From Corynebacterium confusum (GTDB lineage: Bacteria; Actinomycetota; Actinomycetes; Mycobacteriales; Mycobacteriaceae): 64,000 bases of DNA. The notes beneath the pieces were generated by a model. That model saw nothing but the letters and a program-made list of their open reading frames with translations, had not been told where the DNA came from and did not search any database. This document shows, piece after piece, positions 1 to 64,000 of this stretch (positions are counted from its first letter, which is position 1; every line of letters begins with the position of its first letter). The position numbers and the translations under genes are program-made. The DNA is taken from assembly GCF_030408715.1 (NCBI RefSeq), contig NZ_CP047202.1:2213907-2277906 (forward strand). The letters are read 5' to 3'.

Positions 1-1
1 C

Positions 2-76
2 CAGGCCCCCTTCTCCCGGCACCGCTACGCGCTGGTCGACCTGGCGAACCAAGTGCGGCCGGTAACGACGTTCTAG
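2..76 (+). CDS. pknG: C-terminal end of serine/threonine protein kinase PknG (partial)
   Basis: An open frame enters from the left edge and ends in TAG at 74-76, giving 24 residues that finish VDLANQVRPVTTF. From memory this resembles the C-terminal tail of actinobacterial PknG, the soluble kinase that controls glutamate metabolism through OdhI/GarA. In mycobacteria and C. glutamicum pknG lies beside the ackA-pta genes, as here, which supports the call. The match is short, so identity rests on the tail motif plus context. It converges on the DUF559 gene, with a hairpin between them. Confidence 0.55.
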   Translation, partial: QAPFSRHRYALVDLANQVRPVTTF

Positions 77-103
77 TTTCGTTTGGGGCCGAGTACGGGG
101 AAC

Positions 104-190
104 TTATCGACCTTTGCCGCCGGGCTAGTCCGCAACCTTCACCTTAACCCTTTGACCAGCTGTTTTGAGTTTTGGAATTATCGACCTTTG
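104..190. repeat. Two direct copies of a 13-bp motif (TTATCGACCTTTG)
   Basis: The same 13 bases occur at 104-116 and 178-190. The second copy forms one arm of the hairpin at 177-206. The repeats lie in the 141-bp space between the end of pknG and the end of the DUF559 gene. Their core TTATCSAC recurs on the other side of that gene inside the inverted repeat at 1159-1197. Confidence 0.7.
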
Positions 191-206
191 TGCAGAGGGC
201 GATAAT
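177..206. terminator. Hairpin between convergent pknG and DUF559 genes
   Basis: ATTATCG at 177-183 pairs perfectly with CGATAAT at 200-206, and inside it CCT can pair with AGG. It sits where two genes converge, so a bidirectional terminator is a natural reading. There is no clear T-run, and a repeat element belonging to the DUF559 gene is the alternative. Confidence 0.45.
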
Positions 207-217
207 TATCCGGGTCC

Positions 218-1096
218 TTACCTCCCCGCCCGCCGCAACGTGGTGGTCAGCATCTCCATGAACTCGGCGTATTCGCAGAAGAGCCCCCGGGGTGTTACCC
301 GGCGGACCACGAAGCCCTGGTTTTGCAGGTAGACCTCGCGGTCGCGCTCGGAGCGGATGACGTCCTCGACCGCGCGGCCGTAGGTCTGCCCGTCGTATTT
401 GGCGGCGCCGTCCACCTCGAGGACCAGCCAGCCATCGATGAGCAGGTCCACGCGGAAAGCTCCGATCCGGGCCTGCGGCTCGACGCGGTGGCGCTGCGCC
501 ATCCCGCTGTGGATGAGCAGGCCGCGGGCGAGCGACTCGTACGGCGACTCCGAGACGCCGATCGCGGCCTCAATGACCTGGCGGGCCTGGCCAATCCCCC
601 GTGTGCCCTTGAGCCGGGCGGCCACGGCCTCCAGCGCGGCGCGCTCATAACCGCGGGCCAGGTAGCTGTCGGCGGCCACCAGCCCGCGCACGAAGCCGTG
701 CAAGCGGGCCAGGTCCACCACGGTGCGGGCCGGGCTCGTAGCTCTGACGCTCGGGGCTCCTTCCTCAGCAGAAACCGAGACGATATCGCCCGGCGGCAGC
801 TTCATCTTGCGGTAGCGCCACCCGGGCGGGACCTGCGCGTTGGGCGGGACGGTGCCGCCGGCCAGTGCGAGTTCTATGTCCTCCTCCCCGCGGGCGCTGA
901 GCACCCACAGCCGGTGGACGCGAGCGGCCGAGCAGGCGGCCAGCACCGCGCGGTGGGCGCTGAGCGCGGCGGCCAGGCAGCGCAGCCGGGTCTGCTCGTG
1001 GACGGGTAATGAGGTATAAGCCTGCGCGTCGACAGTCACTTGCGGCGCGAGGCGGGTGCAGTGGACATTAGCGGTACGGGTCTTAGTCAGCTTCAT
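218..1096 (-). CDS. DUF559 / AbiEi-like protein with PD-(D/E)XK nuclease-type C-terminal domain
   Basis: The protein has 292 residues. The N-terminal half resembles the AbiEi-type antitoxin/DUF559-associated region, with an HRLWVL motif after an Ala-rich helix. The C-terminal third has the Vsr-like endonuclease core: SPYESLARGLL, then FRVDLLIDGWLVLEVDGAAKYDG and a late YLQNQGFVVRRVT strand. The Asp and the E-V-D in that core are the probable metal-binding residues. Family members are common as solitary genes in actinobacteria and their role is not established. No partner AbiEii toxin lies next to it. It is flanked on both sides by short repeats carrying a TTATCSAC core. The ATG at 1096 gives the full domain. 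Confidence 0.7.
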   Translation of the reverse strand: MKLTKTRTANVHCTRLAPQVTVDAQAYTSLPVHEQTRLRCLAAALSAHRAVLAACSAARVHRLWVLSARGEEDIELALAGGTVPPNAQVPPGWRYRKMKLPPGDIVSVSAEEGAPSVRATSPARTVVDLARLHGFVRGLVAADSYLARGYERAALEAVAARLKGTRGIGQARQVIEAAIGVSESPYESLARGLLIHSGMAQRHRVEPQARIGAFRVDLLIDGWLVLEVDGAAKYDGQTYGRAVEDVIRSERDREVYLQNQGFVVRRVTPRGLFCEYAEFMEMLTTTLRRAGR

Positions 1097-1158
1097 ACCG
1101 CCATCCTGACCGGAAGCGCAAGCCCCGGTCTAGGCCAGCCTGGCCCGGATACAGCAAA

Positions 1159-1197
1159 ACTGTGGATAACTGGGCGCGGGCCCTAGTTATCCACAGT
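1159..1197. repeat. Perfect 13-bp inverted repeat containing two consensus DnaA boxes
   Basis: ACTGTGGATAACT at 1159-1171 is the exact reverse complement of AGTTATCCACAGT at 1185-1197, with a 13-base GC-rich spacer. Each arm contains the full 9-mer TTATCCACA, the strongest DnaA box consensus, in opposite orientation (1161-1169 and 1187-1195). It lies between the end of ackA and the start of the DUF559 gene. It could be a DnaA-binding site, a terminator stem for ackA (no T-run follows) or the edge of the DUF559 cassette. Confidence 0.75.
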
Positions 1198-1235
1198 CGC
1201 GGGCACGCTCAAGTGGCGTGCGGCAGCACAAGGTG

Positions 1236-2456
1236 CTAGTACAGGCCGGCCTCGCGTGCCATGGCAGCGATCTCGGCGGACTTCTGCGCGATGGCCAGCT
1301 CCTCGTTGGTCGGGACCACGAAGACCTTGACCGGGGAGTCCGCGGTGGAAATCATGCGCGGCTCCTTGGAACGGACCAGGTTGGCTTCCTTGTCGAAGTG
1401 GATGCCGTACATGTCCAGGTTGTATAGGGAGTCCTGGCGGACCTCGGTGTCGTTCTCACCGACGCCGGCGGTGAACGTGATGGCGTCGACGCGGCCGAGC
1501 GCAATCATGTAGGAACCGATGAAGCGGCGCAGCTGGTGGATGTAGATGTTGTACGCCAGCCAAGCGTCGGAGTCCTCGTTCTCAATCCGCTCGCGCAGCA
1601 AGCGGAAGTCGTTGACGCCGGAAATGCCCTTCACGCCGGACTGCTTGTTGAGCAGCTTGTCGATCTCGTCGATGGACATGCCCGCCTGGCGGGACAGGTG
1701 GAAGATGATGCCCGGGTCGATGTCGCCGGAGCGGGTACCCATTGCCAGGCCGGCCAGCGGAGTAAGGCCCATCGAGGTGTCGATGGCGCGGCCGTTGGAG
1801 ATCGCGGCGGCGGAGGCACCGTTACCCAGGTGCAGCGTGATCTGGTGGGTGTGGCCCGGATCGCGGCCCAGCAGCTTCGGGACCTGCTGCGAGACGAACT
1901 CGTGGGAGGTGCCGTGGAAGCCGTAGCGGCGGATGTCGTACTTCGTCGCGACTTCCTTGTTGATGGCGTACAGCGCGGCGGCCGGGGCCATGCGGTTGAA
2001 GAAGGCGGTGTCGAAGACGGCGACGTGCGGCAGGTCCGGCAGGATGGCGCGCGCGACGCGGATGCCGTCCAGGTTGGCCGGGTTGTGCAGCGGGGCCAGC
2101 GGGATGAGATCCTCAATCATGGACTCGATCTGCTCGTCGAGCAGCTGCGGCTCGCTGAACAGGCGCCCGCCGTGGACGACACGGTGGCCGACGGCGATGA
2201 GCTCGAGCTGGGTGGGGCCGACCTGGTTGTCTTCCATGATCTCGAAGGCGCGCTTCAGGCCCGCGGTGTGGTCGGGGATTTCCAGCTCTTCGCGGATCTT
2301 CTCGCCGTTGACGGTGACGTTGATGGCACCGTTCGGCTCGCCGATCTGCTCGACCAGGCCGGTGACCAGCGGAGCGTCGGTGGCTTCGTTCTCCGGGTTC
2401 ACCACCTGGAACTTGATGGAGGAAGAGCCGGAGTTAAGTACTAGAACGTAGGCCAT
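1236..2456 (-). CDS. ackA: Acetate kinase
   Basis: A 406-residue acetokinase-family enzyme, the usual length. It interconverts acetate + ATP and acetyl phosphate + ADP in the cytosol, the second half of the acetate activation/overflow pathway. The N-terminal [12 protein letters not shown] phosphate-binding motif, VGHRVVHGG, and the [11 protein letters not shown] and HLGNGAS motifs of the ASKHA fold are present. The ATG directly follows the stop codon of pta with no gap, so the two genes are one operon and probably translationally coupled. Confidence 0.97.
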
Positions 2457-3833
2457 TTAGGCGTTGCCTCCTGCCTGGATAGCGGTAATAGCGACGGTGT
2501 TGACGATATCGGGGACGGTAGCGCCACGGGACAGATCGTTGACCGGCTTGTTCAGCCCCTGCAGGATCGGACCCACGGCCAGGGCGCCACCGGTGCGCTG
2601 CGCGGTCTTGTAGCCGATGTTGCCGGCTTCCAGGTCCGGGAAGATGAAGACGTTGGCCTGGCCGGCGACCTCGGAGTCGGGCATCTTCTTCTTGGCCACG
2701 CCCGGGTCGCAGGCGGCGTCGAACTGCAGCGGGCCGTCGACCTTGAGGTCGCCGTTGATCTGACGGGCGGCCTCCACGGCGGCCACGGCGCGGTCCACGT
2801 CCGGGCCGGAGCCGGAGGTGCCGGTGGAGTAGGACAGCACGGCCACGCGCGGGTCTATGCCGAACTGGGCCGCGGTCTTCGCGGAGACGGCGGCGATCTC
2901 ACCGAGCTGCTCGGCGGTCGGGTTCGGGTTGACCGCACAGTCGCCGAAGGCCCACAGGCGGCCGCGCATGACCATCAGGAAGATGGAGGAGACCACGGAG
3001 GCCTCCGGGGCGGTCTTGATGATCTGGAAGGAAGGCTTGATGGTGTGGGCGGTAGTGTGTGCCGCGCCGGAGACCATGCCGTCGGCCAGGCCCTTGTGGA
3101 CCATCATGGTGGCGAAGTAGGAGATGTCCTGCATGGTCTCGCGGGCCTGCTCGAGGGTAACACCCTTCTTCTTGCGCAGCTCGGCGAAGTCGGCAGCGAA
3201 TTCCTCGGCCAGCGGGGAGGTCAGGTGGTCGATGATGGTGGCGTCGGTCAGATCCACGCCCAGCTCGCCGGCGCGGGTGGCAATGGAGTCCGTGTTGCCC
3301 AGGATGGTGAGCTTGACGATGCCCTTTTCCAGCAGCTGGCCAGCCGCCAGCAGGATGCGGTCGTCGTCGCCCTCCGGCAGCACGACGTGGGCGCCGGCGG
3401 CCTTGGCCTGGCCTAGCAGCTGCTGCTCGAAGACGGGAGCGGACATGACCGGCTCGACGTTGAGGTTAATCTGACGGGCCAGCGCCTCGCCGTCCTGGAG
3501 CTGGTCCGGGGTGACAACGCCGGCAACGGTCGCCTGCACGTCCTTGGCGTGGCGGACCGCAAGTTCGGCCGCGCCCTTTTCCTGCTCGGCTACGAACAGC
3601 AGCGGCACGCCGACGGCGGCGGCAGCTACGGAGTCGAAGTGGGTGTCGCCGGTGCCCTGAATAACTACGGGGCCGTTGGCGGTAAGTTCCGCAGCGACGA
3701 CGTCGGCGAGCTTCGGGTTGAGCTCATCCAGAGTGCGCAGCTGCGCGTCTAGCTGGTGGGCAGTTTCCGCAAGGTTGAGGTCGGCAAAATCACGACCTAC
3801 GACACTGACAAGGACAGAACGAGCATTAGACAT
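2457..3833 (-). CDS. pta: Phosphate acetyltransferase
   Basis: A 458-residue enzyme that makes acetyl-CoA from acetyl phosphate and CoA, and the reverse, upstream of ackA in one operon. An N-terminal DRTGG/AAA-like region (about residues 1-130) precedes the catalytic PTA domain, which includes VVLPEGDDDRIL, GMVSGAAHTTAHTIKP and YSTGTSGSGPDVD. This is the corynebacterial type with a shortened N-terminal domain. GAAAGG-like Shine-Dalgarno bases lie 8 nt before the ATG. In C. glutamicum this operon responds to RamA/RamB; I did not see a convincing RamB box here. Confidence 0.96.
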   Translation of the reverse strand: MSNARSVLVSVVGRDFADLNLAETAHQLDAQLRTLDELNPKLADVVAAELTANGPVVIQGTGDTHFDSVAAAAVGVPLLFVAEQEKGAAELAVRHAKDVQATVAGVVTPDQLQDGEALARQINLNVEPVMSAPVFEQQLLGQAKAAGAHVVLPEGDDDRILLAAGQLLEKGIVKLTILGNTDSIATRAGELGVDLTDATIIDHLTSPLAEEFAADFAELRKKKGVTLEQARETMQDISYFATMMVHKGLADGMVSGAAHTTAHTIKPSFQIIKTAPEASVVSSIFLMVMRGRLWAFGDCAVNPNPTAEQLGEIAAVSAKTAAQFGIDPRVAVLSYSTGTSGSGPDVDRAVAAVEAARQINGDLKVDGPLQFDAACDPGVAKKKMPDSEVAGQANVFIFPDLEAGNIGYKTAQRTGGALAVGPILQGLNKPVNDLSRGATVPDIVNTVAITAIQAGGNA

Positions 3834-3981
3834 GCGACGAACCTTTCATTCGCTGTCACGGGGCAATATTCACAGCAAAAGTGCTGCATATCACTCAGTA
3901 ATTTGTTTAGTGACCTCCTCTACCCTACTTCAGAATGCCCATTTTTCCGATTCGCGTAGATGTAAAACAGGTCACTCATGA

Positions 3982-4968
3982 CTATAAGTTTTGGGCAGAA
4001 TCCTCGATCGCGCGCTTAACCGCAGCTACGGACTTTTCTAGGGCCTTGGTTTCCCAGTCGTCCAGGTCCACCGGGACGCGCCGGAGGACCCCCGAACGCC
4101 CGATCAAACATGGCAGGGAGACCGCGACGTCACCGTCGTAGCCGTATTCGCCGTGCAGGGTGGTCGAGACCGGGAAGATGGTGCGCTCATCGAGCAGGAC
4201 CGCCCGCGCCAGGCGCATGGCCGAGGCAGCGACGCCGGCGTTGGTCCAGCCCTTGGAGTGGAAGACCTGGTAGGCGGCTTCGACGACGCGCTCGGCTAGG
4301 TCCCCCGGGTCGAGCTGGGCGCCGGGGAAGTATTCGCCGAGCCGGGCAGCGGGAATCCCCGCCACGGACAAGTGGGACAGGACTGGGAAGGCGGCCATGC
4401 CGTGCTCGCCCATCATGTAGCCGTCGACGGAGTCGGGGCTAATCCCCAGATCGTCGGCGACCAGGCGGCGCAGGCGGGACGAGTCCAGCATGGTGCCGGT
4501 GGCGAAGATCTTGTGCTCCGGGTAGTCGAATTCGTTCTGGGCAATCCAGACGATGGTATCGGCCGGGTTGGTGATGAAGATGAGCACGGGGCCAGCCTCT
4601 TTGTCGGCCACGTTCGCGCACACCTCGCGCATGATCCCGCGGGTGATATCGCCGTTGACGGGCGCGAGCGCCGCCCGGTCCGGGTTGGCGTCGGGGTTGT
4701 CGGGGTCCACGATCATCGACGGGCCGGCGGCCGAAATGACGACGTCGGCGTCCGTGCACTCGGAGTAGTCGCCGCGGCGTACGCGCGGGACGAAGCTACC
4801 AGGCACGCCGGTCAGGTGGTGTTGGTCGAGGGCCTCGCCGTAGGCAATGTCGGGGTCGCTATCGATGACCACAATGTCGGCAAACAAGCCGGAATGTACC
4901 GCCTCTGCCAGCACGTAGGAACCTACGTGGCCCGCTCCGGTGATAACGAGCTTGGCTGGTCGGTTCAT
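3982..4968 (-). CDS. L-lactate/malate dehydrogenase family protein (NAD-dependent L-2-hydroxyacid dehydrogenase)
   Basis: A 328-residue protein counted from the ATG at 4968, chosen because GAAAGGA lies at a good distance before it; a longer open frame upstream has no such support. The Rossmann motif ITGAGHVGSYV is at the N-terminus, followed by ITNPAD, GTGTMLDSSRLR (substrate-binding Arg) and the active-site GEHG histidine. The mobile substrate loop (about residues 90-115) is longer than in typical LDH and reads DPDNPDANPDRAAL instead of a PGMSR loop, so the preferred 2-hydroxyacid is uncertain. It lies downstream of a permease gene but beyond a terminator. Confidence 0.8.
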   Translation of the reverse strand: MNRPAKLVITGAGHVGSYVLAEAVHSGLFADIVVIDSDPDIAYGEALDQHHLTGVPGSFVPRVRRGDYSECTDADVVISAAGPSMIVDPDNPDANPDRAALAPVNGDITRGIMREVCANVADKEAGPVLIFITNPADTIVWIAQNEFDYPEHKIFATGTMLDSSRLRRLVADDLGISPDSVDGYMMGEHGMAAFPVLSHLSVAGIPAARLGEYFPGAQLDPGDLAERVVEAAYQVFHSKGWTNAGVAASAMRLARAVLLDERTIFPVSTTLHGEYGYDGDVAVSLPCLIGRSGVLRRVPVDLDDWETKALEKSVAAVKRAIEDSAQNL

Positions 4969-5015
4969 GATTTTCCTTTCGACGAGTAGTGAAACAAGAA
5001 GGGTTCTCGGCAAGC

Positions 5016-5049
5016 GAAAAACCGCCGACCTCGAGTGTAGGCCGGCGGT
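5016..5049 (-). terminator. Rho-independent terminator after the permease gene
   Basis: On the minus strand ACCGCCG (5049-5043) pairs with CGGCGGT (5027-5021) and is followed by a run of T residues (complement of 5016-5020). It separates the permease transcript from the dehydrogenase gene downstream. Confidence 0.8.
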
Positions 5050-5057
5050 AGCAGCGC

Positions 5058-6407
5058 TTACAGGGAGTGGAAGATGGAGAAGAAGATGGTTGCCACGGCC
5101 ACCAGGCCGATGAAGGTGGTGAACCAGTTGGACGGCTTGCCGCGGAAGCGCTTGAGTGCGTCCACCTTGTGGATGGCCCACATCGGAATCAGGAAGAGCA
5201 GGACGGCAATGGCCGGGCCACACAGGGTCTCAATCATGCCCAGGATGGACGGGTCGGCCCAGGCGACCAGGATGCAGGTCACCAGGATGAAGATAAGCGA
5301 GCCGGTCTCCAGCGCGCGGCTGTGGGTGAACTTGGTGTTGCCAGCGACGTGGTTGCCGGTCACCACCAAGCCCTCGACGGACTCCGCCGCGCCCAGATAG
5401 TGGCCCAGGAAGGACTTGCAGATGGCCACCAACGCTACGATGGGGGCTACCCATTGCAGGAAGGGGGCATCGAAGTGGTTGGCCAGGTAGGACAGGATGG
5501 TGATGTTTTGCTCCTTGGCCTCGGCCAGGTTTTCCGGCGACAGAGACAGGGCGCAGGAGAAGACGAAGAACATCACGACGATGACCATGAGGCCTTCGGC
5601 CGCCGCCAGGACCTGGCCGGTCTTCTTATCCACCCACTTGTCGCCGTACTCCTGGCGCCTCTCGGAGGCGAAGGAGGAGATGATCGGCGAGTGGTTGAAG
5701 GAGAATACCATCACCGGCACCAGCAGCATCAGCGTGGTGGCCAGGCCGTTGCCGGAGGCCTCCCGCGCGACGTCCAGGTCGAAGGTCGAGAAGAACGCGG
5801 TGTTCCAGCGTGGAATGAGGTAGAGCGCTAGGAAAATCAACACGGCAATGAAGGGGAAGGCCAGCGCGGACATCACCTTGACCACGATTTCCTGGCCCAT
5901 CTTCACCACGAAGATGAGGCCGCCGACCAGCAGGGTGGCCAGTACCCAGCGCGGCCAGGGATCGACGTGCAGCTGGTGGATAAGGAAGGACTCCAGGGTG
6001 TTGGTCAGCGTGACCGCGTAGACCAACACCAGCGGGTAGACCGCCACGAAGTAGAGGACGGTCATCACGACGCCGGCGTTGGCTCCGAAGTGCTCCTCCA
6101 TGACGTCGGTCAGGTGAGACTTCGGATCGGAGCCGGACAGGACCAGTCGGGTCATCGCGCGGTGGGCCCAGAATGTCATCGGGAAGGCGATGATGGTCAT
6201 GATGATCAGCGGGATAATTCCGCCGATGCCCGCGTTGATGGGCAGGAACATGACGCCGGCGCCGATGGCGGTGCCAAACAGGCTCAGCGTCCAGATGGTA
6301 TCGGTTTTGCCCCAGCCGGGGGCCTTGTCAGCACTGTCGGCGCTACCCAGCGCCGTGGTGGTTGTTGCCCGCCGAGCGTCGGCGGCCTCGGGAGGGATGA
6401 CGGACAT
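5058..6407 (-). CDS. SdaC-type serine/threonine (hydroxy/aromatic amino acid) permease
   Basis: A 449-residue membrane protein with about 11 hydrophobic segments. After a ~30-residue cytosolic N-terminus comes LFGTAIGAGVMFLPINAG, the first-helix signature of the HAAAP/STP family that includes SdaC and TdcC, then PMTFWAHRAMTRLVLSG. Such permeases import L-serine or L-threonine with H+ or Na+. It is divergent from ilvA (threonine/serine dehydratase), which fits uptake and deamination of the same amino acids; the exact substrate is inferred. Confidence 0.85.
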   Translation of the reverse strand: MSVIPPEAADARRATTTTALGSADSADKAPGWGKTDTIWTLSLFGTAIGAGVMFLPINAGIGGIIPLIIMTIIAFPMTFWAHRAMTRLVLSGSDPKSHLTDVMEEHFGANAGVVMTVLYFVAVYPLVLVYAVTLTNTLESFLIHQLHVDPWPRWVLATLLVGGLIFVVKMGQEIVVKVMSALAFPFIAVLIFLALYLIPRWNTAFFSTFDLDVAREASGNGLATTLMLLVPVMVFSFNHSPIISSFASERRQEYGDKWVDKKTGQVLAAAEGLMVIVVMFFVFSCALSLSPENLAEAKEQNITILSYLANHFDAPFLQWVAPIVALVAICKSFLGHYLGAAESVEGLVVTGNHVAGNTKFTHSRALETGSLIFILVTCILVAWADPSILGMIETLCGPAIAVLLFLIPMWAIHKVDALKRFRGKPSNWFTTFIGLVAVATIFFSIFHSL

Positions 6408-6845
6408 GGTGTGTTCGACCCTTTCGACGTGTTCCCCGCAGCCCTACGCGAAAGAACGGGCCGATGGAGAACTATTTATCACTTCAGAGTCCATTCTCCG
6501 GAAAATGCCGCGGTATTGCTATGAGCAAACTCACATTTGATGATTAATTATTATCACATCACTGAAATGAGAACTTTTCCGCGGGGATCCGCTATAGTAA
6601 TTAGCTACACTCGGTTCTGACATAGTTTTTACCTAGTAGCCAACAGGAACCATGCGAAAGCCCACCCAGGCTGCACCGACCCCAATCTCCCCCTAAAAAT
6701 CCCCTGGGGAAACGGTGTTTCCCCCTAAGGCCACGCCTCCCCCGCCGGCTGCCCCCGACTATTGGGCATGTCACGAAAAAACCGGGCACTATGACCAAAA
6801 TCAAAGCCCTTTTCCCCAGGTCAGATACCTTATACCATCGGAGGC
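6408..6845. promoter_or_regulatory. Divergent intergenic region between permease gene and ilvA
   Basis: This 438-bp non-coding stretch holds the promoters of both divergent genes. The AT-rich part (6530-6600) includes a TATAGT hexamer near 6592 on the plus strand. For ilvA, GGAGG lies just before the ATG, and TATACC at 6831-6836 could be a very close -10. No conserved RNA or leader peptide was recognised. Confidence 0.4.
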
Positions 6846-8123
6846 ATGAGCACTACAGTCCAGAACCCGCTCGTCACCGCCGCCGAAATCGAGGCCGCCC
6901 ACGAGCGAATCCAAGATGAAATCAACCGCACCCCGCTGCGCTACAGCGAACGACTGTCCCAGCTGACCAACTGCAACGTCTACCTCAAGTGCGAGGAACT
7001 GCAGGACGTGCGCTCCTACAAGATCCGCGGCGCACTCAACAGCATCAAGAACCTGAGCGACGAGGAGCTGGCCGCCGGCATCGTCACCGCCTCGGCCGGC
7101 AACCACGCCCAGGGCGTGGCCTATGCCTGCAAGACCATGGGCGTGCAGGGCAAGATCTTCGTGCCGGTGCCCACCCCGGCCCAGAAACGCGACCGCATCC
7201 TGGCCCACGGCGGCCGCTTCGTGGACTTGGTCGTGACCGGCGAGTCCTTCGACGAGGCCTCCGCCGCCGCCCACGAGGACGCCGCCGAGCGCGGGGCCAC
7301 CTTCATCGAGCCCTTCGATGCCCACGACACCGTCGTCGGCCAGGGCACCATGGCCAAGGAGATCCTCGAGCAGCTGGCCGAGGAGGGCAAGGAGCTGCAC
7401 GCGCTCATCGCCCCCGTCGGCGGCGGTGGTCTGCTGTCCGGCCTGACCAGCTACGTCGCGGAGAAGGCCCCGGAGACCCAGATTTACGGCGTGGAGCCGG
7501 CCGGCGCGGCATCGCTAGCCGCGGCCTTCCGTAACAACGGCCCGATGACGCTGCCGACCGTGGACCCGTTCGTGGACGGCGCGGCTGTCAAGCGCATCGG
7601 CGCGCTGCCCTACGAGATCCTCTCGGCTAACAAGGACCGGCTGGAGCACTTCGCGGTCAGCGAGGACGACGTCTGCATCGAGATGCTCAACCTCTACCAG
7701 AACGAGGGCATCGTCTCCGAGCCGGCCGGCGCGCTGTCCGTGACCGGCCTGACCAAGCTGGACCTGGCGCCGGGCTCAACCGTGGTCTGCGTCATCTCCG
7801 GCGGCAACAACGACGTCATCCGCTACACGGAGATCATGGAGCGCTCCCTGGTGCACCGCGGCCTGAAGCACTATTTCCTCATCAGCTTCCCGCAGGTCCC
7901 TGGCCAACTGCGCATCTTCCTCGACGAAATCCTCAACCCGGGCGACGACATCACCAGGTTCAAGTACCAGAAGCGCAACAACTGCGTGCTGGGCACCGCG
8001 CTGGTGGGCCTGGTGCTGGAGAAACCCGAGGAAATCGACCAGCTCATCGAACGTTTGGACAACTCCAAGTTCGAGTACGAGTACCTCAAGCCGGGTACTC
8101 CTGAATATAAGATAGTCGGATAA
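6846..8123 (+). CDS. ilvA: Threonine ammonia-lyase (threonine dehydratase)
   Basis: A 425-residue PLP enzyme of the fold-type II family. It converts L-threonine to 2-oxobutyrate, the first committed step to isoleucine. The PLP lysine is in SYKIRGA, the SAGNHAQG asparagine loop follows, and the Gly-rich phosphate loop is VGGGGLLSG. The C-terminal ~80 residues (FLISFPQVPGQLRIFL onward) form one ACT-like regulatory domain, the short allosteric form known from C. glutamicum and B. subtilis-type enzymes rather than the two-domain E. coli form. GGAGG precedes the ATG. Confidence 0.93.
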   Translation: MSTTVQNPLVTAAEIEAAHERIQDEINRTPLRYSERLSQLTNCNVYLKCEELQDVRSYKIRGALNSIKNLSDEELAAGIVTASAGNHAQGVAYACKTMGVQGKIFVPVPTPAQKRDRILAHGGRFVDLVVTGESFDEASAAAHEDAAERGATFIEPFDAHDTVVGQGTMAKEILEQLAEEGKELHALIAPVGGGGLLSGLTSYVAEKAPETQIYGVEPAGAASLAAAFRNNGPMTLPTVDPFVDGAAVKRIGALPYEILSANKDRLEHFAVSEDDVCIEMLNLYQNEGIVSEPAGALSVTGLTKLDLAPGSTVVCVISGGNNDVIRYTEIMERSLVHRGLKHYFLISFPQVPGQLRIFLDEILNPGDDITRFKYQKRNNCVLGTALVGLVLEKPEEIDQLIERLDNSKFEYEYLKPGTPEYKIVG

Positions 8124-8132
8124 GCCCTTCCG

Positions 8133-8159
8133 AGGCTGATTTGGGGAGCAGCCTTGTTA
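8133..8159 (+). terminator. Probable terminator after ilvA
   Basis: AGGCTG at 8133-8138 pairs with CAGCCT at 8149-8154, followed by TTGTT. The stem is short (6 bp) but well placed 10 bp after the ilvA stop. Confidence 0.5.
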
Positions 8160-8256
8160 CCCTATCTAGTGCGTTGCTCGAATCCGAACGTATGATGAGC
8201 TCAGATTAGACAAGTAACAGCCACTCCCCAAGAATCAGTGAGGACTCCGACACATT

Positions 8257-9621
8257 ATGACTTCCCCTCTGCGCGTTGCAGTCGTTGGTTCCGGCCCAGC
8301 CGGCATTTACGCATCCGATCTTCTGGTTAAGTCCGAGGTCGACGTCAAGGTCGATCTGTTTGAGAAGATGCCCGCCCCCTTCGGCCTGATCCGCTACGGC
8401 GTGGCCCCGGACCACCCGCGCATCAAGGGGATTGTTCAGTCTCTGCACAACGTCATGGAAAAGGAAGACATCCGCTTCCTGGGCAATATTGAGGTCGGCC
8501 GCGACGTTACCGTCGAGGAGCTGCAGGACTACTACGACGCCGTTATCTTCGCCACCGGCGCCACCGCCGACCGCCTGGTCAACATCCCGGGGGAGGACCT
8601 CGAGGGCGTCCACGGCGCCGGCGAGTTCGTGGGTTTCTACGACGGCAACCCGAACTTCAAGCGCGACTGGGACCTGTCCGCCGAGTCCGTGGCCGTCATC
8701 GGCGTGGGCAACGTCTCCCTGGACGTCTCCCGCATCCTGGCCAAGACCGCCGATGAGCTGCTGGTTACGGAGATCCCGGACAACGTTTACCAGGCCCTGA
8801 AGACCAACCGCGCCAAGGAGATTCACGTCTTCGGCCGCCGCGGCCCGGCCCAGGCGAAGTACACCCCGAAGGAGCTCAAGGAGCTGGACGAGTCCCCGAC
8901 CATCGAGGTCATCGTCGATCCGGAAGACATCGACTACGACGCCGCTTCCGAGGAGGCCCGCCGCGCCGCCAAGTCCACCGACCTGGTCTGCCAGACCCTG
9001 GAGGGTTACGCCATGCGCGAGACCAAGGGCGCCCCGCACAAGCTCTACATCCACTTCTTCGAGGCCCCGGTGGAGATCCTCGGTCAGGACGGCAAGGTCA
9101 CCGGCCTGAAGACCGAGCGCACTGAGCTCGACGGCACCGGGCGGGTCAACGGCACCGGCAAGTTCACCGAGTGGCCGGTCCAGGCGGTCTACTCCGCCGT
9201 GGGCTACCACCCGCAGGACGTCGAGGGCGTGCCCTACGACGAGGAGAAGGCCGTCATCCCGAACGACGGCGGCCACGTGCTGCGCGATAACGGCGGGGAG
9301 AAGATCCCGGGCCTGTACACCACGGGCTGGATCAAGCGCGGCCCGGTCGGGCTTATCGGCAACACCAAGTCCGACGCGAAGGACACCACCTCCATGCTGC
9401 TGGCCGATCACCTGGCCGGCGAGCTCACCGAGGCCACCAAGCGCGACCCGCAGGACATCCTGGACCTGCTGGCCAGCCGCGACATCGCCGTGACCACCTG
9501 GGAAGGCTGGCACCGCCTGGACGCGGCCGAGCGCGCCGCCGGCGAGCCGCAGGAGCGCGAGCGCATCAAGATCGTCGAATGGGACGAGATGGTCCGCTAC
9601 GCCGGCCCGCAGGAGGACTAA
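8257..9621 (+). CDS. fprA: Ferredoxin/ferredoxin-NADP+ reductase (adrenodoxin reductase type)
   Basis: A 454-residue flavoprotein. The FAD site VAVVGSGPAGIYASD is at residues 6-20, with PAPFGLIRYGVAPDHP after it, the NADP site VIGVGNVSLDVSR at about 150, and a C-terminal TTWEGWHRLD-type segment. FprA enzymes transfer electrons between NADPH and ferredoxins. Gene order beside a GNAT gene and purT is as in other corynebacteria. A second, internally deleted paralogue lies at 51764-52183. Confidence 0.93.
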   Translation: MTSPLRVAVVGSGPAGIYASDLLVKSEVDVKVDLFEKMPAPFGLIRYGVAPDHPRIKGIVQSLHNVMEKEDIRFLGNIEVGRDVTVEELQDYYDAVIFATGATADRLVNIPGEDLEGVHGAGEFVGFYDGNPNFKRDWDLSAESVAVIGVGNVSLDVSRILAKTADELLVTEIPDNVYQALKTNRAKEIHVFGRRGPAQAKYTPKELKELDESPTIEVIVDPEDIDYDAASEEARRAAKSTDLVCQTLEGYAMRETKGAPHKLYIHFFEAPVEILGQDGKVTGLKTERTELDGTGRVNGTGKFTEWPVQAVYSAVGYHPQDVEGVPYDEEKAVIPNDGGHVLRDNGGEKIPGLYTTGWIKRGPVGLIGNTKSDAKDTTSMLLADHLAGELTEATKRDPQDILDLLASRDIAVTTWEGWHRLDAAERAAGEPQERERIKIVEWDEMVRYAGPQED

Positions 9622-9631
9622 GCCCGCCCGC

Positions 9632-9637
9632 TAGAGT
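9632..9637 (+). promoter_or_regulatory. -10 element of a probable leaderless transcript
   Basis: TAGAGT is followed by 7 bases and then the GTG start at 9645, with no Shine-Dalgarno. This spacing places the transcription start at or next to the GTG. Confidence 0.5.
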
Positions 9638-9644
9638 GGTGGGC

Positions 9645-10223
9645 GTGACTAAAGAATCTTTCCAGCCCACCATCACCGCCGCGCCGCTGGCGGCGCTGGC
9701 CCCGCTAGACGTCCACGCGCTCTACAAGCTGCGCGTGGACGTCTTCGTGCATGAGCAGGCCACCCCTTACGCCGAAATCGATGACACGGACGCCCAGCCG
9801 TCCACCATCCACCTCCTGGCCTGGGACAGCCCTGCTCAAAAACAAGCGCAAGCACAAACACAAGCGCCGACCCAGGATCCCACTCCCCGGCTCCTGGGCA
9901 CGGCCCGCCTGTTCCCGGCGACCATCCCGGACCCGGACGCCACAAAACAAGGCGAGCCCGCCGACGCCCCCACCCTCGAGATAGTCCAGTTCGGCCGCTT
10001 CGCCCTAGATCCCGCCGCCCGGGGCACGGGCCTGGGCCGGCAGCTTATCGATGCCGCCTTGCAGTTCGCCGCCACCGCCCGTCCGGGCGCGCCGGTCTAC
10101 CTGGAGGCGCAATCGCCGCTGACCGGCTACTACGGCCGCTTCGGCTTTAGCGTGTGCGGCGAGCCCTTCGACGAGGACGGCACCCCGCACACACCGATGA
10201 TTAAGCGCGCCGCGGCTGAGTAG
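9645..10223 (+). CDS. GNAT family N-acetyltransferase
   Basis: A 192-residue protein from the GTG at 9645, which is preferred to upstream starts inside fprA because a -10 hexamer lies 7 bases before it. The acetyl-CoA-binding motif A is FALDPAARGTGLGRQLIDAAL-like at about residues 122-141, and the C-terminal YYGRFGFSVCGEPFDEDG is typical of ElaA-like members, whose substrate is unknown. A Gln/Ala/Thr-rich insertion (about residues 62-80) sits between the early strands and probably forms a flexible loop. Confidence 0.85.
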   Translation: MTKESFQPTITAAPLAALAPLDVHALYKLRVDVFVHEQATPYAEIDDTDAQPSTIHLLAWDSPAQKQAQAQTQAPTQDPTPRLLGTARLFPATIPDPDATKQGEPADAPTLEIVQFGRFALDPAARGTGLGRQLIDAALQFAATARPGAPVYLEAQSPLTGYYGRFGFSVCGEPFDEDGTPHTPMIKRAAAE

Positions 10224-10238
10224 CTAGGAGGCAGGCTC

Positions 10239-11615
10239 CTACTTCCGGCCCCACAGCGAGGTGTTTTCGACTGCGGCTTCCTCGTCGTCATCGTCGATGC
10301 CGCCGGTCAGCTCGGGGTTGACGCACACCAGCGGCTCGTCCAGCAGCACCACCTTGTGCAGCTGCGGGATATCCGGGGTCTGGGAGTCCTCGACGACCTC
10401 GGCCGCGGTCGGGGTGCCGCGCACCTCGATGCGCGTGGCCGCCACGTTGGCCCTATCGCGGGCCTCCTCGATGTCCTCGCCCGTGGAGACCACCAGGCCC
10501 ATCCGCCGGCCCTTGTAGGCGCCCGGCTTGCCAAACAGCGTCACGTCGGTCTCCGCGACCGCCATCGCCTGACCCACGCCCTGGTAGGCGACGTCCTCGA
10601 TGTCGTCGTCCGCGTGCAGCACGTAGGCCGCCCCGGGGGAGACCAGCGTGACGTCGATCGGGTAGCCCAGGATGGCGCGGGCCTGCAGCTCGAACTCGGA
10701 GAAGCGCTGGGTGTAGCCGGTCAGCATGGCAGTATCCGATGGCCGCGGGGAGACGGAGGAAAAGTAGACGTCGTCACCGGCGACGAAGAGCTCCACCCCG
10801 TAGACGCCGCGCCCGCCCAGCTCGTTGGAGATTCGCGCGGCCACCGAGCGGGCGTTTTCCAGCGCGCGCTGGCTCATGGGCATCGGCTGCCACGACTCCA
10901 CCAAGTCGCCGTGCTCGTGGCGGTGGCCGATAGGCTCGCTGAACCAGGTGGCCATCTCCTTGGTGGACGGGTCGATGGAGCGCACCGCCAGCAGCGTGAC
11001 CTCGTAGTCGAAGTCCACGAAGCGCTCGGCCACCACGCAGTCGGAGTCAGAGGACACGCGGCGGACCTTTTGCCAGGCGCTGGCGATTTCTTCCGGATCG
11101 CGGACCAGCATATGCCCCTTGCCGGAGGTCGACACGTCCGGCTTGATGATGCACGGGAAGCCGAGCTCCTCGACCGCGGCGGCGAGCTGTTCCTCCGAGT
11201 TCGCGAAGCGGTAGGCCGTCGTGGGCAGGCCCAGCGACTCCGCCGCACTGCGGATCGATTCCCGGTCCCGGGTGAGCTCACAGGCGCGCGCGGTGGGCAC
11301 CACCACGGCGTCAGTTTCCGCCTCCAGGCGGGACAAGGCGTCCACGGCCACCATCTCCACCTCAGGCACTACGAAGTCCGGCTGGACCTGGGAGGCAATC
11401 TCCCAGACCGCCTGCGGGTCGGAAATCTGCGCCACGTGCGCCACGTGGGCGATGTGCAGCGCCGGCGCCCCCGGGTAGGAGTCCACCGCGTGCACCTCTA
11501 GTCCCAGGCGCTGGAACGCAGCCGTCAGCTCCTTGCCGAGCTCACCACCGCCGAGCAGCAGCACCTTGGTGGCGTTCGATGTCAGCGGCGTTCCGATATG
11601 TTGTGCAAAGTCCAT
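10239..11615 (-). CDS. purT: Formate-dependent phosphoribosylglycinamide formyltransferase
   Basis: A 458-residue ATP-grasp enzyme. It formylates GAR with formate and ATP in purine synthesis, an alternative to folate-dependent PurN. The N-terminal VLLLGGGELGKEL, VPEVEMVAVDAL, TSGKGHM and SPRPSDTAMLT motifs are those of PurT. It is longer than E. coli PurT (392), mainly through an acidic C-terminal tail (about residues 410-458). It sits near purA, as in C. glutamicum. Confidence 0.92.
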   Translation of the reverse strand: MDFAQHIGTPLTSNATKVLLLGGGELGKELTAAFQRLGLEVHAVDSYPGAPALHIAHVAHVAQISDPQAVWEIASQVQPDFVVPEVEMVAVDALSRLEAETDAVVVPTARACELTRDRESIRSAAESLGLPTTAYRFANSEEQLAAAVEELGFPCIIKPDVSTSGKGHMLVRDPEEIASAWQKVRRVSSDSDCVVAERFVDFDYEVTLLAVRSIDPSTKEMATWFSEPIGHRHEHGDLVESWQPMPMSQRALENARSVAARISNELGGRGVYGVELFVAGDDVYFSSVSPRPSDTAMLTGYTQRFSEFELQARAILGYPIDVTLVSPGAAYVLHADDDIEDVAYQGVGQAMAVAETDVTLFGKPGAYKGRRMGLVVSTGEDIEEARDRANVAATRIEVRGTPTAAEVVEDSQTPDIPQLHKVVLLDEPLVCVNPELTGGIDDDDEEAAVENTSLWGRK

Positions 11616-11734
11616 AGATCGTTCCTCCAGAAGCTGTGAGACACCACAGCAAACTCTGCGCCCATTATCGCATAGCGCCAGCTATCTGCCGCATTGGAAC
11701 AGGCCATAACATTGCGCAGGTGCCGGTCCTACAA

Positions 11735-11783
11735 CGCACAAACTCCCGCCCAGCTGCCATCACAGCATTCGACGGGAGTGCGT
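11735..11783 (-). terminator. Probable terminator after purA
   Basis: On the minus strand GCACTCCCG-type bases pair with CGGGAGT, and a small inner GCTG/CAGC stem lies in the loop. It begins about 20 bp downstream of the purA stop. There is no strong T-run. Confidence 0.45.
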
Positions 11784-11805
11784 GTTCTATTGGTTTTCTG
11801 CCTGT

Positions 11806-13098
11806 TTAGGCGTCCTCAAGGACGTCGTGGCGCACGATGGTCTGGTCGCGGCCGGGGCCGACGCCGATGTAGGAGATGCGGGTGCCGGACAGTTCCTCGA
11901 GGCGCAGGACGTAGTCCTGGGCCTTCTGCGGCAGTTCCTCGAAGGTCTGGCAGCCGGTGATGTCCTCGTCCCAGGCCGGCATGGTCTCAAAGATGGGCTC
12001 TGCGTGGTGGAAGTCGGACTGGGTCATGGGCATCTCGTCGAAGCGCTTGCCGTCCACGTCGTAGGCCACGCAGATGGGGATCTCCCCAATGCCGGTCAGC
12101 ACGTCCAGCTTGGTCAGGAAGTAGTCGGTGAAGCCGTTGACGCGGGTGGCATAGCGGGCGATGACGGAGTCGTACCAACCGCAGCGGCGCTTGCGGCCGG
12201 TGTTGACGCCGATCTCCCCGCCGGTGGTCTGCAGGTACTCGCCCCACTTGTCGAAGAGCTCCGTGGGGAACGGGCCCGCGCCCACGCGGGTCGTATACGC
12301 CTTGATGATGCCCAGAGAAGTGGTGATCTGCGTCGGGCCCACGCCCGAGCCCACCGAGGCGCCGCCGGCCGACGGGTTGGAGGAGGTCACGAACGGGTAG
12401 GTGCCGTGGTCCACGTCCAGCATGGTGGCCTGGCCGCCCTCCATGAGGACGTGCTTGCCGTTGGACAGGGCATCGTTGAGCTCTAGCTCGGCTTCGATGA
12501 CCATCGGGCGCAGGCGCTCCCGGTAGCTCAGGAAGTACTCCACGACCTGCTCCGGGTCGATGGCCTTGCGGTTGTACATCTTGACCAGCATCTGGTTCTT
12601 GATGTCCAGCGCGGAGGTGACCTTCTGGCGCAGGATGGACTCGTCGAAGATGTCCTGGACGCGTATGCCGATGCGCGCGACCTTGTCCGCGTAGGCCGGG
12701 CCGATGCCGCGGCCGGTGGTGCCGATGGCACGCTTGCCCAGGAAGCGCTCCTGCACGCGGTCGAGCGTCTGGTGGTACGGCGCCACCAGGTGCGCGTTGG
12801 CGGAGATTTTCAGGCGGGAGGCCTTCGCGCCGCGGGCTTCCAGCCCGTCGATCTCGTCGAAGAGGGCCTCCAGGTTAATCACGACGCCGTTGCCCAGGAT
12901 CGGGGTGGCGTTTTCCGACAGGATGCCGGCGGGCAGGAGCTTGAGCTCGTACTTCTCGCCGCCGACCACGACGGTGTGGCCGGCGTTGTTGCCGCCGTTC
13001 GGCTTGACGACGTAGTCGACCTTGCCGCCGAGGATATCCGTCGCCTTGCCCTTGCCTTCGTCGCCCCACTGAGCGCCAACAATGACGATTGCTGCCAT
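11806..13098 (-). CDS. purA: Adenylosuccinate synthetase
   Basis: A 430-residue GTP-dependent enzyme joining IMP and aspartate to adenylosuccinate, the first step from IMP to AMP. The N-terminal P-loop [37 protein letters not shown], and the GTP-specificity loop KLDVLTG are intact. Length is normal. It is divergent from the conserved hypothetical gene at 13206. Confidence 0.97.
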
Positions 13099-13205
13099 GG
13101 TTGTTAATTCACTTCCCCATTTTAATTGGAGTCAAATACGCACTAACTCTACCTGCTTAGCTATCCGCGTGGGCACTCCTACCCCGGCGAAGTAGCATAG
13201 AAAAC

Positions 13206-14078
13206 ATGCGTGTGATGATCCTGCGCTGCGGCGCGCCTCAGTTTCCACTGCCCGACGATCCGGACTCCAGCTGGGAAATCCTGGATTGCAGCGCCGTGCC
13301 CACGCGCAAGGAGCTCAAGACGGTAGACGCCGCCGCCCGGGAGATCCTGCCCGAAGACCCCACGCCGTCGCTCGACGAGATCGCCGCCCAGCCCGACGTG
13401 GCGCACCTGGGCGCGCCGGCGCCTGCGCCCCAGCCAGTGCCGGAGGCGCTGCGCGTGGTCGTCATCGGCACGGACGCCGCCCTGTCCGCGGTGATTACCC
13501 GGCTCATGCGCGCCGACACCATGTGGGTCGAGGTCGCCTACGTGCCGGTGGAGGATTCCTCCGCCGCCGCCCAGAACTGGGGCCTGCCCCAGACTGCGGA
13601 CGACGCCTTCCGCCTGGCGCTCGACGGGGCGGTCGCGCCGGTGCCCACCATCCGCAACGACGCCGGCCAGGCCGTGGCGGGATCGGCCACCATCAGCCAG
13701 TGGAACCCCGGGGCCATGACCGGGGAGATCATCGTGGACGACCACGTGCTCGTCCGCCAGGACGGGGAGGCCCTAAGCGGAGCCCAGACGGGCGTCTACG
13801 GCGCCAAACTGGTGCCCATGGTGGACGCCCCCGGCATCGTCGCCGCGGCGGCGCCAGTGGCCCGCCAGGGGCTGCTCGAGCGCCTGCGGCGCAAGCAGGC
13901 CGCGCCCCAGCCCGGCCCGGTGGATCCGTCCACCGTGGCCACCGGGCGCGCGGTCCAGGCCGGCGGGCCGGAGCTGCGCGTGACCGTGGACGGGGTCTCC
14001 CGCCCCCGCCCCGTCGACCGCGTGACCTTCTACCGGCACCTGCGCGACCTGCAGGTGGTGCGGATGGCGCGCCCCTAG
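13206..14078 (+). CDS. Conserved actinobacterial protein next to purA, possibly with a diacylglycerol-kinase-like N-domain
   Basis: A 290-residue soluble protein with no signal peptide. After a Pro/Ala-rich N-terminus the core starts at about residue 80 with LRVVVIGTDAALSAVITRL, followed by VEVAYVPV and GAVAPVPTIRND. This order of strands resembles the nucleotide-binding half of the NAD/diacylglycerol kinase fold, but the GGDGT motif is absent, so kinase activity is not supported. A hypothetical gene also sits next to purA in mycobacteria. TAGCAT lies 7 bases before the ATG, suggesting a leaderless transcript. Function unknown. Confidence 0.7.
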   Translation: MRVMILRCGAPQFPLPDDPDSSWEILDCSAVPTRKELKTVDAAAREILPEDPTPSLDEIAAQPDVAHLGAPAPAPQPVPEALRVVVIGTDAALSAVITRLMRADTMWVEVAYVPVEDSSAAAQNWGLPQTADDAFRLALDGAVAPVPTIRNDAGQAVAGSATISQWNPGAMTGEIIVDDHVLVRQDGEALSGAQTGVYGAKLVPMVDAPGIVAAAAPVARQGLLERLRRKQAAPQPGPVDPSTVATGRAVQAGGPELRVTVDGVSRPRPVDRVTFYRHLRDLQVVRMARP

Positions 14079-14081
14079 CGC

Positions 14082-15281
14082 CTAAAGGTCGTGCTCATCC
14101 TCGTCGTAGATCTCCGGCGGGTAGGCCGGGGTCTGCGAGGTCGGGATGAGCACCGCCACGGCGGACTCGCGGGACATGCCGCAAATCATCAGCAGGTCCA
14201 CCACGATGGAGCGCGTCTGCGCCAGGATGGCGTAGGCCGACAGCTGGCTGCGGCCCTCCACAATGTCCATGCTGGCCCTAGCACCCGCGCGGCGCAGCCG
14301 CTGGACCAGGTGGGGCAGCTCCTGGGCCTCGTTGAGGCCGCGCCGGCTGCCGTAGATTTCGGCCAGCTCCTCCATGACCGAGCACAGCTCCTCAATGAGC
14401 TCGATCTGGGCCGGGGAGACGCTGTCCCCGTCCTCGGTAATGACCAACGCGCGGCGGGAGAGCACGCGCACGCCGCGCACACCGTTGTCCACGGGCACCA
14501 GGATGCGCTCCAGCGAGCGGATATTGCGCCTAGATCCCCACATGATGGGCGAGACCTCTGAGGCCTCCCGGCCCTGCTTGGCGGCATCGGCCAGCTTCTC
14601 GATATTGGTCTGCGTGCCGAAGACGGCCTGCCGGGCCTCCTCGATGATCTCGACGTCCTGCTTCTCCAGCCCGCGGGAGACGTCGTAGAGCACGCTGGCG
14701 GCGATGCTGAGCACCTTGGAGACCTCCCGGCGCGCCTGGGCCAGCGGCGAGTTCGGGATGAGCGCGATGGTTACCACGCCGATGACGGACCCGATGAGGG
14801 CATCGATAGCGCGGTTTAAGCCCCCGGCGCCTTCCGTGGGCGGGAAGATGGTGGCGATCAGGATGGAGCCAAAGACGATCTGGTTGGTCAGCAGCGGCGA
14901 TTTCGTCATGAACGAGCCGAGCAGCAGCGTCGCGCCCACGATCACGGTGATCTGGAACGGGCCCTGGCCGACGAATTGGAAGAGGATATCCCCCACCGCC
15001 ACGCCGGTAATGCCGCCGATGGCCATCTCCACCGCGCGCTTCATCCGGTCGCCGCCAGACAGGCCCAGGATGATCACCGTGGAGATCGGCGCGAAGAAGG
15101 GCTGCGCGTGGCCCGCGATGTCGTTGGCCACCCAGTAGGACAGCCCCGCGCCGACGGTGGCCTGCAGGATAAACACGAAGCGCGAGCGCACGCGGTTCAA
15201 CCGGGCCATTAATGACCGGTCGATACTGCGCAGGCGCTCGCGCGTGGTGAGTCGTTTTCGTTCTTCGGCCATGGGCGCCAT
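14082..15281 (-). CDS. FUSC / aromatic acid exporter family membrane protein
   Basis: A 399-residue protein. The N-terminal ~180 residues contain about five or six membrane segments (for example FVFILQATVGAGLSYWVAND and ITGVAVGDILFQFVGQ). The remaining ~220 residues are a soluble, largely helical domain. This organisation matches the half-size FUSC/ArAE_1 proteins related to fusaric-acid and p-hydroxybenzoate exporters; substrate unknown. Two ATG codons, at 15281 and 15272 (MAEERK), are both possible starts. It ends 3 bp from the convergent gene at 13206-14078. Confidence 0.75.
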   Translation of the reverse strand: MAPMAEERKRLTTRERLRSIDRSLMARLNRVRSRFVFILQATVGAGLSYWVANDIAGHAQPFFAPISTVIILGLSGGDRMKRAVEMAIGGITGVAVGDILFQFVGQGPFQITVIVGATLLLGSFMTKSPLLTNQIVFGSILIATIFPPTEGAGGLNRAIDALIGSVIGVVTIALIPNSPLAQARREVSKVLSIAASVLYDVSRGLEKQDVEIIEEARQAVFGTQTNIEKLADAAKQGREASEVSPIMWGSRRNIRSLERILVPVDNGVRGVRVLSRRALVITEDGDSVSPAQIELIEELCSVMEELAEIYGSRRGLNEAQELPHLVQRLRRAGARASMDIVEGRSQLSAYAILAQTRSIVVDLLMICGMSRESAVAVLIPTSQTPAYPPEIYDEDEHDL

Positions 15282-15322
15282 TCTAGGACACTTTTATGGC
15301 GCCGCGGCCCGAAAAGACTGCT

Positions 15323-16357
15323 TTAGCGGGAAACCGTCTTCCCCACGGAGTGCAGGTCCTGGCACGCCTCGATGACGCGCTCGGACATGCCCTGCTCCGC
15401 CTTCTTCAGGTAGGAGCGCGGGTCGTAGACCTTCTTGTTGCCCACCTCGCCGTCGATCTTGAACACGCCGTCGTAGTTGGCAAACATGTGGCGGGCGACC
15501 GGGTTGGTGAACGCGTACTGGGTGTCGGTGTCCACGTTCATCTTGATGACGCCGTAGCGCAGGGCTTCCTCGATCTTTTCCTTCTCGGAGCCGGAGCCGC
15601 CGTGGAATACGAAGTCGAAGGGCTTGGCGCCCTCGTCTAGGCCGAGCTTCTTCTGCGCGGTCTGCTGGCCTTCCAGCAGGACCTCCGGGCGCAGCTTCAC
15701 ATTGCCCGGCTTGTAGACGCCGTGGACGTTGCCGAAGGTGGCGGCCAGCAGGTAGCGGCCGTTCTCGCCGGTGCCCAGGGCGTCGATGGTCTTTTCAAAG
15801 TCCTCGACGGAGGTGTAGAGGTTGTCGCCAGCCTTGGCTTCGACGCCGTCTTCCTCGCCGCCGACGACGCCGATCTCGGCCTCCAGGATGATGTGGGCCT
15901 TGCGGGCCTTTTCCAGCAGCTCCTGGGCGATCTCCAGGTTCTCATCGATCGGGATGGCGGAGCCGTCCCACATGTGGGACTGGAACAGCGGCAGCTCGCC
16001 GCGGTCGACGCGCTCCTGGGAGATGGCGATGAGCGGACGGACGAAGTCGTCCAACACCTCCTTCTGGCAGTGGTCGGTGTGCAGCGCGACGTTGATGCCG
16101 TAGTGCTTGGCGGCCTCGTGCGCGAAGGCGGCCAGCGCCTGGGCGCCCGCTACCTTGTTCTTGACTGCCAGGCCGGAACCGAACTCCGCACCGCCCGTGG
16201 AGAACTGGATAATGCCGTCGGACTCGGCCTCAGCGAAGCCCTTGAGTGCGGCGTTGATGGTCTCCGAGGAGGTGCAGTTGATGGCCGGGAAGGCGAAGCC
16301 AGACTGCTTCGCCTCATCCAGCATGGCGTTGTAGACCTCTGGGGTAGCAATAGGCAT
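15323..16357 (-). CDS. fba: Fructose-bisphosphate aldolase, class II
   Basis: A 344-residue zinc enzyme that cleaves fructose 1,6-bisphosphate to DHAP and glyceraldehyde 3-phosphate. The zinc-ligand motif ALHTDHCQKEVLDD, LEAEIGVVGGEEDGV, the phosphate-binding FGNVHGVYKPGNVKL, and FHGGSGS are all present. Length and organisation are those of the class IIA actinobacterial enzyme. Confidence 0.97.
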   Translation of the reverse strand: MPIATPEVYNAMLDEAKQSGFAFPAINCTSSETINAALKGFAEAESDGIIQFSTGGAEFGSGLAVKNKVAGAQALAAFAHEAAKHYGINVALHTDHCQKEVLDDFVRPLIAISQERVDRGELPLFQSHMWDGSAIPIDENLEIAQELLEKARKAHIILEAEIGVVGGEEDGVEAKAGDNLYTSVEDFEKTIDALGTGENGRYLLAATFGNVHGVYKPGNVKLRPEVLLEGQQTAQKKLGLDEGAKPFDFVFHGGSGSEKEKIEEALRYGVIKMNVDTDTQYAFTNPVARHMFANYDGVFKIDGEVGNKKVYDPRSYLKKAEQGMSERVIEACQDLHSVGKTVSR

Positions 16358-16499
16358 AGAAGTGAATCTTCCTTACTTGGTTCGCGTTTGACTTACTGCA
16401 CTACCAAGTATGCCTGTGATTTGGCTTGCGCGCCGCAGGTCTTGGTTAAGGAAAGGTGTGAGTTTCTACCTAGCCGGTGTCTGGTCCCGGCTAGTGGGG

Positions 16500-17699
16500 C
16501 TAGCCCCGGCCTTCTGCGCGGTCGCGGGCGACGCGGGCGGCGGCCTCCATCAGCATCCAACCGGACAGCTGCACCGACAGGTCGCGCTCGGCAATGCGGA
16601 TGACGCCGACCTTCTCGCCCAGGGTGGTCGGGCCCAGGCCGAAGTTATGGGGCAGGCGCGCGTCCGCGGTCCAATCCGTGCCGAAGATAGGCAGGCCGTC
16701 GACCTCCAGGCGGTGCTCCCAGACCGAGGCGGCCGAGGACAACACCAGGCGGGCGGCCAGCTTCTTCGCCGCGCGGTTGGCGGGCGAATCCCCCGGCAGG
16801 CGCACGGCCGCGTCCGCCAGGTAGCGCACCAGGATGCCCTTGAACAGGCCGCCGTCGCCGTCGCCGGTGTCCCAGTCGATGACCCCAGCGGGGGTGGCCA
16901 TATACGAGGCGATGGCCTGGATGAGCCCGCGGATGCGGGTCAGGTACTTCACGGTGCCCTCGGCGCGCTCGGCCTCCTGGACCGAGTCCAGGTGCTCGAG
17001 GGAGGAAAAGCCGGCGCGCTTGCGTAGGGCCAGCGCGATCTCCACGCAGGCGCCCAAGACCACGCCCTGGCAGTAGGGGTGCAGGTTGCGCACCCACTCC
17101 GGGCCGTCCATGCGCATGCGGATGCCGTCCATGATAAGCCCCTGGTCATCGACCAGGTTTTCGTAGATCCACTCGATGATCTCCTCGGCCTCGGCCAGGT
17201 GCCCGGTGCGCGCCAAGAGGATCGCCGCCGGCCCGTTGGAGGGCACGTTGAAGAAGTTCTCGCCCTCCCGCCACGGCAGGACGCCCAGGTGCTCGTCGCG
17301 GCCGGCGCGGATGTTGTCCTGCAGCTCCGCGAGCTTCGAATAGGGCTTGACCTTGCTCAGCTGCCCGGCGCGCTGCAGGGCGAGCGCCATCCAGGCCTTG
17401 TCGTCGAAATAGCGGTTGTTCTTCAGCGGGCTGAGGTTGCGCACTCGGATGCCGCGCACGGTTTCGGTGATCCGCTTGCGCCGCATCTTGGTGTTGTTGC
17501 GCTGGGCTGCATCCACCAGGCAGTCCAGGTAGTGCGCCTGCCACCAGTAGTGCCAGTGGAGGAAGATCTTTTCCTTGCTGGTGGGCGGCCAGCGCACGAT
17601 TGCCAGGTTGGTCTTTGGCAGTCCCCACACGCGTGCTGCGTGGCGGTCATTGATGGCGGTTTCTGCCAGATCCGCGCGGTGTGCCCACTTTTCGTCCAC
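16500..17699 (-). CDS. GH76-like glycoside hydrolase (putative alpha-1,6-mannanase family), no signal peptide
   Basis: A 399-residue protein with the (alpha/alpha)6-type pattern of family GH76. WHYWWQAHYLDCLVDAA is near the N-terminus, NNRYFDDKAWMALALQRAG carries the paired aspartates, and NVPSNGPAAILLARTG and LHPYCQGVVLGACVEIAL follow. GH76 enzymes cut alpha-1,6-mannan, present in corynebacterial lipomannan. The start is GTG at 17699. No export signal is visible, so it may act in the cytosol. Homologues beside fba and trmH-pyrE are known in corynebacteria. Confidence 0.75.
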   Translation of the reverse strand: MDEKWAHRADLAETAINDRHAARVWGLPKTNLAIVRWPPTSKEKIFLHWHYWWQAHYLDCLVDAAQRNNTKMRRKRITETVRGIRVRNLSPLKNNRYFDDKAWMALALQRAGQLSKVKPYSKLAELQDNIRAGRDEHLGVLPWREGENFFNVPSNGPAAILLARTGHLAEAEEIIEWIYENLVDDQGLIMDGIRMRMDGPEWVRNLHPYCQGVVLGACVEIALALRKRAGFSSLEHLDSVQEAERAEGTVKYLTRIRGLIQAIASYMATPAGVIDWDTGDGDGGLFKGILVRYLADAAVRLPGDSPANRAAKKLAARLVLSSAASVWEHRLEVDGLPIFGTDWTADARLPHNFGLGPTTLGEKVGVIRIAERDLSVQLSGWMLMEAAARVARDRAEGRG

Positions 17700-17796
17700 T
17701 CAGGTGCCCTAATTTCAGTCGATCTATTACTCACAGGAATTCTAGCGCGCTCCCAGCTCACACGTGCAATTTTGTGCAACTGGCTGGCGCCCCCGC

Positions 17797-18483
17797 CTAC
17801 CAGCTTTGGGACAGATCCGCGTGCTGGCGGATCCAAGCGTGCATGGCGATGCCGGCCGCCACGCCCGCGTTGATGGACCGGGTGGAGCCGAACTGCGCGA
17901 TAGAACAGGTCATCACCGCCCCGTCCTGGGCGGACTGGCTCACGCCGGGGCCTTCCTGCCCGAACAGGAGCAGGCATTTCTCCGGCAGCTCAGCGGTCTC
18001 CAGCGGCACGCAACCCGGGGTGTTGTCGATAGCCACGACCGTGAGCCCTTCCTGCCCCGCCCACTCCAGCAGCTGCTCTACCGTGTCGTGGTGGGCCAAG
18101 TGCTGGTAGCGGTCCGTGACCATGGCGCCGCGGCGGTTCCAGCGGCGGCGGCCGACGATGTGGACCGTGTCCACCGCGAAGGCGTTGGCCGTGCGCACCA
18201 CGGTGCCGATATTCGAGTCGTTCTCGAAATTCTCGATGGCGATGTGCAAGCTGTGGCGCCGGCTATCGATGTCGGCGACGATCGCCTCGCGCCGCCAGTA
18301 GCGGTAGGCGTCCACCACGTTGCGGCGGTCGCCCTCGGCCAGCAGCTCCGAGTCGTAGCGCTCGGCCTCCGGGCCGGTGGGCCACTGCCCCTCCCACGGG
18401 CCGACCCCGTGCCGGCCCTCGTTCCATTCGGTGGGGCCGGGCTGTGGGTCGGCTTCGCTGCCGCGGGCGTCCGGCTTAGGCAA
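17797..18483 (-). CDS. TrmH/SpoU-family RNA 2'-O-methyltransferase
   Basis: A 228-residue SPOUT methyltransferase. Motif 1 (NDSNIGTVVRTANAF), motif 2 (LLLFGQEGPGVS) and motif 3 (GSTRSINAGVAAGIAM) are intact and form the knotted SAM site; the RNA target is unknown (tRNA Gm18-type or rRNA). I place the start at TTG 18483, which overlaps the end of pyrE by 8 bases and has a perfect GGAGG 9 bases upstream. The ATG at 18588 would overlap pyrE by over 100 bases with no ribosome site. Confidence 0.8.
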   Translation of the reverse strand: MPKPDARGSEADPQPGPTEWNEGRHGVGPWEGQWPTGPEAERYDSELLAEGDRRNVVDAYRYWRREAIVADIDSRRHSLHIAIENFENDSNIGTVVRTANAFAVDTVHIVGRRRWNRRGAMVTDRYQHLAHHDTVEQLLEWAGQEGLTVVAIDNTPGCVPLETAELPEKCLLLFGQEGPGVSQSAQDGAVMTCSIAQFGSTRSINAGVAAGIAMHAWIRQHADLSQSW

Positions 18484-19021
18484 GGTCGAGGTCCTCCAGG
18501 CCCAGCAGGAAGCGGTATTCCAGGCCCTCGGCCGCGATGGCCTTGTCCGCGCCGGTGGCGCGATCCACGACGGTGGCGATGCCGACAACCTCGGCCCCGG
18601 CCTCGCGCAGGGCGGCCACGGCGGTCAGCGGGGAGTTGCCCGTGGTGGTGGTGTCCTCGACCACCAGGACCTTTTTGCCCTGAACGTCGGCGCCCTCGAT
18701 GCGGCGCTGCATGCCGTGCTTCTTGGCCTCCTTGCGCACCACGAAGGCGTCGATCGGGCGCCCGTCCGCGTGCATGATGGAGGTGGCCACCGGGTCCGCG
18801 CCCAGGGTCAGGCCACCGACCGCGTCGAAGTCCCAGTCCGCGGTCAGCTCGCGCAGCAGCGTGCCGATCAGCCGGGAGGCCTCGTGCTGCAGAGTCGCCC
18901 GGCGCAGGTCGACGTAATAGTCCGCTTCCTTACCCGAGGACAGAGTCACCTTACCGTGCACCACGGCCAGCTGCTTGACCAGCTCGGCTAGTTGGCTCTT
19001 CTTCTGCTCGTCCAGCTTCAT
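18476..19021 (-). CDS. pyrE: Orotate phosphoribosyltransferase
   Basis: A 181-residue enzyme converting orotate + PRPP to OMP in pyrimidine synthesis. The PRPP loop VLVVEDTTTTGNSPLTAV is diagnostic, and VVRKEAKKHGMQRRIEG supplies the catalytic lysines. It precedes and overlaps the trmH-type gene in one transcript. Confidence 0.95.
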   Translation of the reverse strand: MKLDEQKKSQLAELVKQLAVVHGKVTLSSGKEADYYVDLRRATLQHEASRLIGTLLRELTADWDFDAVGGLTLGADPVATSIMHADGRPIDAFVVRKEAKKHGMQRRIEGADVQGKKVLVVEDTTTTGNSPLTAVAALREAGAEVVGIATVVDRATGADKAIAAEGLEYRFLLGLEDLDLA

Positions 19022-19146
19022 GAGGTTTAAAACTCCTTTACTTAGCCCGCGCGGGGGCGAAGTCTGCGTCCGCTGCTCGCGCTCCTGCGTTTTCGTCGTT
19101 TCTAGCTTAAGACACCCCGCGGATGAAAACCACGCCGAGGGCGACC

Positions 19147-20571
19147 TTAGGCGTTGCGGTCATCGCCGTCGCCCGCCGAACGGTCACTGCAATCGTTGTG
19201 GTCGTTGTGGTCGCTGCTATCGCTGACGGGGTGCTCCGGGATATCCCCGATGGGGCCCAGCTCGGCTTCGATCTCGTCGAAGATCGAGGAGCCGCGGCCC
19301 AGGTCGCGCGGCAGGCGGGCGACGGATTCGTCCGCCTGCGGGCGTTCCTGCCCATCGGCGATGGCGTCCACCTCGTCCGCGCCCAGCGCGCGGTGTTCCA
19401 TGGAGCCGTGGGCGGCGCCGGCCCGGCGGCTGGGCAGCACCATCGGCTCCTCCGGGCGCTGGACCGGCGGACGCGCCATGTCCTCGGCGGGGTTGGGAAC
19501 CGCGGTCGGGCCCGTCGGCGCGACCGGCTGCGGCGGCGGCACCACGCGCGTGGGATCCCCCTGTTCCGGGTGGTAGACCAGCCCGGCGGTCGGGCGCGGC
19601 GGTAGCACGCGGGCGACATCTGCCAGCACCGCCATCGGGGCGAGCATCTCATCCCACTCGGCGCTGCGGGCGGTCTTGTCGGTCTGCGCGAGTACCCATT
19701 CGTTTTCCATCCACACCGCGGTCACTGCCTCCGGCAGGTATTCCAGCCCGGTGGCCAGGCGGTCGTCGCTTATGCGCTCGACCACGCCCGGCTCCGTGGC
19801 GTAGACGCTAAAGCCGGCGATCTCGTTCGCGGCGACCAGGTCTTCCGAGGCTTCTTCTGCCAGCGGCAGGCCCGTGCGGCGGAAATCCACCACCACGTCG
19901 GAGCTCGCCCCGGTGCGCAGCGCCATCACGTTGACCCCGCCCAGGTCGAGCAGGAAAAGTTCGTGGCCAAAGACCGTGCCGTGGGCGATGTCCCGCGGGT
20001 GCGCACCCCCGGCCGCCGCGCCCCGCGTCCACTCGTCCGCCAGGTAGGAATCCTCCTTGGCGAAGTCGAAGCCGTGCTGGTTCGCCCAGGCTTTGCGCTC
20101 CCGGCGCAGCGCGCCCGGCAGGATCGGGCGCCCGATCTTCTTCTTCGGCACCGCCTTCGGGGCCGGCTCCGGCTCCGCCGCGCTGGCGGCTTCCGGGTCC
20201 TCCGGCTCCTCGGCTGGTTCCTCCGGTTCCGCGGCTTCCTCGACCCAGTCGTCGTCGGCAGCGTCGGCGTCTTCCGGCTCGGGGCTATCGACGTCGGCGG
20301 TCTCGGTGTCGTCGTCCTCTTCGTAGACGATGTCCGGCGCCGGCGAGGTATCCGGCTCCGTCACCTCGGACGGGACCTCAGCCTCACCCCCGGTCTCGGG
20401 CTCGGTATCGGCCGAGGGGGCATCGGCAGCGTCAAGGCTGTCTGCACGGCTGTCATCGTGCTCGGCAAGCGAGCGCTGCTGCGCGGCCTCCTGGGTCTGG
20501 GCGGCGCGCCACAGGAAGACTGCACCCGCAGCAGCCAGCAGGGCTAAGATCAAAAGCAAAATAGGTGTCAT
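19147..20571 (-). CDS. Membrane-anchored protein with acidic low-complexity linker
   Basis: A 474-residue protein. Residues 2-22 form one hydrophobic helix (LLLILALLAAAGAVFLW). Residues ~40-145 are very rich in Glu, Asp, Ala and Pro, followed by a basic PKKKIGRP turn and a ~200-residue globular domain (LRRERKAWANQHGFDFAKED onward). The tail is Pro-rich and ends in an Asp/His/Asn-rich stretch. No catalytic motif is recognised. Similar single-pass proteins lie between pyrE and the rhodanese gene in other corynebacteria. The globular domain probably lies in the cytosol or cell wall depending on insertion, which I cannot decide. Confidence 0.7.
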   Translation of the reverse strand: MTPILLLILALLAAAGAVFLWRAAQTQEAAQQRSLAEHDDSRADSLDAADAPSADTEPETGGEAEVPSEVTEPDTSPAPDIVYEEDDDTETADVDSPEPEDADAADDDWVEEAAEPEEPAEEPEDPEAASAAEPEPAPKAVPKKKIGRPILPGALRRERKAWANQHGFDFAKEDSYLADEWTRGAAAGGAHPRDIAHGTVFGHELFLLDLGGVNVMALRTGASSDVVVDFRRTGLPLAEEASEDLVAANEIAGFSVYATEPGVVERISDDRLATGLEYLPEAVTAVWMENEWVLAQTDKTARSAEWDEMLAPMAVLADVARVLPPRPTAGLVYHPEQGDPTRVVPPPQPVAPTGPTAVPNPAEDMARPPVQRPEEPMVLPSRRAGAAHGSMEHRALGADEVDAIADGQERPQADESVARLPRDLGRGSSIFDEIEAELGPIGDIPEHPVSDSSDHNDHNDCSDRSAGDGDDRNA

Positions 20572-20629
20572 TAGCGCCTTAGTTTACTGCCTCCCGCGGC
20601 GGCGCGCGGGCGGTGGGGGCCGAAGGGTT

Positions 20630-21484
20630 TTAGGCGCCGAGGGACTCGCGGTCGCCGCGCTCGACCGGGTTGGTCACGTCCGCCGACCACTGCGACCAGC
20701 CGCCGACGTAGTGGCGTGCGCCGGTCAGGCCCACCCAGTCCATGGTGGCCAGGGCCAGACCGGAGTGGTTACCGGAGCCGGAGTAGACGATGGCGTCCTT
20801 GACGTTGTCCTCGTTGATGCCGGCGTGGTGGAAGACCTCCCGGATCTCCTCCTGGGTCTTCCAGGTGCGGTCCGCGTGGTGCAGGTAGCGCTCCGGCACG
20901 TTGACCGCTCCTGGGATGTGCCCGGCCTTTAGGTCGAGGTTCTCGCGGCGGCCGGCAAAACGGTTGGGCTCGCGGGTATCAATCAAGATGCCGTCGTGCT
21001 CCTTGACCTCGTCGATGGTGGCGACCATGTCCGGGTTGGGCTCCACGGTGGTGTTGGTCTCCACGGAGATATTGCCCGGGCCGGTCAGGGTGGGCAGCTG
21101 CTCCCGGCGCCAGTGGGCCAGGCCGCCGTCGAGGACGCGCACGTCCTCGATGCCCGCCCAGCGCAGGATCCACCACGCGCGGCCAGAGAAGAGCCCGCGG
21201 CCCTCGTCGTAGACGACGACCGGGCGGTCCTTGCGCAGACCCCAGGTCACGAACCATTCCTGCAGCTTGTCCGGATCCGGCAGTGGGTTGCGGCCGTTGC
21301 GGGAGCCCGGCAGGCCCGCCATGGCGGAGGAGACGTCGCAGAGCTGGGCGGTCGGGATGTGGAGTGCGTGGAACTGGTTCCGGGCGCTGTTGCTACCCGA
21401 GCCCCACAGGCAGGCCAGAACGGTGAGGCGATCGCCGGCGTAGATGGCATCGTAAAGCTCGCGGGGGGAGACCAAAATACTCAT
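20630..21484 (-). CDS. sseA: SseA-type sulfurtransferase (two rhodanese domains), catalytic Cys replaced by Ser
   Basis: A 284-residue protein starting at ATG 21484, chosen because TAGAGT lies 7 bases before it; the open frame extends further without support. Two rhodanese domains are visible, with VVVYDEGRGLFSGRAWWILR in the first and ILIDTREPNRFAGRRE plus AGHIPGAVNVP in the second. The active-site loop that normally starts with the persulfide cysteine reads YSGSGNHSGLAL, and the C-terminal domain has no cysteine at all. It is therefore unlikely to be a standard thiosulfate:cyanide sulfurtransferase. Confidence 0.85.
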   Translation of the reverse strand: MSILVSPRELYDAIYAGDRLTVLACLWGSGSNSARNQFHALHIPTAQLCDVSSAMAGLPGSRNGRNPLPDPDKLQEWFVTWGLRKDRPVVVYDEGRGLFSGRAWWILRWAGIEDVRVLDGGLAHWRREQLPTLTGPGNISVETNTTVEPNPDMVATIDEVKEHDGILIDTREPNRFAGRRENLDLKAGHIPGAVNVPERYLHHADRTWKTQEEIREVFHHAGINEDNVKDAIVYSGSGNHSGLALATMDWVGLTGARHYVGGWSQWSADVTNPVERGDRESLGA

Positions 21485-21491
21485 ATTTCCC

Positions 21492-21497
21492 ACTCTA
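21492..21497 (-). promoter_or_regulatory. -10 element of the leaderless sseA transcript
   Basis: On the minus strand TAGAGT is followed by 7 bases and then the ATG at 21484. Confidence 0.5.
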
Positions 21498-21557
21498 GAG
21501 CCAAAGCGCCTTGGCCGCCTGCCGGGGCGCGTCCCACTGGCCGCGCGCAGGCGAAAG

Positions 21558-21597
21558 GCCCCGGCCACCCCGCCTTGCGAAGTGGGGCGACCGGGGC
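21558..21597 (-). terminator. Terminator after clpB
   Basis: GCCCCGG at one end pairs with CCGGGGC at the other, and an inner CCCC/GGGG stem extends it. It sits just downstream of the clpB stop and before the separately promoted sseA. Confidence 0.65.
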
Positions 21598-21612
21598 GTT
21601 AACGCTTAGGCC

Positions 21613-24189
21613 TTAGTCCGCCGGCCGCTCAGTGGACTGCAGGTCCAGGGACTCGCCGTCGGCGGCCACGGTGACCTGCACGGTGTCTCCGTCGCGGATC
21701 TCGCCGGCCAACAGCTTGCGGGCCAGCTTGTCGCCGATGGCCTGCTGAATGAGCCGGCGCAGCGGGCGGGCACCGTAGTCTGGGTCGTAGCCACGCTCGC
21801 CCAGCCAGGTCTTGGCCTCGTCCACCACGTTGAGCGTCAGGCGCTTGGCAGCTAGGCGCTCGGCCAGGTTGGCCAGCTGAATGTCTACGATGCCGCGCAG
21901 CAGCTCCGTCGACAGAGCCTCGAACATAACCACGTCATCCAGGCGGTTGATGAACTCCGGCTTGAAGGCCTTCTTTACCGCCGCCATGGTCTCCTCCTGG
22001 GTGCCGCCGGCGCCCAGGTTGGAGGTCAGAATGATGACCGTGTTGCGGAAGTCCACCGTGCGGCCCTGGCCGTCGGTCAGGCGGCCTTCGTCCAGCACCT
22101 GCAGCAGGACGTCGAAGACGTCCGAGTGGGCCTTTTCCACCTCGTCGAAGAGCACCAGCGTGTACGGGCGGCGGCGGACCGCTTCCGTGAGCTGGCCGCC
22201 GGCCTCGTGGCCGACGTATCCCGGAGGGGCACCGACCAGGCGGGAGACGGAGTGCTTCTCCCCGTACTCCGACATGTCGATGCGCACCATCGCCGAGGCG
22301 TCATCAAACAGGAAGTCCGCCAGGGCCTTGGCCAGCTCGGTCTTACCGACGCCGGTCGGGCCCAGGAAGAGGAAGGAGCCGGTCGGGCGGTTCGGGTCCG
22401 CGACCCCGGCGCGCGAGCGGCGCACCGCGTCCGAAACGGCCTTGACGGCCTCGGACTGGCCCACCACGCGGCGGCCCAGGATCTCTTCCATGTTCAGCAG
22501 CTTCTCGGTCTCGCCCTCGAGCATCTTGCCAGCCGGGATACCGGTCCACGCGGAGACGACCTCCGCGATGACGTCCGGGCTGACCTCCTCGGTCAGCATG
22601 GAGTTGGTCTCCGACTGGGCGTGGGCGCGGGACTCGGCGTCGGCCAGCTGCTTCTCCAGCTCCGGGATGCGCCCGTAGCGCAGCTCCGAGACCAGCTCGT
22701 AGTCGCCGTCGCGCTCGGCGATCTCCGCCTTGCGCTTAAGCTCCTCGAGCTCCTCCTTGGCCTCCTGGACCTCGTCGATAGCCTTCTTCTCGTTAGCCCA
22801 GCGGGCCTTGAGTTCGCCCAGCTTCTCCCGCTCGTCCGCCAACTCCTGCTGGAGCTTGGCCAGGCGGTCCTGGCTAGCGGCGTCGGATTCCTTCTTCAGC
22901 GCCAACTCTTCGATCTCCAGCCGGCGGACGACGCGCTCGAGCTCGTCGATCTCCTGCGGGGAGGAGTCGATTTCCATCCGCAGGCGGGAGCCGGCCTCAT
23001 CGACCAGGTCGATGGCCTTGTCCGGTAGGAAGCGGTTGGTGATATAGCGGTTCGACAGCTCCGCCGCCGAGACCAGCGCCGAGTCCTGGATGCGCACGCC
23101 GTGGTGCACCTCGTAGCGCTCCTTCAAGCCACGCAGGATGCCGATGGTGTCCTCCACCGAGGGCTCGCCCACGTAGACCTGCTGGAAGCGGCGCTCCAGG
23201 GCCGCGTCCTTCTCGATGTACTTGCGGTACTCGTCCAGGGTGGTCGCGCCCACTAGGCGCAGCTCGCCGCGGGCCAGCATGGGCTTAATCATGTTGCCCG
23301 CGTCCATCGAGCCCTCGCCCGTCGCGCCGGCGCCGACCAGGGTGTGCAGCTCATCGATGAAGGTGATGATCTGACCCTCCGAGGCCTTGATCTCATCGAG
23401 CACCGCCTTCAGGCGCTCCTCGAACTCGCCGCGGTACTTCGCGCCAGCGACCATCGAGCCAAGGTCCAAACTAATGAGGGTCTTGCCCTTTAGCGACTCC
23501 GGCACGTCGCCGGCCACGATGCGGCGGGCCAGGCCCTCCACAATCGAGGTCTTACCGACGCCGGGCTCACCGATGAGCACCGGGTTGTTCTTGGTTCGGC
23601 GCGAGAGCACCTGCACCACGCGGCGGATTTCCTGATCGCGGCCGATAACCGGGTCGATCTTGCCTTCCCGGGCCCGGGCGGTCAGGTCGGTGGAGTACTT
23701 CTCCAGGGCCTGGAACTGGTCCTCCGGGTTTTCCGTGTTGACCTTGGCAGCCCCGCGCACCGACGGGAACGCGCCCTTAATGGCGTCGTAAGTAGCGCCG
23801 CGGCTGGTCAAAAGATCCGCCGCGTCCGTCTTCGAACCGGCGATGGCTGCCAACAGCACCTCGGTCGAAACGTAGTCATCCCCTAATTCGCCCGCCAACT
23901 CCTGGGCCCGGGTCAGCACGTTGAGCGCGTCCCGGTTGAAGTTCGGGTTGGCCATATTCGACCCCTCGGCCTTCGGGTAACCGTCGACCAGGCCGCGGGC
24001 CTCCTGCAGCACGGTCTGCGGGTCCACGCCGGTGGCCTTCAGCACCGGGGCGGCGATGCCGTCCTGCTGGTCCAGGATGGCCGCCAGCAGGTGGGCCGGG
24101 CGGATATCCGGGTTCCCACCCGCGGAGGCGGTCTGCAGCGCCTGCTGCAGGGCCTCCTGAGTTTTCGTAGTTGGGTTGAATGAGTTCAT
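21613..24189 (-). CDS. clpB: ATP-dependent disaggregase ClpB
   Basis: An 858-residue Hsp100 chaperone that resolubilises protein aggregates with DnaK/DnaJ/GrpE. The N-domain (1-145) is followed by NBD1 with Walker [14 protein letters not shown], a coiled-coil middle domain (about 400-530, rich in E/K/L), and NBD2 with [12 protein letters not shown] and the Walker [12 protein letters not shown]. Its promoter region carries a SigH-type promoter overlapped by a HAIR operator, so it is expected to be heat-induced and repressed by HspR, encoded at 34684-35094. Confidence 0.97.
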
Positions 24190-24260
24190 AATCTGCTTTC
24201 TCCTTTAAGTAAATCTCCCTACCTCGGGGCGATGATCCCACTGTAGAGGCTTCACTAGAT

Positions 24261-24288
24261 GTAACGCAGACAAACTTGAGTATATTCC
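24261..24288 (-). promoter_or_regulatory. SigH-type heat-shock promoter of clpB
   Basis: On the minus strand GGAATA (-35, complement of 24283-24288) and GTTA (-10, complement of 24262-24265) are separated by 17 bases. This matches the actinobacterial SigH consensus GGAAT-N16-18-GTT. Confidence 0.7.
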
Positions 24289-24295
24289 ACTCAAC
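24275..24295. promoter_or_regulatory. HAIR operator (HspR-binding inverted repeat) upstream of clpB
   Basis: CTTGAGT-N7-ACTCAAC matches the HspR-associated inverted repeat CTTGAGT-N7-ACTCAAG in 13 of 14 arm positions. It covers the -35 of the SigH-type promoter, so HspR binding should block it. Confidence 0.85.
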
Positions 24296-24306
24296 TTTCG
24301 AAAATC

Positions 24307-24749
24307 TTATTTTTCTTGGTTTTGGGACGCCCCCTCGGCTGCGTGGCCGGTTCGGTGTCTACCCTCGTGCTCGCCCTCGCGCCAGCCGACAGCCTCACCG
24401 AGCTGCTCGGTCAGGTAGTCCGGCGCGATAACCACCACCGTCAGCCCCGTCGAGGCATTGTCCAACCGCGCCGTCGACGTGCGACGGGCTAGCCTTCCTA
24501 CCGGGCCCCGACCACCTGCGCGGCCACCGGGTCGCCGTCCGCGGTCATCGGCATATCCGTGACGTAGACGAACCGGTCCCAGCCGTAGCGGGCCCGAATA
24601 GCCTCCGCCGAGGACGATAGCGCGATGTTGCCGGCGCCATCCGTGGGCACGGACTCCACCACCACGTCCGAATCACTTAGTTCTTGATTGACCACTCGGA
24701 CGGGCAGGCCGTTATCGACCAGCACTCCCCACTTGGACACACGCGTCAC
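24307..24749 (-). pseudogene. Remnant of a corynebacterial membrane-protein gene
   Basis: The 83-residue frame 24749-24498 (RVSKWGVLVDNGLPVRVVNQ... RYGWDRFVYVTDMPM) looks like only the soluble N-terminus of a larger actinobacterial membrane protein that carries a W-(X)n-VYVTDLP motif. After its stop, another frame continues without a start (ARLDNASTGLTVVVIAPDYL) to TAA at 24307-24309 and resembles a C-terminal piece. No membrane helices remain. I read this as an internal deletion plus frameshift. The family assignment is from memory; a genuine short gene at 24498-24749 is the alternative. Confidence 0.4.
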
Positions 24750-24813
24750 GCACCTTTTCTCTTCACATATTCGGGGAAGCTTATTCTACGCGCGGGGTCT
24801 GGCTCGGATCGGC

Positions 24814-24854
24814 AAAGCCGCCGCGACCCCTTTTTCGGACTTGGGTGCGGCGGC
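24814..24854 (-). terminator. Terminator after gltS
   Basis: On the minus strand GCCGCCGCACCC pairs with GGGTCGCGGCGGC (complement of 24817-24829), followed by TTT. It lies 17 bp beyond the gltS stop. Confidence 0.65.
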
Positions 24855-24870
24855 TGGCGGCGCCGGGGCT

Positions 24871-26241
24871 TTAGGACTTCTGGCCGACGTGGCCGATGCC
24901 TTCCTTGAAGATGGTGCCGCGCGGCGGCATCCAGCCGGCGAAGCGGAAGGTGAGGTAGATGCCGACGGCAATCGCCAGCGAAATCCAGCCCAGCCCGGCG
25001 GTGAAGCCGTAAATCACGGCGATCGGGGCGACGACGGTCATGCTGATCTCGAAGGGGCCGAAGCCAACGTAGGCCATGCCGTATTCCGACAGGGCGCCGG
25101 ACTCCAGCTTCGGGTCGACGATCTTGAGGATGGCGATACCGGTGGCGACGGTGGCCGTAGCCCAGCCCCAGCCGAAGATGCCGCGCTCAATCCAGCGCTC
25201 GCCGAAGAACTCGGCCGGGAACCACAGCAGGAAGAAGGTGCAGTAGATGGTACCCAGCACGAACAGGATCAGCAGCGGGACCCAGTAGCTAGCGATAGCG
25301 GCCGGCACGATGGCGGCGATACCGAAAGCGATCAGGTAGTCGGTGGCGGCGCCGGAGACCGTGGAGACGGCCTCGCGGTCCAAGTAGTCGTTAGCGCCGA
25401 TGGCGTTCATGATGGCGCGGATGATAAGGCCCACGACCATGGACATGGCGAACAGCGGGATGGAAACGTTCTCCCAGACCGAGGAGATAGCCGAGTTGAT
25501 GAGGTAGGCAATCATGACGGTCAGAACGATGAAGCCCAAGTGCAGGGTCAGCGGCTCAATCGCGGACGGGTTGGTGGTCGCGCGCCCCAGGGACGGGCGT
25601 TCCTCCACGTTGCGGATGTAGCCGCGGCGCAGCTCCTCCGGCAGCTCCTTCGGGACGTGGGAGACCTTGCCGCGGCGAATGCCCCAGTTGCCGGCGACGA
25701 CGCCGCCGGTGATGGCGGCCAGCGTACCGACGGTCGCCGCGGTGAAGCCCAGCGACGACGCGGCCTCCGCGCCGACGCCCTCCAACGCGCCGCCGACCGC
25801 CGCGGCGGTACCGAAGCCGCCGGTGAAGCCGACCGGCAGCATCATGCCGAACCAGTTCGGGGTATCGAAGACCGGCATGAACAGGAAGACGCCCAGCAGG
25901 ATGAACAGGCCCCACTGGCCCGTGAACATCATGGTGGAAAAGCCCCACATGTTGCGCGCGCCCTTGCGCATGGAACCGCCGACCTCCATGGAATACGCCA
26001 TGGAGGCGAACACGACCGCAATCAGCAGGGAGGTGTAATCACCCAGCGCGTCGGAGAAATTGATCCAGCCCAGCACTTCGGGGCCCACCAGCAGGCCCAG
26101 CAGGCCGGCCGTGATCGGGGCGGGCAGGAGCAGGTCCTGGAAAATGAACTTGACCTTGTGACGCAGGACGTTGCCGATCACCATGAGCAACGAAATCCAG
26201 CCCACGTCCAACATCAGGGAATAAGCAGAAAACTCTTCCAC
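24871..26241 (-). CDS. gltS: GltS-family sodium:glutamate symporter-like permease
   Basis: A 456-residue membrane protein with about 12 hydrophobic segments. Two Gly-rich re-entrant loops, GFTGGFGTAAAVGGALE at about residue 135 and GWGWATATVATGIAI at about 370, are the repeated signature of the ESS/GltS family. These carriers import L-glutamate with Na+. The family is clear; substrate specificity is inferred. Confidence 0.82.
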   Translation of the reverse strand: MEEFSAYSLMLDVGWISLLMVIGNVLRHKVKFIFQDLLLPAPITAGLLGLLVGPEVLGWINFSDALGDYTSLLIAVVFASMAYSMEVGGSMRKGARNMWGFSTMMFTGQWGLFILLGVFLFMPVFDTPNWFGMMLPVGFTGGFGTAAAVGGALEGVGAEAASSLGFTAATVGTLAAITGGVVAGNWGIRRGKVSHVPKELPEELRRGYIRNVEERPSLGRATTNPSAIEPLTLHLGFIVLTVMIAYLINSAISSVWENVSIPLFAMSMVVGLIIRAIMNAIGANDYLDREAVSTVSGAATDYLIAFGIAAIVPAAIASYWVPLLILFVLGTIYCTFFLLWFPAEFFGERWIERGIFGWGWATATVATGIAILKIVDPKLESGALSEYGMAYVGFGPFEISMTVVAPIAVIYGFTAGLGWISLAIAVGIYLTFRFAGWMPPRGTIFKEGIGHVGQKS

Positions 26242-26507
26242 CGGCTATCCTTTCACCTTCATCGTGAATTGCCGCCGCCCACCGCGGGCCGCGGCCGCTC
26301 CCCGCGGGGCGCCGGCCTGTGAATTCGCCGTGGAACCGCTGTCACCGCGGCACGCCAAATTCGAAAAAGCTGACTTTTGGGGGAGGACTGACTGTGAACA
26401 CATTACTTGCTTACGGGTGATATACAACATACCGGGGTGTTTTATTAGGGCCCCATTACCCCCGAATAAAAAGGGTCAATCCTCGGCAAACCATTAGACT
26501 AGCTGGT

Positions 26508-27031
26508 ATGCGCTCAGCCGAAGTTGTGGTCATCGGCGCCGGTCAGGCCGGGCTCGCGCCCGCACCCACGCCGGCAAGCGCCCCGCCTCAGTCGTGTCCA
26601 CCACGGGGATTCCGCCGTGGCAGGACTACTTGGACGCCGTCGACCGCGGCCTGCTGGTCTCCCGCGGCATGTTCAGCGCCATCGATGCCACCGGCGTCAC
26701 CTTCTCCACTCCCCGCCCGTTCGCGTCCCCGGAGGTTCACGACGCGGATGCCGAGACCCGCGCCAAGGCCTGGCGCCCCTTCCCCGCCGGCACCCACATC
26801 GAGGTCAACACGATCTTTTGGAACACCGGCTTCCGCCCACACCTGGGCCCCCTCGCGGGACTGCGGTTGCGCAGCCCGCACGGGGGAATCGAGATGCTCG
26901 ACGAGGTCACCCCGGCAGCCAACCCGCGCGCCCTGCTGGCCGGGTACGGCTCCACCGCCTCGACCGTGGGCGCCACCCGCGCCGGCCGGCTGGCCGCCAA
27001 ACGCGCGGCGGAGATTTTGGGTAGGTTTTAG
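26508..27031 (+). pseudogene. FAD-dependent monooxygenase/flavoprotein pseudogene
   Basis: The frame from ATG 26508 gives the N-terminal FAD motif EVVVIGAGQAGLA, then loses sense. A second frame from about 26590 to 27031 encodes the C-terminal part of a CzcO-type flavoprotein: FWNTGFRPHLGPLAGLRL, a GGIEM motif and LAGYGSTASTVGATRAGR. Together they account for under 180 residues of a ~350-residue enzyme, so the middle is deleted and a frameshift is present. A promoter with TAGACT 7 bases before the ATG is still intact. Confidence 0.75.
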
Positions 27032-27050
27032 GGCTGGTTTGGGCGGTAAT

Positions 27051-27117
27051 GCGAGTTCCGACCAACTTTTGGCCCGCCTGCCCGCTCCGGAGACGCAAAC
27101 TTGATCGGAACTCTCGC
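27051..27117. repeat. 67-bp hairpin element, copy 1
   Basis: The left arm (AGTTCCGACCAA, 27054-27065) and right arm (TTGATCGGAACT, 27101-27112) are inverted repeats with one mismatch, around a GC-rich centre. A second copy of the same length lies on the far side of the DUF559 gene at 28083-28149, with its centre apparently inverted relative to this copy. Confidence 0.75.
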
Positions 27118-27154
27118 GAGCGCGGGCCGGCCGCCCCGCGCCTACTAGCGCCGG

Positions 27155-28006
27155 CTAGCGATAGCGCGCCCAGGACACCTCCCGGATAATGCCCGAGTGC
27201 CAGTTCCACACCCCACTGGATGACATGGGCGCCGGCCGCGGCTGCGTCACCTGCTTGACCACCCGCTCGAGGTGGTAGTGCACGCAGCTGCCGCTGTAGC
27301 GCAGGACCGTGTACCCCGCCTGCGTGGCCTCGTTCGCCTTCCACCGGTCCCGGATGAAGGTGTCGGGCGACTCCGCGGTGTGAAACTGGTAGCCGTCCAC
27401 CTCGATGAGCATCTTCAGCTCCGGCAGGTGGAGGTCGAAGAAGTACTGGCCTACCTGCACGTTGGTCTCCACCCGGTACCCGGCGTCCCGCAGTCCCCGC
27501 ACGAGTTTGCGCTCGAGCGGGGAATCGCTGCCGATGGAGGCCCGCCCAATGAGGCCGCGAGCCCGCTTGCTGAGCCGCAGGCCGGAGTTGTGCCGCTCCA
27601 GCATGCTCTTCGCCTTCCGGCCCCGATACGTCTGCTCCAGCAGCTCGATGGCTTCCTCGTCAGTGCAGTGGTCAATCACTTGGGCGGGTAGATGCACCCG
27701 TACCCCTTCCACCTGGAGCACCGCCAGCCGCTGGGTCCGGTAGCCGACCACGTAGGCAGACCGCGGGAGCTTGCGCGAGGCCGCTACGTGCAGCGGGAAG
27801 CTGAGCGGCTGGCCCAGGTAGATCTCGCGCGCGGTCGGCCCGGTGGCCACCGTCCGGGGCCAGTGGCGCATGATTATTGCCAGCAGCTCCCCCGGCGTCG
27901 GCTCCCGCGTCAGGTACAGCCCCTTGGCAATCTTGACGTAAACTCCGGCTGCTGCGCGCCGCCACAGCGTCTTGGCGTCTACGCCAGACACGACGATGTC
28001 GTCCAT
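27155..28006 (-). CDS. DUF559 / AbiEi-like protein with PD-(D/E)XK nuclease-type C-terminal domain
   Basis: A 283-residue protein. The N-terminus (VVSGVDAKTLWRRAAAGVYVKIAKGLYL) looks like a winged-helix DNA-binding start of AbiEi-type proteins. The C-terminal third has the Vsr-like nuclease core: SPLERKLVRGLRDAGY, QYFFDLHLPELKMLIEVDGY, then FIRDRWKANEATQAGYTVLR. D (FDLHLP) and E-V-D are the likely catalytic residues. It has low identity to the DUF559 protein at 218-1096. It stands alone without a toxin partner and is enclosed by two hairpin repeats, suggesting a mobile cassette or self-targeting sites. Confidence 0.72.
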   Translation of the reverse strand: MDDIVVSGVDAKTLWRRAAAGVYVKIAKGLYLTREPTPGELLAIIMRHWPRTVATGPTAREIYLGQPLSFPLHVAASRKLPRSAYVVGYRTQRLAVLQVEGVRVHLPAQVIDHCTDEEAIELLEQTYRGRKAKSMLERHNSGLRLSKRARGLIGRASIGSDSPLERKLVRGLRDAGYRVETNVQVGQYFFDLHLPELKMLIEVDGYQFHTAESPDTFIRDRWKANEATQAGYTVLRYSGSCVHYHLERVVKQVTQPRPAPMSSSGVWNWHSGIIREVSWARYR

Positions 28007-28082
28007 AAAGTATTCCCCCTGCTCTACAGGCTAGCAGCGGAGGGCGCTTCGCCGGGGCGCACGAGAATCTCGCCGGTGCGCA

Positions 28083-28149
28083 CGAGAGTTCCGATCAATT
28101 TTTCTCCGCGGGAGCGCGCTGGCAGACCACAACTTGCTCGGAACTCTCG
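28083..28149. repeat. 67-bp hairpin element, copy 2
   Basis: CGAGAGTTCCGATCAATTT at 28083-28101 faces AACTTGCTCGGAACTCTCG at 28131-28149, 16 of about 18 positions pairing. Length and arms match copy 1 at 27051-27117. Just before it the bases GCGCACGAGA occur twice (28058-28067 and 28078-28087). Confidence 0.75.
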
Positions 28150-28229
28150 GTGAAACACGCTTGCAAGCCCCTACGCCCCTGAAACCCACGCCTTTCCCTT
28201 TTGTTGATACGTCCACTGGAATGGCGGGC

Positions 28230-29294
28230 ATGAAAGCCTTCGGATTCTTAAGCTTCGGACACTACGCATTCGGCAACCAGCGCGGCCCCTCGGCCAGCAA
28301 GGTCGCCCGCATCCACCTCGACCTCGCCCAGGCCGCGGACGAGCTGGGCGTGAACAACGCCTCCTTCCGAGTGCACCACTTCGTTCCCCAGGGCTCCGCC
28401 CCGATGCCCCTGCTGGGCGCGGTGGCCGGCAGCACCAAGCGCATCGAGGTGGGCACTGGTGTTATCGACATGCGCTACGAAAACCCGCTTTACCTGGCCG
28501 AGGAGGCCGCCGCCCTGGACCAGATAGCCGACGGACGCGTCGCGCTGGGCATCTCCCGCGGCGCGCCGGAGGTCGCCGAGCGCGGCTGGGAGGCCTTCGG
28601 CTACCGCTCGCAGGCCCCCAACGGCGCCGACCTAGCGCGGGCAAACTTCGAGTGCTTCCTGACGGGCATCGATGGCGCGGGCATGGCCACCGCAGCGCCC
28701 CTGGACCGCCAGTACCCGAACATGTTCCAGCCGGGATCGCAGCTGCCGGTCTTCCCGCACTCGCCCGGGCTGCGTCGCAATATTTTCTGGGGGTCGGGCA
28801 CCTACCAGTCGGCGGAGCAGGCCGCCCGCGACGGGGTGAACCTGATGTCGTCCACCCTGGTCTCGGAGACCTCCGAGCAGACTCTGGGCGAAATCCAGGC
28901 CGAGCAGATCCGCCGCTACCGCGCGGCCTGGGCCGCGGCGGGCCACGATTGGGCCCCGCGCGTGAGCATCTCCCGGTCCATCTTCCCCATCGTCGACGGC
29001 GCCGACCACCAGCTGTTCGGCATGCAGGCCACCAGCCACGACCAGGTCGGCATCCTGCCGGACGCGGGCGCGTCCACCTTCGGCCGCACCTACGCGGCTG
29101 AGCCGGACAAGCTCATCACCCAGCTGCGCAAGGACCCGGCCATCGAGGCCGCCGATACCCTGCTGCTGACCATCCCGACCGCCATGGGCTTGGAGACTAA
29201 CGTGAAGCTCCTGGAGAACTTCGCGCAGCACGTCGCCCCGGAGCTGGGCTGGCAGCCCAACACGGAAGGCCCGGTCACCGGCTACGAAATCTAG
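28230..29294 (+). CDS. Luciferase-like (LLM class) flavin-dependent monooxygenase
   Basis: A 354-residue protein from ATG 28230 (MKAFGFLSFGHY is the usual family start; ATG 28221 is also possible). TIM-barrel family features include GSAPMPLLGAVAGSTKRIEVGTG, VIDMRYENPLYLAEEAAALDQ and RVALGISRGAPE. It uses FMNH2, or F420-type cofactors in relatives, to oxidise an unknown substrate. It lies directly after the DUF559 cassette. Homologues are common in corynebacteria. Confidence 0.8.
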   Translation: MKAFGFLSFGHYAFGNQRGPSASKVARIHLDLAQAADELGVNNASFRVHHFVPQGSAPMPLLGAVAGSTKRIEVGTGVIDMRYENPLYLAEEAAALDQIADGRVALGISRGAPEVAERGWEAFGYRSQAPNGADLARANFECFLTGIDGAGMATAAPLDRQYPNMFQPGSQLPVFPHSPGLRRNIFWGSGTYQSAEQAARDGVNLMSSTLVSETSEQTLGEIQAEQIRRYRAAWAAAGHDWAPRVSISRSIFPIVDGADHQLFGMQATSHDQVGILPDAGASTFGRTYAAEPDKLITQLRKDPAIEAADTLLLTIPTAMGLETNVKLLENFAQHVAPELGWQPNTEGPVTGYEI

Positions 29295-29326
29295 CCCGCC
29301 CGCGTCGGCCGGCCGCTCCGGCCCAG

Positions 29327-29332
29327 TAGACT
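29327..29332 (+). promoter_or_regulatory. -10 element of the leaderless flavohemoglobin-like transcript
   Basis: TAGACT is followed by 6 bases and the ATG at 29339. Confidence 0.45.
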
Positions 29333-29338
29333 GAGGGC

Positions 29339-30520
29339 ATGAATTCGCGTGTGGAAACCTACGGGCTAGCGGCTGCGTTTTCCCTGGAGGAAGCCGCGGA
29401 GCTTATCGAAGCCAGCCACCCGGACGCCGAGCGCCTCCACCGCGCGGTGCACGAGAACCTGTTTGTCGACGTGGTCGAGTCGCGCCAGGTCTTCTCCTGG
29501 GACCAGCACCGCGTCCACGCGGACTTCCTGCCCGCGCTGGCCTGGCTGGTGCGCTCCGTGCGCGTCGAACCGGGCGAGCTGGTCATCCCCGCCGCGGTCA
29601 CGAAGCGGCTCGAGGACATGGCCCGCGCGCACCGCCGCCACGGCTTCCCCGCCGAGCTTTACTCCACGCTCGCCAGCGCCTTTGGGAAGGCGCTGCGGGA
29701 TGTAGGGGCATCGACGACCATTTCGCGGCGGCTTTCCAGCGTCTTCACGCAGGTCTGCGAGGTGATGCGCGCGGCCCACCACGCCGCGGACATCGCCGGC
29801 ATCCCGCCGGCCTACGCGGGCCGCGTGGTGGCGGTGGACAAGCCCAACCGGGCGACCGCCGTTGTGCACGTGGAAATCGGCACGGCCCTGGAGTGTTCGC
29901 CCGGCCAGTCCGTGCCCGTGACCTCCTCCCTGCTACCCGGCACCTGGCGGGAGATGACCCCGGCCGCCCCAGTGGATGCGACCGGGCAGCTCGAGTTCCA
30001 CCTGGCCGCGGCCGGCGATGCCTCCACCTCCCTCATCCGTTCCCACCCCGGGGATTGGTGGACGCTCGGCGCCCCGGCCCAGGATTTTCCGGCCGGGGCC
30101 GGCAACGCTGAAGTCCTGGTCAGCCGCAGCACCGGCTGGGCCGCGCACAAGGCCCACCTCCTGGCGCTGTGGGCCAACGTCGCTGCGGGCAGGGTGCCCG
30201 AGCCCGCGCGCATCGATGTCATTCGCCTGGCCGAAAGCCCCGGCGCCTTCTACGACACCCATTTCCAGGAGAATTTCGCCGCGCTGGCGCCCTGGGTGCG
30301 CTTCCACCACCTGGCGGAAAGCCCGCGGGATCCGTGGCTGCTGAGCCCGGCGGATCCGGCGCAGTCGCTCGACGTCACCGTCACGGACGATGGCGCGGCG
30401 GCCATCACCGCCATCGCCGGCGGGCGGGACACCCACGTGGTTGGCCCGGGCATTACGCAGTTAGCCAGCCGCGTGGGGGCGCGAGCCGCGGACTGGCAGC
30501 CGGCGGGTTTCCAGGCCTAG
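29339..30520 (+). CDS. Flavohemoglobin-like protein with degenerate reductase domain
   Basis: A 393-residue protein arranged like Hmp: a globin-like helical domain (1-150) and a ferredoxin-reductase-like part (155-393). The probable proximal heme histidine is in MARAHRRHGFPAELY. The position of the distal tyrosine appears as His (RAVHENLF). In the reductase part the FAD motif RxYS is replaced by TWREMTPA and no NAD-binding GGxGxTP motif is seen (LVSRSTGWAAHKAHL is in that place). Standard NO dioxygenase activity with NADH is thus doubtful; a heme sensor or an enzyme using another reductase are options. Confidence 0.65.
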   Translation: MNSRVETYGLAAAFSLEEAAELIEASHPDAERLHRAVHENLFVDVVESRQVFSWDQHRVHADFLPALAWLVRSVRVEPGELVIPAAVTKRLEDMARAHRRHGFPAELYSTLASAFGKALRDVGASTTISRRLSSVFTQVCEVMRAAHHAADIAGIPPAYAGRVVAVDKPNRATAVVHVEIGTALECSPGQSVPVTSSLLPGTWREMTPAAPVDATGQLEFHLAAAGDASTSLIRSHPGDWWTLGAPAQDFPAGAGNAEVLVSRSTGWAAHKAHLLALWANVAAGRVPEPARIDVIRLAESPGAFYDTHFQENFAALAPWVRFHHLAESPRDPWLLSPADPAQSLDVTVTDDGAAAITAIAGGRDTHVVGPGITQLASRVGARAADWQPAGFQA

Positions 30521-30532
30521 CCGCCAGCTGGT

Positions 30533-31348
30533 CTAGGTCCGCGACTCCAGCACCGGCAGGGCGCGGCGCGTTTCTGCGACCTCATCGGCGTCAATGTCGG
30601 CGTAGATAATCTCTTCCTCGTAGCCGGCCTCGGCCAGGCGCTTGCCCTGCGGGTCCACGATGACCGAGTGGCCGATGCCCGTGGGTCCGGAAGGGTTGCC
30701 CGCCTCATCGTTGCCGCCCGGGCGGGCCTGGCCGGCCGCGCACAGGTAGCTGGTCGAGTCCAGCGCGCGGGCCGCGGACAGCAGGCGCCACTGCTCAAGC
30801 TTGCCCGGTCCGTCGGCCCAGCTGGTGGGCACGACGATGAGCTGCGCGCCGCGCTGGGCCAGGGCTCGGAACTGGTCCGGGAAGCGGATATCGAAGCAGA
30901 CGGCCACGCCGACGGTCCACTCGCCCACCTCGAAGGTCACGAGATCGACGCCGGGGCGCACGGTGTCGGATTCGCGGTAGTCGAAGGCGTCGTAGGTGTG
31001 GATCTTGGCGTAGCCGCGGTGGATATCGGGTCCGGTAATCAGCGCGGTGTTGTAGACGCGGTTGATGGTCTTGTCGCCCTTGACGTAGCTGTCGGCGGGG
31101 CTGAACATGCCCGCCACCACGGTCACGTCGAGTTCGGTGGCGAGCGCGTGCAGGCGCTGAGCAAATTCACCATCTAGGTCCTGGGCCCCCTCGTCGAGGC
31201 GACCCGTGGCGAAGGCCTGCATGGTCGCCTCGGGCAGGACCACCAACTGCGCTCCCTCTGCCGCCGCTTTGCGTACCTGACCTTCGGCTTTGGCGAGGTT
31301 TTCCGCCCAGTCGGGCCCGGTGGTTACCTGGACTGCTGCAATCTTCAT
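30533..31348 (-). CDS. Carbon-nitrogen hydrolase (nitrilase superfamily amidase)
   Basis: A 271-residue protein from ATG 31348, chosen because TAGTGT lies 7 bases upstream (leaderless). The Glu-Lys-Cys triad is visible as LVVLPEAT, GYAKIHTYDAF and VAVCFDIRFP. Members of this branch act on small amides such as deaminated glutathione or omega-amides; the exact substrate is not shown. It converges with the flavohemoglobin-like gene, 12 bp apart. Confidence 0.88.
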   Translation of the reverse strand: MKIAAVQVTTGPDWAENLAKAEGQVRKAAAEGAQLVVLPEATMQAFATGRLDEGAQDLDGEFAQRLHALATELDVTVVAGMFSPADSYVKGDKTINRVYNTALITGPDIHRGYAKIHTYDAFDYRESDTVRPGVDLVTFEVGEWTVGVAVCFDIRFPDQFRALAQRGAQLIVVPTSWADGPGKLEQWRLLSAARALDSTSYLCAAGQARPGGNDEAGNPSGPTGIGHSVIVDPQGKRLAEAGYEEEIIYADIDADEVAETRRALPVLESRT

Positions 31349-31436
31349 GGTCTCCACACTAGGGGGATATCCGCCGGGTTGCGAGAAAAATCCTGGCCCT
31401 CGATCCGTGACAGCCCTAGCGCCGGCGTGGACAAGA

Positions 31437-31451
31437 CCTTCAGACTGAAGG
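31437..31451 (+). promoter_or_regulatory. 15-bp palindrome abutting the start of the DUF1023 operon
   Basis: CCTTCAG-A-CTGAAGG is a perfect inverted repeat ending one base before the ATG at 31453. It contains the -10-like CAGACT 6 bases before the ATG. A repressor bound here would cover the transcription start. Confidence 0.5.
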
Positions 31452-31452
31452 C

Positions 31453-31734
31453 ATGAACCAGTTAACTATTAGTAGCTCTGCCCGTGATTTAGTCCGCCGA
31501 CAACTATCCGACTCCTACCCTTACCCGGCGCAGGAGACCTCCCCGCCGCTGGGACGCTACGGCGCCCGGACGGCGGCGGTCCTCCACCGCGCGCACGCCG
31601 CCTGGAACGCCCGCACCACCGGCTGGGAGGCGCGCCGCCGGGAACAATTAGCCGACCTCGCCCGCTTCCTCGACTACGCGGCGGGCATCGATGAGACGCT
31701 GGTTGCCGCCTTCAAAGGTGGGCAGCACCGATGA
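31453..31734 (+). CDS. Small helical protein preceding a DUF1023 hydrolase
   Basis: A 93-residue protein, mostly charged helices (RTAAVLHRAHAAWNARTTGWEARRREQLADLARFL), with no signal peptide or membrane segment. Its last codons overlap the ATG of the next gene by 4 bases (ATGA), so the two are coupled. The size and the W-containing helical hairpin recall WXG100-like partners that accompany DUF1023 proteins in actinobacteria, but no clear WXG motif is present. Function unknown. Confidence 0.65.
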   Translation: MNQLTISSSARDLVRRQLSDSYPYPAQETSPPLGRYGARTAAVLHRAHAAWNARTTGWEARRREQLADLARFLDYAAGIDETLVAAFKGGQHR

Positions 31735-32912
31735 CGACCTCGCTCGCCCTCCGGCAAGCAGCCGGGAGCCTAGACGCGGCCAGCGGAACGCTCGCGGACC
31801 GCTCTGCATATCTTACCCATGATGGGGCTGCGCTATTGTGGGCTGGACTAAGCGGCGAGGCACCGCTGGTGGCCAGTCGAAACCTGCAGTACTACGCCCG
31901 GCAGCTCGAGCCCGAAGCGCAGCAAATGCGGCTGGCCGCCGGTCTGATGCAGGCTTACGCGGAGCTCCACGCCCGCCTGGAAGACCTGGAGGGCCGCGCC
32001 GTCTTGGCGCTAGGCGGAGCCGCGGCCACGCCGCTATTGATGGCCCTGCGCGGCATCGGCGACGGGCTGGACTGGGCGTGCGCGCGCAGCATCGACGCGC
32101 TATGCACGGGCACGCTGCCGGAGCCGCCGCAGTGGCTGGGCGATTTCGAGGACCTGAGCGTCGATGCCATCCACGAGCTCAACCTAGTGGCCTCCTCCGA
32201 ATTCGTCCAAGAGTTCACCCGGGCCAACCCGGATATTCGGCTGCTGGAGGTCTCGGAAGGACGGATGGTGGCGATTGTCCCGCCGCCCGGGGAGCAGGTG
32301 TCCACCGAGCCGGCCAGTGTCACCACCTTCATCGAAGGGGTGGGCTCGGCCGATCCGGAGAAATGGCAGCGCACCATCGACAGGGCCCGCCAGATAGCCC
32401 AGGCCACGGGCGGGCCGGCCATCGCCTGGGCCGGTTACGCCGCCCCGCCCGGCCTCGCACACGGGGTCCACGCAGAACCCGCTCAGCGCGCCGGCCGCGA
32501 CCTGGCGCGCTTCCAACGCTCGCTGCGGCAGCGCTACCCGGGCGCGCGGCAGACGGTGGTGGGCTACTCCTACGGCAGTGTCGTTGCCGGCTCCGCCGCC
32601 ACCCAGCCGGAAGGCCTGGCGGCTGACGACCTAGTCCTGCTGGGCAGCCCCGGCGCGGTGGCCGAAAGCGCGCGTGACTACCGCCTGCACGGCGACGACC
32701 CGCAGGTGCATTCGCTAACAGCGAAGGGGGACCCGATAGACGCGGTCGCCTCACCGTGGGGCGGTATCCACGGCCCCGATCCCACCAGCCGCGGTTTCGG
32801 GGCCCGGCCCTGGCCCGACCCGGTTTATGGCGACCACGGTTCGTATTTCTCGGATCCCCGGTTCTTCGAGCACCTCGGCGACATCGCGCGAGGTAAGGAA
32901 GGAGGTTTTTAG
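31731..32912 (+). CDS. DUF1023 alpha/beta hydrolase
   Basis: A 393-residue protein. The N-terminal ~190 residues are helical. The C-terminal half has an alpha/beta-hydrolase core with nucleophile elbow [12 protein letters not shown] (Ser), LVLLGSPGA, the Asp region [13 protein letters not shown], and a late HGSYFSD histidine. DUF1023 proteins are actinobacterial hydrolases of unknown substrate, often with helical partners of secretion-type genes. Its stop overlaps the end of ald on the other strand. Confidence 0.8.
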
Positions 32913-34429
32913 AACAGGCCGGTTGGCTTCTCGGAGTAGGACACGAGCATGTTCTTGGTCTCCTGGTAGTGATCCAGCATCATCAGGTGATTCTCGCGGC
33001 CCAGGCCGGACTCCTTGTAACCGCCGAAGGCAGCGTGCGCCGGGTAGTTGTGGTACTGGTTAATCCACACGCGACCAGCCTGGATGGCGCGGCCGGCGCG
33101 GTAGCAGATGTTCTGGCTGCGCGACCACACGCCGGAGCCCAGGCCGAAGTTGGTGTCGTTGGCAATCTGGATGGCTTCGTCGAAGTCCTTGAAGGTCGCC
33201 ACGGACAGCACCGGGCCGAAGATCTCCTCCTGGAAGATGCGCATGTCGTTGGTGCCCTTGAAGACGGTCGGCTCGATGTAGTAGCCGTTTTCCAGGCCAT
33301 CGAGCTGGTTGACGTTGCCGCCGATGAGGGTCTCAGCGCCCTCGTCCGGGCCGATCTTCAGGTACTCGATGATCTTGTCCATCTGCTCCTGGGAGGCCTG
33401 CGCGCCCATCATGGTCTCGGTGTCGAGCGGGTGGCCGATCTTGATTTTCTTCACGCGCTCGATGGCCAGTTCCAGGAACTTGTCCGCGATGTCCTCGTGG
33501 ACCAAGGCGCGCGACGGGCAGGTGCAGACCTCGCCCTGGTTCAGCGCGAACATGACGAAGCCCTCGACGCACTTTTCCAGGTAGGAGTCGTCCTCGTCCA
33601 TGATGTCCGGGAAGAAGATCGACGGGGACTTGCCGCCCAGCTCCAGGGTGACCGGGATGACCTTGTCCGCGGCGGTCTTGTTGATGATCTTGCCAACCGG
33701 GGTGGAGCCGGTAAACGCAATCTTGGCGATCCGGTCGGAGCCGGACAGCGCGGCGCCGGCCTCGTCGCCTAGGCCGTTGACCACGTTGAGCACGCCCTCC
33801 GGCAGGATGTCGCCGATGAGATCGAGCAACAGGAGGATGGAGGCCGGGGTCTGCTCGGCGGGCTTGAGGACAATGCAGTTGCCGGTGGCCAGGGCCGGGG
33901 CGATCTTCCACGCGGCCATCAGGAGCGGGAAGTTCCACGGGATAATCTGGCCCACGACGCCGAGCGGCTCGTGGAAGTGGTAGGCCACGGTGTCCTCGTC
34001 CAGCTGGGAGATGCCGCCCTCCTGGGCGCGGATGGCGCCGGCGAAGTAGCGGAAGTGGTCCACGGCCAGCGGGATATCCGCGGCGAGGGTCTCGCGCACG
34101 GCCTTGCCGTTTTCCCAGGTCTCGGCAACGGCGATCTTCTCGAGGTTTTCCTCAATGCGGTCCGCAATGCGCAGGAGCACGAGGGAGCGCTCGGCCGGCG
34201 AGGTCTTGCCCCAGGTCTCGAAGGCCTCCTCGGCGGCATCGATAGCCAGGTTGATGTCGGCCTCTTTGCCGCGGGCGACCTGGCAGAAGACCTCGCCGGT
34301 CACGGGCGTGATGTTGTCCAAGTACTCGCCGTCGACCGGCGGGACCCACTGCCCTCCGATGTAGTTGTCGTAGCGCTCGCGGAAGTTAACAATTGCGTCC
34401 GGGGTGCCGGGGTTTGCGTACTGCGTCAT
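32909..34429 (-). CDS. ald: Acetaldehyde/aldehyde dehydrogenase (NAD-dependent)
   Basis: A 506-residue ALDH-superfamily enzyme. The Glu region LELGGKSP and the nucleophile GEVCTCPSR are intact, as are [16 protein letters not shown] and [11 protein letters not shown]. In C. glutamicum the ald gene at this locus, next to hspR, oxidises acetaldehyde to acetate during ethanol use and is controlled by RamA, RamB and GlxR. A GlxR-like site is present upstream, supporting the same role. Confidence 0.92.
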
Positions 34430-34482
34430 GATGTGAAGTCCTTCAACTGGTAGTCGGCATTTACTGCATTTACTGCGGTCAC

Positions 34483-34498
34483 TGTGAAGACATTCGCA
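34483..34498. promoter_or_regulatory. GlxR-like (cAMP receptor) binding site upstream of ald
   Basis: TGTGA-N6-TCGCA matches the GlxR consensus TGTGA-N6-TCACA in 9 of 10 positions, 54 bp before the ald start. GlxR control of ald is known in C. glutamicum. Confidence 0.45.
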
Positions 34499-34625
34499 CG
34501 AAGCTCCGCTTAGTGAGCCCAGTCACGAAATCTTGCACGCCATCATATCCAGTTGGCCCGCCCGCCGCTAGGGTTTTCTTTTCCCTGCCAAACCAGTCGC
34601 CAAACCACCAGTTGAGAGAAGCAAA

Positions 34626-34658
34626 AATCTCTGCCCCCGGAGTCGGGGAACAGAGATT
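34626..34658 (-). terminator. Terminator of the hspR-dnaJ transcript
   Basis: AATCTCTG pairs with CAGAGATT, with an inner CCCC/GGGG stem, and on the minus strand it is followed by TTTTT-type bases. It lies 26 bp beyond the hspR stop. Confidence 0.8.
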
Positions 34659-34683
34659 GGCTCGGCCGCGTAAACGCGCACGC

Positions 34684-35094
34684 TTAGGCCGAACGGTGCT
34701 TGCCGCCGCGGCGCGGGGACCACATGACCACGGAGGTCGAGCGCGGCACGTGGACCAGCTCGCCGCGCTGCGGCTGCCTCCCGCGCTTTTGTAATTCGGC
34801 GCGCAGCTGGGCGACCTCGTTTTCCAATTCGTCGCGCTCGGCGGCCAGCTTGTCGCGCTCCTCGGTGAGCTCGATGATCGCCTTGATGCCGGCCAGGTTG
34901 ACCCCGTCCTCTTGGGACAGGTTCTGGATCTTGCGCAGCATCGAGATGTCGCGGTCCGAATAGCGGCGGCCGCCGCCGCTGGTGCGGGCCGGGGTGACCA
35001 GCCCCAGGCGGTCGTAGGTACGCAGCGTCTGGGCGTGCATACCAGACAGTTCCGCGGCCACGGAGATGACGTACATGCTAGAAAACTCGCTCAT
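34684..35094 (-). CDS. hspR: Heat-shock repressor HspR (MerR family)
   Basis: A 136-residue MerR-type regulator. The helix-turn-helix YVISVAAELSGMHAQTLRTYDRLGLV and RRYSDRDISMLRKIQ wing are typical, followed by a coiled-coil dimer helix (EERDKLAAERDELENEVAQLRAEL-type heptads, about 85-110) and a basic tail. HspR binds HAIR operators, two of which are in this window (clpB and dnaK), with DnaK as corepressor in known systems. GGAGGTGAG precedes the ATG, 13 bp after dnaJ. Confidence 0.93.
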   Translation of the reverse strand: MSEFSSMYVISVAAELSGMHAQTLRTYDRLGLVTPARTSGGGRRYSDRDISMLRKIQNLSQEDGVNLAGIKAIIELTEERDKLAAERDELENEVAQLRAELQKRGRQPQRGELVHVPRSTSVVMWSPRRGGKHRSA

Positions 35095-35107
35095 GGCTTC
35101 TCACCTC

Positions 35108-36298
35108 CTAGTTCCGCGTGGTGCCCCCGGCCCATCCGGCGCGGGGGTTGAACCCGGAGTCCTTCTCGGCCTGGGCGTAGGAGCGCAGCGCGCTGGAGGC
35201 GGCGGCGTCCAGATTGTTCGGAACCTTGACCTGGACGGTGACCAGCAGGTCGCCGGCCTTGCCGCCGCGGGTCGGGATGCCCCGGTTGCGCACGCGCAGC
35301 GTCCGGCCGTCCGGCGTGCCCGCCGGGACCTTGACGCGCACCGGGCTATCGAGGGTCGGCACCGTAATGGTGTCGCCCAACGCTAGCTCCGCGAACGAGA
35401 CCGGGACCGTGATTTCCAGGTCGTCGCCCTTGCGGGTAAAGACCTGGTCGGGCTTGACGTGCACGGAAACGAACAGGTCGCCGGCCGGGGTACCGTTGGG
35501 CCCGGCCTCGCCCTGGCCCGCCAGGCGCACCTTCTGGCCGTCGATAACGCCAGCCGGGATGCGCACGGTGATAGAGCGGGTGCGGTGGACGGTACCGGTG
35601 CCGTTACAGCTCTCGCACGGGTCCGTGACGGTCTGCCCAGTGCTGCCGCAGTTCTGGCAGGGCGCGGAGAACCCGAAGCTACCGCGGTGTTCCGAGGTAA
35701 AGCCCGTGCCGTTGCACTGCGTGCAGGTGGTGGTGTGACCGGTCTTCGAGCCCGAGCCGTGGCAGGTGGTGCACGGGGCCTCGCCGCTGAGCTGCAGCGG
35801 GATGGTGCTACCCTTGGCGGCCTCGCGGAATTCGAGGGTTATTTCCGTTTCGACGTCCGCCCCGCGCGTCGGCCGAGCTGCGTGGCCAGCACCACCGCCG
35901 CGGTTGAAAACGCCACTGAAGATATCCCCAAAACCACCGCCTCCAGTTTGTCCAGAGTTCCCGAAGAGGTCGGAGAGGTCGAAGTCTTGCGCCCCGTGCG
36001 TTTGGCGAAACCCGCCGGGAAATCCGGCGCCTCCTGCCCGGCCGAAGCCGCCGCCCCTGCGCAGCATGGCCTTGAAATCGTCGTACTCCTTGCGTTCCTT
36101 CTCGTCGGAGAGGACGTCGTACGCCTCGGCGGCTTTCTTAAACTTCTCCAGCGCCTCCGGGTTGTCCGGGTTGGCGTCCGGGTGGTTTTCCCGGGCTAGC
36201 TTGCGGTAAGCGTGCTTAATCTCGCCAGCGCTTGCGGACGAGGAGACCCCCAGATCCGCGTAATAATCTTTGTCTGCCCATTCTGGCTTAGCACTCAC
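35108..36298 (-). CDS. dnaJ: Chaperone protein DnaJ
   Basis: A 396-residue Hsp40 that stimulates DnaK ATPase and delivers substrates. The J-domain with HPD ([11 protein letters not shown]) is at residues 10-75, then a Gly/Phe-rich linker, the zinc domain with [24 protein letters not shown] and CESCNGTG, and the C-terminal substrate domains. The start is GTG at 36298 behind a strong AAAGGAGGAG. Confidence 0.95.
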
Positions 36299-36376
36299 TG
36301 GGCATCTCCTCCTTTCGAGGTGAAATAGTGTTTCTCAGCCTCGCTATGTGTTTACTAAAAATTTTATCTAAGACTA

Positions 36377-36413
36377 AATAAAAGGGGCGCCGAGGATAAC
36401 CTCCCCCGGCGCC
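36377..36413 (-). terminator. Terminator between grpE and dnaJ
   Basis: On the minus strand GGCGCCG-type bases (complement of 36407-36413) pair with CGGCGCC (complement of 36386-36392) and an inner GAGG/CCTC, followed by TTTTATTT. It may split or attenuate the dnaK-grpE and dnaJ-hspR transcripts. Confidence 0.7.
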
Positions 36414-36424
36414 ACCATTAGGAA

Positions 36425-37137
36425 CTAACTCTGCTCGGACCCGTGCGAGTCCGCGCCGCCTTCCGCGTCGTCTGCGGATGCGGACGAATCACTGGGGTCG
36501 GCGATGGTGACCATCGCGTTGCGTACCAGCCGGTCGCCGACGCGGTAGCCGCGCCGCAAGACGGTGCCCAGCACCTTCTCGTCGCCGCTGGAGAGATCCT
36601 GCACTGCCTCGTGGATCTCCGGGTCGAAGGCGTCGCCCTCTTCGCCGAAGGCGGCGAGCTTCTGGCCCTGCAGCACGTTGTTGAGCTTGTCGGCCATGGA
36701 TTTGAGCGGGCCGTCCTCCAAGTCCCCGTGCTGGCGGGCCAGCTCGAGGTCGTCGAGGATGGGCAGCAGCTGGGCGATGACCTGGGCCTTGGCGTTGTCA
36801 ATAACGCCCTGGCGCTCGCGTTCGGTCCGACGGCGGTAGTTGGTGTACTCCGCGTTCAGACGCTGCAGGTCTTCGGTGCGCTCGGCCAGCTGTGCCTCGA
36901 GGTTCGGCTCCGCGGCCGCCTCGGGGTCGACATCGCCTTCGACGTCGGCCAGGGCCTCGTCCACATCTGCCTCGAGCGTGGGATCCAGCACGGCCTCTTC
37001 GGCGGCGTCCGCCTCTGCGTCGGCCTGGGCATCGGCAGCCTCGGCGGCAGCTTCCTCAGCACGGTCCGCCGAGGTAGCCTCCGGATCGGTGTTGTCCGGG
37101 TCGCCGGGGTTATCCGGCATTCCGTTGAACTGAGTCA

Positions 37138-37138
<1 letters not shown>
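36425..37138 (-). CDS. grpE: Nucleotide exchange factor GrpE
   Basis: A 237-residue protein. A long acidic Ala/Asp/Glu-rich N-terminus (1-75) is followed by the GrpE coiled coil ([24 protein letters not shown], about 85-130) and the C-terminal beta domain ([20 protein letters not shown]). It releases ADP from DnaK. Its ATG overlaps the dnaK stop (TAATG). Confidence 0.95.
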
Positions 37139-39000
<1,862 letters not shown>

Positions 39001-39074
39001 AGTCTTTTCTCCTTCTAGTGTTTGTTTCTCATAGTTGATTGCCTGTGGCTCAACTTCTGACGAGTACGTCAGCC

Positions 39075-39080
39075 ACTCTA
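39075..39080 (-). promoter_or_regulatory. Possible housekeeping -10 of dnaK
   Basis: On the minus strand TAGAGT is preceded by GT (extended GTTAGAGT) and lies 75 bp before the dnaK ATG. The -35 is poorly defined. Confidence 0.4.
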
Positions 39081-39108
39081 ACAGAAGTCTGCTCCAAGTT
39101 GTTTCAAA

Positions 39109-39129
39109 CCTGAGTGCTGGCCACTCAAT
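39109..39129. promoter_or_regulatory. HAIR operator (HspR) upstream of dnaK
   Basis: CCTGAGT-N7-ACTCAAT matches CTTGAGT-N7-ACTCAAG in 12 of 14 arm positions. It covers the expected transcription start of the SigH-type promoter. Confidence 0.8.
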
Positions 39130-39134
39130 CTACA

Positions 39135-39162
39135 CAACGCACCACCCATCAAAGTTGTTCCC
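39135..39162 (-). promoter_or_regulatory. SigH-type heat-shock promoter of dnaK
   Basis: On the minus strand GGGAAC (complement of 39157-39162) and CGTTG (complement of 39135-39139) are 17 bases apart, matching SigH promoters. Confidence 0.7.
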
Positions 39163-39312
39163 ACTCGACTCAACTTTTTATATCTTTTTCATTTTCCCAG
39201 CTCAGAGCATGTTGTCCACCTTCGGTTCCGCGAGCGTGTCCGAAAGTTACCTCCAATAAGTATCCGAAAGAAGATAGGCAAGAGGTTCAAAACTCGGCAG
39301 ACTGTAAAGCAC

Positions 39313-39374
39313 AGCAGCCGGGAACGGTCGCAACAGCAACGGGACTGGCTGGTTTTTCGACCACCCGGGCTGCT
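39313..39374 (+). other. Long hairpin in the 5' region of the 45-residue protein gene
   Basis: AGCAGCCGGG at 39313-39322 pairs with CCCGGGCTGCT at 39364-39374 with one bulge, and inside it GGTCG (39326-39330) pairs with CGACC (39358-39362). It ends 44 bases before the ATG at 39419 and would form a strong RNA stem if transcribed. Confidence 0.6.
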
Positions 39375-39418
39375 CCTATTCGAGAGATTCAGATTCTTCT
39401 ACACCGAAAGGAACTCTT

Positions 39419-39556
39419 ATGTTCGACTTCCTGACCGACCTCAGCTCCGCCATCGACTTCGAGCAGCTCATCAAGGGCATCTCCGACCTGATCGACGGCT
39501 CCTCCGAGGACTCCGCTTCTGAGGCAGCCGAGTCCACCGAAGCTGCTTCCAACTAA
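39419..39556 (+). CDS. 45-residue acidic amphipathic protein (PorA/PorH-like in size and character)
   Basis: ATG 39419 follows GAAAGGA at an ideal distance and the frame ends in TAA at 39554-39556. The product has no signal peptide and no Cys. Residues 2-26 (MFDFLTDLSSAIDFEQLIKG then ISDLIDG) place F, L and I at 3-4-residue steps, an amphipathic helix. Residues 28-45 are Ser/Glu/Ala-rich and net acidic. Corynebacterial porins PorA and PorH are 40-60 residues, lack signal peptides and are O-mycoloylated on Ser, so a cell-envelope role is plausible. No sequence match is claimed. It is flanked by hairpins and followed by two-component genes. Confidence 0.75.
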   Translation: MFDFLTDLSSAIDFEQLIKGISDLIDGSSEDSASEAAESTEAASN

Positions 39557-39597
39557 GCCTTAACCTCCACTAAATAGAGGCACGAGACTCTTTCACT

Positions 39598-39674
39598 GAA
39601 CTTCCCCCGCCGCCCGAGTTCGCGTCGCTCCCAAAAGAGCATCGCATGGGACAAAACTCGGACGGCGGGGGTTC
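39598..39674 (+). other. Large imperfect hairpin 3' of the 45-residue protein gene
   Basis: CCCCCGCCG (39604-39612) pairs with CGGCGGGGG (39663-39671) and CCGAGTT (39614-39620) with AACTCGG (39655-39661), separated by one C/A mismatch. The loop holds a second stem, GCG-GCTC with GAGC-CGC (39622-39645). No T-run follows, so it may be a factor-assisted terminator, an mRNA-stabilising end or a small RNA. The rest of 39557-39881 shows no gene. Confidence 0.65.
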
Positions 39675-39881
39675 CTCTATCTTCAGCCCGTGGCACCAAA
39701 CACTAGGCAGTAGGCACGAGCACCACAGCGCTAACGATGCCACCTGCCCCACCGCACCACGTCCGCCTTTCTGACTCCACCACTCCGGCTCCGCATAGCT
39801 CGGACGATCTCTTACGGACTAACGTTGAATACAGAACTTTCATCAAGACCGCACCTCGTTCCGCTCGCCAAAGGAGTCCGC

Positions 39882-41066
39882 TTGTCGGCACTACGACCCC
39901 TGCCTGCCCTGCGCAAGCTCCGATCCGTGATGACGCTGGAGCGCGCCGCCATCTTTGTGGGCGCCTTCTGTCTCATACTCAGCCTGCTCGGCGCCACCAT
40001 GGAGCCGCCGGAACTCCAGCTGGTCTCCGTGGTGTTGGGAATCGCGCTGACCTGCGCGACCGTGGGGGCCTACCGCTACCCGCTGGCCATGACGGTGCTC
40101 TTCCTCATCATCTGGATCACCGCCTCTATCGGCACTCACAACACCTACCTCAGCTGCGTTTTCATTGTTCCGGTCCTAGTCGCCATCGTGGCCTACCACG
40201 GGCGGGTGTGGCTCACTGCGGGCGCCGGGCTGACGATGTGGGTGGCCGGCCTTATCGATCCGGTCTCAGACCAAACCACCGTCAACCTCCCCACCGCCGC
40301 GACCTGGGGCATGTACGTCAGCCTGGGCATAGTCATCGGCAGCGCTTACGGGCACTCGGCGCGGCGCTACAAGTCAGCCATGGTGGAATGGGACCGCGAC
40401 GTCCGGAGGCGGCAAAACGATCTCGCCGAGATGCTCCATAACTCAGCCGTGTCCAGCATGACGGTCAACACCATGCAGCTGGAGGCCTTGAGCTTGGAAT
40501 ACGCCAAGGATCCCAAGCTAGCCGAGCGCCTCGACGAGCTCAGCGACTCCATGCGCTCGACGATGTCCGAGATCCGCGCTTTGACCAGCGTCCTGCGCAG
40601 CGCCAACGACGATCCCCAGTCCGTCCTCGGCATCGGCGACAAGACCGGCAAGAAGCCCACCACCTTCGCGAAGCTGCTGACCGAAGAAGCCAGCCGGCTC
40701 CAGAAGCTGAACAGGCATCCAAATACGACGATCATGCTGGACGATTTCGATCCCAGCTTCAGCCAGGACGTCCTCGACGCGGTCGCCGCAATCGTCAACG
40801 AGGCGTGCATCAACGCCGTGAAGTACTCCCCGCCGGGGGCAGAGATCAGCCTGACCGTCCGGCCCTACCTGGGATGGATTAGCCTGACAATTTCGAACCC
40901 GATCGCGACTTCCCGGGTGGCCGACAACTCCATGTCTTCGGGCATAGGCCAGGCCTCTATGCACCGGATCGCCACCACCATCGACGCCAAGCTCGCCAGC
41001 ACGGAAGACGACGGCAACTGGGAGGTCACGTTATCTCTTCCGCCACATAGCTATACACGTCGGTGA
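39882..41066 (+). CDS. Membrane sensor histidine kinase, DesK/NarX type
   Basis: A 394-residue protein from TTG 39882, chosen for AAAGGAG 5 bases upstream; TTG 39825 would add 19 residues without support. Five or six membrane helices lie between residues 22 and 156, with very short outside loops. The dimerisation/phosphoacceptor region reads RQNDLAEMLHNSAVSSMTVN with His186 the probable phosphorylation site, a diverged HisKA_3 box (usual form: R-E-I-H-D). The HATPase_c domain has NEACINAVKYS (N-box) and SSGIGQASMHRIA (G-box). It lies upstream of a NarL-type regulator, with a small secreted-peptide gene between them. Confidence 0.85.
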   Translation: MSALRPLPALRKLRSVMTLERAAIFVGAFCLILSLLGATMEPPELQLVSVVLGIALTCATVGAYRYPLAMTVLFLIIWITASIGTHNTYLSCVFIVPVLVAIVAYHGRVWLTAGAGLTMWVAGLIDPVSDQTTVNLPTAATWGMYVSLGIVIGSAYGHSARRYKSAMVEWDRDVRRRQNDLAEMLHNSAVSSMTVNTMQLEALSLEYAKDPKLAERLDELSDSMRSTMSEIRALTSVLRSANDDPQSVLGIGDKTGKKPTTFAKLLTEEASRLQKLNRHPNTTIMLDDFDPSFSQDVLDAVAAIVNEACINAVKYSPPGAEISLTVRPYLGWISLTISNPIATSRVADNSMSSGIGQASMHRIATTIDAKLASTEDDGNWEVTLSLPPHSYTRR

Positions 41067-41078
41067 TCTCACATAACC

Positions 41079-41108
41079 TTGGCGAATATCATTGAGCTAA
41101 GTTATGCT
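41079..41108 (+). promoter_or_regulatory. Promoter of the peptide-response regulator pair
   Basis: TTGGCG (41079-41084) and TATGCT (41103-41108) are 18 bases apart, close to the SigA consensus, 55 bp before the peptide ATG. The peptide and regulator can thus be made independently of the kinase gene. Confidence 0.6.
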
Positions 41109-41163
41109 AACGCTTGTTATCACCTCAACCACTCTCTAGAACTCTCCCTGGAAGGGACCCCTA

Positions 41164-41328
41164 ATGAACGCTCTCGCAGGTTTTCTCGCCCCGTTATTCC
41201 TCTCTTCGCAGCTGATCGGCGGCGCCCCCGCCCTTAGCTCCCAGAACGCACCGGTTACCGTCGCCCCGTACGAGTCCCTCGCCGAAAAGGCCTTCGGCTG
41301 CCCGTCCCCGTTTTGCCCGGGTCGGTAA
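41164..41328 (+). CDS. 54-residue putative secreted peptide with C-terminal Cys-Pro motif
   Basis: ATG 41164 follows GGAAGGGA by 6 bases; TAA is at 41326-41328. Residues 1-25 look like a signal peptide with a hydrophobic core (LAGFLAPLFL) and a likely cleavage after APA (about residue 24), although no basic residue precedes the core. The mature part, about 30 residues, ends FGCPSPFCPGR, where two Cys four residues apart could form a disulfide loop. It is encoded between a sensor kinase and its response regulator, and its end overlaps the regulator start by 16 bases. A signalling ligand is the obvious hypothesis; no family is recognised. Confidence 0.7.
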   Translation: MNALAGFLAPLFLSSQLIGGAPALSSQNAPVTVAPYESLAEKAFGCPSPFCPGR

Positions 41329-41978
41329 TTAACCTCCTGGTCGTCGACGACGACCCGCTGGTACTCGAAGCGCTAGGACACTACTTCGCTAGCGCAGACG
41401 ACATGAAGGTTGGCGCTACCGCCGAAAATGGAAAAGCCGCCCTTGCTCTGCTCGGGGAGCAAGATTTTGACGTCATCGTGGCAGATATTCACATGCCGGA
41501 AATGGACGGCACGACGCTGCTGCGCAAGGTCGGGGAGATGGACAATCCCCCGGTCTTTATCGCGATGACCGCGATGGACAATGACGACACCCTCCTGGAC
41601 GTCATGTCCCATAAGGCGGCCGCCTATATCCTGAAGAGCTCTAAGCCCACCTATATTTTGGAAACCGTGCGCGAAGCCGTAAAGGGCGGCACGGTGGTCA
41701 CGCCGCAGTCGCTGACCCGCCTGGTCGAGCACCTGCCGGAGCTCCAGACCACCACCATGCGCCCGACGGCCGCGCTGGATAGTTACGATATTCCGCCGGC
41801 ACAGCTACGGGTGCTGGAGCTGCTGTGTGAGGGCCAGTCGAACGCGGAGATCGCGGCATCGACGGGCTATGCCGACGGCACGATTAAGAAATACATCTCG
41901 TACCTGCTGGCCGAATTCCAGGCCAAGTCGCGCCTGGATCTGGCCATCAAGGCGCTCAAAGCCGGCTACGGCCAGTAA
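41313..41978 (+). CDS. NarL/LuxR-family response regulator
   Basis: A 221-residue protein. The receiver domain (5-125) has acidic pocket VVDDDP, phospho-acceptor Asp58 in IVADIHMPEMDG, the conserved Thr in IAMTAMD and Lys in YILKSS. The C-terminal LuxR-type helix-turn-helix (about 158-218) reads LRVLELLCEGQSNAEIAAST and GTIKKYISYLLAEF. The start is TTG 41313 inside the peptide gene with no Shine-Dalgarno of its own, so translation probably depends on the peptide. It is the likely partner of the kinase at 39882-41066. Confidence 0.88.
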   Translation: MPGSVINLLVVDDDPLVLEALGHYFASADDMKVGATAENGKAALALLGEQDFDVIVADIHMPEMDGTTLLRKVGEMDNPPVFIAMTAMDNDDTLLDVMSHKAAAYILKSSKPTYILETVREAVKGGTVVTPQSLTRLVEHLPELQTTTMRPTAALDSYDIPPAQLRVLELLCEGQSNAEIAASTGYADGTIKKYISYLLAEFQAKSRLDLAIKALKAGYGQ

Positions 41979-42628
41979 TAGCCGCCCACCCCGCTCTACC
42001 CCCTAGGTCGGGACTTCCTGCGGAAACGAATCAGCCCTTCTACCCCCATTAGGCAATTTTTCCTACACACTAGCGTCAGTTGTGTGGGTTTCTTATAATG
42101 ACCGAAATAGCAAGCAGCATTACACCCACCACTTGTGGTTGTCTAAGTCACAAAGGCAGTAGGGTGGCTGCACAACATAACGGTCGTTCCGCCCGGGGCG
42201 TCCGCAATCACGAGTCTTTGTCTTAGCTCTAGTGCCTGTGCGCTAGCTCCAGACCTAGTTCTATCTCTTTGTCCTCTAGCCAGGTAAGGAAGGTGAGCGT
42301 TGAACGTCTTTCTGGCGCGGATTCGCCGCGCGAGTGACCGGCCTCCCGTATAGACAGCCGGCACACTCCGCCACAAAGATTGGTCCAACCTGCGGCACGC
42401 GCACCCGCGTGCACGGCAAGCGTATGGCTGCTTCCCCGCCAGAGAATTCTTCCCCAACCCGGTTGGGGCGGCGTTCGGCGCGGCGGAAGCGTTAAATAAC
42501 ACTTTCCATTTCCACCCGGCCCGGGTAAAACCCCGGGACGCTCGACTAACCCGCACGCCAGCTGGGGATAGCCGCAGCGAGCCACCATCACTGGCCCGGG
42601 TCTCACCGCACACAGAGGTAGAACCACC
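41979..42628 (+). promoter_or_regulatory. Long intergenic/leader region before putA with four GC-rich hairpins
   Basis: No gene is seen in 650 bp. A perfect TATAAT (42094-42099) would start a transcript near 42106, giving putA a ~520-nt leader. Within it are perfect stem-loops at 42315-42331 (GCGCGG/CCGCGC), 42395-42412 (GCACGCG/CGCGTGC), 42452-42468 (CCCCAA/TTGGGG) and 42520-42537 (CCCGGG/CCCGGG). None matches a known riboswitch to my reading. A weaker putA start site near TTAAAT at 42492 cannot be excluded. Confidence 0.5.
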
Positions 42629-45600
42629 ATGACTTCTCCTGCCAACACCCGTTTGCCCGAATCCGACGACGTCGAAGCCATCGTCGAATCCGCCGTCCGC
42701 CAGGCCCGCACCTGGCTCGCCGCTAGCGCTAACGAGAAAGACCAGGCCACCGAGCAGCTCGCGGACCTGCTGCGCGACACCGACGGCGTTAAGTTCACCA
42801 TGGACTTCGTCGACCGCGTTATGCGCCCGGAAGACGACAAGGTTGCAGCTCACGCGCTGAAGAAGATTAACGAAAACTTTGATCCGGCCTTCCTGGGCAA
42901 GATCAACGCCTCCCTGATCGGCTTGGGCGGTTTCTTCGGACCGATCCTGCCGAACCTCGTGATGCCGCTAGCCCGCATGCGCATGCGTCAGATGGTCGGC
43001 CACTTGGTCGTCGACGCTGAGTCCGACGTCCTGAACAAGACCCTGGACAAGGCCGCCGAGTCCGGCGAGCAGCTCAACCTGAACCTGCTGGGCGAGGCCG
43101 TCCTCGGCGAGGACGAGGCCCGCTCCCGCACCGAGCGCACCCTGGCGCTTATCCGCAACCCGCGCGTGACCTACGTGTCCGTGAAGGCCTCTTCCATCGT
43201 GGCCCAGCTCAACCCGTGGGACATCGACGGCTCCGTCGAGCGCCTCAAGGAGCGCCTGCGCCCCCTCTACGAGGAGGCCGCCAAGCGCAGCCCGAATGTC
43301 TTCATCAACCTGGACATGGAGGAGTACCACGACCTCCACCTGACCATCCGCCTGTTCAAGGAACTGCTCAGCGAGCCGGAGTTCAAGGAGCTGGAAGCCG
43401 GCATCGTCCTGCAGGCCTACCTGCCGGATACCTTCGCCGCCCTGCAGGAGCTGGCCGAGTTCGCCAAGCAGCGCGTGGCCGAAGGCGGCGCCAAAATTAA
43501 GATCCGCCTGGTCAAGGGCGCCAACCTGTCCATGGAGCACGTCCAGGGCGAGGTCCACGGCTGGCCGGTCGCCCCTTACATCACCAAGCCGGAGGTCGAC
43601 GCCAACTACTTCCGCCTGCTGGACTACATCCTGCGCGATGAGTTCGCCGACTCCGTGCGGATTGGCGTGGCCACCCACAACCTCTACACCGCCGCCCTGG
43701 CCGCGGAGCTGGGCAAGAAGCGCGGCGTCATGAACATGATGGACTCCGAGATGCTGCAGGGCATGTCCCCGGCCCAGCAGGAGGCCGTCCGCAAGGTCTT
43801 CGGCGGTCGCCAGATCCTCTACACCCCTGTCGTCCACATGGAAGACTTCGACGTCGCCGTGTCCTACCTGGTCCGCCGCCTAGAGGAGAACTCCGCCCCG
43901 CAGAACTTCCTCTACGCCCTGTTCGCCCCGGACGAAGCCCGCAGCGATCACCTGACCCCGCTGCAGGATCAGGAAGCCCGCTTCCGCCGCGCCGTGAAAG
44001 ACCGCTGGGACACCTTCGCCGGCGCCCGCCGCCAGCAGGACCGCAACGCGGAGGAAGGCCAGGGCCGCCAGGCCCCGGTCACTGGCCGCTTTGTCAACGA
44101 GCCGGACACCGACCCGGCGCTGCAGGCCAACCGCGAGTGGGCCCTGAAGTGGCTGGACACCGACCCGGGCGAGCACACCGTTACCCAGGTCACCGACCCG
44201 GCCGAGGTGGAAACCGCCGTGGCCAAGGCAAAGACCCTGGCCGAGGACTGGGGCTCCAAGACTGGCCACGAGCGCGCTGAGGTCCTGGATACCATCGGCG
44301 ACCACCTGGCGGATTACCGCGGCCGCCTGGTCAGCGTCATGGCCCACGAGGCCAACAAGACCGTGACGCAGTCCGACCCGGAGGTCTCCGAGGCCATCGA
44401 CTTCGCCACCTACTACGCGCACTCCGCGCGCCTGCTGGACGAGGCCCGGTCGAAGTTCACCCCGAACCGCGTGACCGTGGTGACCCCGCCGTGGAACTTC
44501 CCCGTGGCCATCCCGGTCGGCGGCGTGCTGTCCTCCCTGGCGGCCGGCTCCACCGTCATCATCAAGCCGGCCCCGCAGGTCGTCCACTGTGCCCAGGTAG
44601 CCGTGGAGGCCATCCACGCCGGCCTGAAGGAGCACGGCCTGGACACCGACCTGGTTCAGCTGGTCTACACCGACGAGAGCGAAGCCGGCAAGACGCTCAT
44701 CTCCCACGCAGACGTCGACGCCGTCATCCTGACCGGCGCTTCCGACACCGGCGCGCTCTTCCGCTCCTGGCGCCCGGAGATGAACCTGATGGCTGAGACC
44801 TCCGGCAAGAACGCGCTGATCATCACCCCGGCCGCCGATCCGGACCTGGCCATCCAGGACCTGTACCTGTCCGCCTTCGGCCACTCTGGCCAGAAGTGCT
44901 CCGCCGCCTCCCTGGTCATCTTCGTCGGCGCCGCCGGCACCTCGGAGCGCCTGCGCAACCAGCTGCTGGACTCCGTGCGCACGCTCATCCCGGGCCCGGG
45001 CTACGAGGTCAAGACCACCATGAACGGCCTGGCCGAGCCGCCGAGTGAGAAGCTCTACCGCGGCCTGACCCAGCTGGAGCCGGGCGAGAAGTGGCTCATC
45101 AAGCCGGAGAAGCTCAACGAGGAGGGAACCCTGTGGTCCCCGGGTATCCGCGACGGCGTCCAGCCGGGCTCCTGGTACCACCTCAACGAGTGCTTCGGCC
45201 CGGTGCTGGGCATCATGCACGCCGAGACCCTGGAGGAGGCCATCGAGTGGCAGAACTCCACCGGCTACGGTCTGACCGGCGGCATCCACTCCCTGGATGA
45301 CGAGGAGATTGACTACTGGATCGACCACGTCGAGGTCGGCAACGCCTACGTCAACCGCGGCATCACCGGCGCTATCGTCCAGCGCCAGTCCTTTGGCGGC
45401 TGGAAGAAATCCGTCATGGGCCCGGGCGCCAAGGCCGGCGGCCCGAACTACGTGCCGCAGATGGGCACCTGGGAGGACGGCGAGCTGCGCGCCCGCGACG
45501 TGGACATCAAGGCCAACATCGCCGGCGAGCTGCGCCAGTGGACCGACCGCCTGGACTCCGTGCTGGACGAAGGCGACGCCTCCTGGCTGTGGCGCGCCGC

Positions 45601-46093
45601 GGAGCTGGACCAGCTAGCCTGGCAGGAAGAGTTCGGTCGCAACCACGACCGCACGGCTCTGATCTCGGAGGCCAATATCTTCCGCTACCGCCCGCTGCTG
45701 TCGGCCCTGTCTGTCCGCGTTGGCGAGGGCTACAAGGTCCGCGACGTCGCCCGCCAGCTGCTGGCCACCGCCATCACCGGCACCCCGATCGACATCTCGG
45801 CCCCGGCGAACATCGCCGCGGACCTGCGCGACATGGGCTTCCGCGCCCGCACCGCCAGCACTGAGGAGTTCGCCAACGAGGTCGCCGAGATGTCCTCGGC
45901 CCGCATCCGCGCCCTCGGCGCGGTGGAGCAGCCGGTCCAGGAGGCCGCGGTCAAGTCGAACTCGGTCGTCCTCGACCAGCCGGTCCTGGCCGATGGCCGC
46001 CGCGAGCTGCTGCCGTACCTGCTGGAGCAAGCCATCTCCGTGACCATGCACCGCTTCGGCATCATCCGCGATACCGGCGATATCCGCCGCTAG
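42629..46093 (+). CDS. putA: Bifunctional proline dehydrogenase / 1-pyrroline-5-carboxylate dehydrogenase
   Basis: An 1154-residue fusion that oxidises proline to glutamate in two steps. The FAD-linked PRODH barrel (about 80-450) has RLVKGANLSMEH, MNMMDSEMLQGM and a VRRLEENSAPQNF-type end. The NAD-linked P5C dehydrogenase (about 520-1000) has TPPWNFPVAIPVGG, AETSGKNA and catalytic Cys in GHSGQKCSAASL. The E. coli-type N-terminal ribbon-helix-helix DNA-binding domain is absent, so control must come from elsewhere, perhaps the long leader. A ~150-residue C-terminal extension follows. Confidence 0.95.
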   Translation: MTSPANTRLPESDDVEAIVESAVRQARTWLAASANEKDQATEQLADLLRDTDGVKFTMDFVDRVMRPEDDKVAAHALKKINENFDPAFLGKINASLIGLGGFFGPILPNLVMPLARMRMRQMVGHLVVDAESDVLNKTLDKAAESGEQLNLNLLGEAVLGEDEARSRTERTLALIRNPRVTYVSVKASSIVAQLNPWDIDGSVERLKERLRPLYEEAAKRSPNVFINLDMEEYHDLHLTIRLFKELLSEPEFKELEAGIVLQAYLPDTFAALQELAEFAKQRVAEGGAKIKIRLVKGANLSMEHVQGEVHGWPVAPYITKPEVDANYFRLLDYILRDEFADSVRIGVATHNLYTAALAAELGKKRGVMNMMDSEMLQGMSPAQQEAVRKVFGGRQILYTPVVHMEDFDVAVSYLVRRLEENSAPQNFLYALFAPDEARSDHLTPLQDQEARFRRAVKDRWDTFAGARRQQDRNAEEGQGRQAPVTGRFVNEPDTDPALQANREWALKWLDTDPGEHTVTQVTDPAEVETAVAKAKTLAEDWGSKTGHERAEVLDTIGDHLADYRGRLVSVMAHEANKTVTQSDPEVSEAIDFATYYAHSARLLDEARSKFTPNRVTVVTPPWNFPVAIPVGGVLSSLAAGSTVIIKPAPQVVHCAQVAVEAIHAGLKEHGLDTDLVQLVYTDESEAGKTLISHADVDAVILTGASDTGALFRSWRPEMNLMAETSGKNALIITPAADPDLAIQDLYLSAFGHSGQKCSAASLVIFVGAAGTSERLRNQLLDSVRTLIPGPGYEVKTTMNGLAEPPSEKLYRGLTQLEPGEKWLIKPEKLNEEGTLWSPGIRDGVQPGSWYHLNECFGPVLGIMHAETLEEAIEWQNSTGYGLTGGIHSLDDEEIDYWIDHVEVGNAYVNRGITGAIVQRQSFGGWKKSVMGPGAKAGGPNYVPQMGTWEDGELRARDVDIKANIAGELRQWTDRLDSVLDEGDASWLWRAAELDQLAWQEEFGRNHDRTALISEANIFRYRPLLSALSVRVGEGYKVRDVARQLLATAITGTPIDISAPANIAADLRDMGFRARTASTEEFANEVAEMSSARIRALGAVEQPVQEAAVKSNSVVLDQPVLADGRRELLPYLLEQAISVTMHRFGIIRDTGDIRR

Positions 46094-46127
46094 GGGCAGT
46101 ACCAGCGTTTCCGCGGCCGCCGCTTGT

Positions 46128-47483
46128 ATGGCAAAGTTGGTCCCTATGGATAGCCAGCATGACGATATAAGCACCGGACAAGCGTCCGCCTCCCACCAGG
46201 CGGACGCCCAACCGGCCAAGGAAAACGCTCAACAAGACGCCAAGAAGGACCAGACCACCACCCTGGTCAGCCAGGACGACCACGGTCTGGGCCGGGAAAC
46301 CGCGCGCGACACGCCCGGCGACTCGGACAAGAAGGCCCAGGTACTGAGCGCGGATCTGAACTCCGCCGCGCGCACCTCGCTGCAGCTCATCGCTGTCATC
46401 GCGGGCGTCGCCGTCGTCGGCTACCTCCTGCGCTTTATCTGGGTCGGGCTCCTGCCAGTCATCCTGGCCATCCTGGTCAGCACCGTGCTTTTTCCCATCA
46501 CTGCCTGGCTGCGCCACCACAAATTCCCGCGCGCCCTCGCCGCGGTCACCACTCTGCTGGCCTTCTTACTCATCTTCGTCGGCATCTTCTCCGCCATGGC
46601 CCCGGTGGTCTCCAACCAGGGCGCGACGCTGGTCAGCCAGGCCGAAAGTGGCATCAACGAGCTGGGCCACCTGGTGGAAGAATCTCCCATCAACGTCGAT
46701 GGCGGGCAGCTCGAATCCGTCATGGACGACGCGGTGAGCTTCCTCAGGGGCCAGGCCAGCAACATCGCCACCGGCGTGATGACCGGCGTGTCTGCGGCCA
46801 GCTCCGTCCTGGTGGCCTTCGTCATCATGCTCTTCGTGACGTTCTTCATCATCAAGGACGGCGACAAGTTCCTACCGTGGCTGCGCAAGTACACCGGTTC
46901 CGCCGCCGGCTGGCACATCACGGAGCTAGGCTCGCGCATCTGGTCCACCCTGGCCGGCTTCATCCAGGCCCAGGCCGCCGTGGCCTTCGTGGACGCTGCG
47001 CTCATCGGCCTGGGCCTGTGGGCCCTGCAGGTGCCGCTGGCCTTCGTCATCGCCGTGGTGACCTTCTTCGCCAGCTTCATCCCGATCATCGGTGCCGTCA
47101 CCGCCGGCGCCCTGGCCGTCATCATCGCGCTGGTATCCAACGGCCTGACCAACGCCCTGCTGGCTCTGGCTCTCATCGTCATCGTGCAGCAGGTGGAGGG
47201 CAACCTCCTGCAGCCGCTGCTGCAGTCCAAGGCCCTGGGCCTGCACGCCGCCGTGGTCCTGCTGTCCGTGACCATCGGCTCGACGTTGTCCGGCATCATC
47301 GGCGCCTTCCTGGCCGTGCCGGTGGCCGCCACCATCACGGTAATGCTGCGCTACTACGCCGAGATGACCGGCCTGCGCTCCGGCGAGATCGACCCGGACG
47401 AGCTGGACATCTCCACCGGCGAGGGCCCCACCCCGCGCCAGAAGGTCGCCGAGCTCTTCCACTCCATGAGCCCACAGCACTAA
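46128..47483 (+). CDS. AI-2E transporter family (PerM-type) membrane protein
   Basis: A 451-residue protein. A charged, Gln/Asp/Lys-rich cytosolic N-terminus (1-80) precedes about seven to eight membrane helices (from LIAVIAGVAVVGYLLRFIWV to VAATITVMLRY). The family signature FASFIPIIGAVTAGALA is present. Relatives include AI-2 exporters and Na+/H+ antiporters, so the cargo is not known. ATG 46146 (MDSQHDD) is an alternative start. It lies 34 bp after putA and ends in a strong terminator. Confidence 0.82.
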   Translation: MAKLVPMDSQHDDISTGQASASHQADAQPAKENAQQDAKKDQTTTLVSQDDHGLGRETARDTPGDSDKKAQVLSADLNSAARTSLQLIAVIAGVAVVGYLLRFIWVGLLPVILAILVSTVLFPITAWLRHHKFPRALAAVTTLLAFLLIFVGIFSAMAPVVSNQGATLVSQAESGINELGHLVEESPINVDGGQLESVMDDAVSFLRGQASNIATGVMTGVSAASSVLVAFVIMLFVTFFIIKDGDKFLPWLRKYTGSAAGWHITELGSRIWSTLAGFIQAQAAVAFVDAALIGLGLWALQVPLAFVIAVVTFFASFIPIIGAVTAGALAVIIALVSNGLTNALLALALIVIVQQVEGNLLQPLLQSKALGLHAAVVLLSVTIGSTLSGIIGAFLAVPVAATITVMLRYYAEMTGLRSGEIDPDELDISTGEGPTPRQKVAELFHSMSPQH

Positions 47484-47515
47484 GCAGATACTGCTAGCTA
47501 AGCTGCGCGCACGCT

Positions 47516-47560
47516 AATGCCCGGGCCGATAAACACCGGCCCGGGCATTGTTGTGTTTTT
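47516..47560 (+). terminator. Strong rho-independent terminator
   Basis: AATGCCCGGGCCG (47516-47528) and CGGCCCGGGCATT (47537-47549) form a perfect 13-bp stem with an 8-base loop, followed by TTGTGTTTTT. It ends the putA-side transcript and may also serve the convergent nucleosidase gene. Confidence 0.92.
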
Positions 47561-47571
47561 AAGCGTCTCGA

Positions 47572-48165
47572 CTAGCGCGGCAACAGGCCCAAGTCGGTGA
47601 CGGCGGACATCAGCTGGCGGGCGCCACGGTCCAGCACGCCGGCCCAGGTGCCCACGGAGGACTCGTCGGCCGGGTCGGAGACCTGCTTGAGCAGGGTGCA
47701 GGGGACCTCGAAGCGCTGGCAGACCGCGGCCACGGAGTAGCCCTCCATGTCGCACAGGGCGGATTCCTGGGCCAGGCGGTTGCGGGTCTGGGTATCGGAG
47801 ACGAAAAGGTCGCCGGTGGCCAGCGAGCGCACCGGCAGGCGCCCGGAGGTAGGCAGCTCGATGCGCTCGGGCAGCAGGTACTTGCCGAGGTCGGACAGGA
47901 CCTCCAGCATGAAATCATGCTTGGTAACCGCGTCCACCTCGAAGACGCCGGCTAGGCCGTCGTGCAGGGCACCGGCGGTACCGATATTGACCACCCGAGA
48001 GGGCATCTCGTCACGCAGGCGGGCCTCGGTCAGAACCTCGGTCAGGGAGATTGCGGCCGGCAGCGTCCCAATGCCGGTAATCAGCAGTGCGGCGTCGTCA
48101 GGGACGTGCGCCGCTTCAGCGTCGACGGCAGCCACAAACAGCGGTTTATCAGCAATGCATCTCAT
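47572..48165 (-). CDS. Nucleoside phosphorylase/nucleosidase family protein (MTA/SAH nucleosidase-like)
   Basis: A 197-residue single-domain protein of the PNP/UDP phosphorylase family. VAAVDAEAAHVP and ITGIGTLPAAISLTE form the N-terminal strands, VVNIGTAGAL the base-binding region, and DMEGYSVAAV the ribose-binding motif. It is shorter than typical MTA/SAH nucleosidases (~230). The likely role is hydrolysis of methylthioadenosine or a related nucleoside. TAAGAT lies 7 bases before the ATG, so the transcript is probably leaderless. Confidence 0.78.
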   Translation of the reverse strand: MRCIADKPLFVAAVDAEAAHVPDDAALLITGIGTLPAAISLTEVLTEARLRDEMPSRVVNIGTAGALHDGLAGVFEVDAVTKHDFMLEVLSDLGKYLLPERIELPTSGRLPVRSLATGDLFVSDTQTRNRLAQESALCDMEGYSVAAVCQRFEVPCTLLKQVSDPADESSVGTWAGVLDRGARQLMSAVTDLGLLPR

Positions 48166-48250
48166 ACTTTCGATCTTACGTGGACACCGGATCGCTTAGC
48201 ACGGCGGCTCGGGTTTAGTGCCCGCCGCTCCCCGCGATCGCGCCGCGACC

Positions 48251-48508
48251 TCAGCCCTGGTGGGCGAATTCCCACAAGGTAGCTGCGTGGTGCGGATTCA
48301 CCTCGATGTCGAAGTGGGTGGCTGCGCCCGGCTCCTCGCTGCCGCGCAGCAGCACGCGGGCCAGGAAGCGGTGGTGTTCTACTCCCAGCTCGCCTAAGAC
48401 CTGCTGGATGATCTCCGCGTGCTCGAAGCAGAAGCCGCCGCGGCATCGGCAAGCGCGGGCGGACCGGATACCCGGTCGCGGTACTGTTCCAGCATGGTGC
48501 CTGGGCAC
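48251..48508 (-). pseudogene. Arylamine N-acetyltransferase remnant
   Basis: The frame contains RGGFCFEHAEIIQQVLGELG followed by ARVLL, the conserved catalytic-cysteine block of arylamine N-acetyltransferases (RGGYCFE). It ends after about 45 further residues, without the conserved His and Asp blocks. NATs are ~280 residues. The only start with a good ribosome site (ATG 48495 behind GGAGG) reads in another frame, so a frameshift is likely. A palindrome GGTGCC-N2-GGCACC lies between that GGAGG and the ATG. Confidence 0.5.
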
Positions 48509-48582
48509 CTCCTTATTGCCGGGCGGCTTCCCTCAGCCGCCTACGTCGGTGGAGGCCCATGATACGCGGGCCCTGCCGCCGG

Positions 48583-49878
48583 CTACCGCAGGCGCCGCCC
48601 CACGAAGCCGGCCGCCAGGGTGTTGCCGGTGCTCGGGTCCACCAGCAGGAAGTTGCCCACCGCGCCGCGGGCGGCGTAGTCCTCGACCGGCAGCTCGACC
48701 GGGGTCTGGAGCACGACGTATGCGATCTCGTTAAGGGTAACCGCCTCCGGGTCATCCTGGTCGGCCACGCCGTCTAGGTCCAGGATGCGCTCGACCTGGG
48801 TGATGCGGGCCTTGACCACGGCGGTGCCGTAGCGCAGCTTGACCATCGGGCCGGGCTTTAGGTCCTTTTCCGTCAGCGCGACGACGGTGGCGGCGAACTC
48901 GCGGGTGGCCTCCGGCCGCTCGGTGCCGGCGATGAGGTCGCCGCGGGCCAGGTCCACGTCGTCGGCCAAGCGCAGCACGACGGATTCGCCGGCGCGGGTG
49001 ACCTCTACCTCCCCATCGGTGGTGTCGATGTGGGTGACCGTGCTGGTGCGGCCCTCCGGCAGGGCCACCGTGTCGCCGACGGCAATGGATCCTGCCTGCA
49101 CGCGGCCGGCGTAGCCGCGGTAGTCGCTGGCGTGCTCGCGGATGACGTACTGGATGGGGAAACGGAAGTCCAGGTCCTCGGCGCGGCCGCCGGCCACCGG
49201 CACGTCCTCGAGCGCCTGCAGGACGGTCGGGCCGGAGTACCACTCCATCTGGGTGGAGGGCTCGACCACGTTATCGCCCTTGAGTGCGGAGATCGGCACG
49301 ACCTGGGTATCGGTCAGGCCCAAGCGTTCGGCCAGGGCGCCGAATTCTTTCTCGATGGCGCGGAAGGTCGCTTCGTCGTAGTCCACCAGGTCGATCTTGT
49401 TGACGGCCAGGATGACGTGGCGCACGCCCAGCAGGGCCGCGACGTTGGCGTGGCGGCGGGTTTGCTCGACCACGCCGTGGCGGGCATCGATAAGCAGCAC
49501 CACGACCTGGGAGGTCGACATGCCGGTCACGGTGTTGCGGGTGTACTGCACGTGCCCTGGGGTGTCCGCCAGGATGAAGGTGCGCTTGTCCGTGGCGAAG
49601 TAGCGGTAGGCCACGTCGATGGTAATGCCCTGCTCACGCTCTGCGCGCAGGCCGTCGACCAGCAGGGACAGGTCCATGCCGTCGAAGCCACGGTCAACGC
49701 TGCTGCGCTCCATGGACTCCATCTGATCGGCCAGCACGGACTTGGTGTCGTGCAGCAGGCGGCCGACGAAGGTGGACTTGCCGTCGTCTACGGAACCGGC
49801 GGTGCATAGGCGCAGCGTCTCGCGCTCTTTGAGCTGATCCACTCCCTGGACCGGGGACGGGCTTTGGGTGGTAGGCAT
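48583..49878 (-). CDS. cysN: Sulfate adenylyltransferase subunit 1 (GTPase)
   Basis: A 431-residue EF-Tu-like GTPase that drives APS formation by CysD. G1 CTAGSVDDGKSTFVG, G3 DTPGHVQYTRNTVTG and G4 AVNKIDLVD are intact. No APS kinase (CysC) domain is fused. Its ATG overlaps the cysD stop by one base, so cysH-cysD-cysN form one tightly coupled operon. Confidence 0.95.
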   Translation of the reverse strand: MPTTQSPSPVQGVDQLKERETLRLCTAGSVDDGKSTFVGRLLHDTKSVLADQMESMERSSVDRGFDGMDLSLLVDGLRAEREQGITIDVAYRYFATDKRTFILADTPGHVQYTRNTVTGMSTSQVVVLLIDARHGVVEQTRRHANVAALLGVRHVILAVNKIDLVDYDEATFRAIEKEFGALAERLGLTDTQVVPISALKGDNVVEPSTQMEWYSGPTVLQALEDVPVAGGRAEDLDFRFPIQYVIREHASDYRGYAGRVQAGSIAVGDTVALPEGRTSTVTHIDTTDGEVEVTRAGESVVLRLADDVDLARGDLIAGTERPEATREFAATVVALTEKDLKPGPMVKLRYGTAVVKARITQVERILDLDGVADQDDPEAVTLNEIAYVVLQTPVELPVEDYAARGAVGNFLLVDPSTGNTLAAGFVGRRLR

Positions 49879-50777
49879 CAGAAATAGCCCTCCTTCTTGC
49901 GATCTTCCATGGCGGACTCGGATAGCTTGTCGTCCGCGCGGGTGGCGCCCCGCTCGGACAGGGTAGAAATGGAAATCTCGGCCAGCACCTCATCCGGGGT
50001 GGAGGCGGTGGACTCGACGGCGCCGGTGCAGGACATGTCGCCGACGGTGCGGTAACGCACGGTCTTGGTCACCAGCTCCTCGCCCTCGGCCGGCCCGCCC
50101 CACTCGCCGGGGGCCAGCCACATGCCGTTGCGGTTGAACAGCTCGCGCTGGTGGGAGTAGTAGATATCGGGCAGCTTGAGGCCGCGGGCGCCGATGTATT
50201 CCCAGATGTCGGACTCGGTCCAGTTGGAGATCGGGAAAACGCGGATGTTCTCGCCGGCCATCTTGGCACCGTTATAGAGGTTCCACAGCTCCGGGCGCTG
50301 GCGGCGCGGGTCCCAGCCGCCGAAGGAGTCGCGCACGGAGAAGATGCGTTCCTTGGCGCGGGCGCGCTCCTCGTCGCGGCGCGCCCCGCCCAGCACGGCG
50401 TCGTAGCCGCGCTCGGCGATGGTCTCAACCAGCGGGACGGACTGCAGCGGGTTGCGGGTGCCGTCGGGGCGCTCCTGCAGGTCGCCGCGGTCGATCCAGT
50501 CCTGGACCTTGGCCACGTGCAGGCGGGCGCCGGATTCCTCGACCAAGCGGTCGCGGAACTCGATGACCTCCGGGAAGTTGTGCCCGGTGTCCACGTGGAG
50601 CAGCTCGAAGGGCACGGTGGCCGGGGCGAAGGCCCGGCGGGCCAGTTCGAAGACCACCACGGAGTCCTTACCGCCGGAAAAGAGCAGCCCAACCTTGTCG
50701 AACTGGCCGGCTACCTCGCGCAGGATGTGGAGGGATTCGTTTTCTAGATCTTTCAGGTGTGGGGAAAGTGCAGTCAT
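49878..50777 (-). CDS. cysD: Sulfate adenylyltransferase subunit 2
   Basis: A 299-residue protein from ATG 50777, which overlaps the cysH stop (TAATG); an upstream ATG inside cysH is less likely. It forms APS from ATP and sulfate with CysN. The PP-loop LLFSGGKDSVVVFELA, the LLHVDTGHNFPEVIEFRD strand and the basic GGARRDEERARAKERIFS motif are those of CysD. Confidence 0.95.
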   Translation of the reverse strand: MTALSPHLKDLENESLHILREVAGQFDKVGLLFSGGKDSVVVFELARRAFAPATVPFELLHVDTGHNFPEVIEFRDRLVEESGARLHVAKVQDWIDRGDLQERPDGTRNPLQSVPLVETIAERGYDAVLGGARRDEERARAKERIFSVRDSFGGWDPRRQRPELWNLYNGAKMAGENIRVFPISNWTESDIWEYIGARGLKLPDIYYSHQRELFNRNGMWLAPGEWGGPAEGEELVTKTVRYRTVGDMSCTGAVESTASTPDEVLAEISISTLSERGATRADDKLSESAMEDRKKEGYF

Positions 50778-51562
50778 TATTCGTGTAACCCGCATTCTGT
50801 CTTGCCGTCAGCGAATACTCGTCCCGAGCGGGCGTCGTCGCCCTCTGCCACGGGGAAGGTCAGGGGCGCGCACCCGATGGAGCGGTACCCCTGCAGGGTA
50901 AGGGGGTGGATGATGAGGGCGTGGTCGCGGATGTAGGCATCCGTGTCATCCAGATCCCAGGTGATCATCGGCGAAATCTTGAGCCGACCCGTGCGGTCCA
51001 GGCTGAGCGCTGGGGCTTCCGCACGGTGCTCGGAGTCCGCCCGGCGAAGGCCGGTAATCCAGCCCACGTAGTCATCCATGGCCATGTTCAGCGGCTCCAC
51101 CTTGCGCATGCGGTTGTAGGAGGCCACGTCCCAGGAGTACATGCGCGGGCCGTAGATTTCGTCCTGCTCCTCCGGGGTCAGCAGGGGCCGGATGCGGCGC
51201 AGCGGCAGGTCCGGGTAGCGCTTTTCGACGGCGTCGGCGGTCTCCAGGGTTTCCGGGAAGTGGAAGCCGGTATCGATGAAGAGCAGATCCCCGTCGAGCC
51301 CGGCCTGGTGGGCCAGCTCGGCGAGCACGGTGTTTTCCATGGACATGGTCACCGCCACGCGGCCCGGCGCGTGGTTCACGGCGAAGTCCATGATCTCTTC
51401 CGCGCTGGCGTTGTACAGCTTGTCCGCCCAGCGGTCCACCAGTTCCTGGTTGGCGGCGGCTACCGCGGGCGGCAGTGGCGCGGTGTCCCGGGTTCCTTCC
51501 GGACTCTGGCTGGCGTCGCGATAATTCTTACCACCACCCAGCAAGTTCACGTTTGTTGTCAT
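50777..51562 (-). CDS. cysH: Phosphoadenylyl/adenylyl-sulfate reductase family protein, most [4Fe-4S] cysteines missing
   Basis: A 261-residue member of the CysH family, which reduces APS or PAPS to sulfite. The C-terminal nucleophile KTECGLHE is intact, as are FIDTGFHFPETLE and WITGLRR. Bacterial APS reductases bind [4Fe-4S] through Cys-Cys in a CCxxRKxxPL motif and Cys-x2-Cys. Here the first pair reads ASYNRMRKVEPL and the second IGCAPLT, leaving one of four. It may work as a cluster-free enzyme like PAPS reductases, or be decaying. No cysC or cysI is adjacent. Confidence 0.85.
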   Translation of the reverse strand: MTTNVNLLGGGKNYRDASQSPEGTRDTAPLPPAVAAANQELVDRWADKLYNASAEEIMDFAVNHAPGRVAVTMSMENTVLAELAHQAGLDGDLLFIDTGFHFPETLETADAVEKRYPDLPLRRIRPLLTPEEQDEIYGPRMYSWDVASYNRMRKVEPLNMAMDDYVGWITGLRRADSEHRAEAPALSLDRTGRLKISPMITWDLDDTDAYIRDHALIIHPLTLQGYRSIGCAPLTFPVAEGDDARSGRVFADGKTECGLHE

Positions 51563-51722
51563 TATTTTAAGTGCGCTCCTTTGGGGTCAGTGCACCTTAC
51601 TCTAGGTAATGCGGCCGGTTCGCGCAGCCGAAGTTCCAGCTCCGGGCACCCACGGGGGCGTTGTACTTGGGGAACGGGCAGAATATAATTGCCCCCATAC
51701 TGAACCGCTCGGACTATATTTA

Positions 51723-51738
51723 CAGACAGTACGGTCTA
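51723..51738. promoter_or_regulatory. McbR-type operator
   Basis: CAGAC-N6-GTCTA matches the McbR consensus TAGAC-N6-GTCTA in 9 of 10 positions. It lies 26 bp before the truncated fpr2 gene, just after a TATATT (51714-51719) -10-like element, and 161 bp before the divergent cysH. McbR represses sulfur-metabolism genes in C. glutamicum. Confidence 0.6.
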
Positions 51739-51763
51739 GACGAATTGCACTAAGGAGGTCATC

Positions 51764-52183
51764 ATGCCTAGCGCCCTCGGCTCGCGCGTCGCCGTCATCG
51801 GCGACGGCCCCGCCGCGCTTTCCGCCACGGAACGACTCATCGGGGCCGGCATGTGTGTCGATCTCATCTCCTCCCGGCCCGCCCCCTTCGGGCTCCTGCG
51901 TCACTTCGCCGCCCCGGGCACGCCCACCGACGGCATGCCGCACCTGCGGCTCATCGGCAACGTGCGCGTCGGCTCCGACGGCGACATCACCCACCGCGAG
52001 CTGCATGCGCTAAGCAACCACCCCGACCCCGATCTGCTGGTCCTGGAGCTGCACGCCCGCGGCCTGGCGATTACCACCTGGGAGGGCTGCTTCCACCCCG
52101 CCGCGGCGACCGCGGAGCCCGCGGCACCCACCGACTGGGACGCCGTCATCAGCCGCGCCGGCCTGGCGCCACTGTGCTTCTAG
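51764..52183 (+). CDS. Internally deleted FprA-type reductase (fpr2 remnant), 139 residues
   Basis: Residues 7-50 align with the FAD domain of the FprA at 8257-9621 (RVAVIGDGPAALSATERL, then RPAPFGLLRHFAAPG). The ILGN-type strand RLIGNVRVGSDGDIT follows, and then at about residue 85 the protein jumps to the FprA C-terminus, ARGLAITTWEGCFHP. About 300 residues, including the whole NADP domain, are absent, yet the frame is open and AAGGAGGT precedes the ATG. In C. glutamicum the full-length fpr2 is divergent from the cys operon, as here. Activity is unlikely; it could be a decayed gene or a FAD-binding fragment. Confidence 0.7.
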   Translation: MPSALGSRVAVIGDGPAALSATERLIGAGMCVDLISSRPAPFGLLRHFAAPGTPTDGMPHLRLIGNVRVGSDGDITHRELHALSNHPDPDLLVLELHARGLAITTWEGCFHPAAATAEPAAPTDWDAVISRAGLAPLCF

Positions 52184-52274
52184 GCTTCTAGGCAACTAGC
52201 CTTCCCCGATCCTCGCGCAGACCGCTTTACACAGCTCTAGGCGGGTGTCCCGGCCTTAGATTACTATTGCCTGC

Positions 52275-53996
52275 GTGGAACTTATCCGAATTATTATGAG
52301 CCGCTCGAAGCCCTACGTCGGCTTCGTCCTCGCGGTGCTCGTCCTGCAGTCGGCCTCGACTGCGGCGACGCTCTATCTGCCCTCGCTGAACGCCAGCATC
52401 ATTGACGAGGGCGTATCCCGCGGCGACGTGCCCTTCATCTGGCGCACCGGCACTATCATGCTGGGCGTGGCCCTAGTCCAAGTGCTCACCGCCGTCGCCG
52501 CGGTCTGGTTCGGCTCCCGCACCGCCATGGGGCTGGGCCGGGACCTGCGCCGGGAGGTCTTTGCCAAGGTCACGCGCTTTTCCTCCGAGGACCTGCACCA
52601 CTTCGGCACGCCGACGCTGATTACCCGCGCCACCAACGACGTCCAGCAGGTGCAGATGGTCTACCTGATGGCACTCAACTTCATCATCACCGCGCCCATC
52701 ATGTCCATCGGCGGCGTCATCATGGCCATCCGCGAGGACGCCGGGCTGTCCTGGCTGGTCTGGGTCTCCGTGGGCGTGTTGCTGGTGGTCATCGGGCTCC
52801 TGATCGCCAAGCTGGTGCCGCTGTTTAGCCGCATGCAGCTGCAGCTGGACGCGCTTAACGGCACGGTCCGCGAACAAATCGCCGGCATCCGCGTGGTGCG
52901 CGCCTTCGTGCGCGAACGCTTCGAGACCGAGCGCTTTACCGAGGACAACCGCCAGCTGACCCAACTGTCGCTGCGCATCGGCCAGCTCTTCGTGCTGATG
53001 TTTCCCATCATCACCGTCATCCTCAACGTCGCCACCGGTGCGGTGTTGTGGTTCGGCGGCCACCGCATCGAGGCCGGCGATGTCGCCGTCGGCTCACTGA
53101 CGGCGTTCCTGCAGTATCTGCTACAGATCCTCGCCGCGGTCATGATGGGCTCGTTCATGGCCGTCATGTTCCCCCGCGCGATGGTCTGCGCCAAGCGCAT
53201 CACCCAAGTGCTGGCCCACTCGCCCAGCATCGACGAGCCGGCCAACCCGCAGGACCCGCCAGCCGCGGGGACTGGCTGCACCGTCGAGATGCGCGAGGTC
53301 AGTTTCAGCTACGCCGGCGCCGAGGAACCCGTGCTCAGCGACATCAACTTCACCGCGCACCCCGGACGCACGACCGCGATCATCGGCTCCACCGGCGCGG
53401 GCAAGACCACGCTGATCTCGCTCATCCCGCGGCTCTACCTGCCGGCTTCCGGCCAGGTCCTCATCGACGGCGCGGACACCGCGCTGATGTCTAGGGCCGC
53501 CCTGGTCAAGCGCGTCAGCATGGTCCCGCAGAAGTCCTTCCTGTTCAGCGGCACCGTGGCCAGCAACCTGCGGATGGGCAACCCGGCAGCTAGCGATGCC
53601 GATCTGTGGGACGCCCTGCGCATCGCCCAGGCCGACTTCGTCAACGACCTCGACATGCCGATTGCCCAGGGCGGCACGAACGTCTCCGGCGGCCAGCGCC
53701 AGCGCCTGTGCATCGCCCGCATGTTGGTCGCCCGACCCCAGGTCTACCTCTTCGATGATTCCTTCTCCGCCCTGGACGTGCTCACCGATACTCGCGTGCG
53801 CGAGGCCATGCAGGAACGCGCGCGGGAGGCGACCACCATCATCGTCGCCCAGCGCGTGGCCTCCATCCAGGACGCGGACCAGATCCTCGTGCTCGAGGCC
53901 GGGCGGATCGTGGCCCGCGGCACCCACGAAGAATTGCTCACCACCTCCCCGACGTACCGAGAAATCGTCGAATCTCAAGAGACTGCGAGGGCCTAA
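52275..53996 (+). CDS. ABC exporter half-transporter (permease-ATPase fusion), degenerate Walker B
   Basis: A 573-residue protein starting at GTG 52275, with TACTAT 7 bases upstream (leaderless). Six membrane helices (about 15-300) are followed by an ATPase domain with Walker A GSTGAGKTT, signature NVSGGQRQRL and Walker B VYLFDDSFSALD. The catalytic Glu after Walker B is Asp, as in the degenerate half of heterodimeric type IV exporters such as TM287/288. The partner gene starts 3 bp downstream. Substrate unknown (drug, lipid or peptide). Confidence 0.88.
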   Translation: MELIRIIMSRSKPYVGFVLAVLVLQSASTAATLYLPSLNASIIDEGVSRGDVPFIWRTGTIMLGVALVQVLTAVAAVWFGSRTAMGLGRDLRREVFAKVTRFSSEDLHHFGTPTLITRATNDVQQVQMVYLMALNFIITAPIMSIGGVIMAIREDAGLSWLVWVSVGVLLVVIGLLIAKLVPLFSRMQLQLDALNGTVREQIAGIRVVRAFVRERFETERFTEDNRQLTQLSLRIGQLFVLMFPIITVILNVATGAVLWFGGHRIEAGDVAVGSLTAFLQYLLQILAAVMMGSFMAVMFPRAMVCAKRITQVLAHSPSIDEPANPQDPPAAGTGCTVEMREVSFSYAGAEEPVLSDINFTAHPGRTTAIIGSTGAGKTTLISLIPRLYLPASGQVLIDGADTALMSRAALVKRVSMVPQKSFLFSGTVASNLRMGNPAASDADLWDALRIAQADFVNDLDMPIAQGGTNVSGGQRQRLCIARMLVARPQVYLFDDSFSALDVLTDTRVREAMQERAREATTIIVAQRVASIQDADQILVLEAGRIVARGTHEELLTTSPTYREIVESQETARA

Positions 53997-53999
53997 ACC

Positions 54000-55970
54000 A
54001 TGGCTGATACTCCTTCCACCTCCCAGCCCACCGATTCCCAGCCCACCGACGCGGAGCTGGCGGCTCTCGAGTCCCAGGTCTCCGGCGACGACTGGTCCGG
54101 GGCCGCGCCCCGCCAGGCCAAGCACTTCTGGCCCTCGGCCACCCGGCTGGTGGGCCTGCTCGCACCCTACAAGTGGCAGCTCGCATTCGTGGGGCTTTTG
54201 ACCGTCGGCAGCGTCTTCCTCACCGTCTACGCTCCCCGGGTGCTCGGGCGCGCGATGGACGTCATCTTCTCCGGCGTCGTCTCGCGCCAGCTGCCCGCCG
54301 GCCTCAGCGCCGAGCAGGCCGTCGAGGGCCTGCGCCAGACCGGCCACGACCGGATGGCCGACATGGCGGCCGCAATGGATCTGGTGCCCGGCAGCGGGAT
54401 CGACTTCACCAAGCTTGGCCAGCTCATCCTGATTGTCATCGCCATGTACGTCTTAGGCTCGGGCTTCCAGCTCTGGCAGGGGTTGGTGCTCAACCGCCTG
54501 GTGATGGACACGGTCTTTAAGCTGCGCCAGGACGTCGAGGCCAAAATCCACGCGCTGCCGCTGAGCTACTTCGACACCACCCAGCGCGGCGACCTCCTCT
54601 CGCGCACCACCAACGACCTGGACAACGTCCAGCAGGCCCTGCAGCAGGCGCTGTCCCAGCTGTTCTACAACCTCCTGCTCATGGCAGGTATAACCGTCAT
54701 GATGTTCACGGTCTCCTGGCAGCTCGCGCTCGTCGCGCTGCTAGCCATCCCGCTGACCGGCGTCATCATGGCGGTCATCGGCACCCGCTCGCAGCGCCAG
54801 TTCGTCTCCCAGTGGCGCTCTACCGGCCAGCTCAACGGACAGGTCGAGGAGTCCTTCACCGGCCAGGAGCTGTCCCTGATCTTCGGGCGCACCCAGGCCA
54901 TGCAGGAAGAATTCGATAACCGCAACACCGCGCTCTACGAGGCCAGCGCCTCCGCGCAGTTCCTGTCCGGCATGATGATGCCCATCATGCAGTTCGTCTC
55001 CTACCTGTCGTACGTGGCCATCGCCGTCCTCGGCGGCCTGCGCGTGGCCCACGGGCAGATGACGCTGGGCGATGCCACCGCGTTCATCCAGTACTCCCGC
55101 GAGTTCAACCAGCCGCTGGGCCAGCTCGGCGGCATGATGCAGCAGATCCAGTCCGGCGTCGCCTCGGCCGAGCGCGTCTTCGAGTTCCTAGACGCCGACG
55201 AACAGTCCCCGGATCCGGCGCCGGCCGGAGGGAGCTCGCCGCAGCGCGCCCGCGGGCTGGTTGAGTTCCGCGACGTCAGCTTCTCCTACGACGACCAGAC
55301 CCCGCTCATCGAGGACCTCAACCTGCGCGTCGAACCCGGCCAGACGGCCGCCATCGTCGGCCCCACCGGGGCGGGCAAGACCACGCTAGTCAACCTCATC
55401 ATGCGCTTCTACGACATCGACTCCGGGAGGATTCTCCTCGACGGCACGGACACCGCCGAGCTCTCCCGCGGGCAGCTGCGCAGCCAGGTCGGCATGGTGC
55501 TCCAGGACGCGGTCCTGTTCAAGGGGACCATCGCCGACAACATCCGCTACGGGCGCTTGGACACCACCGACGAGGAGGTCGTTGAGGCGGCCCAGGCCAC
55601 CTTCGTGGACCGCTTCGTGCACTCGCTGCCGGATGGCTACGACACCGTCATCGATCAGGACGGCGGCTCAGTCTCGGCCGGCGAGCGCCAGCTCATCACC
55701 ATCGCCCGCGCCTTCCTGGCCCAGCCCGCGCTTCTCATCCTGGACGAGGCCACCTCCTCGGTCGACACCCGCACCGAGATGCTGGTCCAGGACGCCATGA
55801 ACGCTCTGCGCGCCAACCGCACCTCGTTCATCATCGCGCACCGGCTCTCTACCATCCGGAACGCGGACGTCATCATCGTGATGGACAACGGGCGCATCGT
55901 CGAGCAAGGCAGCCACTCCGAACTGCTCGCCCGGCGCGGCGCCTACTGGCGGATGAATATGAAATCTTGA
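54000..55970 (+). CDS. ABC exporter half-transporter, partner subunit
   Basis: A 656-residue permease-ATPase fusion. A Thr/Ser/Asp-rich cytosolic start (1-50) precedes six membrane helices with a ~60-residue outside insertion between helices 1 and 2. The ATPase domain has GPTGAGKTT, signature SVSAGERQLI and consensus Walker B LLILDEATSSVD with the catalytic Glu. The consensus Glu here complements the degenerate site of the upstream partner, as expected for a heterodimer. Confidence 0.88.
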   Translation: MADTPSTSQPTDSQPTDAELAALESQVSGDDWSGAAPRQAKHFWPSATRLVGLLAPYKWQLAFVGLLTVGSVFLTVYAPRVLGRAMDVIFSGVVSRQLPAGLSAEQAVEGLRQTGHDRMADMAAAMDLVPGSGIDFTKLGQLILIVIAMYVLGSGFQLWQGLVLNRLVMDTVFKLRQDVEAKIHALPLSYFDTTQRGDLLSRTTNDLDNVQQALQQALSQLFYNLLLMAGITVMMFTVSWQLALVALLAIPLTGVIMAVIGTRSQRQFVSQWRSTGQLNGQVEESFTGQELSLIFGRTQAMQEEFDNRNTALYEASASAQFLSGMMMPIMQFVSYLSYVAIAVLGGLRVAHGQMTLGDATAFIQYSREFNQPLGQLGGMMQQIQSGVASAERVFEFLDADEQSPDPAPAGGSSPQRARGLVEFRDVSFSYDDQTPLIEDLNLRVEPGQTAAIVGPTGAGKTTLVNLIMRFYDIDSGRILLDGTDTAELSRGQLRSQVGMVLQDAVLFKGTIADNIRYGRLDTTDEEVVEAAQATFVDRFVHSLPDGYDTVIDQDGGSVSAGERQLITIARAFLAQPALLILDEATSSVDTRTEMLVQDAMNALRANRTSFIIAHRLSTIRNADVIIVMDNGRIVEQGSHSELLARRGAYWRMNMKS

Positions 55971-56046
55971 TTCCACGCCCTACCCTTTAGTCTAGGTAAG
56001 GTACTTTCCCCCTTGACTTATCCGCAGCCAATGAAGGAGCCCGCCC

Positions 56047-58836
56047 ATGCTTACCGGCTGGATCGCCGTTGTCCTCTCGTTGCCCGTCTGGGCGTATTTC
56101 GGCTACCGCGCCTGGGGCATGTTCTCCTTCATCCGCTCCGGCGGCCCCACCCAGCTCAACCGCTTCGACCAGCCGCTGCACCGCCTGGGCCGCGTGCTGG
56201 TGGAGGTCTTCGGGCACGCCCACTTCAAGGGGCGCCCGCTAGTCAACGCCGCGCACTGGCTGGTCATGATCGGCTTCCTCTTCGGCATCCTGGTCTGGTT
56301 TGAGGCCTATATCCAGGCCTTCAACCCGGCCGGCGGCTGGCCGCTGTTGAGCGACTGGCCGGTCTACCACTTCCTCGAAGAGGTCCTGGCGCTCGGCACC
56401 ATCTTGGGCATCGGCTTCCTCGTCGCCGTCCGCCTGAAGCTCGGCCATACTGAGCGCGGCAGCCGCTTTTATAATTCGCAGACCACCAGCGCCTACCTGG
56501 TCGAGGCCATCGTCTTTTCCGAGGGACTCGGCATGCTGCTGGTCAAGGCATCCAAGCACGCCACCTACGGCGGCGGGAGCTGGGCCACCGACTTTGTCAG
56601 CCTCCCGCTGTCGCAGGTGCTGCCGGCCTCCCCGGGGCTCATCCAGGCCTTCGCGTTGTTCAAGCTGCTGACCGGCCTGGCGTTTATCGTGCTCCTCTCC
56701 CGCCAGTTCACCTGGGGAGTGATGTGGCACCGCTTCCTGGCGTTTTTCAACATCTTCTTCCAGCGCAACCCGGATGGGGAGAAGGCCCTGGGCAAGCTGC
56801 CGACCCCGGATCTGGAAGAAGACCTCACCCCGGGCAGCTGGAAGCTGCTGCTGGACACCGGCACCTGCACCGAGTGCGGGCGCTGCCAGGATCTGTGCCC
56901 GGCCTGGAATACTGAGAAGCCCCTGTCACCGAAGAAGCTGGTCATGGACCTCGGTTCTGCCGCGGTGGATAACTACAACCCGCACGCGGGCGTGGACGTG
57001 CTGTCCATGGCCGGGGTCATCGATGACGATGTCCTGTGGTCGTGCACCAACTGCGGCGCCTGCGTCGACCAGTGCCCGGTCGACATTGAGCACCTCGACC
57101 ACGTCGCGGATCTGCGCCGCTTCAAGGTGCTGGCCGAGTCCGATTTCCCCTCGGAACTGACCGGCCTGTTCAAGAACCTGGAGACCAAAGGCAACCCGTG
57201 GGGCCGCAACAATTCTGAGCGCCGCACCTGGATCGACCAGGCCCGCGCCGACGGCATTGAGATCCCCATCATCGGTGAGGACGAGACCGATTTCGCGGAC
57301 CTGGAGTACCTGTTCTGGGTCGGCTGTGCCGGCGCCTACGACGACGCCGCCAAGGTCACCACCCGCGCCGTCGTCGATCTGCTGCACACCGCCGGCGTGA
57401 AATTCGGTGTGCTCGCCACCGGGGAGACTTGCACGGGTGATCCCGCCCGCCGCGCCGGCAACGAGTTCCTGTTCCAGATGCTGGCCCAGGAAAACGTCGC
57501 CACCCTCAACGAGACCTTCGACGGCGTGCCCGCCGGGCAGCGCAAGATCATCACCACCTGCCCGCACTGCTTCAACACGCTGCGCAACGAGTACCCGGAC
57601 TTCGACGGCCACTTCGACGTCTTCCACCATACGCAGCTGCTCAACCGCCTGGTGCGCGACGGGCTGCTCAAGCCGGTGCCCCGCACCGCGGAAAACCGCA
57701 AGCCCATCACCTACCACGACCCGTGCTTCCTGGGCCGCCACAACAAGGTCTACGACCCGCCCCGGGAGCTGCTGGAGGCCACCGGCGTCAAGGTCAACGA
57801 GATGGACGCCACCCGCGACTCCGCCTTCTGCTGCGGCGCCGGCGGCGCCCGCATGTTCATGGAAGAAAAGCTCGGCACCCGCGTCAACGAGTTCCGCACC
57901 GAGCAAGCACTGTCCACCGGCGCCGAGGAAATCGCCACCGGCTGCCCCTTCTGCAACGTCATGCTCACCGGCGGCGTCAAGACCCTCAACGAGGGCAAGA
58001 CCCCTGTCACCGACGTCGCCCAGATGCTACGCAGCTCCATCGCTACCGATGCCGACGGCACCCTGCCGCCAGCCCGCCCCAAGGCCTTCCTCGGCGAGCC
58101 CATCCGCCTGACCCGCATGACCGCCGAGCCCACCGAGAACACCACCGACACAGCAGAAACAGCGAACACCGAAACCGTCACGCCCGCACGGCCGGCAGCC
58201 CCAGCAGCACCTGCTTCCAAGGCCCCGGCAGCACCTAGCGCGCCGGCCGCTGCTCCCAGTGCTCCGGCTGCACCGGCCGCGCCAAGCAATCCTTCCGCGC
58301 CGGCTGCTCCTAGCGCTCCCGCTGCACCATGTGTGCCGAGCGCACCTGCCGCTTCGGCAAGTCCCGCGTCTTCGGCTCCCACAGCTCCCAAAGCACCTGC
58401 TGCCCCGGCATCGCCTGCGTCTTTTGCTCCAGCAGCACCTAGCGCGCCCGCAGCTTCCAGCGCACCTTCAGCCCCGGCTGCGCCGAAGGCTCCTACTGCA
58501 CCCGCAGCTCCCCAGGCACCTGCGGCACCTAGTGCCCCGAGCGCACCCTCTGCGCCTTCGGTCCCCAAGGCACCAGCAGCGCCTGAAGCACCGGCCGCGC
58601 CCTCTGCCCCGGCGGCGCCAACTGCACCAAGTGCGCCAGCCGCGCCGAGCACTCCTGCTGCCCCGGCTGCACCGAAGGCTCCTACTGCACCCGCTGCACC
58701 CCAGGCACCTGCCGCGCCTTCCGCGCCGGCAGCGCCGAGCGCACCCGCAGCGCCCGCTGCTCCTTCGGCCCCGGCTGCTGGTTCGGCATCGGATGCCGAA
58801 CCGGACGCTGAGGCAGACTCCGACCAGGACGACTAA
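56047..58836 (+). CDS. Membrane-bound Fe-S oxidoreductase (heterodisulfide-reductase-like) with Ala/Pro-rich tail
   Basis: A 929-residue protein like mycobacterial Rv0338c, encoded near an alaT gene there too. Residues 1-250 contain about six membrane helices with His residues. Two 4Fe-4S ferredoxin motifs follow: CTECGRCQDLCP and CTNCGACVDQCP (about 275-350). Two CCG-type cysteine domains come next (CTGDPARRAG, TTCPHCFNTLRNEYPD; CFLGRHN, FCCGAGGARM, CPFCNVML). Residues ~715-915 are almost only Ala, Pro and Ser. The enzyme probably moves electrons between a membrane carrier and Fe-S partners; its substrate is unknown. Confidence 0.82.
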   Translation: MLTGWIAVVLSLPVWAYFGYRAWGMFSFIRSGGPTQLNRFDQPLHRLGRVLVEVFGHAHFKGRPLVNAAHWLVMIGFLFGILVWFEAYIQAFNPAGGWPLLSDWPVYHFLEEVLALGTILGIGFLVAVRLKLGHTERGSRFYNSQTTSAYLVEAIVFSEGLGMLLVKASKHATYGGGSWATDFVSLPLSQVLPASPGLIQAFALFKLLTGLAFIVLLSRQFTWGVMWHRFLAFFNIFFQRNPDGEKALGKLPTPDLEEDLTPGSWKLLLDTGTCTECGRCQDLCPAWNTEKPLSPKKLVMDLGSAAVDNYNPHAGVDVLSMAGVIDDDVLWSCTNCGACVDQCPVDIEHLDHVADLRRFKVLAESDFPSELTGLFKNLETKGNPWGRNNSERRTWIDQARADGIEIPIIGEDETDFADLEYLFWVGCAGAYDDAAKVTTRAVVDLLHTAGVKFGVLATGETCTGDPARRAGNEFLFQMLAQENVATLNETFDGVPAGQRKIITTCPHCFNTLRNEYPDFDGHFDVFHHTQLLNRLVRDGLLKPVPRTAENRKPITYHDPCFLGRHNKVYDPPRELLEATGVKVNEMDATRDSAFCCGAGGARMFMEEKLGTRVNEFRTEQALSTGAEEIATGCPFCNVMLTGGVKTLNEGKTPVTDVAQMLRSSIATDADGTLPPARPKAFLGEPIRLTRMTAEPTENTTDTAETANTETVTPARPAAPAAPASKAPAAPSAPAAAPSAPAAPAAPSNPSAPAAPSAPAAPCVPSAPAASASPASSAPTAPKAPAAPASPASFAPAAPSAPAASSAPSAPAAPKAPTAPAAPQAPAAPSAPSAPSAPSVPKAPAAPEAPAAPSAPAAPTAPSAPAAPSTPAAPAAPKAPTAPAAPQAPAAPSAPAAPSAPAAPAAPSAPAAGSASDAEPDAEADSDQDD
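58189..58791 (+). repeat. Ala-Pro-Ser coding repeat in the Fe-S oxidoreductase gene
   Basis: About 600 bp of imperfect triplet-pair repeats encode units such as APAAPSAP and PAAPKAPTAP. Two longer blocks (around 58470-58540 and 58660-58740) encode nearly the same APKAPTAPAAPQAPAAPSAP and indicate internal duplication. Confidence 0.85.
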
Positions 58837-58923
58837 GGCGGGCGTCGGCTGCGGCATCGTGAGTGAGCTGCGTGACGCTGCTTGAGTTCTGGGAAAAGGC
58901 CTGTTCCGGCTAGGGTATAGCAG

Positions 58924-60393
58924 GTGTTTAATAGTGACTCCGGCGCCGCCCTGATTCTGGCGGCGAGTGACGAAGGAATTACAAATTCACTGGTCTCCTT
59001 CGCGTGGATTATGGCCGCTGCGCTGGCCGCGCCCCTGGTTTCCTTCATGACTGGGCGGCGGCTGCCGGCGGTGCCGCTGCTGCTGATTTTCGGCATGATT
59101 ATCGGCCCGTCGGTGCTGGATCTGGCGCACGAGGACCCGGGCATTGAGATGCTCAGCGAGATTGGCGTCGGTGCGCTGTTCTTACTGGCCGGCTTCGAAA
59201 TCAACATCACGTCGCTGAAGTCGAAAGAGGCCCGCACGGCGGCCTCCACGTGGGCGATGTGCCTGGCGGCGAGCCTGCTGGGCGCGTGGGCGATCTTCCG
59301 CTTCGATAACCTGCCGCTGGCCATCGTCATCGCCATCGCGGTGACCTCAACGGCGCTGGGCACCATCACGCCGATGCTCAAGCAGAACGGCATGATGGGC
59401 ACCCAGGTGGGCCGCTCAGTCATGATTCACGGGGCCATCGGTGAGGTCGGCCCCATCCTGGCGATGGCGCTGCTGCTGTCCACGCGTTCTACCTGGCAGA
59501 CCGGGCTAATCCTGCTGGGCTTTTTCGCCATCGCGGTGGCCCTGGCGATGGTGCCGAGACTGGTCGCCAAGGCCATGCCGCTGGTGCGCAACGCCTTTCT
59601 GCAGGGCGCCGGTTCGACAAACCAGACCATCCTGCGGTTCATCATGCTGATGCTCGCCGTGCTGATGGCGGTGGCCGCGGTCTTTGAGCTCGACATCGTG
59701 CTGGGCGCGTTCGCCGCGGGCATGATTTTCCACCAGATCATCCCCAACGAGTTCCACCAGCGCCTCGAGCACCGCCTGGACGTGCTGTGTTATTCCCTGC
59801 TGATCCCCGTCTTCTTCGTGGCCTCCGGCATGTCGATCGACTGGAACGTCATCATCAGCCGCCCGCTGCTCGTAGTGAGCATCCCGCTGCTTATCCTCGT
59901 CACCCGCGGCCTGCCGGTCTTCTTGCGCGAGAACCTCCACCACACCGGCTCCGAAATCGAGACTGTGCGCGAGCGCCTCCAGGTCGCCTTCTATGCGGCC
60001 ACGGGCCTGCCAATCATCGTGGCGGTGACCTCCATCGCGGTCAGCTCCGGGATCATGGACAACGAGCAATCCTCGCTCTTCATCGCCGGCGGCGCGCTGA
60101 CCGTGCTCATCTTCCCCATCCTGGCCAGCCTGTGCCAGGAAAAGGACCCGGTCACCGGCAAGCGCTCCACCTACCGTGCGCGCGTCGTGGAACAGACCCC
60201 GGCGCATGATTCCGAGCCGACCTCCCTGGCCGAGCTGCGCGACCGCGACAACGCCGAACACGAGAACCTCAAGCGTCACGAGGCCAGGCACAACGGACAG
60301 GGGTCCGAGGCGGCTAGGTCTGAGTCGTCTGAAGCTGAGGCTACTGGGGATGGTGTCGCAAAGGATGGCGACGGCGTCAGCAAGAACGGATAG
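58924..60393 (+). CDS. Cation:proton antiporter, CPA2 family
   Basis: A 489-residue membrane protein with about 12 hydrophobic segments. The core carries EIGVGALFLLAGFEINITSL and GEVGPILAMALLL, typical of the Na+/H+ and K+/H+ exchanger (Pfam Na_H_Exchanger) family, and ends in a ~70-residue charged cytosolic tail. It starts at GTG 58924 with TAGGGT 7 bases upstream (leaderless). The exchanged cation is not known. Confidence 0.85.
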   Translation: MFNSDSGAALILAASDEGITNSLVSFAWIMAAALAAPLVSFMTGRRLPAVPLLLIFGMIIGPSVLDLAHEDPGIEMLSEIGVGALFLLAGFEINITSLKSKEARTAASTWAMCLAASLLGAWAIFRFDNLPLAIVIAIAVTSTALGTITPMLKQNGMMGTQVGRSVMIHGAIGEVGPILAMALLLSTRSTWQTGLILLGFFAIAVALAMVPRLVAKAMPLVRNAFLQGAGSTNQTILRFIMLMLAVLMAVAAVFELDIVLGAFAAGMIFHQIIPNEFHQRLEHRLDVLCYSLLIPVFFVASGMSIDWNVIISRPLLVVSIPLLILVTRGLPVFLRENLHHTGSEIETVRERLQVAFYAATGLPIIVAVTSIAVSSGIMDNEQSSLFIAGGALTVLIFPILASLCQEKDPVTGKRSTYRARVVEQTPAHDSEPTSLAELRDRDNAEHENLKRHEARHNGQGSEAARSESSEAEATGDGVAKDGDGVSKNG

Positions 60394-60396
60394 ACT
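60391..60396 (+). promoter_or_regulatory. -10 element of the leaderless DUF1707 transcript
   Basis: TAGACT overlaps the stop codon of the antiporter gene and lies 7 bases before ATG 60404. Confidence 0.5.
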
Positions 60397-60403
60397 TTTG
60401 GGT

Positions 60404-61039
60404 ATGAGCTACGACGATTCCCTGCGCCTGTCTGATGCCGAACGCAACGACGCCCTGACCGCTTTGGCCAAGGCCGTCGGCGAGGGCCGCCTCAGCGTGG
60501 ACGAATTCGAGGAACGCTCCGATTCCGTCATGGGCGCGCGCACCCGCCGCGACATCGTCCCCCTGTTCACCGACATCCCGGACCAGCCCATCGCCGAGCC
60601 GAAGATCTACTCCCGCGCCGACGTCGAGCGCGCCTGGGAGGCCGGCCGCAAACCCAAGCTGGCCACCGGGCTCATCGGCAGCCTGCTGCTGACCATCGGC
60701 GGGACCTCCACATTCATCGGTGCCTTCGGCGCGGCCGGGGTCGGCGCCGCGGTGGGGTTGGTGTCTGCCTCCGTCGCCGCCTTCCTGCTCATCCCGGTGC
60801 TGTGGATCGCGCTGTATGTGCTCAAGGTAGGCCCCAGCTCCTGGCACGCGCCCAGCCCCCGCCAGGTCGAGCGCCAAAAGCACAAGGAAATCCTGGCCAC
60901 CCAGGCCGAGCAGCGCGCCCTGATGTGGGCCCATAACAAGCAGACCGCGGGCGAGCTGACCGGCCAGGCCCTCGACTTCGCCAAGCGCCGCGTGGACAAC
61001 TGGAGCCAGTCCAAGGACGCCAAGAAGCGCAGCGATTAG
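60404..61039 (+). CDS. DUF1707 domain membrane protein
   Basis: A 211-residue protein from ATG 60404. The N-terminal DUF1707 domain (about 5-57) has LRLSDAERNDALTALAKAVG, GRLSVDEFEERSD and ARTRRDIVPLFTDIP. Two hydrophobic segments follow (about 85-140), then a basic C-terminal tail. DUF1707 is an actinobacterial SHOCT-like domain of unknown function, probably in regulation at the membrane. Confidence 0.85.
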   Translation: MSYDDSLRLSDAERNDALTALAKAVGEGRLSVDEFEERSDSVMGARTRRDIVPLFTDIPDQPIAEPKIYSRADVERAWEAGRKPKLATGLIGSLLLTIGGTSTFIGAFGAAGVGAAVGLVSASVAAFLLIPVLWIALYVLKVGPSSWHAPSPRQVERQKHKEILATQAEQRALMWAHNKQTAGELTGQALDFAKRRVDNWSQSKDAKKRSD

Positions 61040-61095
61040 GACACGTCCCGGTCTAAATTTCGTCATCGCGGGTGAAAAAGTGGCACAATTGCGGC

Positions 61096-62328
61096 ATGAC
61101 TACCACGCCGAACCGCCGAATTTTTGACCAATCCGACAAACTCAAGGGTGTCGCCTACGACATCCGTGGGGAGGTCTCGGCCGAGGCAGAGCGCATGGAG
61201 CTCGACGGCCACAACATTCTGAAGCTCAACACGGGCAACCCGGCGGTCTTCGGCTTCGACGCCCCGGACGTCATCATGCGCGACATGATCGCCGCGCTGC
61301 CCACCTCCCAGGGCTATTCCACCTCCAAGGGCATCATCCCCGCCCGTCGCGCCATCGTCACCCGCTACGAGCTGGAGGACTTCCCGCACTTCGACGTCGG
61401 GGATGTCTACCTGGGCAACGGCGTCTCCGAGCTGGTTTCCATGACCACCCAGGCGCTGCTCAACGACGGCGACGAGGTCCTCATCCCGGCCCCGGACTAC
61501 CCGCTGTGGACGGCGGCCACCTCCCTGGCCGGCGGCACCCCGGTGCACTACCTGTGCGACGAGGAAGACGACTGGAACCCGTCCATCGAGGACATCAAGT
61601 CCAAGGTCACGGAGAAGACCAAGGCCATCGTGGTCATCAACCCGAACAACCCGACGGGTGCGGTCTACTCCCGGCAGACGCTGCAGCAAATCGTGGAGAT
61701 CGCCCGCGAACATAACCTGCTCATCCTGGCCGATGAAATCTACGACCGCATCCTCTACGACGGCGCGAAGCACACCTCCATCGCCTCCCTGGCCCCGGAT
61801 CTGCTGTGCATTACCTACAATGGCCTGTCGAAGGCCTACCGCGTGGCCGGCTACCGCGCCGGCTGGATGGTGCTCACCGGCCCGAAGAACCACGCCTCCG
61901 GCTTCATCGAAGGCCTGGAGTTGCTCGCCGGCACCCGCCTGTGCCCCAACGTTCCGGCCCAGCACGCCATCCAGGTCGCGCTCGGCGGGCGCCAGTCCAT
62001 CTACGAACTGACCGGCACGGACGGCCGCCTGCTCAAGCAGCGCAACATCGCCTATGAAAAGCTCAATGAGATCCCCGGCGTCAGCTGCGTGAAGCCGATG
62101 GGTGCGCTTTATGCCTTCCCGCGGCTGGACCCGAACGTCTACGAGATCCACGACGACTCCAAGCTGATGCTGGACATCCTGCGCTCGGAGAAGATCCTCA
62201 TGGTGCAGGGCACCGGCTTCAATTGGCCGGACCCGGACCACTTCCGCGTGGTCACCCTGCCGTGGGCGTCCCAGCTGGACAACGCCATCGAGCGCCTGGG
62301 CAACTTCCTGGCCAGCTACCGCCAGTAG
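61096..62328 (+). CDS. alaT: Alanine aminotransferase
   Basis: A 410-residue PLP-dependent class I aminotransferase from ATG 61096. It has IRGEVSAEAERME, LKLNTGNPAVFGF, INPNNPTGAVYS, LADEIYDRILYDGAKH and the PLP-lysine region ITYNGLSKAYRVAGYRAGW. This matches AlaT, which transfers amino groups between alanine and 2-oxo acids (pyruvate, 2-oxoisovalerate) in corynebacteria. A weak -10 (CACAAT) lies 6 bases before the ATG. Placement after an Fe-S oxidoreductase is shared with mycobacteria. Confidence 0.92.
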   Translation: MTTTPNRRIFDQSDKLKGVAYDIRGEVSAEAERMELDGHNILKLNTGNPAVFGFDAPDVIMRDMIAALPTSQGYSTSKGIIPARRAIVTRYELEDFPHFDVGDVYLGNGVSELVSMTTQALLNDGDEVLIPAPDYPLWTAATSLAGGTPVHYLCDEEDDWNPSIEDIKSKVTEKTKAIVVINPNNPTGAVYSRQTLQQIVEIAREHNLLILADEIYDRILYDGAKHTSIASLAPDLLCITYNGLSKAYRVAGYRAGWMVLTGPKNHASGFIEGLELLAGTRLCPNVPAQHAIQVALGGRQSIYELTGTDGRLLKQRNIAYEKLNEIPGVSCVKPMGALYAFPRLDPNVYEIHDDSKLMLDILRSEKILMVQGTGFNWPDPDHFRVVTLPWASQLDNAIERLGNFLASYRQ

Positions 62329-62453
62329 CCGCCGGACGCGCGCCCGCCCGCGGGAGCCGCGGTAAGCACGCCGGGCCCAGCCCCGGAGTGATTTTTCGCT
62401 GCCGAGGCTACTTTGTGCGCACACAGAATTGAAAACATTTACTATTAGTGGCT

Positions 62454-63713
62454 ATGGCACGACACTCAGTAAAGCCGGCCGGTCTGAACCCGTGGCAGCG
62501 CGTCCTCGTGGGCGTGCTGGGGCTGGTAGTAGCCGCCACCGCCGTGGGGCTCGTCTGGCTCTGGCCGAGCTCCGGCCCGGACACGAGCGAAGACTTCGAC
62601 CGCGCGTACTCACTGAACCAGCAACGGGTGACCGGCACCGTCACTCAGGTCGATTCCAACGCCTGCGCTTCCCCGGCTACCGGCACGGCCTTTGATACCC
62701 CGCCGCGCACCACCGCCGCGGAGGCCGCCGGGGCCCATGATGATTCTTGCCGCCGCGCCCTGGTGGACCTGGAAGACGGGCCGGACGCAGGGAAGATGAC
62801 CCAGCTGGTGCACTACGGCGTCGCCGGCGAGCCGGTACTTGAGGTTGGTGACCACATCACCATGACCCTGTCGGAAAACTCCGCCGACGGGCAGACCCAC
62901 TACGCCTTCGCCGACTACGAGCGCAGCTCCGCCCTGTGGGCCTGGGGCCTGGCCATCGTTGCCGCCATCCTCATCTTCGCCGCCTGGCACGGCCTGCGCT
63001 CACTCATCGGCCTGGCCTTCAGCCTGGCCCTCGTCTTTTTCTTCCTCCTGCCGGCTATAACCGCGGGCCAGCCCATCATCCCCGTCACGATTGTCGCTTG
63101 CGCGGCCATCCTGGTGGTGGCTATCCCCCTGGTCCACGGCTGGAACTTCAAGTCCGCCTCGGCACTGGCCGGCAGCCTGGTCGCCCTGGCCGTGGCCACG
63201 GTCGTGGCCATCATCGCCATCCGGACGTCCCACCTACAGGGTCTATCCTCCGAGGACAACCTCAAGCTGCTGCTCTACCTGCCGCAGCTGTCCGTGGTAG
63301 GCGTGCTGCTGGCCGGGTTCATCGTGGGCGCGCTGGGCGGGCTCAACGATGTCTCCATCGGGCAGGCCTCCACCGTCCACGAGCTGGCTGCCATCGACCC
63401 GGCGATGCCGCGGTGGCGGCTGTTCTTCTCCGCTATGAAGGTCGGGCGCGACCACATCGCGTCGATGGTCTACACCATCGTGCTGTCGTATACGGGTGCG
63501 GCGCTGCCGCTGTTGCTGCTCATCTCCGCGGCCGATGCCTCCGCCGGCCAGGTCTTGAGCAGCGACGTCATCGCCACCGAGCTACTGCGCTCCGGGGTGG
63601 GCGCGCTCTCCCTGGTCAGCGCCGTGCCGGTCACGACACTGATTGCGGCGTTTACGCACTCCGACCCAGGGCCACGAGATCCCAACCGGCCGCCTGCCAT
63701 TCACGCACATTAA
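62454..63713 (+). CDS. YibE/F family membrane protein
   Basis: A 419-residue protein from ATG 62454 (GTG 62448 is possible). One N-terminal membrane helix (20-42) is followed by an outside OB-like domain (about 45-160) with two Cys (NACASPATG and DDSCRRALVD) that may form a disulfide, then about seven membrane helices. The YibE/F core GALGGLNDVSIGQASTVHEL and HIASMVYTIVLSYTG are present. Function unknown. Its last 62 bases overlap the end of ugd on the other strand. Confidence 0.82.
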   Translation: MARHSVKPAGLNPWQRVLVGVLGLVVAATAVGLVWLWPSSGPDTSEDFDRAYSLNQQRVTGTVTQVDSNACASPATGTAFDTPPRTTAAEAAGAHDDSCRRALVDLEDGPDAGKMTQLVHYGVAGEPVLEVGDHITMTLSENSADGQTHYAFADYERSSALWAWGLAIVAAILIFAAWHGLRSLIGLAFSLALVFFFLLPAITAGQPIIPVTIVACAAILVVAIPLVHGWNFKSASALAGSLVALAVATVVAIIAIRTSHLQGLSSEDNLKLLLYLPQLSVVGVLLAGFIVGALGGLNDVSIGQASTVHELAAIDPAMPRWRLFFSAMKVGRDHIASMVYTIVLSYTGAALPLLLLISAADASAGQVLSSDVIATELLRSGVGALSLVSAVPVTTLIAAFTHSDPGPRDPNRPPAIHAH

Positions 63714-64000
63714 GCACGTTGCGCCCGTCGATGATGTGTTGGCGGGCGACCATTTTGCCGGCGGCGACCGGGTCGAGCTCGCGAAACTGCTTCCACTCCG
63801 TAGCCAGGATGACCAGCTCGGTCCCCTTAAGAGCCGTGTCCACGTCGGGGGCGTAGTCCAGCGTCGGGAAGACCTTCTTGGCGTTGTCCATGCCCTCCGG
63901 GTCGTAGACCGTCACCGCCGCGCCCGCCAGGGACAGCGAGCCGGCCACGGATAGGGCCGGCGAGTCGCGCACGTCGTCCGAGTTCGGCTTGAAGGAACAG
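63652..64000 (-). CDS. ugd: UDP-glucose/GDP-mannose 6-dehydrogenase, C-terminal part (partial)
   Basis: The frame runs off the right edge; 116 residues are visible. FKPNSDDVRDSP is the hallmark C-terminal motif of NAD-dependent UDP-sugar dehydrogenases, followed by ILATEWKQFRELD and IDGRNVLN. The enzyme oxidises UDP-glucose to UDP-glucuronate for envelope polysaccharides. The active-site Cys lies outside the window. Confidence 0.88.
   Translation of the reverse strand, partial: CSFKPNSDDVRDSPALSVAGSLSLAGAAVTVYDPEGMDNAKKVFPTLDYAPDVDTALKGTELVILATEWKQFRELDPVAAGKMVARQHIIDGRNVLNVREWQAAGWDLVALGRSA

Follow-up and report, generated by a model that had tools for sequence, protein, structure and literature searches.

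The question raised by this locus is whether a sensor kinase, a response regulator and a very small gene lying between them form one signalling unit, and whether the product of the small gene is what the kinase responds to. The locus lies in a 64,000-nucleotide stretch of the Corynebacterium confusum genome, the whole of which we call the window. The open reading frames of the window include four genes in a row on the same strand, for a 45-residue protein, a kinase, a 54-residue protein and a NarL-type regulator, and the original prediction of such a row was right in its positions, the start of the kinase excepted. Judging from the sequences, we think it probable that the 54-residue product is a Sec-exported peptide acting on the adjacent polytopic HisKA_3 kinase, most likely as a ligand or pheromone. 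The features are:

39239..39270, + strand: direct repeat TCCGAAAG-N16-TCCGAAAG, 5' of the 45-residue gene; candidate site for the regulator, with binding presumed
39419..39556, + strand: gene for a 45-residue acidic amphipathic protein, candidate output gene; in the same genomes as the kinase; Shine-Dalgarno sequence AAAGGAA
39882..41066, + strand: polytopic HisKA_3 sensor histidine kinase, 394 residues; from Pfam, a Shine-Dalgarno sequence and ATG in relatives
41103..41108, + strand: -10-like hexamer TATGCT in the kinase-peptide gap, from an alignment of 21 gaps; possible promoter for peptide and regulator
41164..41328, + strand: 54-residue exported-peptide candidate with conserved C-terminal FGCPSPFC; from purifying selection, motif and co-occurrence
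41299..41316, + strand: two-cysteine C-terminal loop C46-PSPF-C51 of the 54-residue peptide; cysteines invariant in the clade
41313..41978, + strand: NarL-type response regulator with receiver and GerE/LuxR helix-turn-helix (Pfam); overlaps the peptide gene by 16 nt

The genes of the cassette

The start of the kinase gene is corrected here, and is most likely the TTG at 39882, giving 394 residues, because this TTG is preceded by AAAGGAG, ATG stands at the position in two close relatives (L001 and L034), and a matching database protein (P0002) also has 394 residues. The regulator had been predicted to start inside the peptide gene, and it does so at TTG 41313, with the same 16 nt overlap present in relatives, among them L008, where the start is ATG. 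In the 21 aligned kinase-peptide gaps most relatives have TAAGCT or TACACT in place of the -10-like TATGCT. The locus in the window clade adjoins dnaK (HSP70).

The kinase has the DHp domain with H-box and the HATPase domain of a HisKA_3 sensor histidine kinase, with HisKA_3 (PF07730) at E 4e-6, above the curated cut-off, and HATPase_c at E 0.0018, which is below its cut-off. The regulator is of NarL/LuxR type, with Response_reg (PF00072) at E 3.4e-23 and GerE (PF00196) at E 1.3e-7. HisKA_3 kinases are described in the available text of PMC11502775 as having a phosphatase motif, DxxxQ/H, behind the phospho-accepting His, and we take this as a usual and not a defining feature of the family. The phosphatase glutamine is missing in all 104 of the readable kinases among 110 examined, position H+5 being S, A, T, K, G or R. 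A kinase model of low confidence (mean pLDDT 62.6) has five helices and then a sixth running into the DHp helix, and a strict hydropathy rule gives four segments; a structure search with this low-confidence model found histidine kinases in general, with query TM-scores up to 0.28.

The 54-residue gene at 41164-41328 is, on its codon pattern, a real gene whose frame is kept by selection. Its pN/pS is 0.32 over 19 distinct clade sequences, with constraint in both halves (0.28 and 0.36), and the nine of these genes that share one length give 0.22 in the reading frame, where the two shifted frames give 1.37 and 2.08. A chance ORF is ruled out by this codon pattern and by the controls given below. 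The clade C-terminus is conserved as FGCP[SA]P[FW]C, with both loop cysteines invariant. The window peptide has no K or R in its N-terminus, making its signal sequence atypical, and the ORF has no Pfam match. The peptide is present in exactly 21 of 242 Corynebacterium genomes, those that have the kinase ortholog. These 21 co-occurrences appear to belong to one related group and so are not 21 independent events.

A peptide family across the genus

A survey of the genus that followed the regulator gene covered 140 loci in 126 genomes, and in 110 of these loci (104 genomes) there is a short ORF just 5' of the regulator or slightly overlapping it, ending between -124 and +9 relative to the regulator, a range of more than 130 nt. 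All 110 ORFs begin with a hydrophobic segment like that of a signal peptide and carry a two-Cys loop at the C-terminus. W, F or Y precedes the last Cys in 108 of them, the exceptions being L195 and L297, and L295 is a doubtful member. The residue two places ahead of the first Cys is usually F or L and the one preceding the last Cys is usually W; there are 64 distinct loops, and six genomes have two loci with different loops. K or R occurs within the first eight residues of 80 of the 110, and many members, in a list read by eye, show basic residues at the start together with a hydrophobic stretch and an A-x-A-like site. The H-box was unrecognised upstream of six of the 110, L295 among them.

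The same peptide rule was satisfied by 32 of 2800 shuffles (three of 2800 when the last Cys also had to be preceded by an aromatic residue), one of 138 reverse complements and six of 686 offset windows, about 1% of controls overall. By this rule the eight other HisKA_3 kinase loci of the C. confusum genome are all without such an ORF within about 1.5 kb downstream. The original prediction had staked itself on conservation of the small frames where the kinase-regulator pair is kept, and it survives this sequence half of its own test: both small genes share their 21 genomes with the kinase ortholog, and the link of peptide to regulator extends to the 110 loci.

Thirty of the 140 related regulator loci fail the rule, four of them with variant or degenerate copies. 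In L167, L171, L173 and L179 a kinase of the triad type directly abuts the regulator, and thus the regulator subfamily can work without the peptide. That the system is limited to the window clade was ruled out by peptides found beside distant kinases. The divergent locus L096 sits between ClpB-like and DnaJ/MerR-like genes.

No family in Pfam or NCBIfam covers the peptides, the scattered weak matches including signal-peptide models. The peptide genes are tiny. A profile of 61 peptides found nine proteins at E<=0.01 among 5.8 billion predicted proteins, and as the search needs shared exact words the low count may also reflect its limits. A profile of 33 regulators, with 12 first-look candidates scored per genome so that divergent triads may be missed, matched at E<=1e-55 in 10 of 251 genomes of the family (31 genera sampled), all Corynebacterium, and in 4 of 246 genomes of the class, one of them the window's own. 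Outside the genus this left three borderline regulators (1e-56 to 1e-57), and upstream of them no two-Cys ORF was seen.

The peptide C-terminus covaries with the sensor half of the kinase beyond what is accounted for by the regulator (partial r 0.33; 79 of 98 kinases parsed, 45 representatives, regulators at least 85% identical dropped), as compared with 0.05 for the signal part. A narrower run gave 0.49 (75 of 98 kinases parsed, 45 representatives), and we prefer the lower value. One stretch of the catalytic domain scores equally high at 0.36-0.38, so the covariation extends beyond the sensor half, and a sliding profile singled out no one ligand-facing segment. Partial Mantel tests are liberal on trees.

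The proposed role of the peptide and the probable output

We suggest that kinase, peptide and regulator are probably one signalling unit, with the peptide as autoinducing (or autocrine) ligand and the 45-residue gene switched on through the repeat. The 54-residue product would be exported by Sec and cleaved after the signal-peptide-like N-terminus, and the C-terminal 25-30 or so residues, with the two Cys joined in a disulfide, would act from outside the membrane on the adjacent kinase, at its multi-helix sensor part. The kinase would then phosphorylate the NarL-type regulator (at Asp58 by motif), which may turn on the 45-residue envelope-type gene by way of the direct repeat at 39239-39270, and possibly also its own peptide. 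We favour a unit because peptide and kinase ortholog share the same 21 of the 242 genomes, because a peptide ORF lies directly 5' of the regulator in 110 of 140 loci and in so few of the controls, because of the hydrophobic start, the 64 loops and the genomes with two loci and different loops, because it is the C-terminus and not the signal part that covaries with the sensor half, and because the other eight HisKA_3 loci have no such ORF. Counting against this reading, no processing or transport gene was seen in the cassette, the signal sequence of the window peptide is atypical, the covariation reaches into the catalytic domain, the 21 co-occurrences appear to come from one related group, and 30 of the 140 regulator loci fail the peptide rule.

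An unlikely alternative is that the peptide stays on the outer side of the membrane as a small accessory subunit restraining or activating the kinase, with its two cysteines perhaps serving to report thiol-redox state or envelope stress, much as MgrB acts on PhoQ. The two conserved cysteines close to an aromatic residue fit this, as does the hydrophobic segment of the window clade, which is without a classical signal-peptide start, and the positions of the clade locus beside dnaK and of L096 between its ClpB-like and DnaJ/MerR-like neighbours would suit stress sensing. However many members do have the basic start, hydrophobic stretch and A-x-A-like site, and 64 loops are more variety than a redox switch would call for. 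Small secreted two-Cys peptides can also be antimicrobial, and it is conceivable, at rather low probability, that the small protein is a controlled product, such as an antimicrobial or envelope peptide, with the kinase sensing something else; the peptide gene does have its own -10-like element and ribosome site, but no immunity or transport gene was seen in the cassette, the position next to the regulator is fixed in 110 loci, and there is the mild covariation with the kinase sensor. It is very improbable that the peptide has no function and that its ORF is a cis-acting leader, in which Trp and Cys codons close to the stop would adjust translation of the regulator by attenuation or coupling. 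Mycobacterial Cys leader peptides likewise have Cys codons by the stop, and the ORF ends from -124 to +9 of the regulator, but the amino acid sequence is constrained in both halves, hydrophobic N-termini are general in the family, and the distance to the regulator differs between loci by more than 130 nt.

Returning to the ligand reading, the 45-residue gene is likely to be its output in the window clade, to go by the conserved direct repeat upstream, which fits a target gene. It is next to the kinase in 20 of the 21 genomes that have both and about 2.7 kb away in G105. Its constraint is weaker than that on the peptide (pN/pS 0.53, 15 distinct sequences), relatives of the protein have 58-75 residues, and Pfam gives just a weak, sub-cutoff match to Phasin_2. 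The original prediction grouped it with the system; as a part of the general system it is ruled out, since it is confined to the 21 genomes and is a clade-specific neighbour, with no gene like it seen beside 16 more distant loci using a Shine-Dalgarno filter that may miss weak sites and missed the window's own peptide.

The repeat is conserved in an alignment of upstream regions, in exact form in 15 of 20, and is absent in that form from the more divergent subgroup. Of 16 clade genomes searched, 11 have the exact pair 5' of the gene, and two of these 11 have one further copy elsewhere; a backward-read control pattern gave one match each in four of the 16. A scan of the window for half-repeats with two mismatches found five against 4.97 expected, which is no excess; the paired pattern is rarer, yet not unique.

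A tentative extension, which we regard as quite possible, is to a peptide language of the genus that had not been seen before, with a private ligand-receptor pair at each of more than 100 sampled loci. The ligand would be exported by Sec and carry at its C-terminus a disulfide loop ending in Trp-Cys, and the receptor would be a multi-helix kinase without the usual phosphatase residue, such that peptide binding alone would set the output. In the group with C. accolens and C. tuberculostearicum that output would be a dedicated small envelope protein.

Relation to known systems

In ComQXPA, ComP is a polytopic HisKA_3 kinase and ComX has a key Trp near its C-terminus. The original prediction took such peptide sensors to have LytTR regulators as a rule and a NarL-type version in Corynebacterium to be new; NarL-type regulators are, however, known from peptide systems, as ComP is in the NarL family and ComP-ComA is the peptide system of the ComQXPA pathway (PMC8895600, available text). 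Our locus resembles ComQXPA of Bacillus (ComX, ComP, ComA) in that a kinase and a NarL-family regulator are encoded next to a peptide gene, but differs in that the peptide gene lies between the two and the peptide begins with a Sec-type hydrophobic stretch and contains two Cys. No gene for a ComQ-like isoprenyl-transferase is seen between dnaK and putA on ORF maps drawn for the window locus and for ten relatives, and two large extra ORFs there match no Pfam family.

The Agr system (AgrD, AgrC, AgrA) also pairs a Cys-containing peptide with a polytopic kinase, but here the regulator is of GerE and not LytTR type and the kinase is HisKA_3. The Agr peptide has a single thiolactone Cys, where ours have two conserved Cys, and no AgrB-like gene was seen in the cassette on ORF maps judged without an AgrB profile. 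In the same genus C. glutamicum has LuxR-type regulators in HrrSA, CgtSR8 (ChrSA), CgtSR6, CgtSR7 and CgtSR10 (PMC3353115); in the main text of that paper, as available, the words peptide, pheromone and quorum appear nowhere and the species table maps just C. glutamicum systems. We found no description in the literature of such peptide quorum sensing for Corynebacterium. Thus NarL-type peptide sensing is already known from ComPA, and it is the two-Cys-loop peptide family that appears to be new.

The 45-residue protein resembles PorA and PorH in general features, being very small, with predicted amphipathic helices, no precursor and a gene by a chaperone gene. However the PorA/PorH genes are between groEL2 and the polyphosphate kinase gene (PMC5944148, available text for both points), whereas the 45-residue gene is beside dnaK.

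The named relatives of the kinase are in C. accolens, C. tuberculostearicum and C. kefirresidentii, and if the peptides are ligands they would constitute a genus-wide peptide signalling family reaching common human commensals. With 64 distinct loops, candidate ligands can be read straight from genomes, so that receptor specificity, crosstalk between species and output would be testable with synthetic peptides.

The cassette between dnaK and putA

Four plus-strand genes occupy the interval between dnaK and putA, in the row given by the original prediction: those for a 45-aa acidic protein, a HisKA_3 kinase, a 54-aa peptide and a NarL-type regulator.

start 39000, minus strand: dnaK (HSP70), left flank of the four-gene cassette
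39239-39270: window copy of the direct repeat TCCRAAAG-N15/16-TCCRAAAG, ca. 150 nt upstream of the 45-aa start codon
39419-39556, plus strand: gene for the 45-aa protein
39882-41066, plus strand: kinase gene
42629-46093: putA (proline dehydrogenase and aldehyde dehydrogenase), right flank of the cassette

We propose TTG 39882 as the corrected kinase start, because AAAGGAG precedes it, two close relatives have ATG at this position, and the resulting product of 394 aa matches an equally long database protein (P0002). The kinase has 92-93% identity at two loci, one in Corynebacterium sp. HMSC04H06 and one in a MAG, and named species among its relatives are C. tuberculostearicum, C. accolens, C. 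kefirresidentii and C. rhinophilum. In the window the first 16 nt of the regulator gene lie within the peptide gene, and L008 is one example of another locus with this overlap. Two clade genomes carry an extra large ORF, neither with a Pfam match at 1e-5: one of 677 aa lies between regulator and putA (L042:6775-8808), and one of 750 aa separates the 45-aa gene from the kinase (L040:1657-3909).

Among 242 Corynebacterium genomes 21, which we refer to as the clade, have an ortholog of the kinase (E<=5e-116; the next 16 matches are at 5e-56 or weaker). The original prediction asked whether the two small genes co-occur with the kinase-regulator pair, and both are found in the same 21 genomes as the kinase, the peptide at E<=3.1e-23 and the 45-aa gene at E<=6.8e-14 (next match 6e-4). 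The single extra peptide match (E 0.008) is in G171, a genome with no kinase match. The 45-aa gene adjoins the kinase in 20 of the 21, the distance in the other (G105) being about 2.7 kb. The 21 genomes appear to be a single related group, so the three-way match does not represent 21 independent events.

The peptide gene has 15 invariant positions in nine representative sequences, including FGCP-x-P-x-C near the C-terminus. Its pN/pS is 0.32 for the 19 distinct clade sequences, and for the nine of equal length 0.22 in frame, the two shifted frames giving 1.37 and 2.08. Alignment of the 21 kinase-peptide gaps gave an AAGG-type ribosome site 5' of the peptide ATG and a recurring -10-like hexamer upstream of the gene. 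Judged by these sequence data, the peptide gene is real and conserved.

The exact repeat pair lies upstream of the 45-aa gene in 11 of the 16 clade genomes searched, and in two of these the pair recurs once elsewhere with another spacer; the five lacking the exact form are a more divergent subgroup. The pattern read backwards, as a control, occurred once each in four of the 16. From its position and conservation, the repeat at 39239-39270 is a candidate site for binding by the regulator. The dnaK/45-aa intergenic stretch also contains CCTGAGT-N7-ACTCAAT (39109-39129), which resembles a HAIR (HspR) operator, and heat-shock control might extend to the 45-aa gene. Compared with its two closest relatives (63 aa), the 45-aa protein of the window lacks 18 residues, apparently through an in-frame loss.

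A peptide family across the genus

A small ORF precedes the regulator at all 16 loci with distant kinases (23-33% identity), and 15 of these ORFs have the two-Cys end, the exception being L107 with Ser for the second Cys. We therefore searched the genus by regulator (E<=1e-30), obtaining 140 rows from 126 of the 242 genomes, and examined the upstream DNA of all 140 for an ORF of 28-110 aa with a hydrophobic 11-mer within the first 45 residues, and an end C-x(3-10)-C-x(0-10)-stop terminating -140 to +45 from the regulator. Such an ORF is present at 110 of the 140 loci, in 104 genomes. As the rule was devised after the first cases had been seen, the controls matter: it was satisfied in 32 of 2800 shuffled sequences (3 with W/F/Y before the last Cys), in 1 of 138 reverse-complemented sequences and in 6 of 686 windows placed at five other offsets, with no aromatic in the latter two sets.

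This aromatic is present in 108 of the 110 peptides (W in 101), and 109 have exactly two Cys within the last 35 residues. The loop between the Cys residues, of which there are 64 distinct forms, is of 8 (77 peptides), 4 (21), 7 (9), 5 (2) or 10 residues (1). K or R is found among the first eight residues of 80 of the 110 and is absent there from the window's peptide. Pfam and NCBIfam do not cover the peptides: for 61 scanned no family matched more than three members at E<=0.1, and several of the sparse matches were to signal-peptide models. Six genomes have two qualifying loci with differing loops, although in one the second locus (L295) is doubtful and in another (L297) lacks the aromatic.

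One divergent triad (kinase, peptide and regulator genes), L096, has a ClpB-like gene (Clp_N, AAA) nearby, together with genes of the MerR family and for DnaJ, a chaperone neighbourhood of the kind found in the window clade.

Kinase, peptide and possible signalling

The predicted structure of the window kinase has five helices and a sixth running into the DHp helix, a tentative reading given the mean pLDDT of 62.6; a strict hydropathy rule gave four segments, and 3-7 in 75 triad kinases. The H-box was readable at 104 of the 110 loci, the His being followed by D (67), N (23), G (13) or R (1); the window kinase has His-Asn rather than His-Asp. The phosphatase position of HisKA_3 is never Q or H in these 104. 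For the other eight HisKA_3 kinases of the window genome the box was readable in three, all with Q, and none of the eight loci has a two-Cys peptide by the same ORF rule within about 1.5 kb 3' of the kinase box. In reported kinases, phosphatase activity is abolished and pathway activity increases when the phosphatase residue is substituted (PMC11502775); control of the kinase alone may thus drive the triad family.

For 45 representatives, with regulator distances removed, the C-terminal 26 residues of the peptide covary with the sensor half of the kinase (0.33). The catalytic half gives -0.04 once the sensor is accounted for, the regulator retains 0.15 given the sensor, and the signal part of the peptide has no link (0.05); in a sliding scan a catalytic-domain stretch scores 0.36-0.38. 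The covariation gives mild support to the peptide being the ligand, which is the best supported reading and one that we consider somewhat probable.

Relation to known systems and loci without the peptide

The triad lacks a LytTR regulator and so is not Agr. The original prediction described LytTR regulators as the usual ones in peptide systems, but the ComP-ComA pair of ComQXPA is reported as NarL family (PMC8895600), so this generalisation misses a known exception. The triad resembles ComQXPA in layout. However its peptide is of another type, no ComQ-like gene was seen within the cassette, and the gene order differs from that of ComQXPA, so it is not a member. We found no published description of the triad family in the open-licence PMC literature by title and abstract, and the words peptide, pheromone and quorum are absent from the main text of a 2012 review of corynebacterial two-component systems (PMC3353115).

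Individual inspection of the 30 non-qualifying loci gave variant or degenerate peptides at four (L107, L160, L215, L294). In genome G202 two family regulators, L215 and L218, are about 3.2 kb apart and the L215 peptide has lost Cys and is truncated, suggesting decay after duplication. The C-terminal CQKFPALPIC of L294 resembles the L297 loop; both loci (genomes G094 and G097) have C-x(8)-C loops without the aromatic, ending FPALPIC and FPSLPIC respectively, possibly a second loop type. At L167, L171, L173 and L179 a kinase with a triad-type H-box directly abuts the family regulator, leaving no space for a peptide between them, and no such peptide was seen at the others of the 30.

The peptide-linked two-component family is real and conserved, and was found here only in Corynebacterium. 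The four loci in which kinase abuts regulator are a useful outgroup for tracing gain or loss of the peptide.
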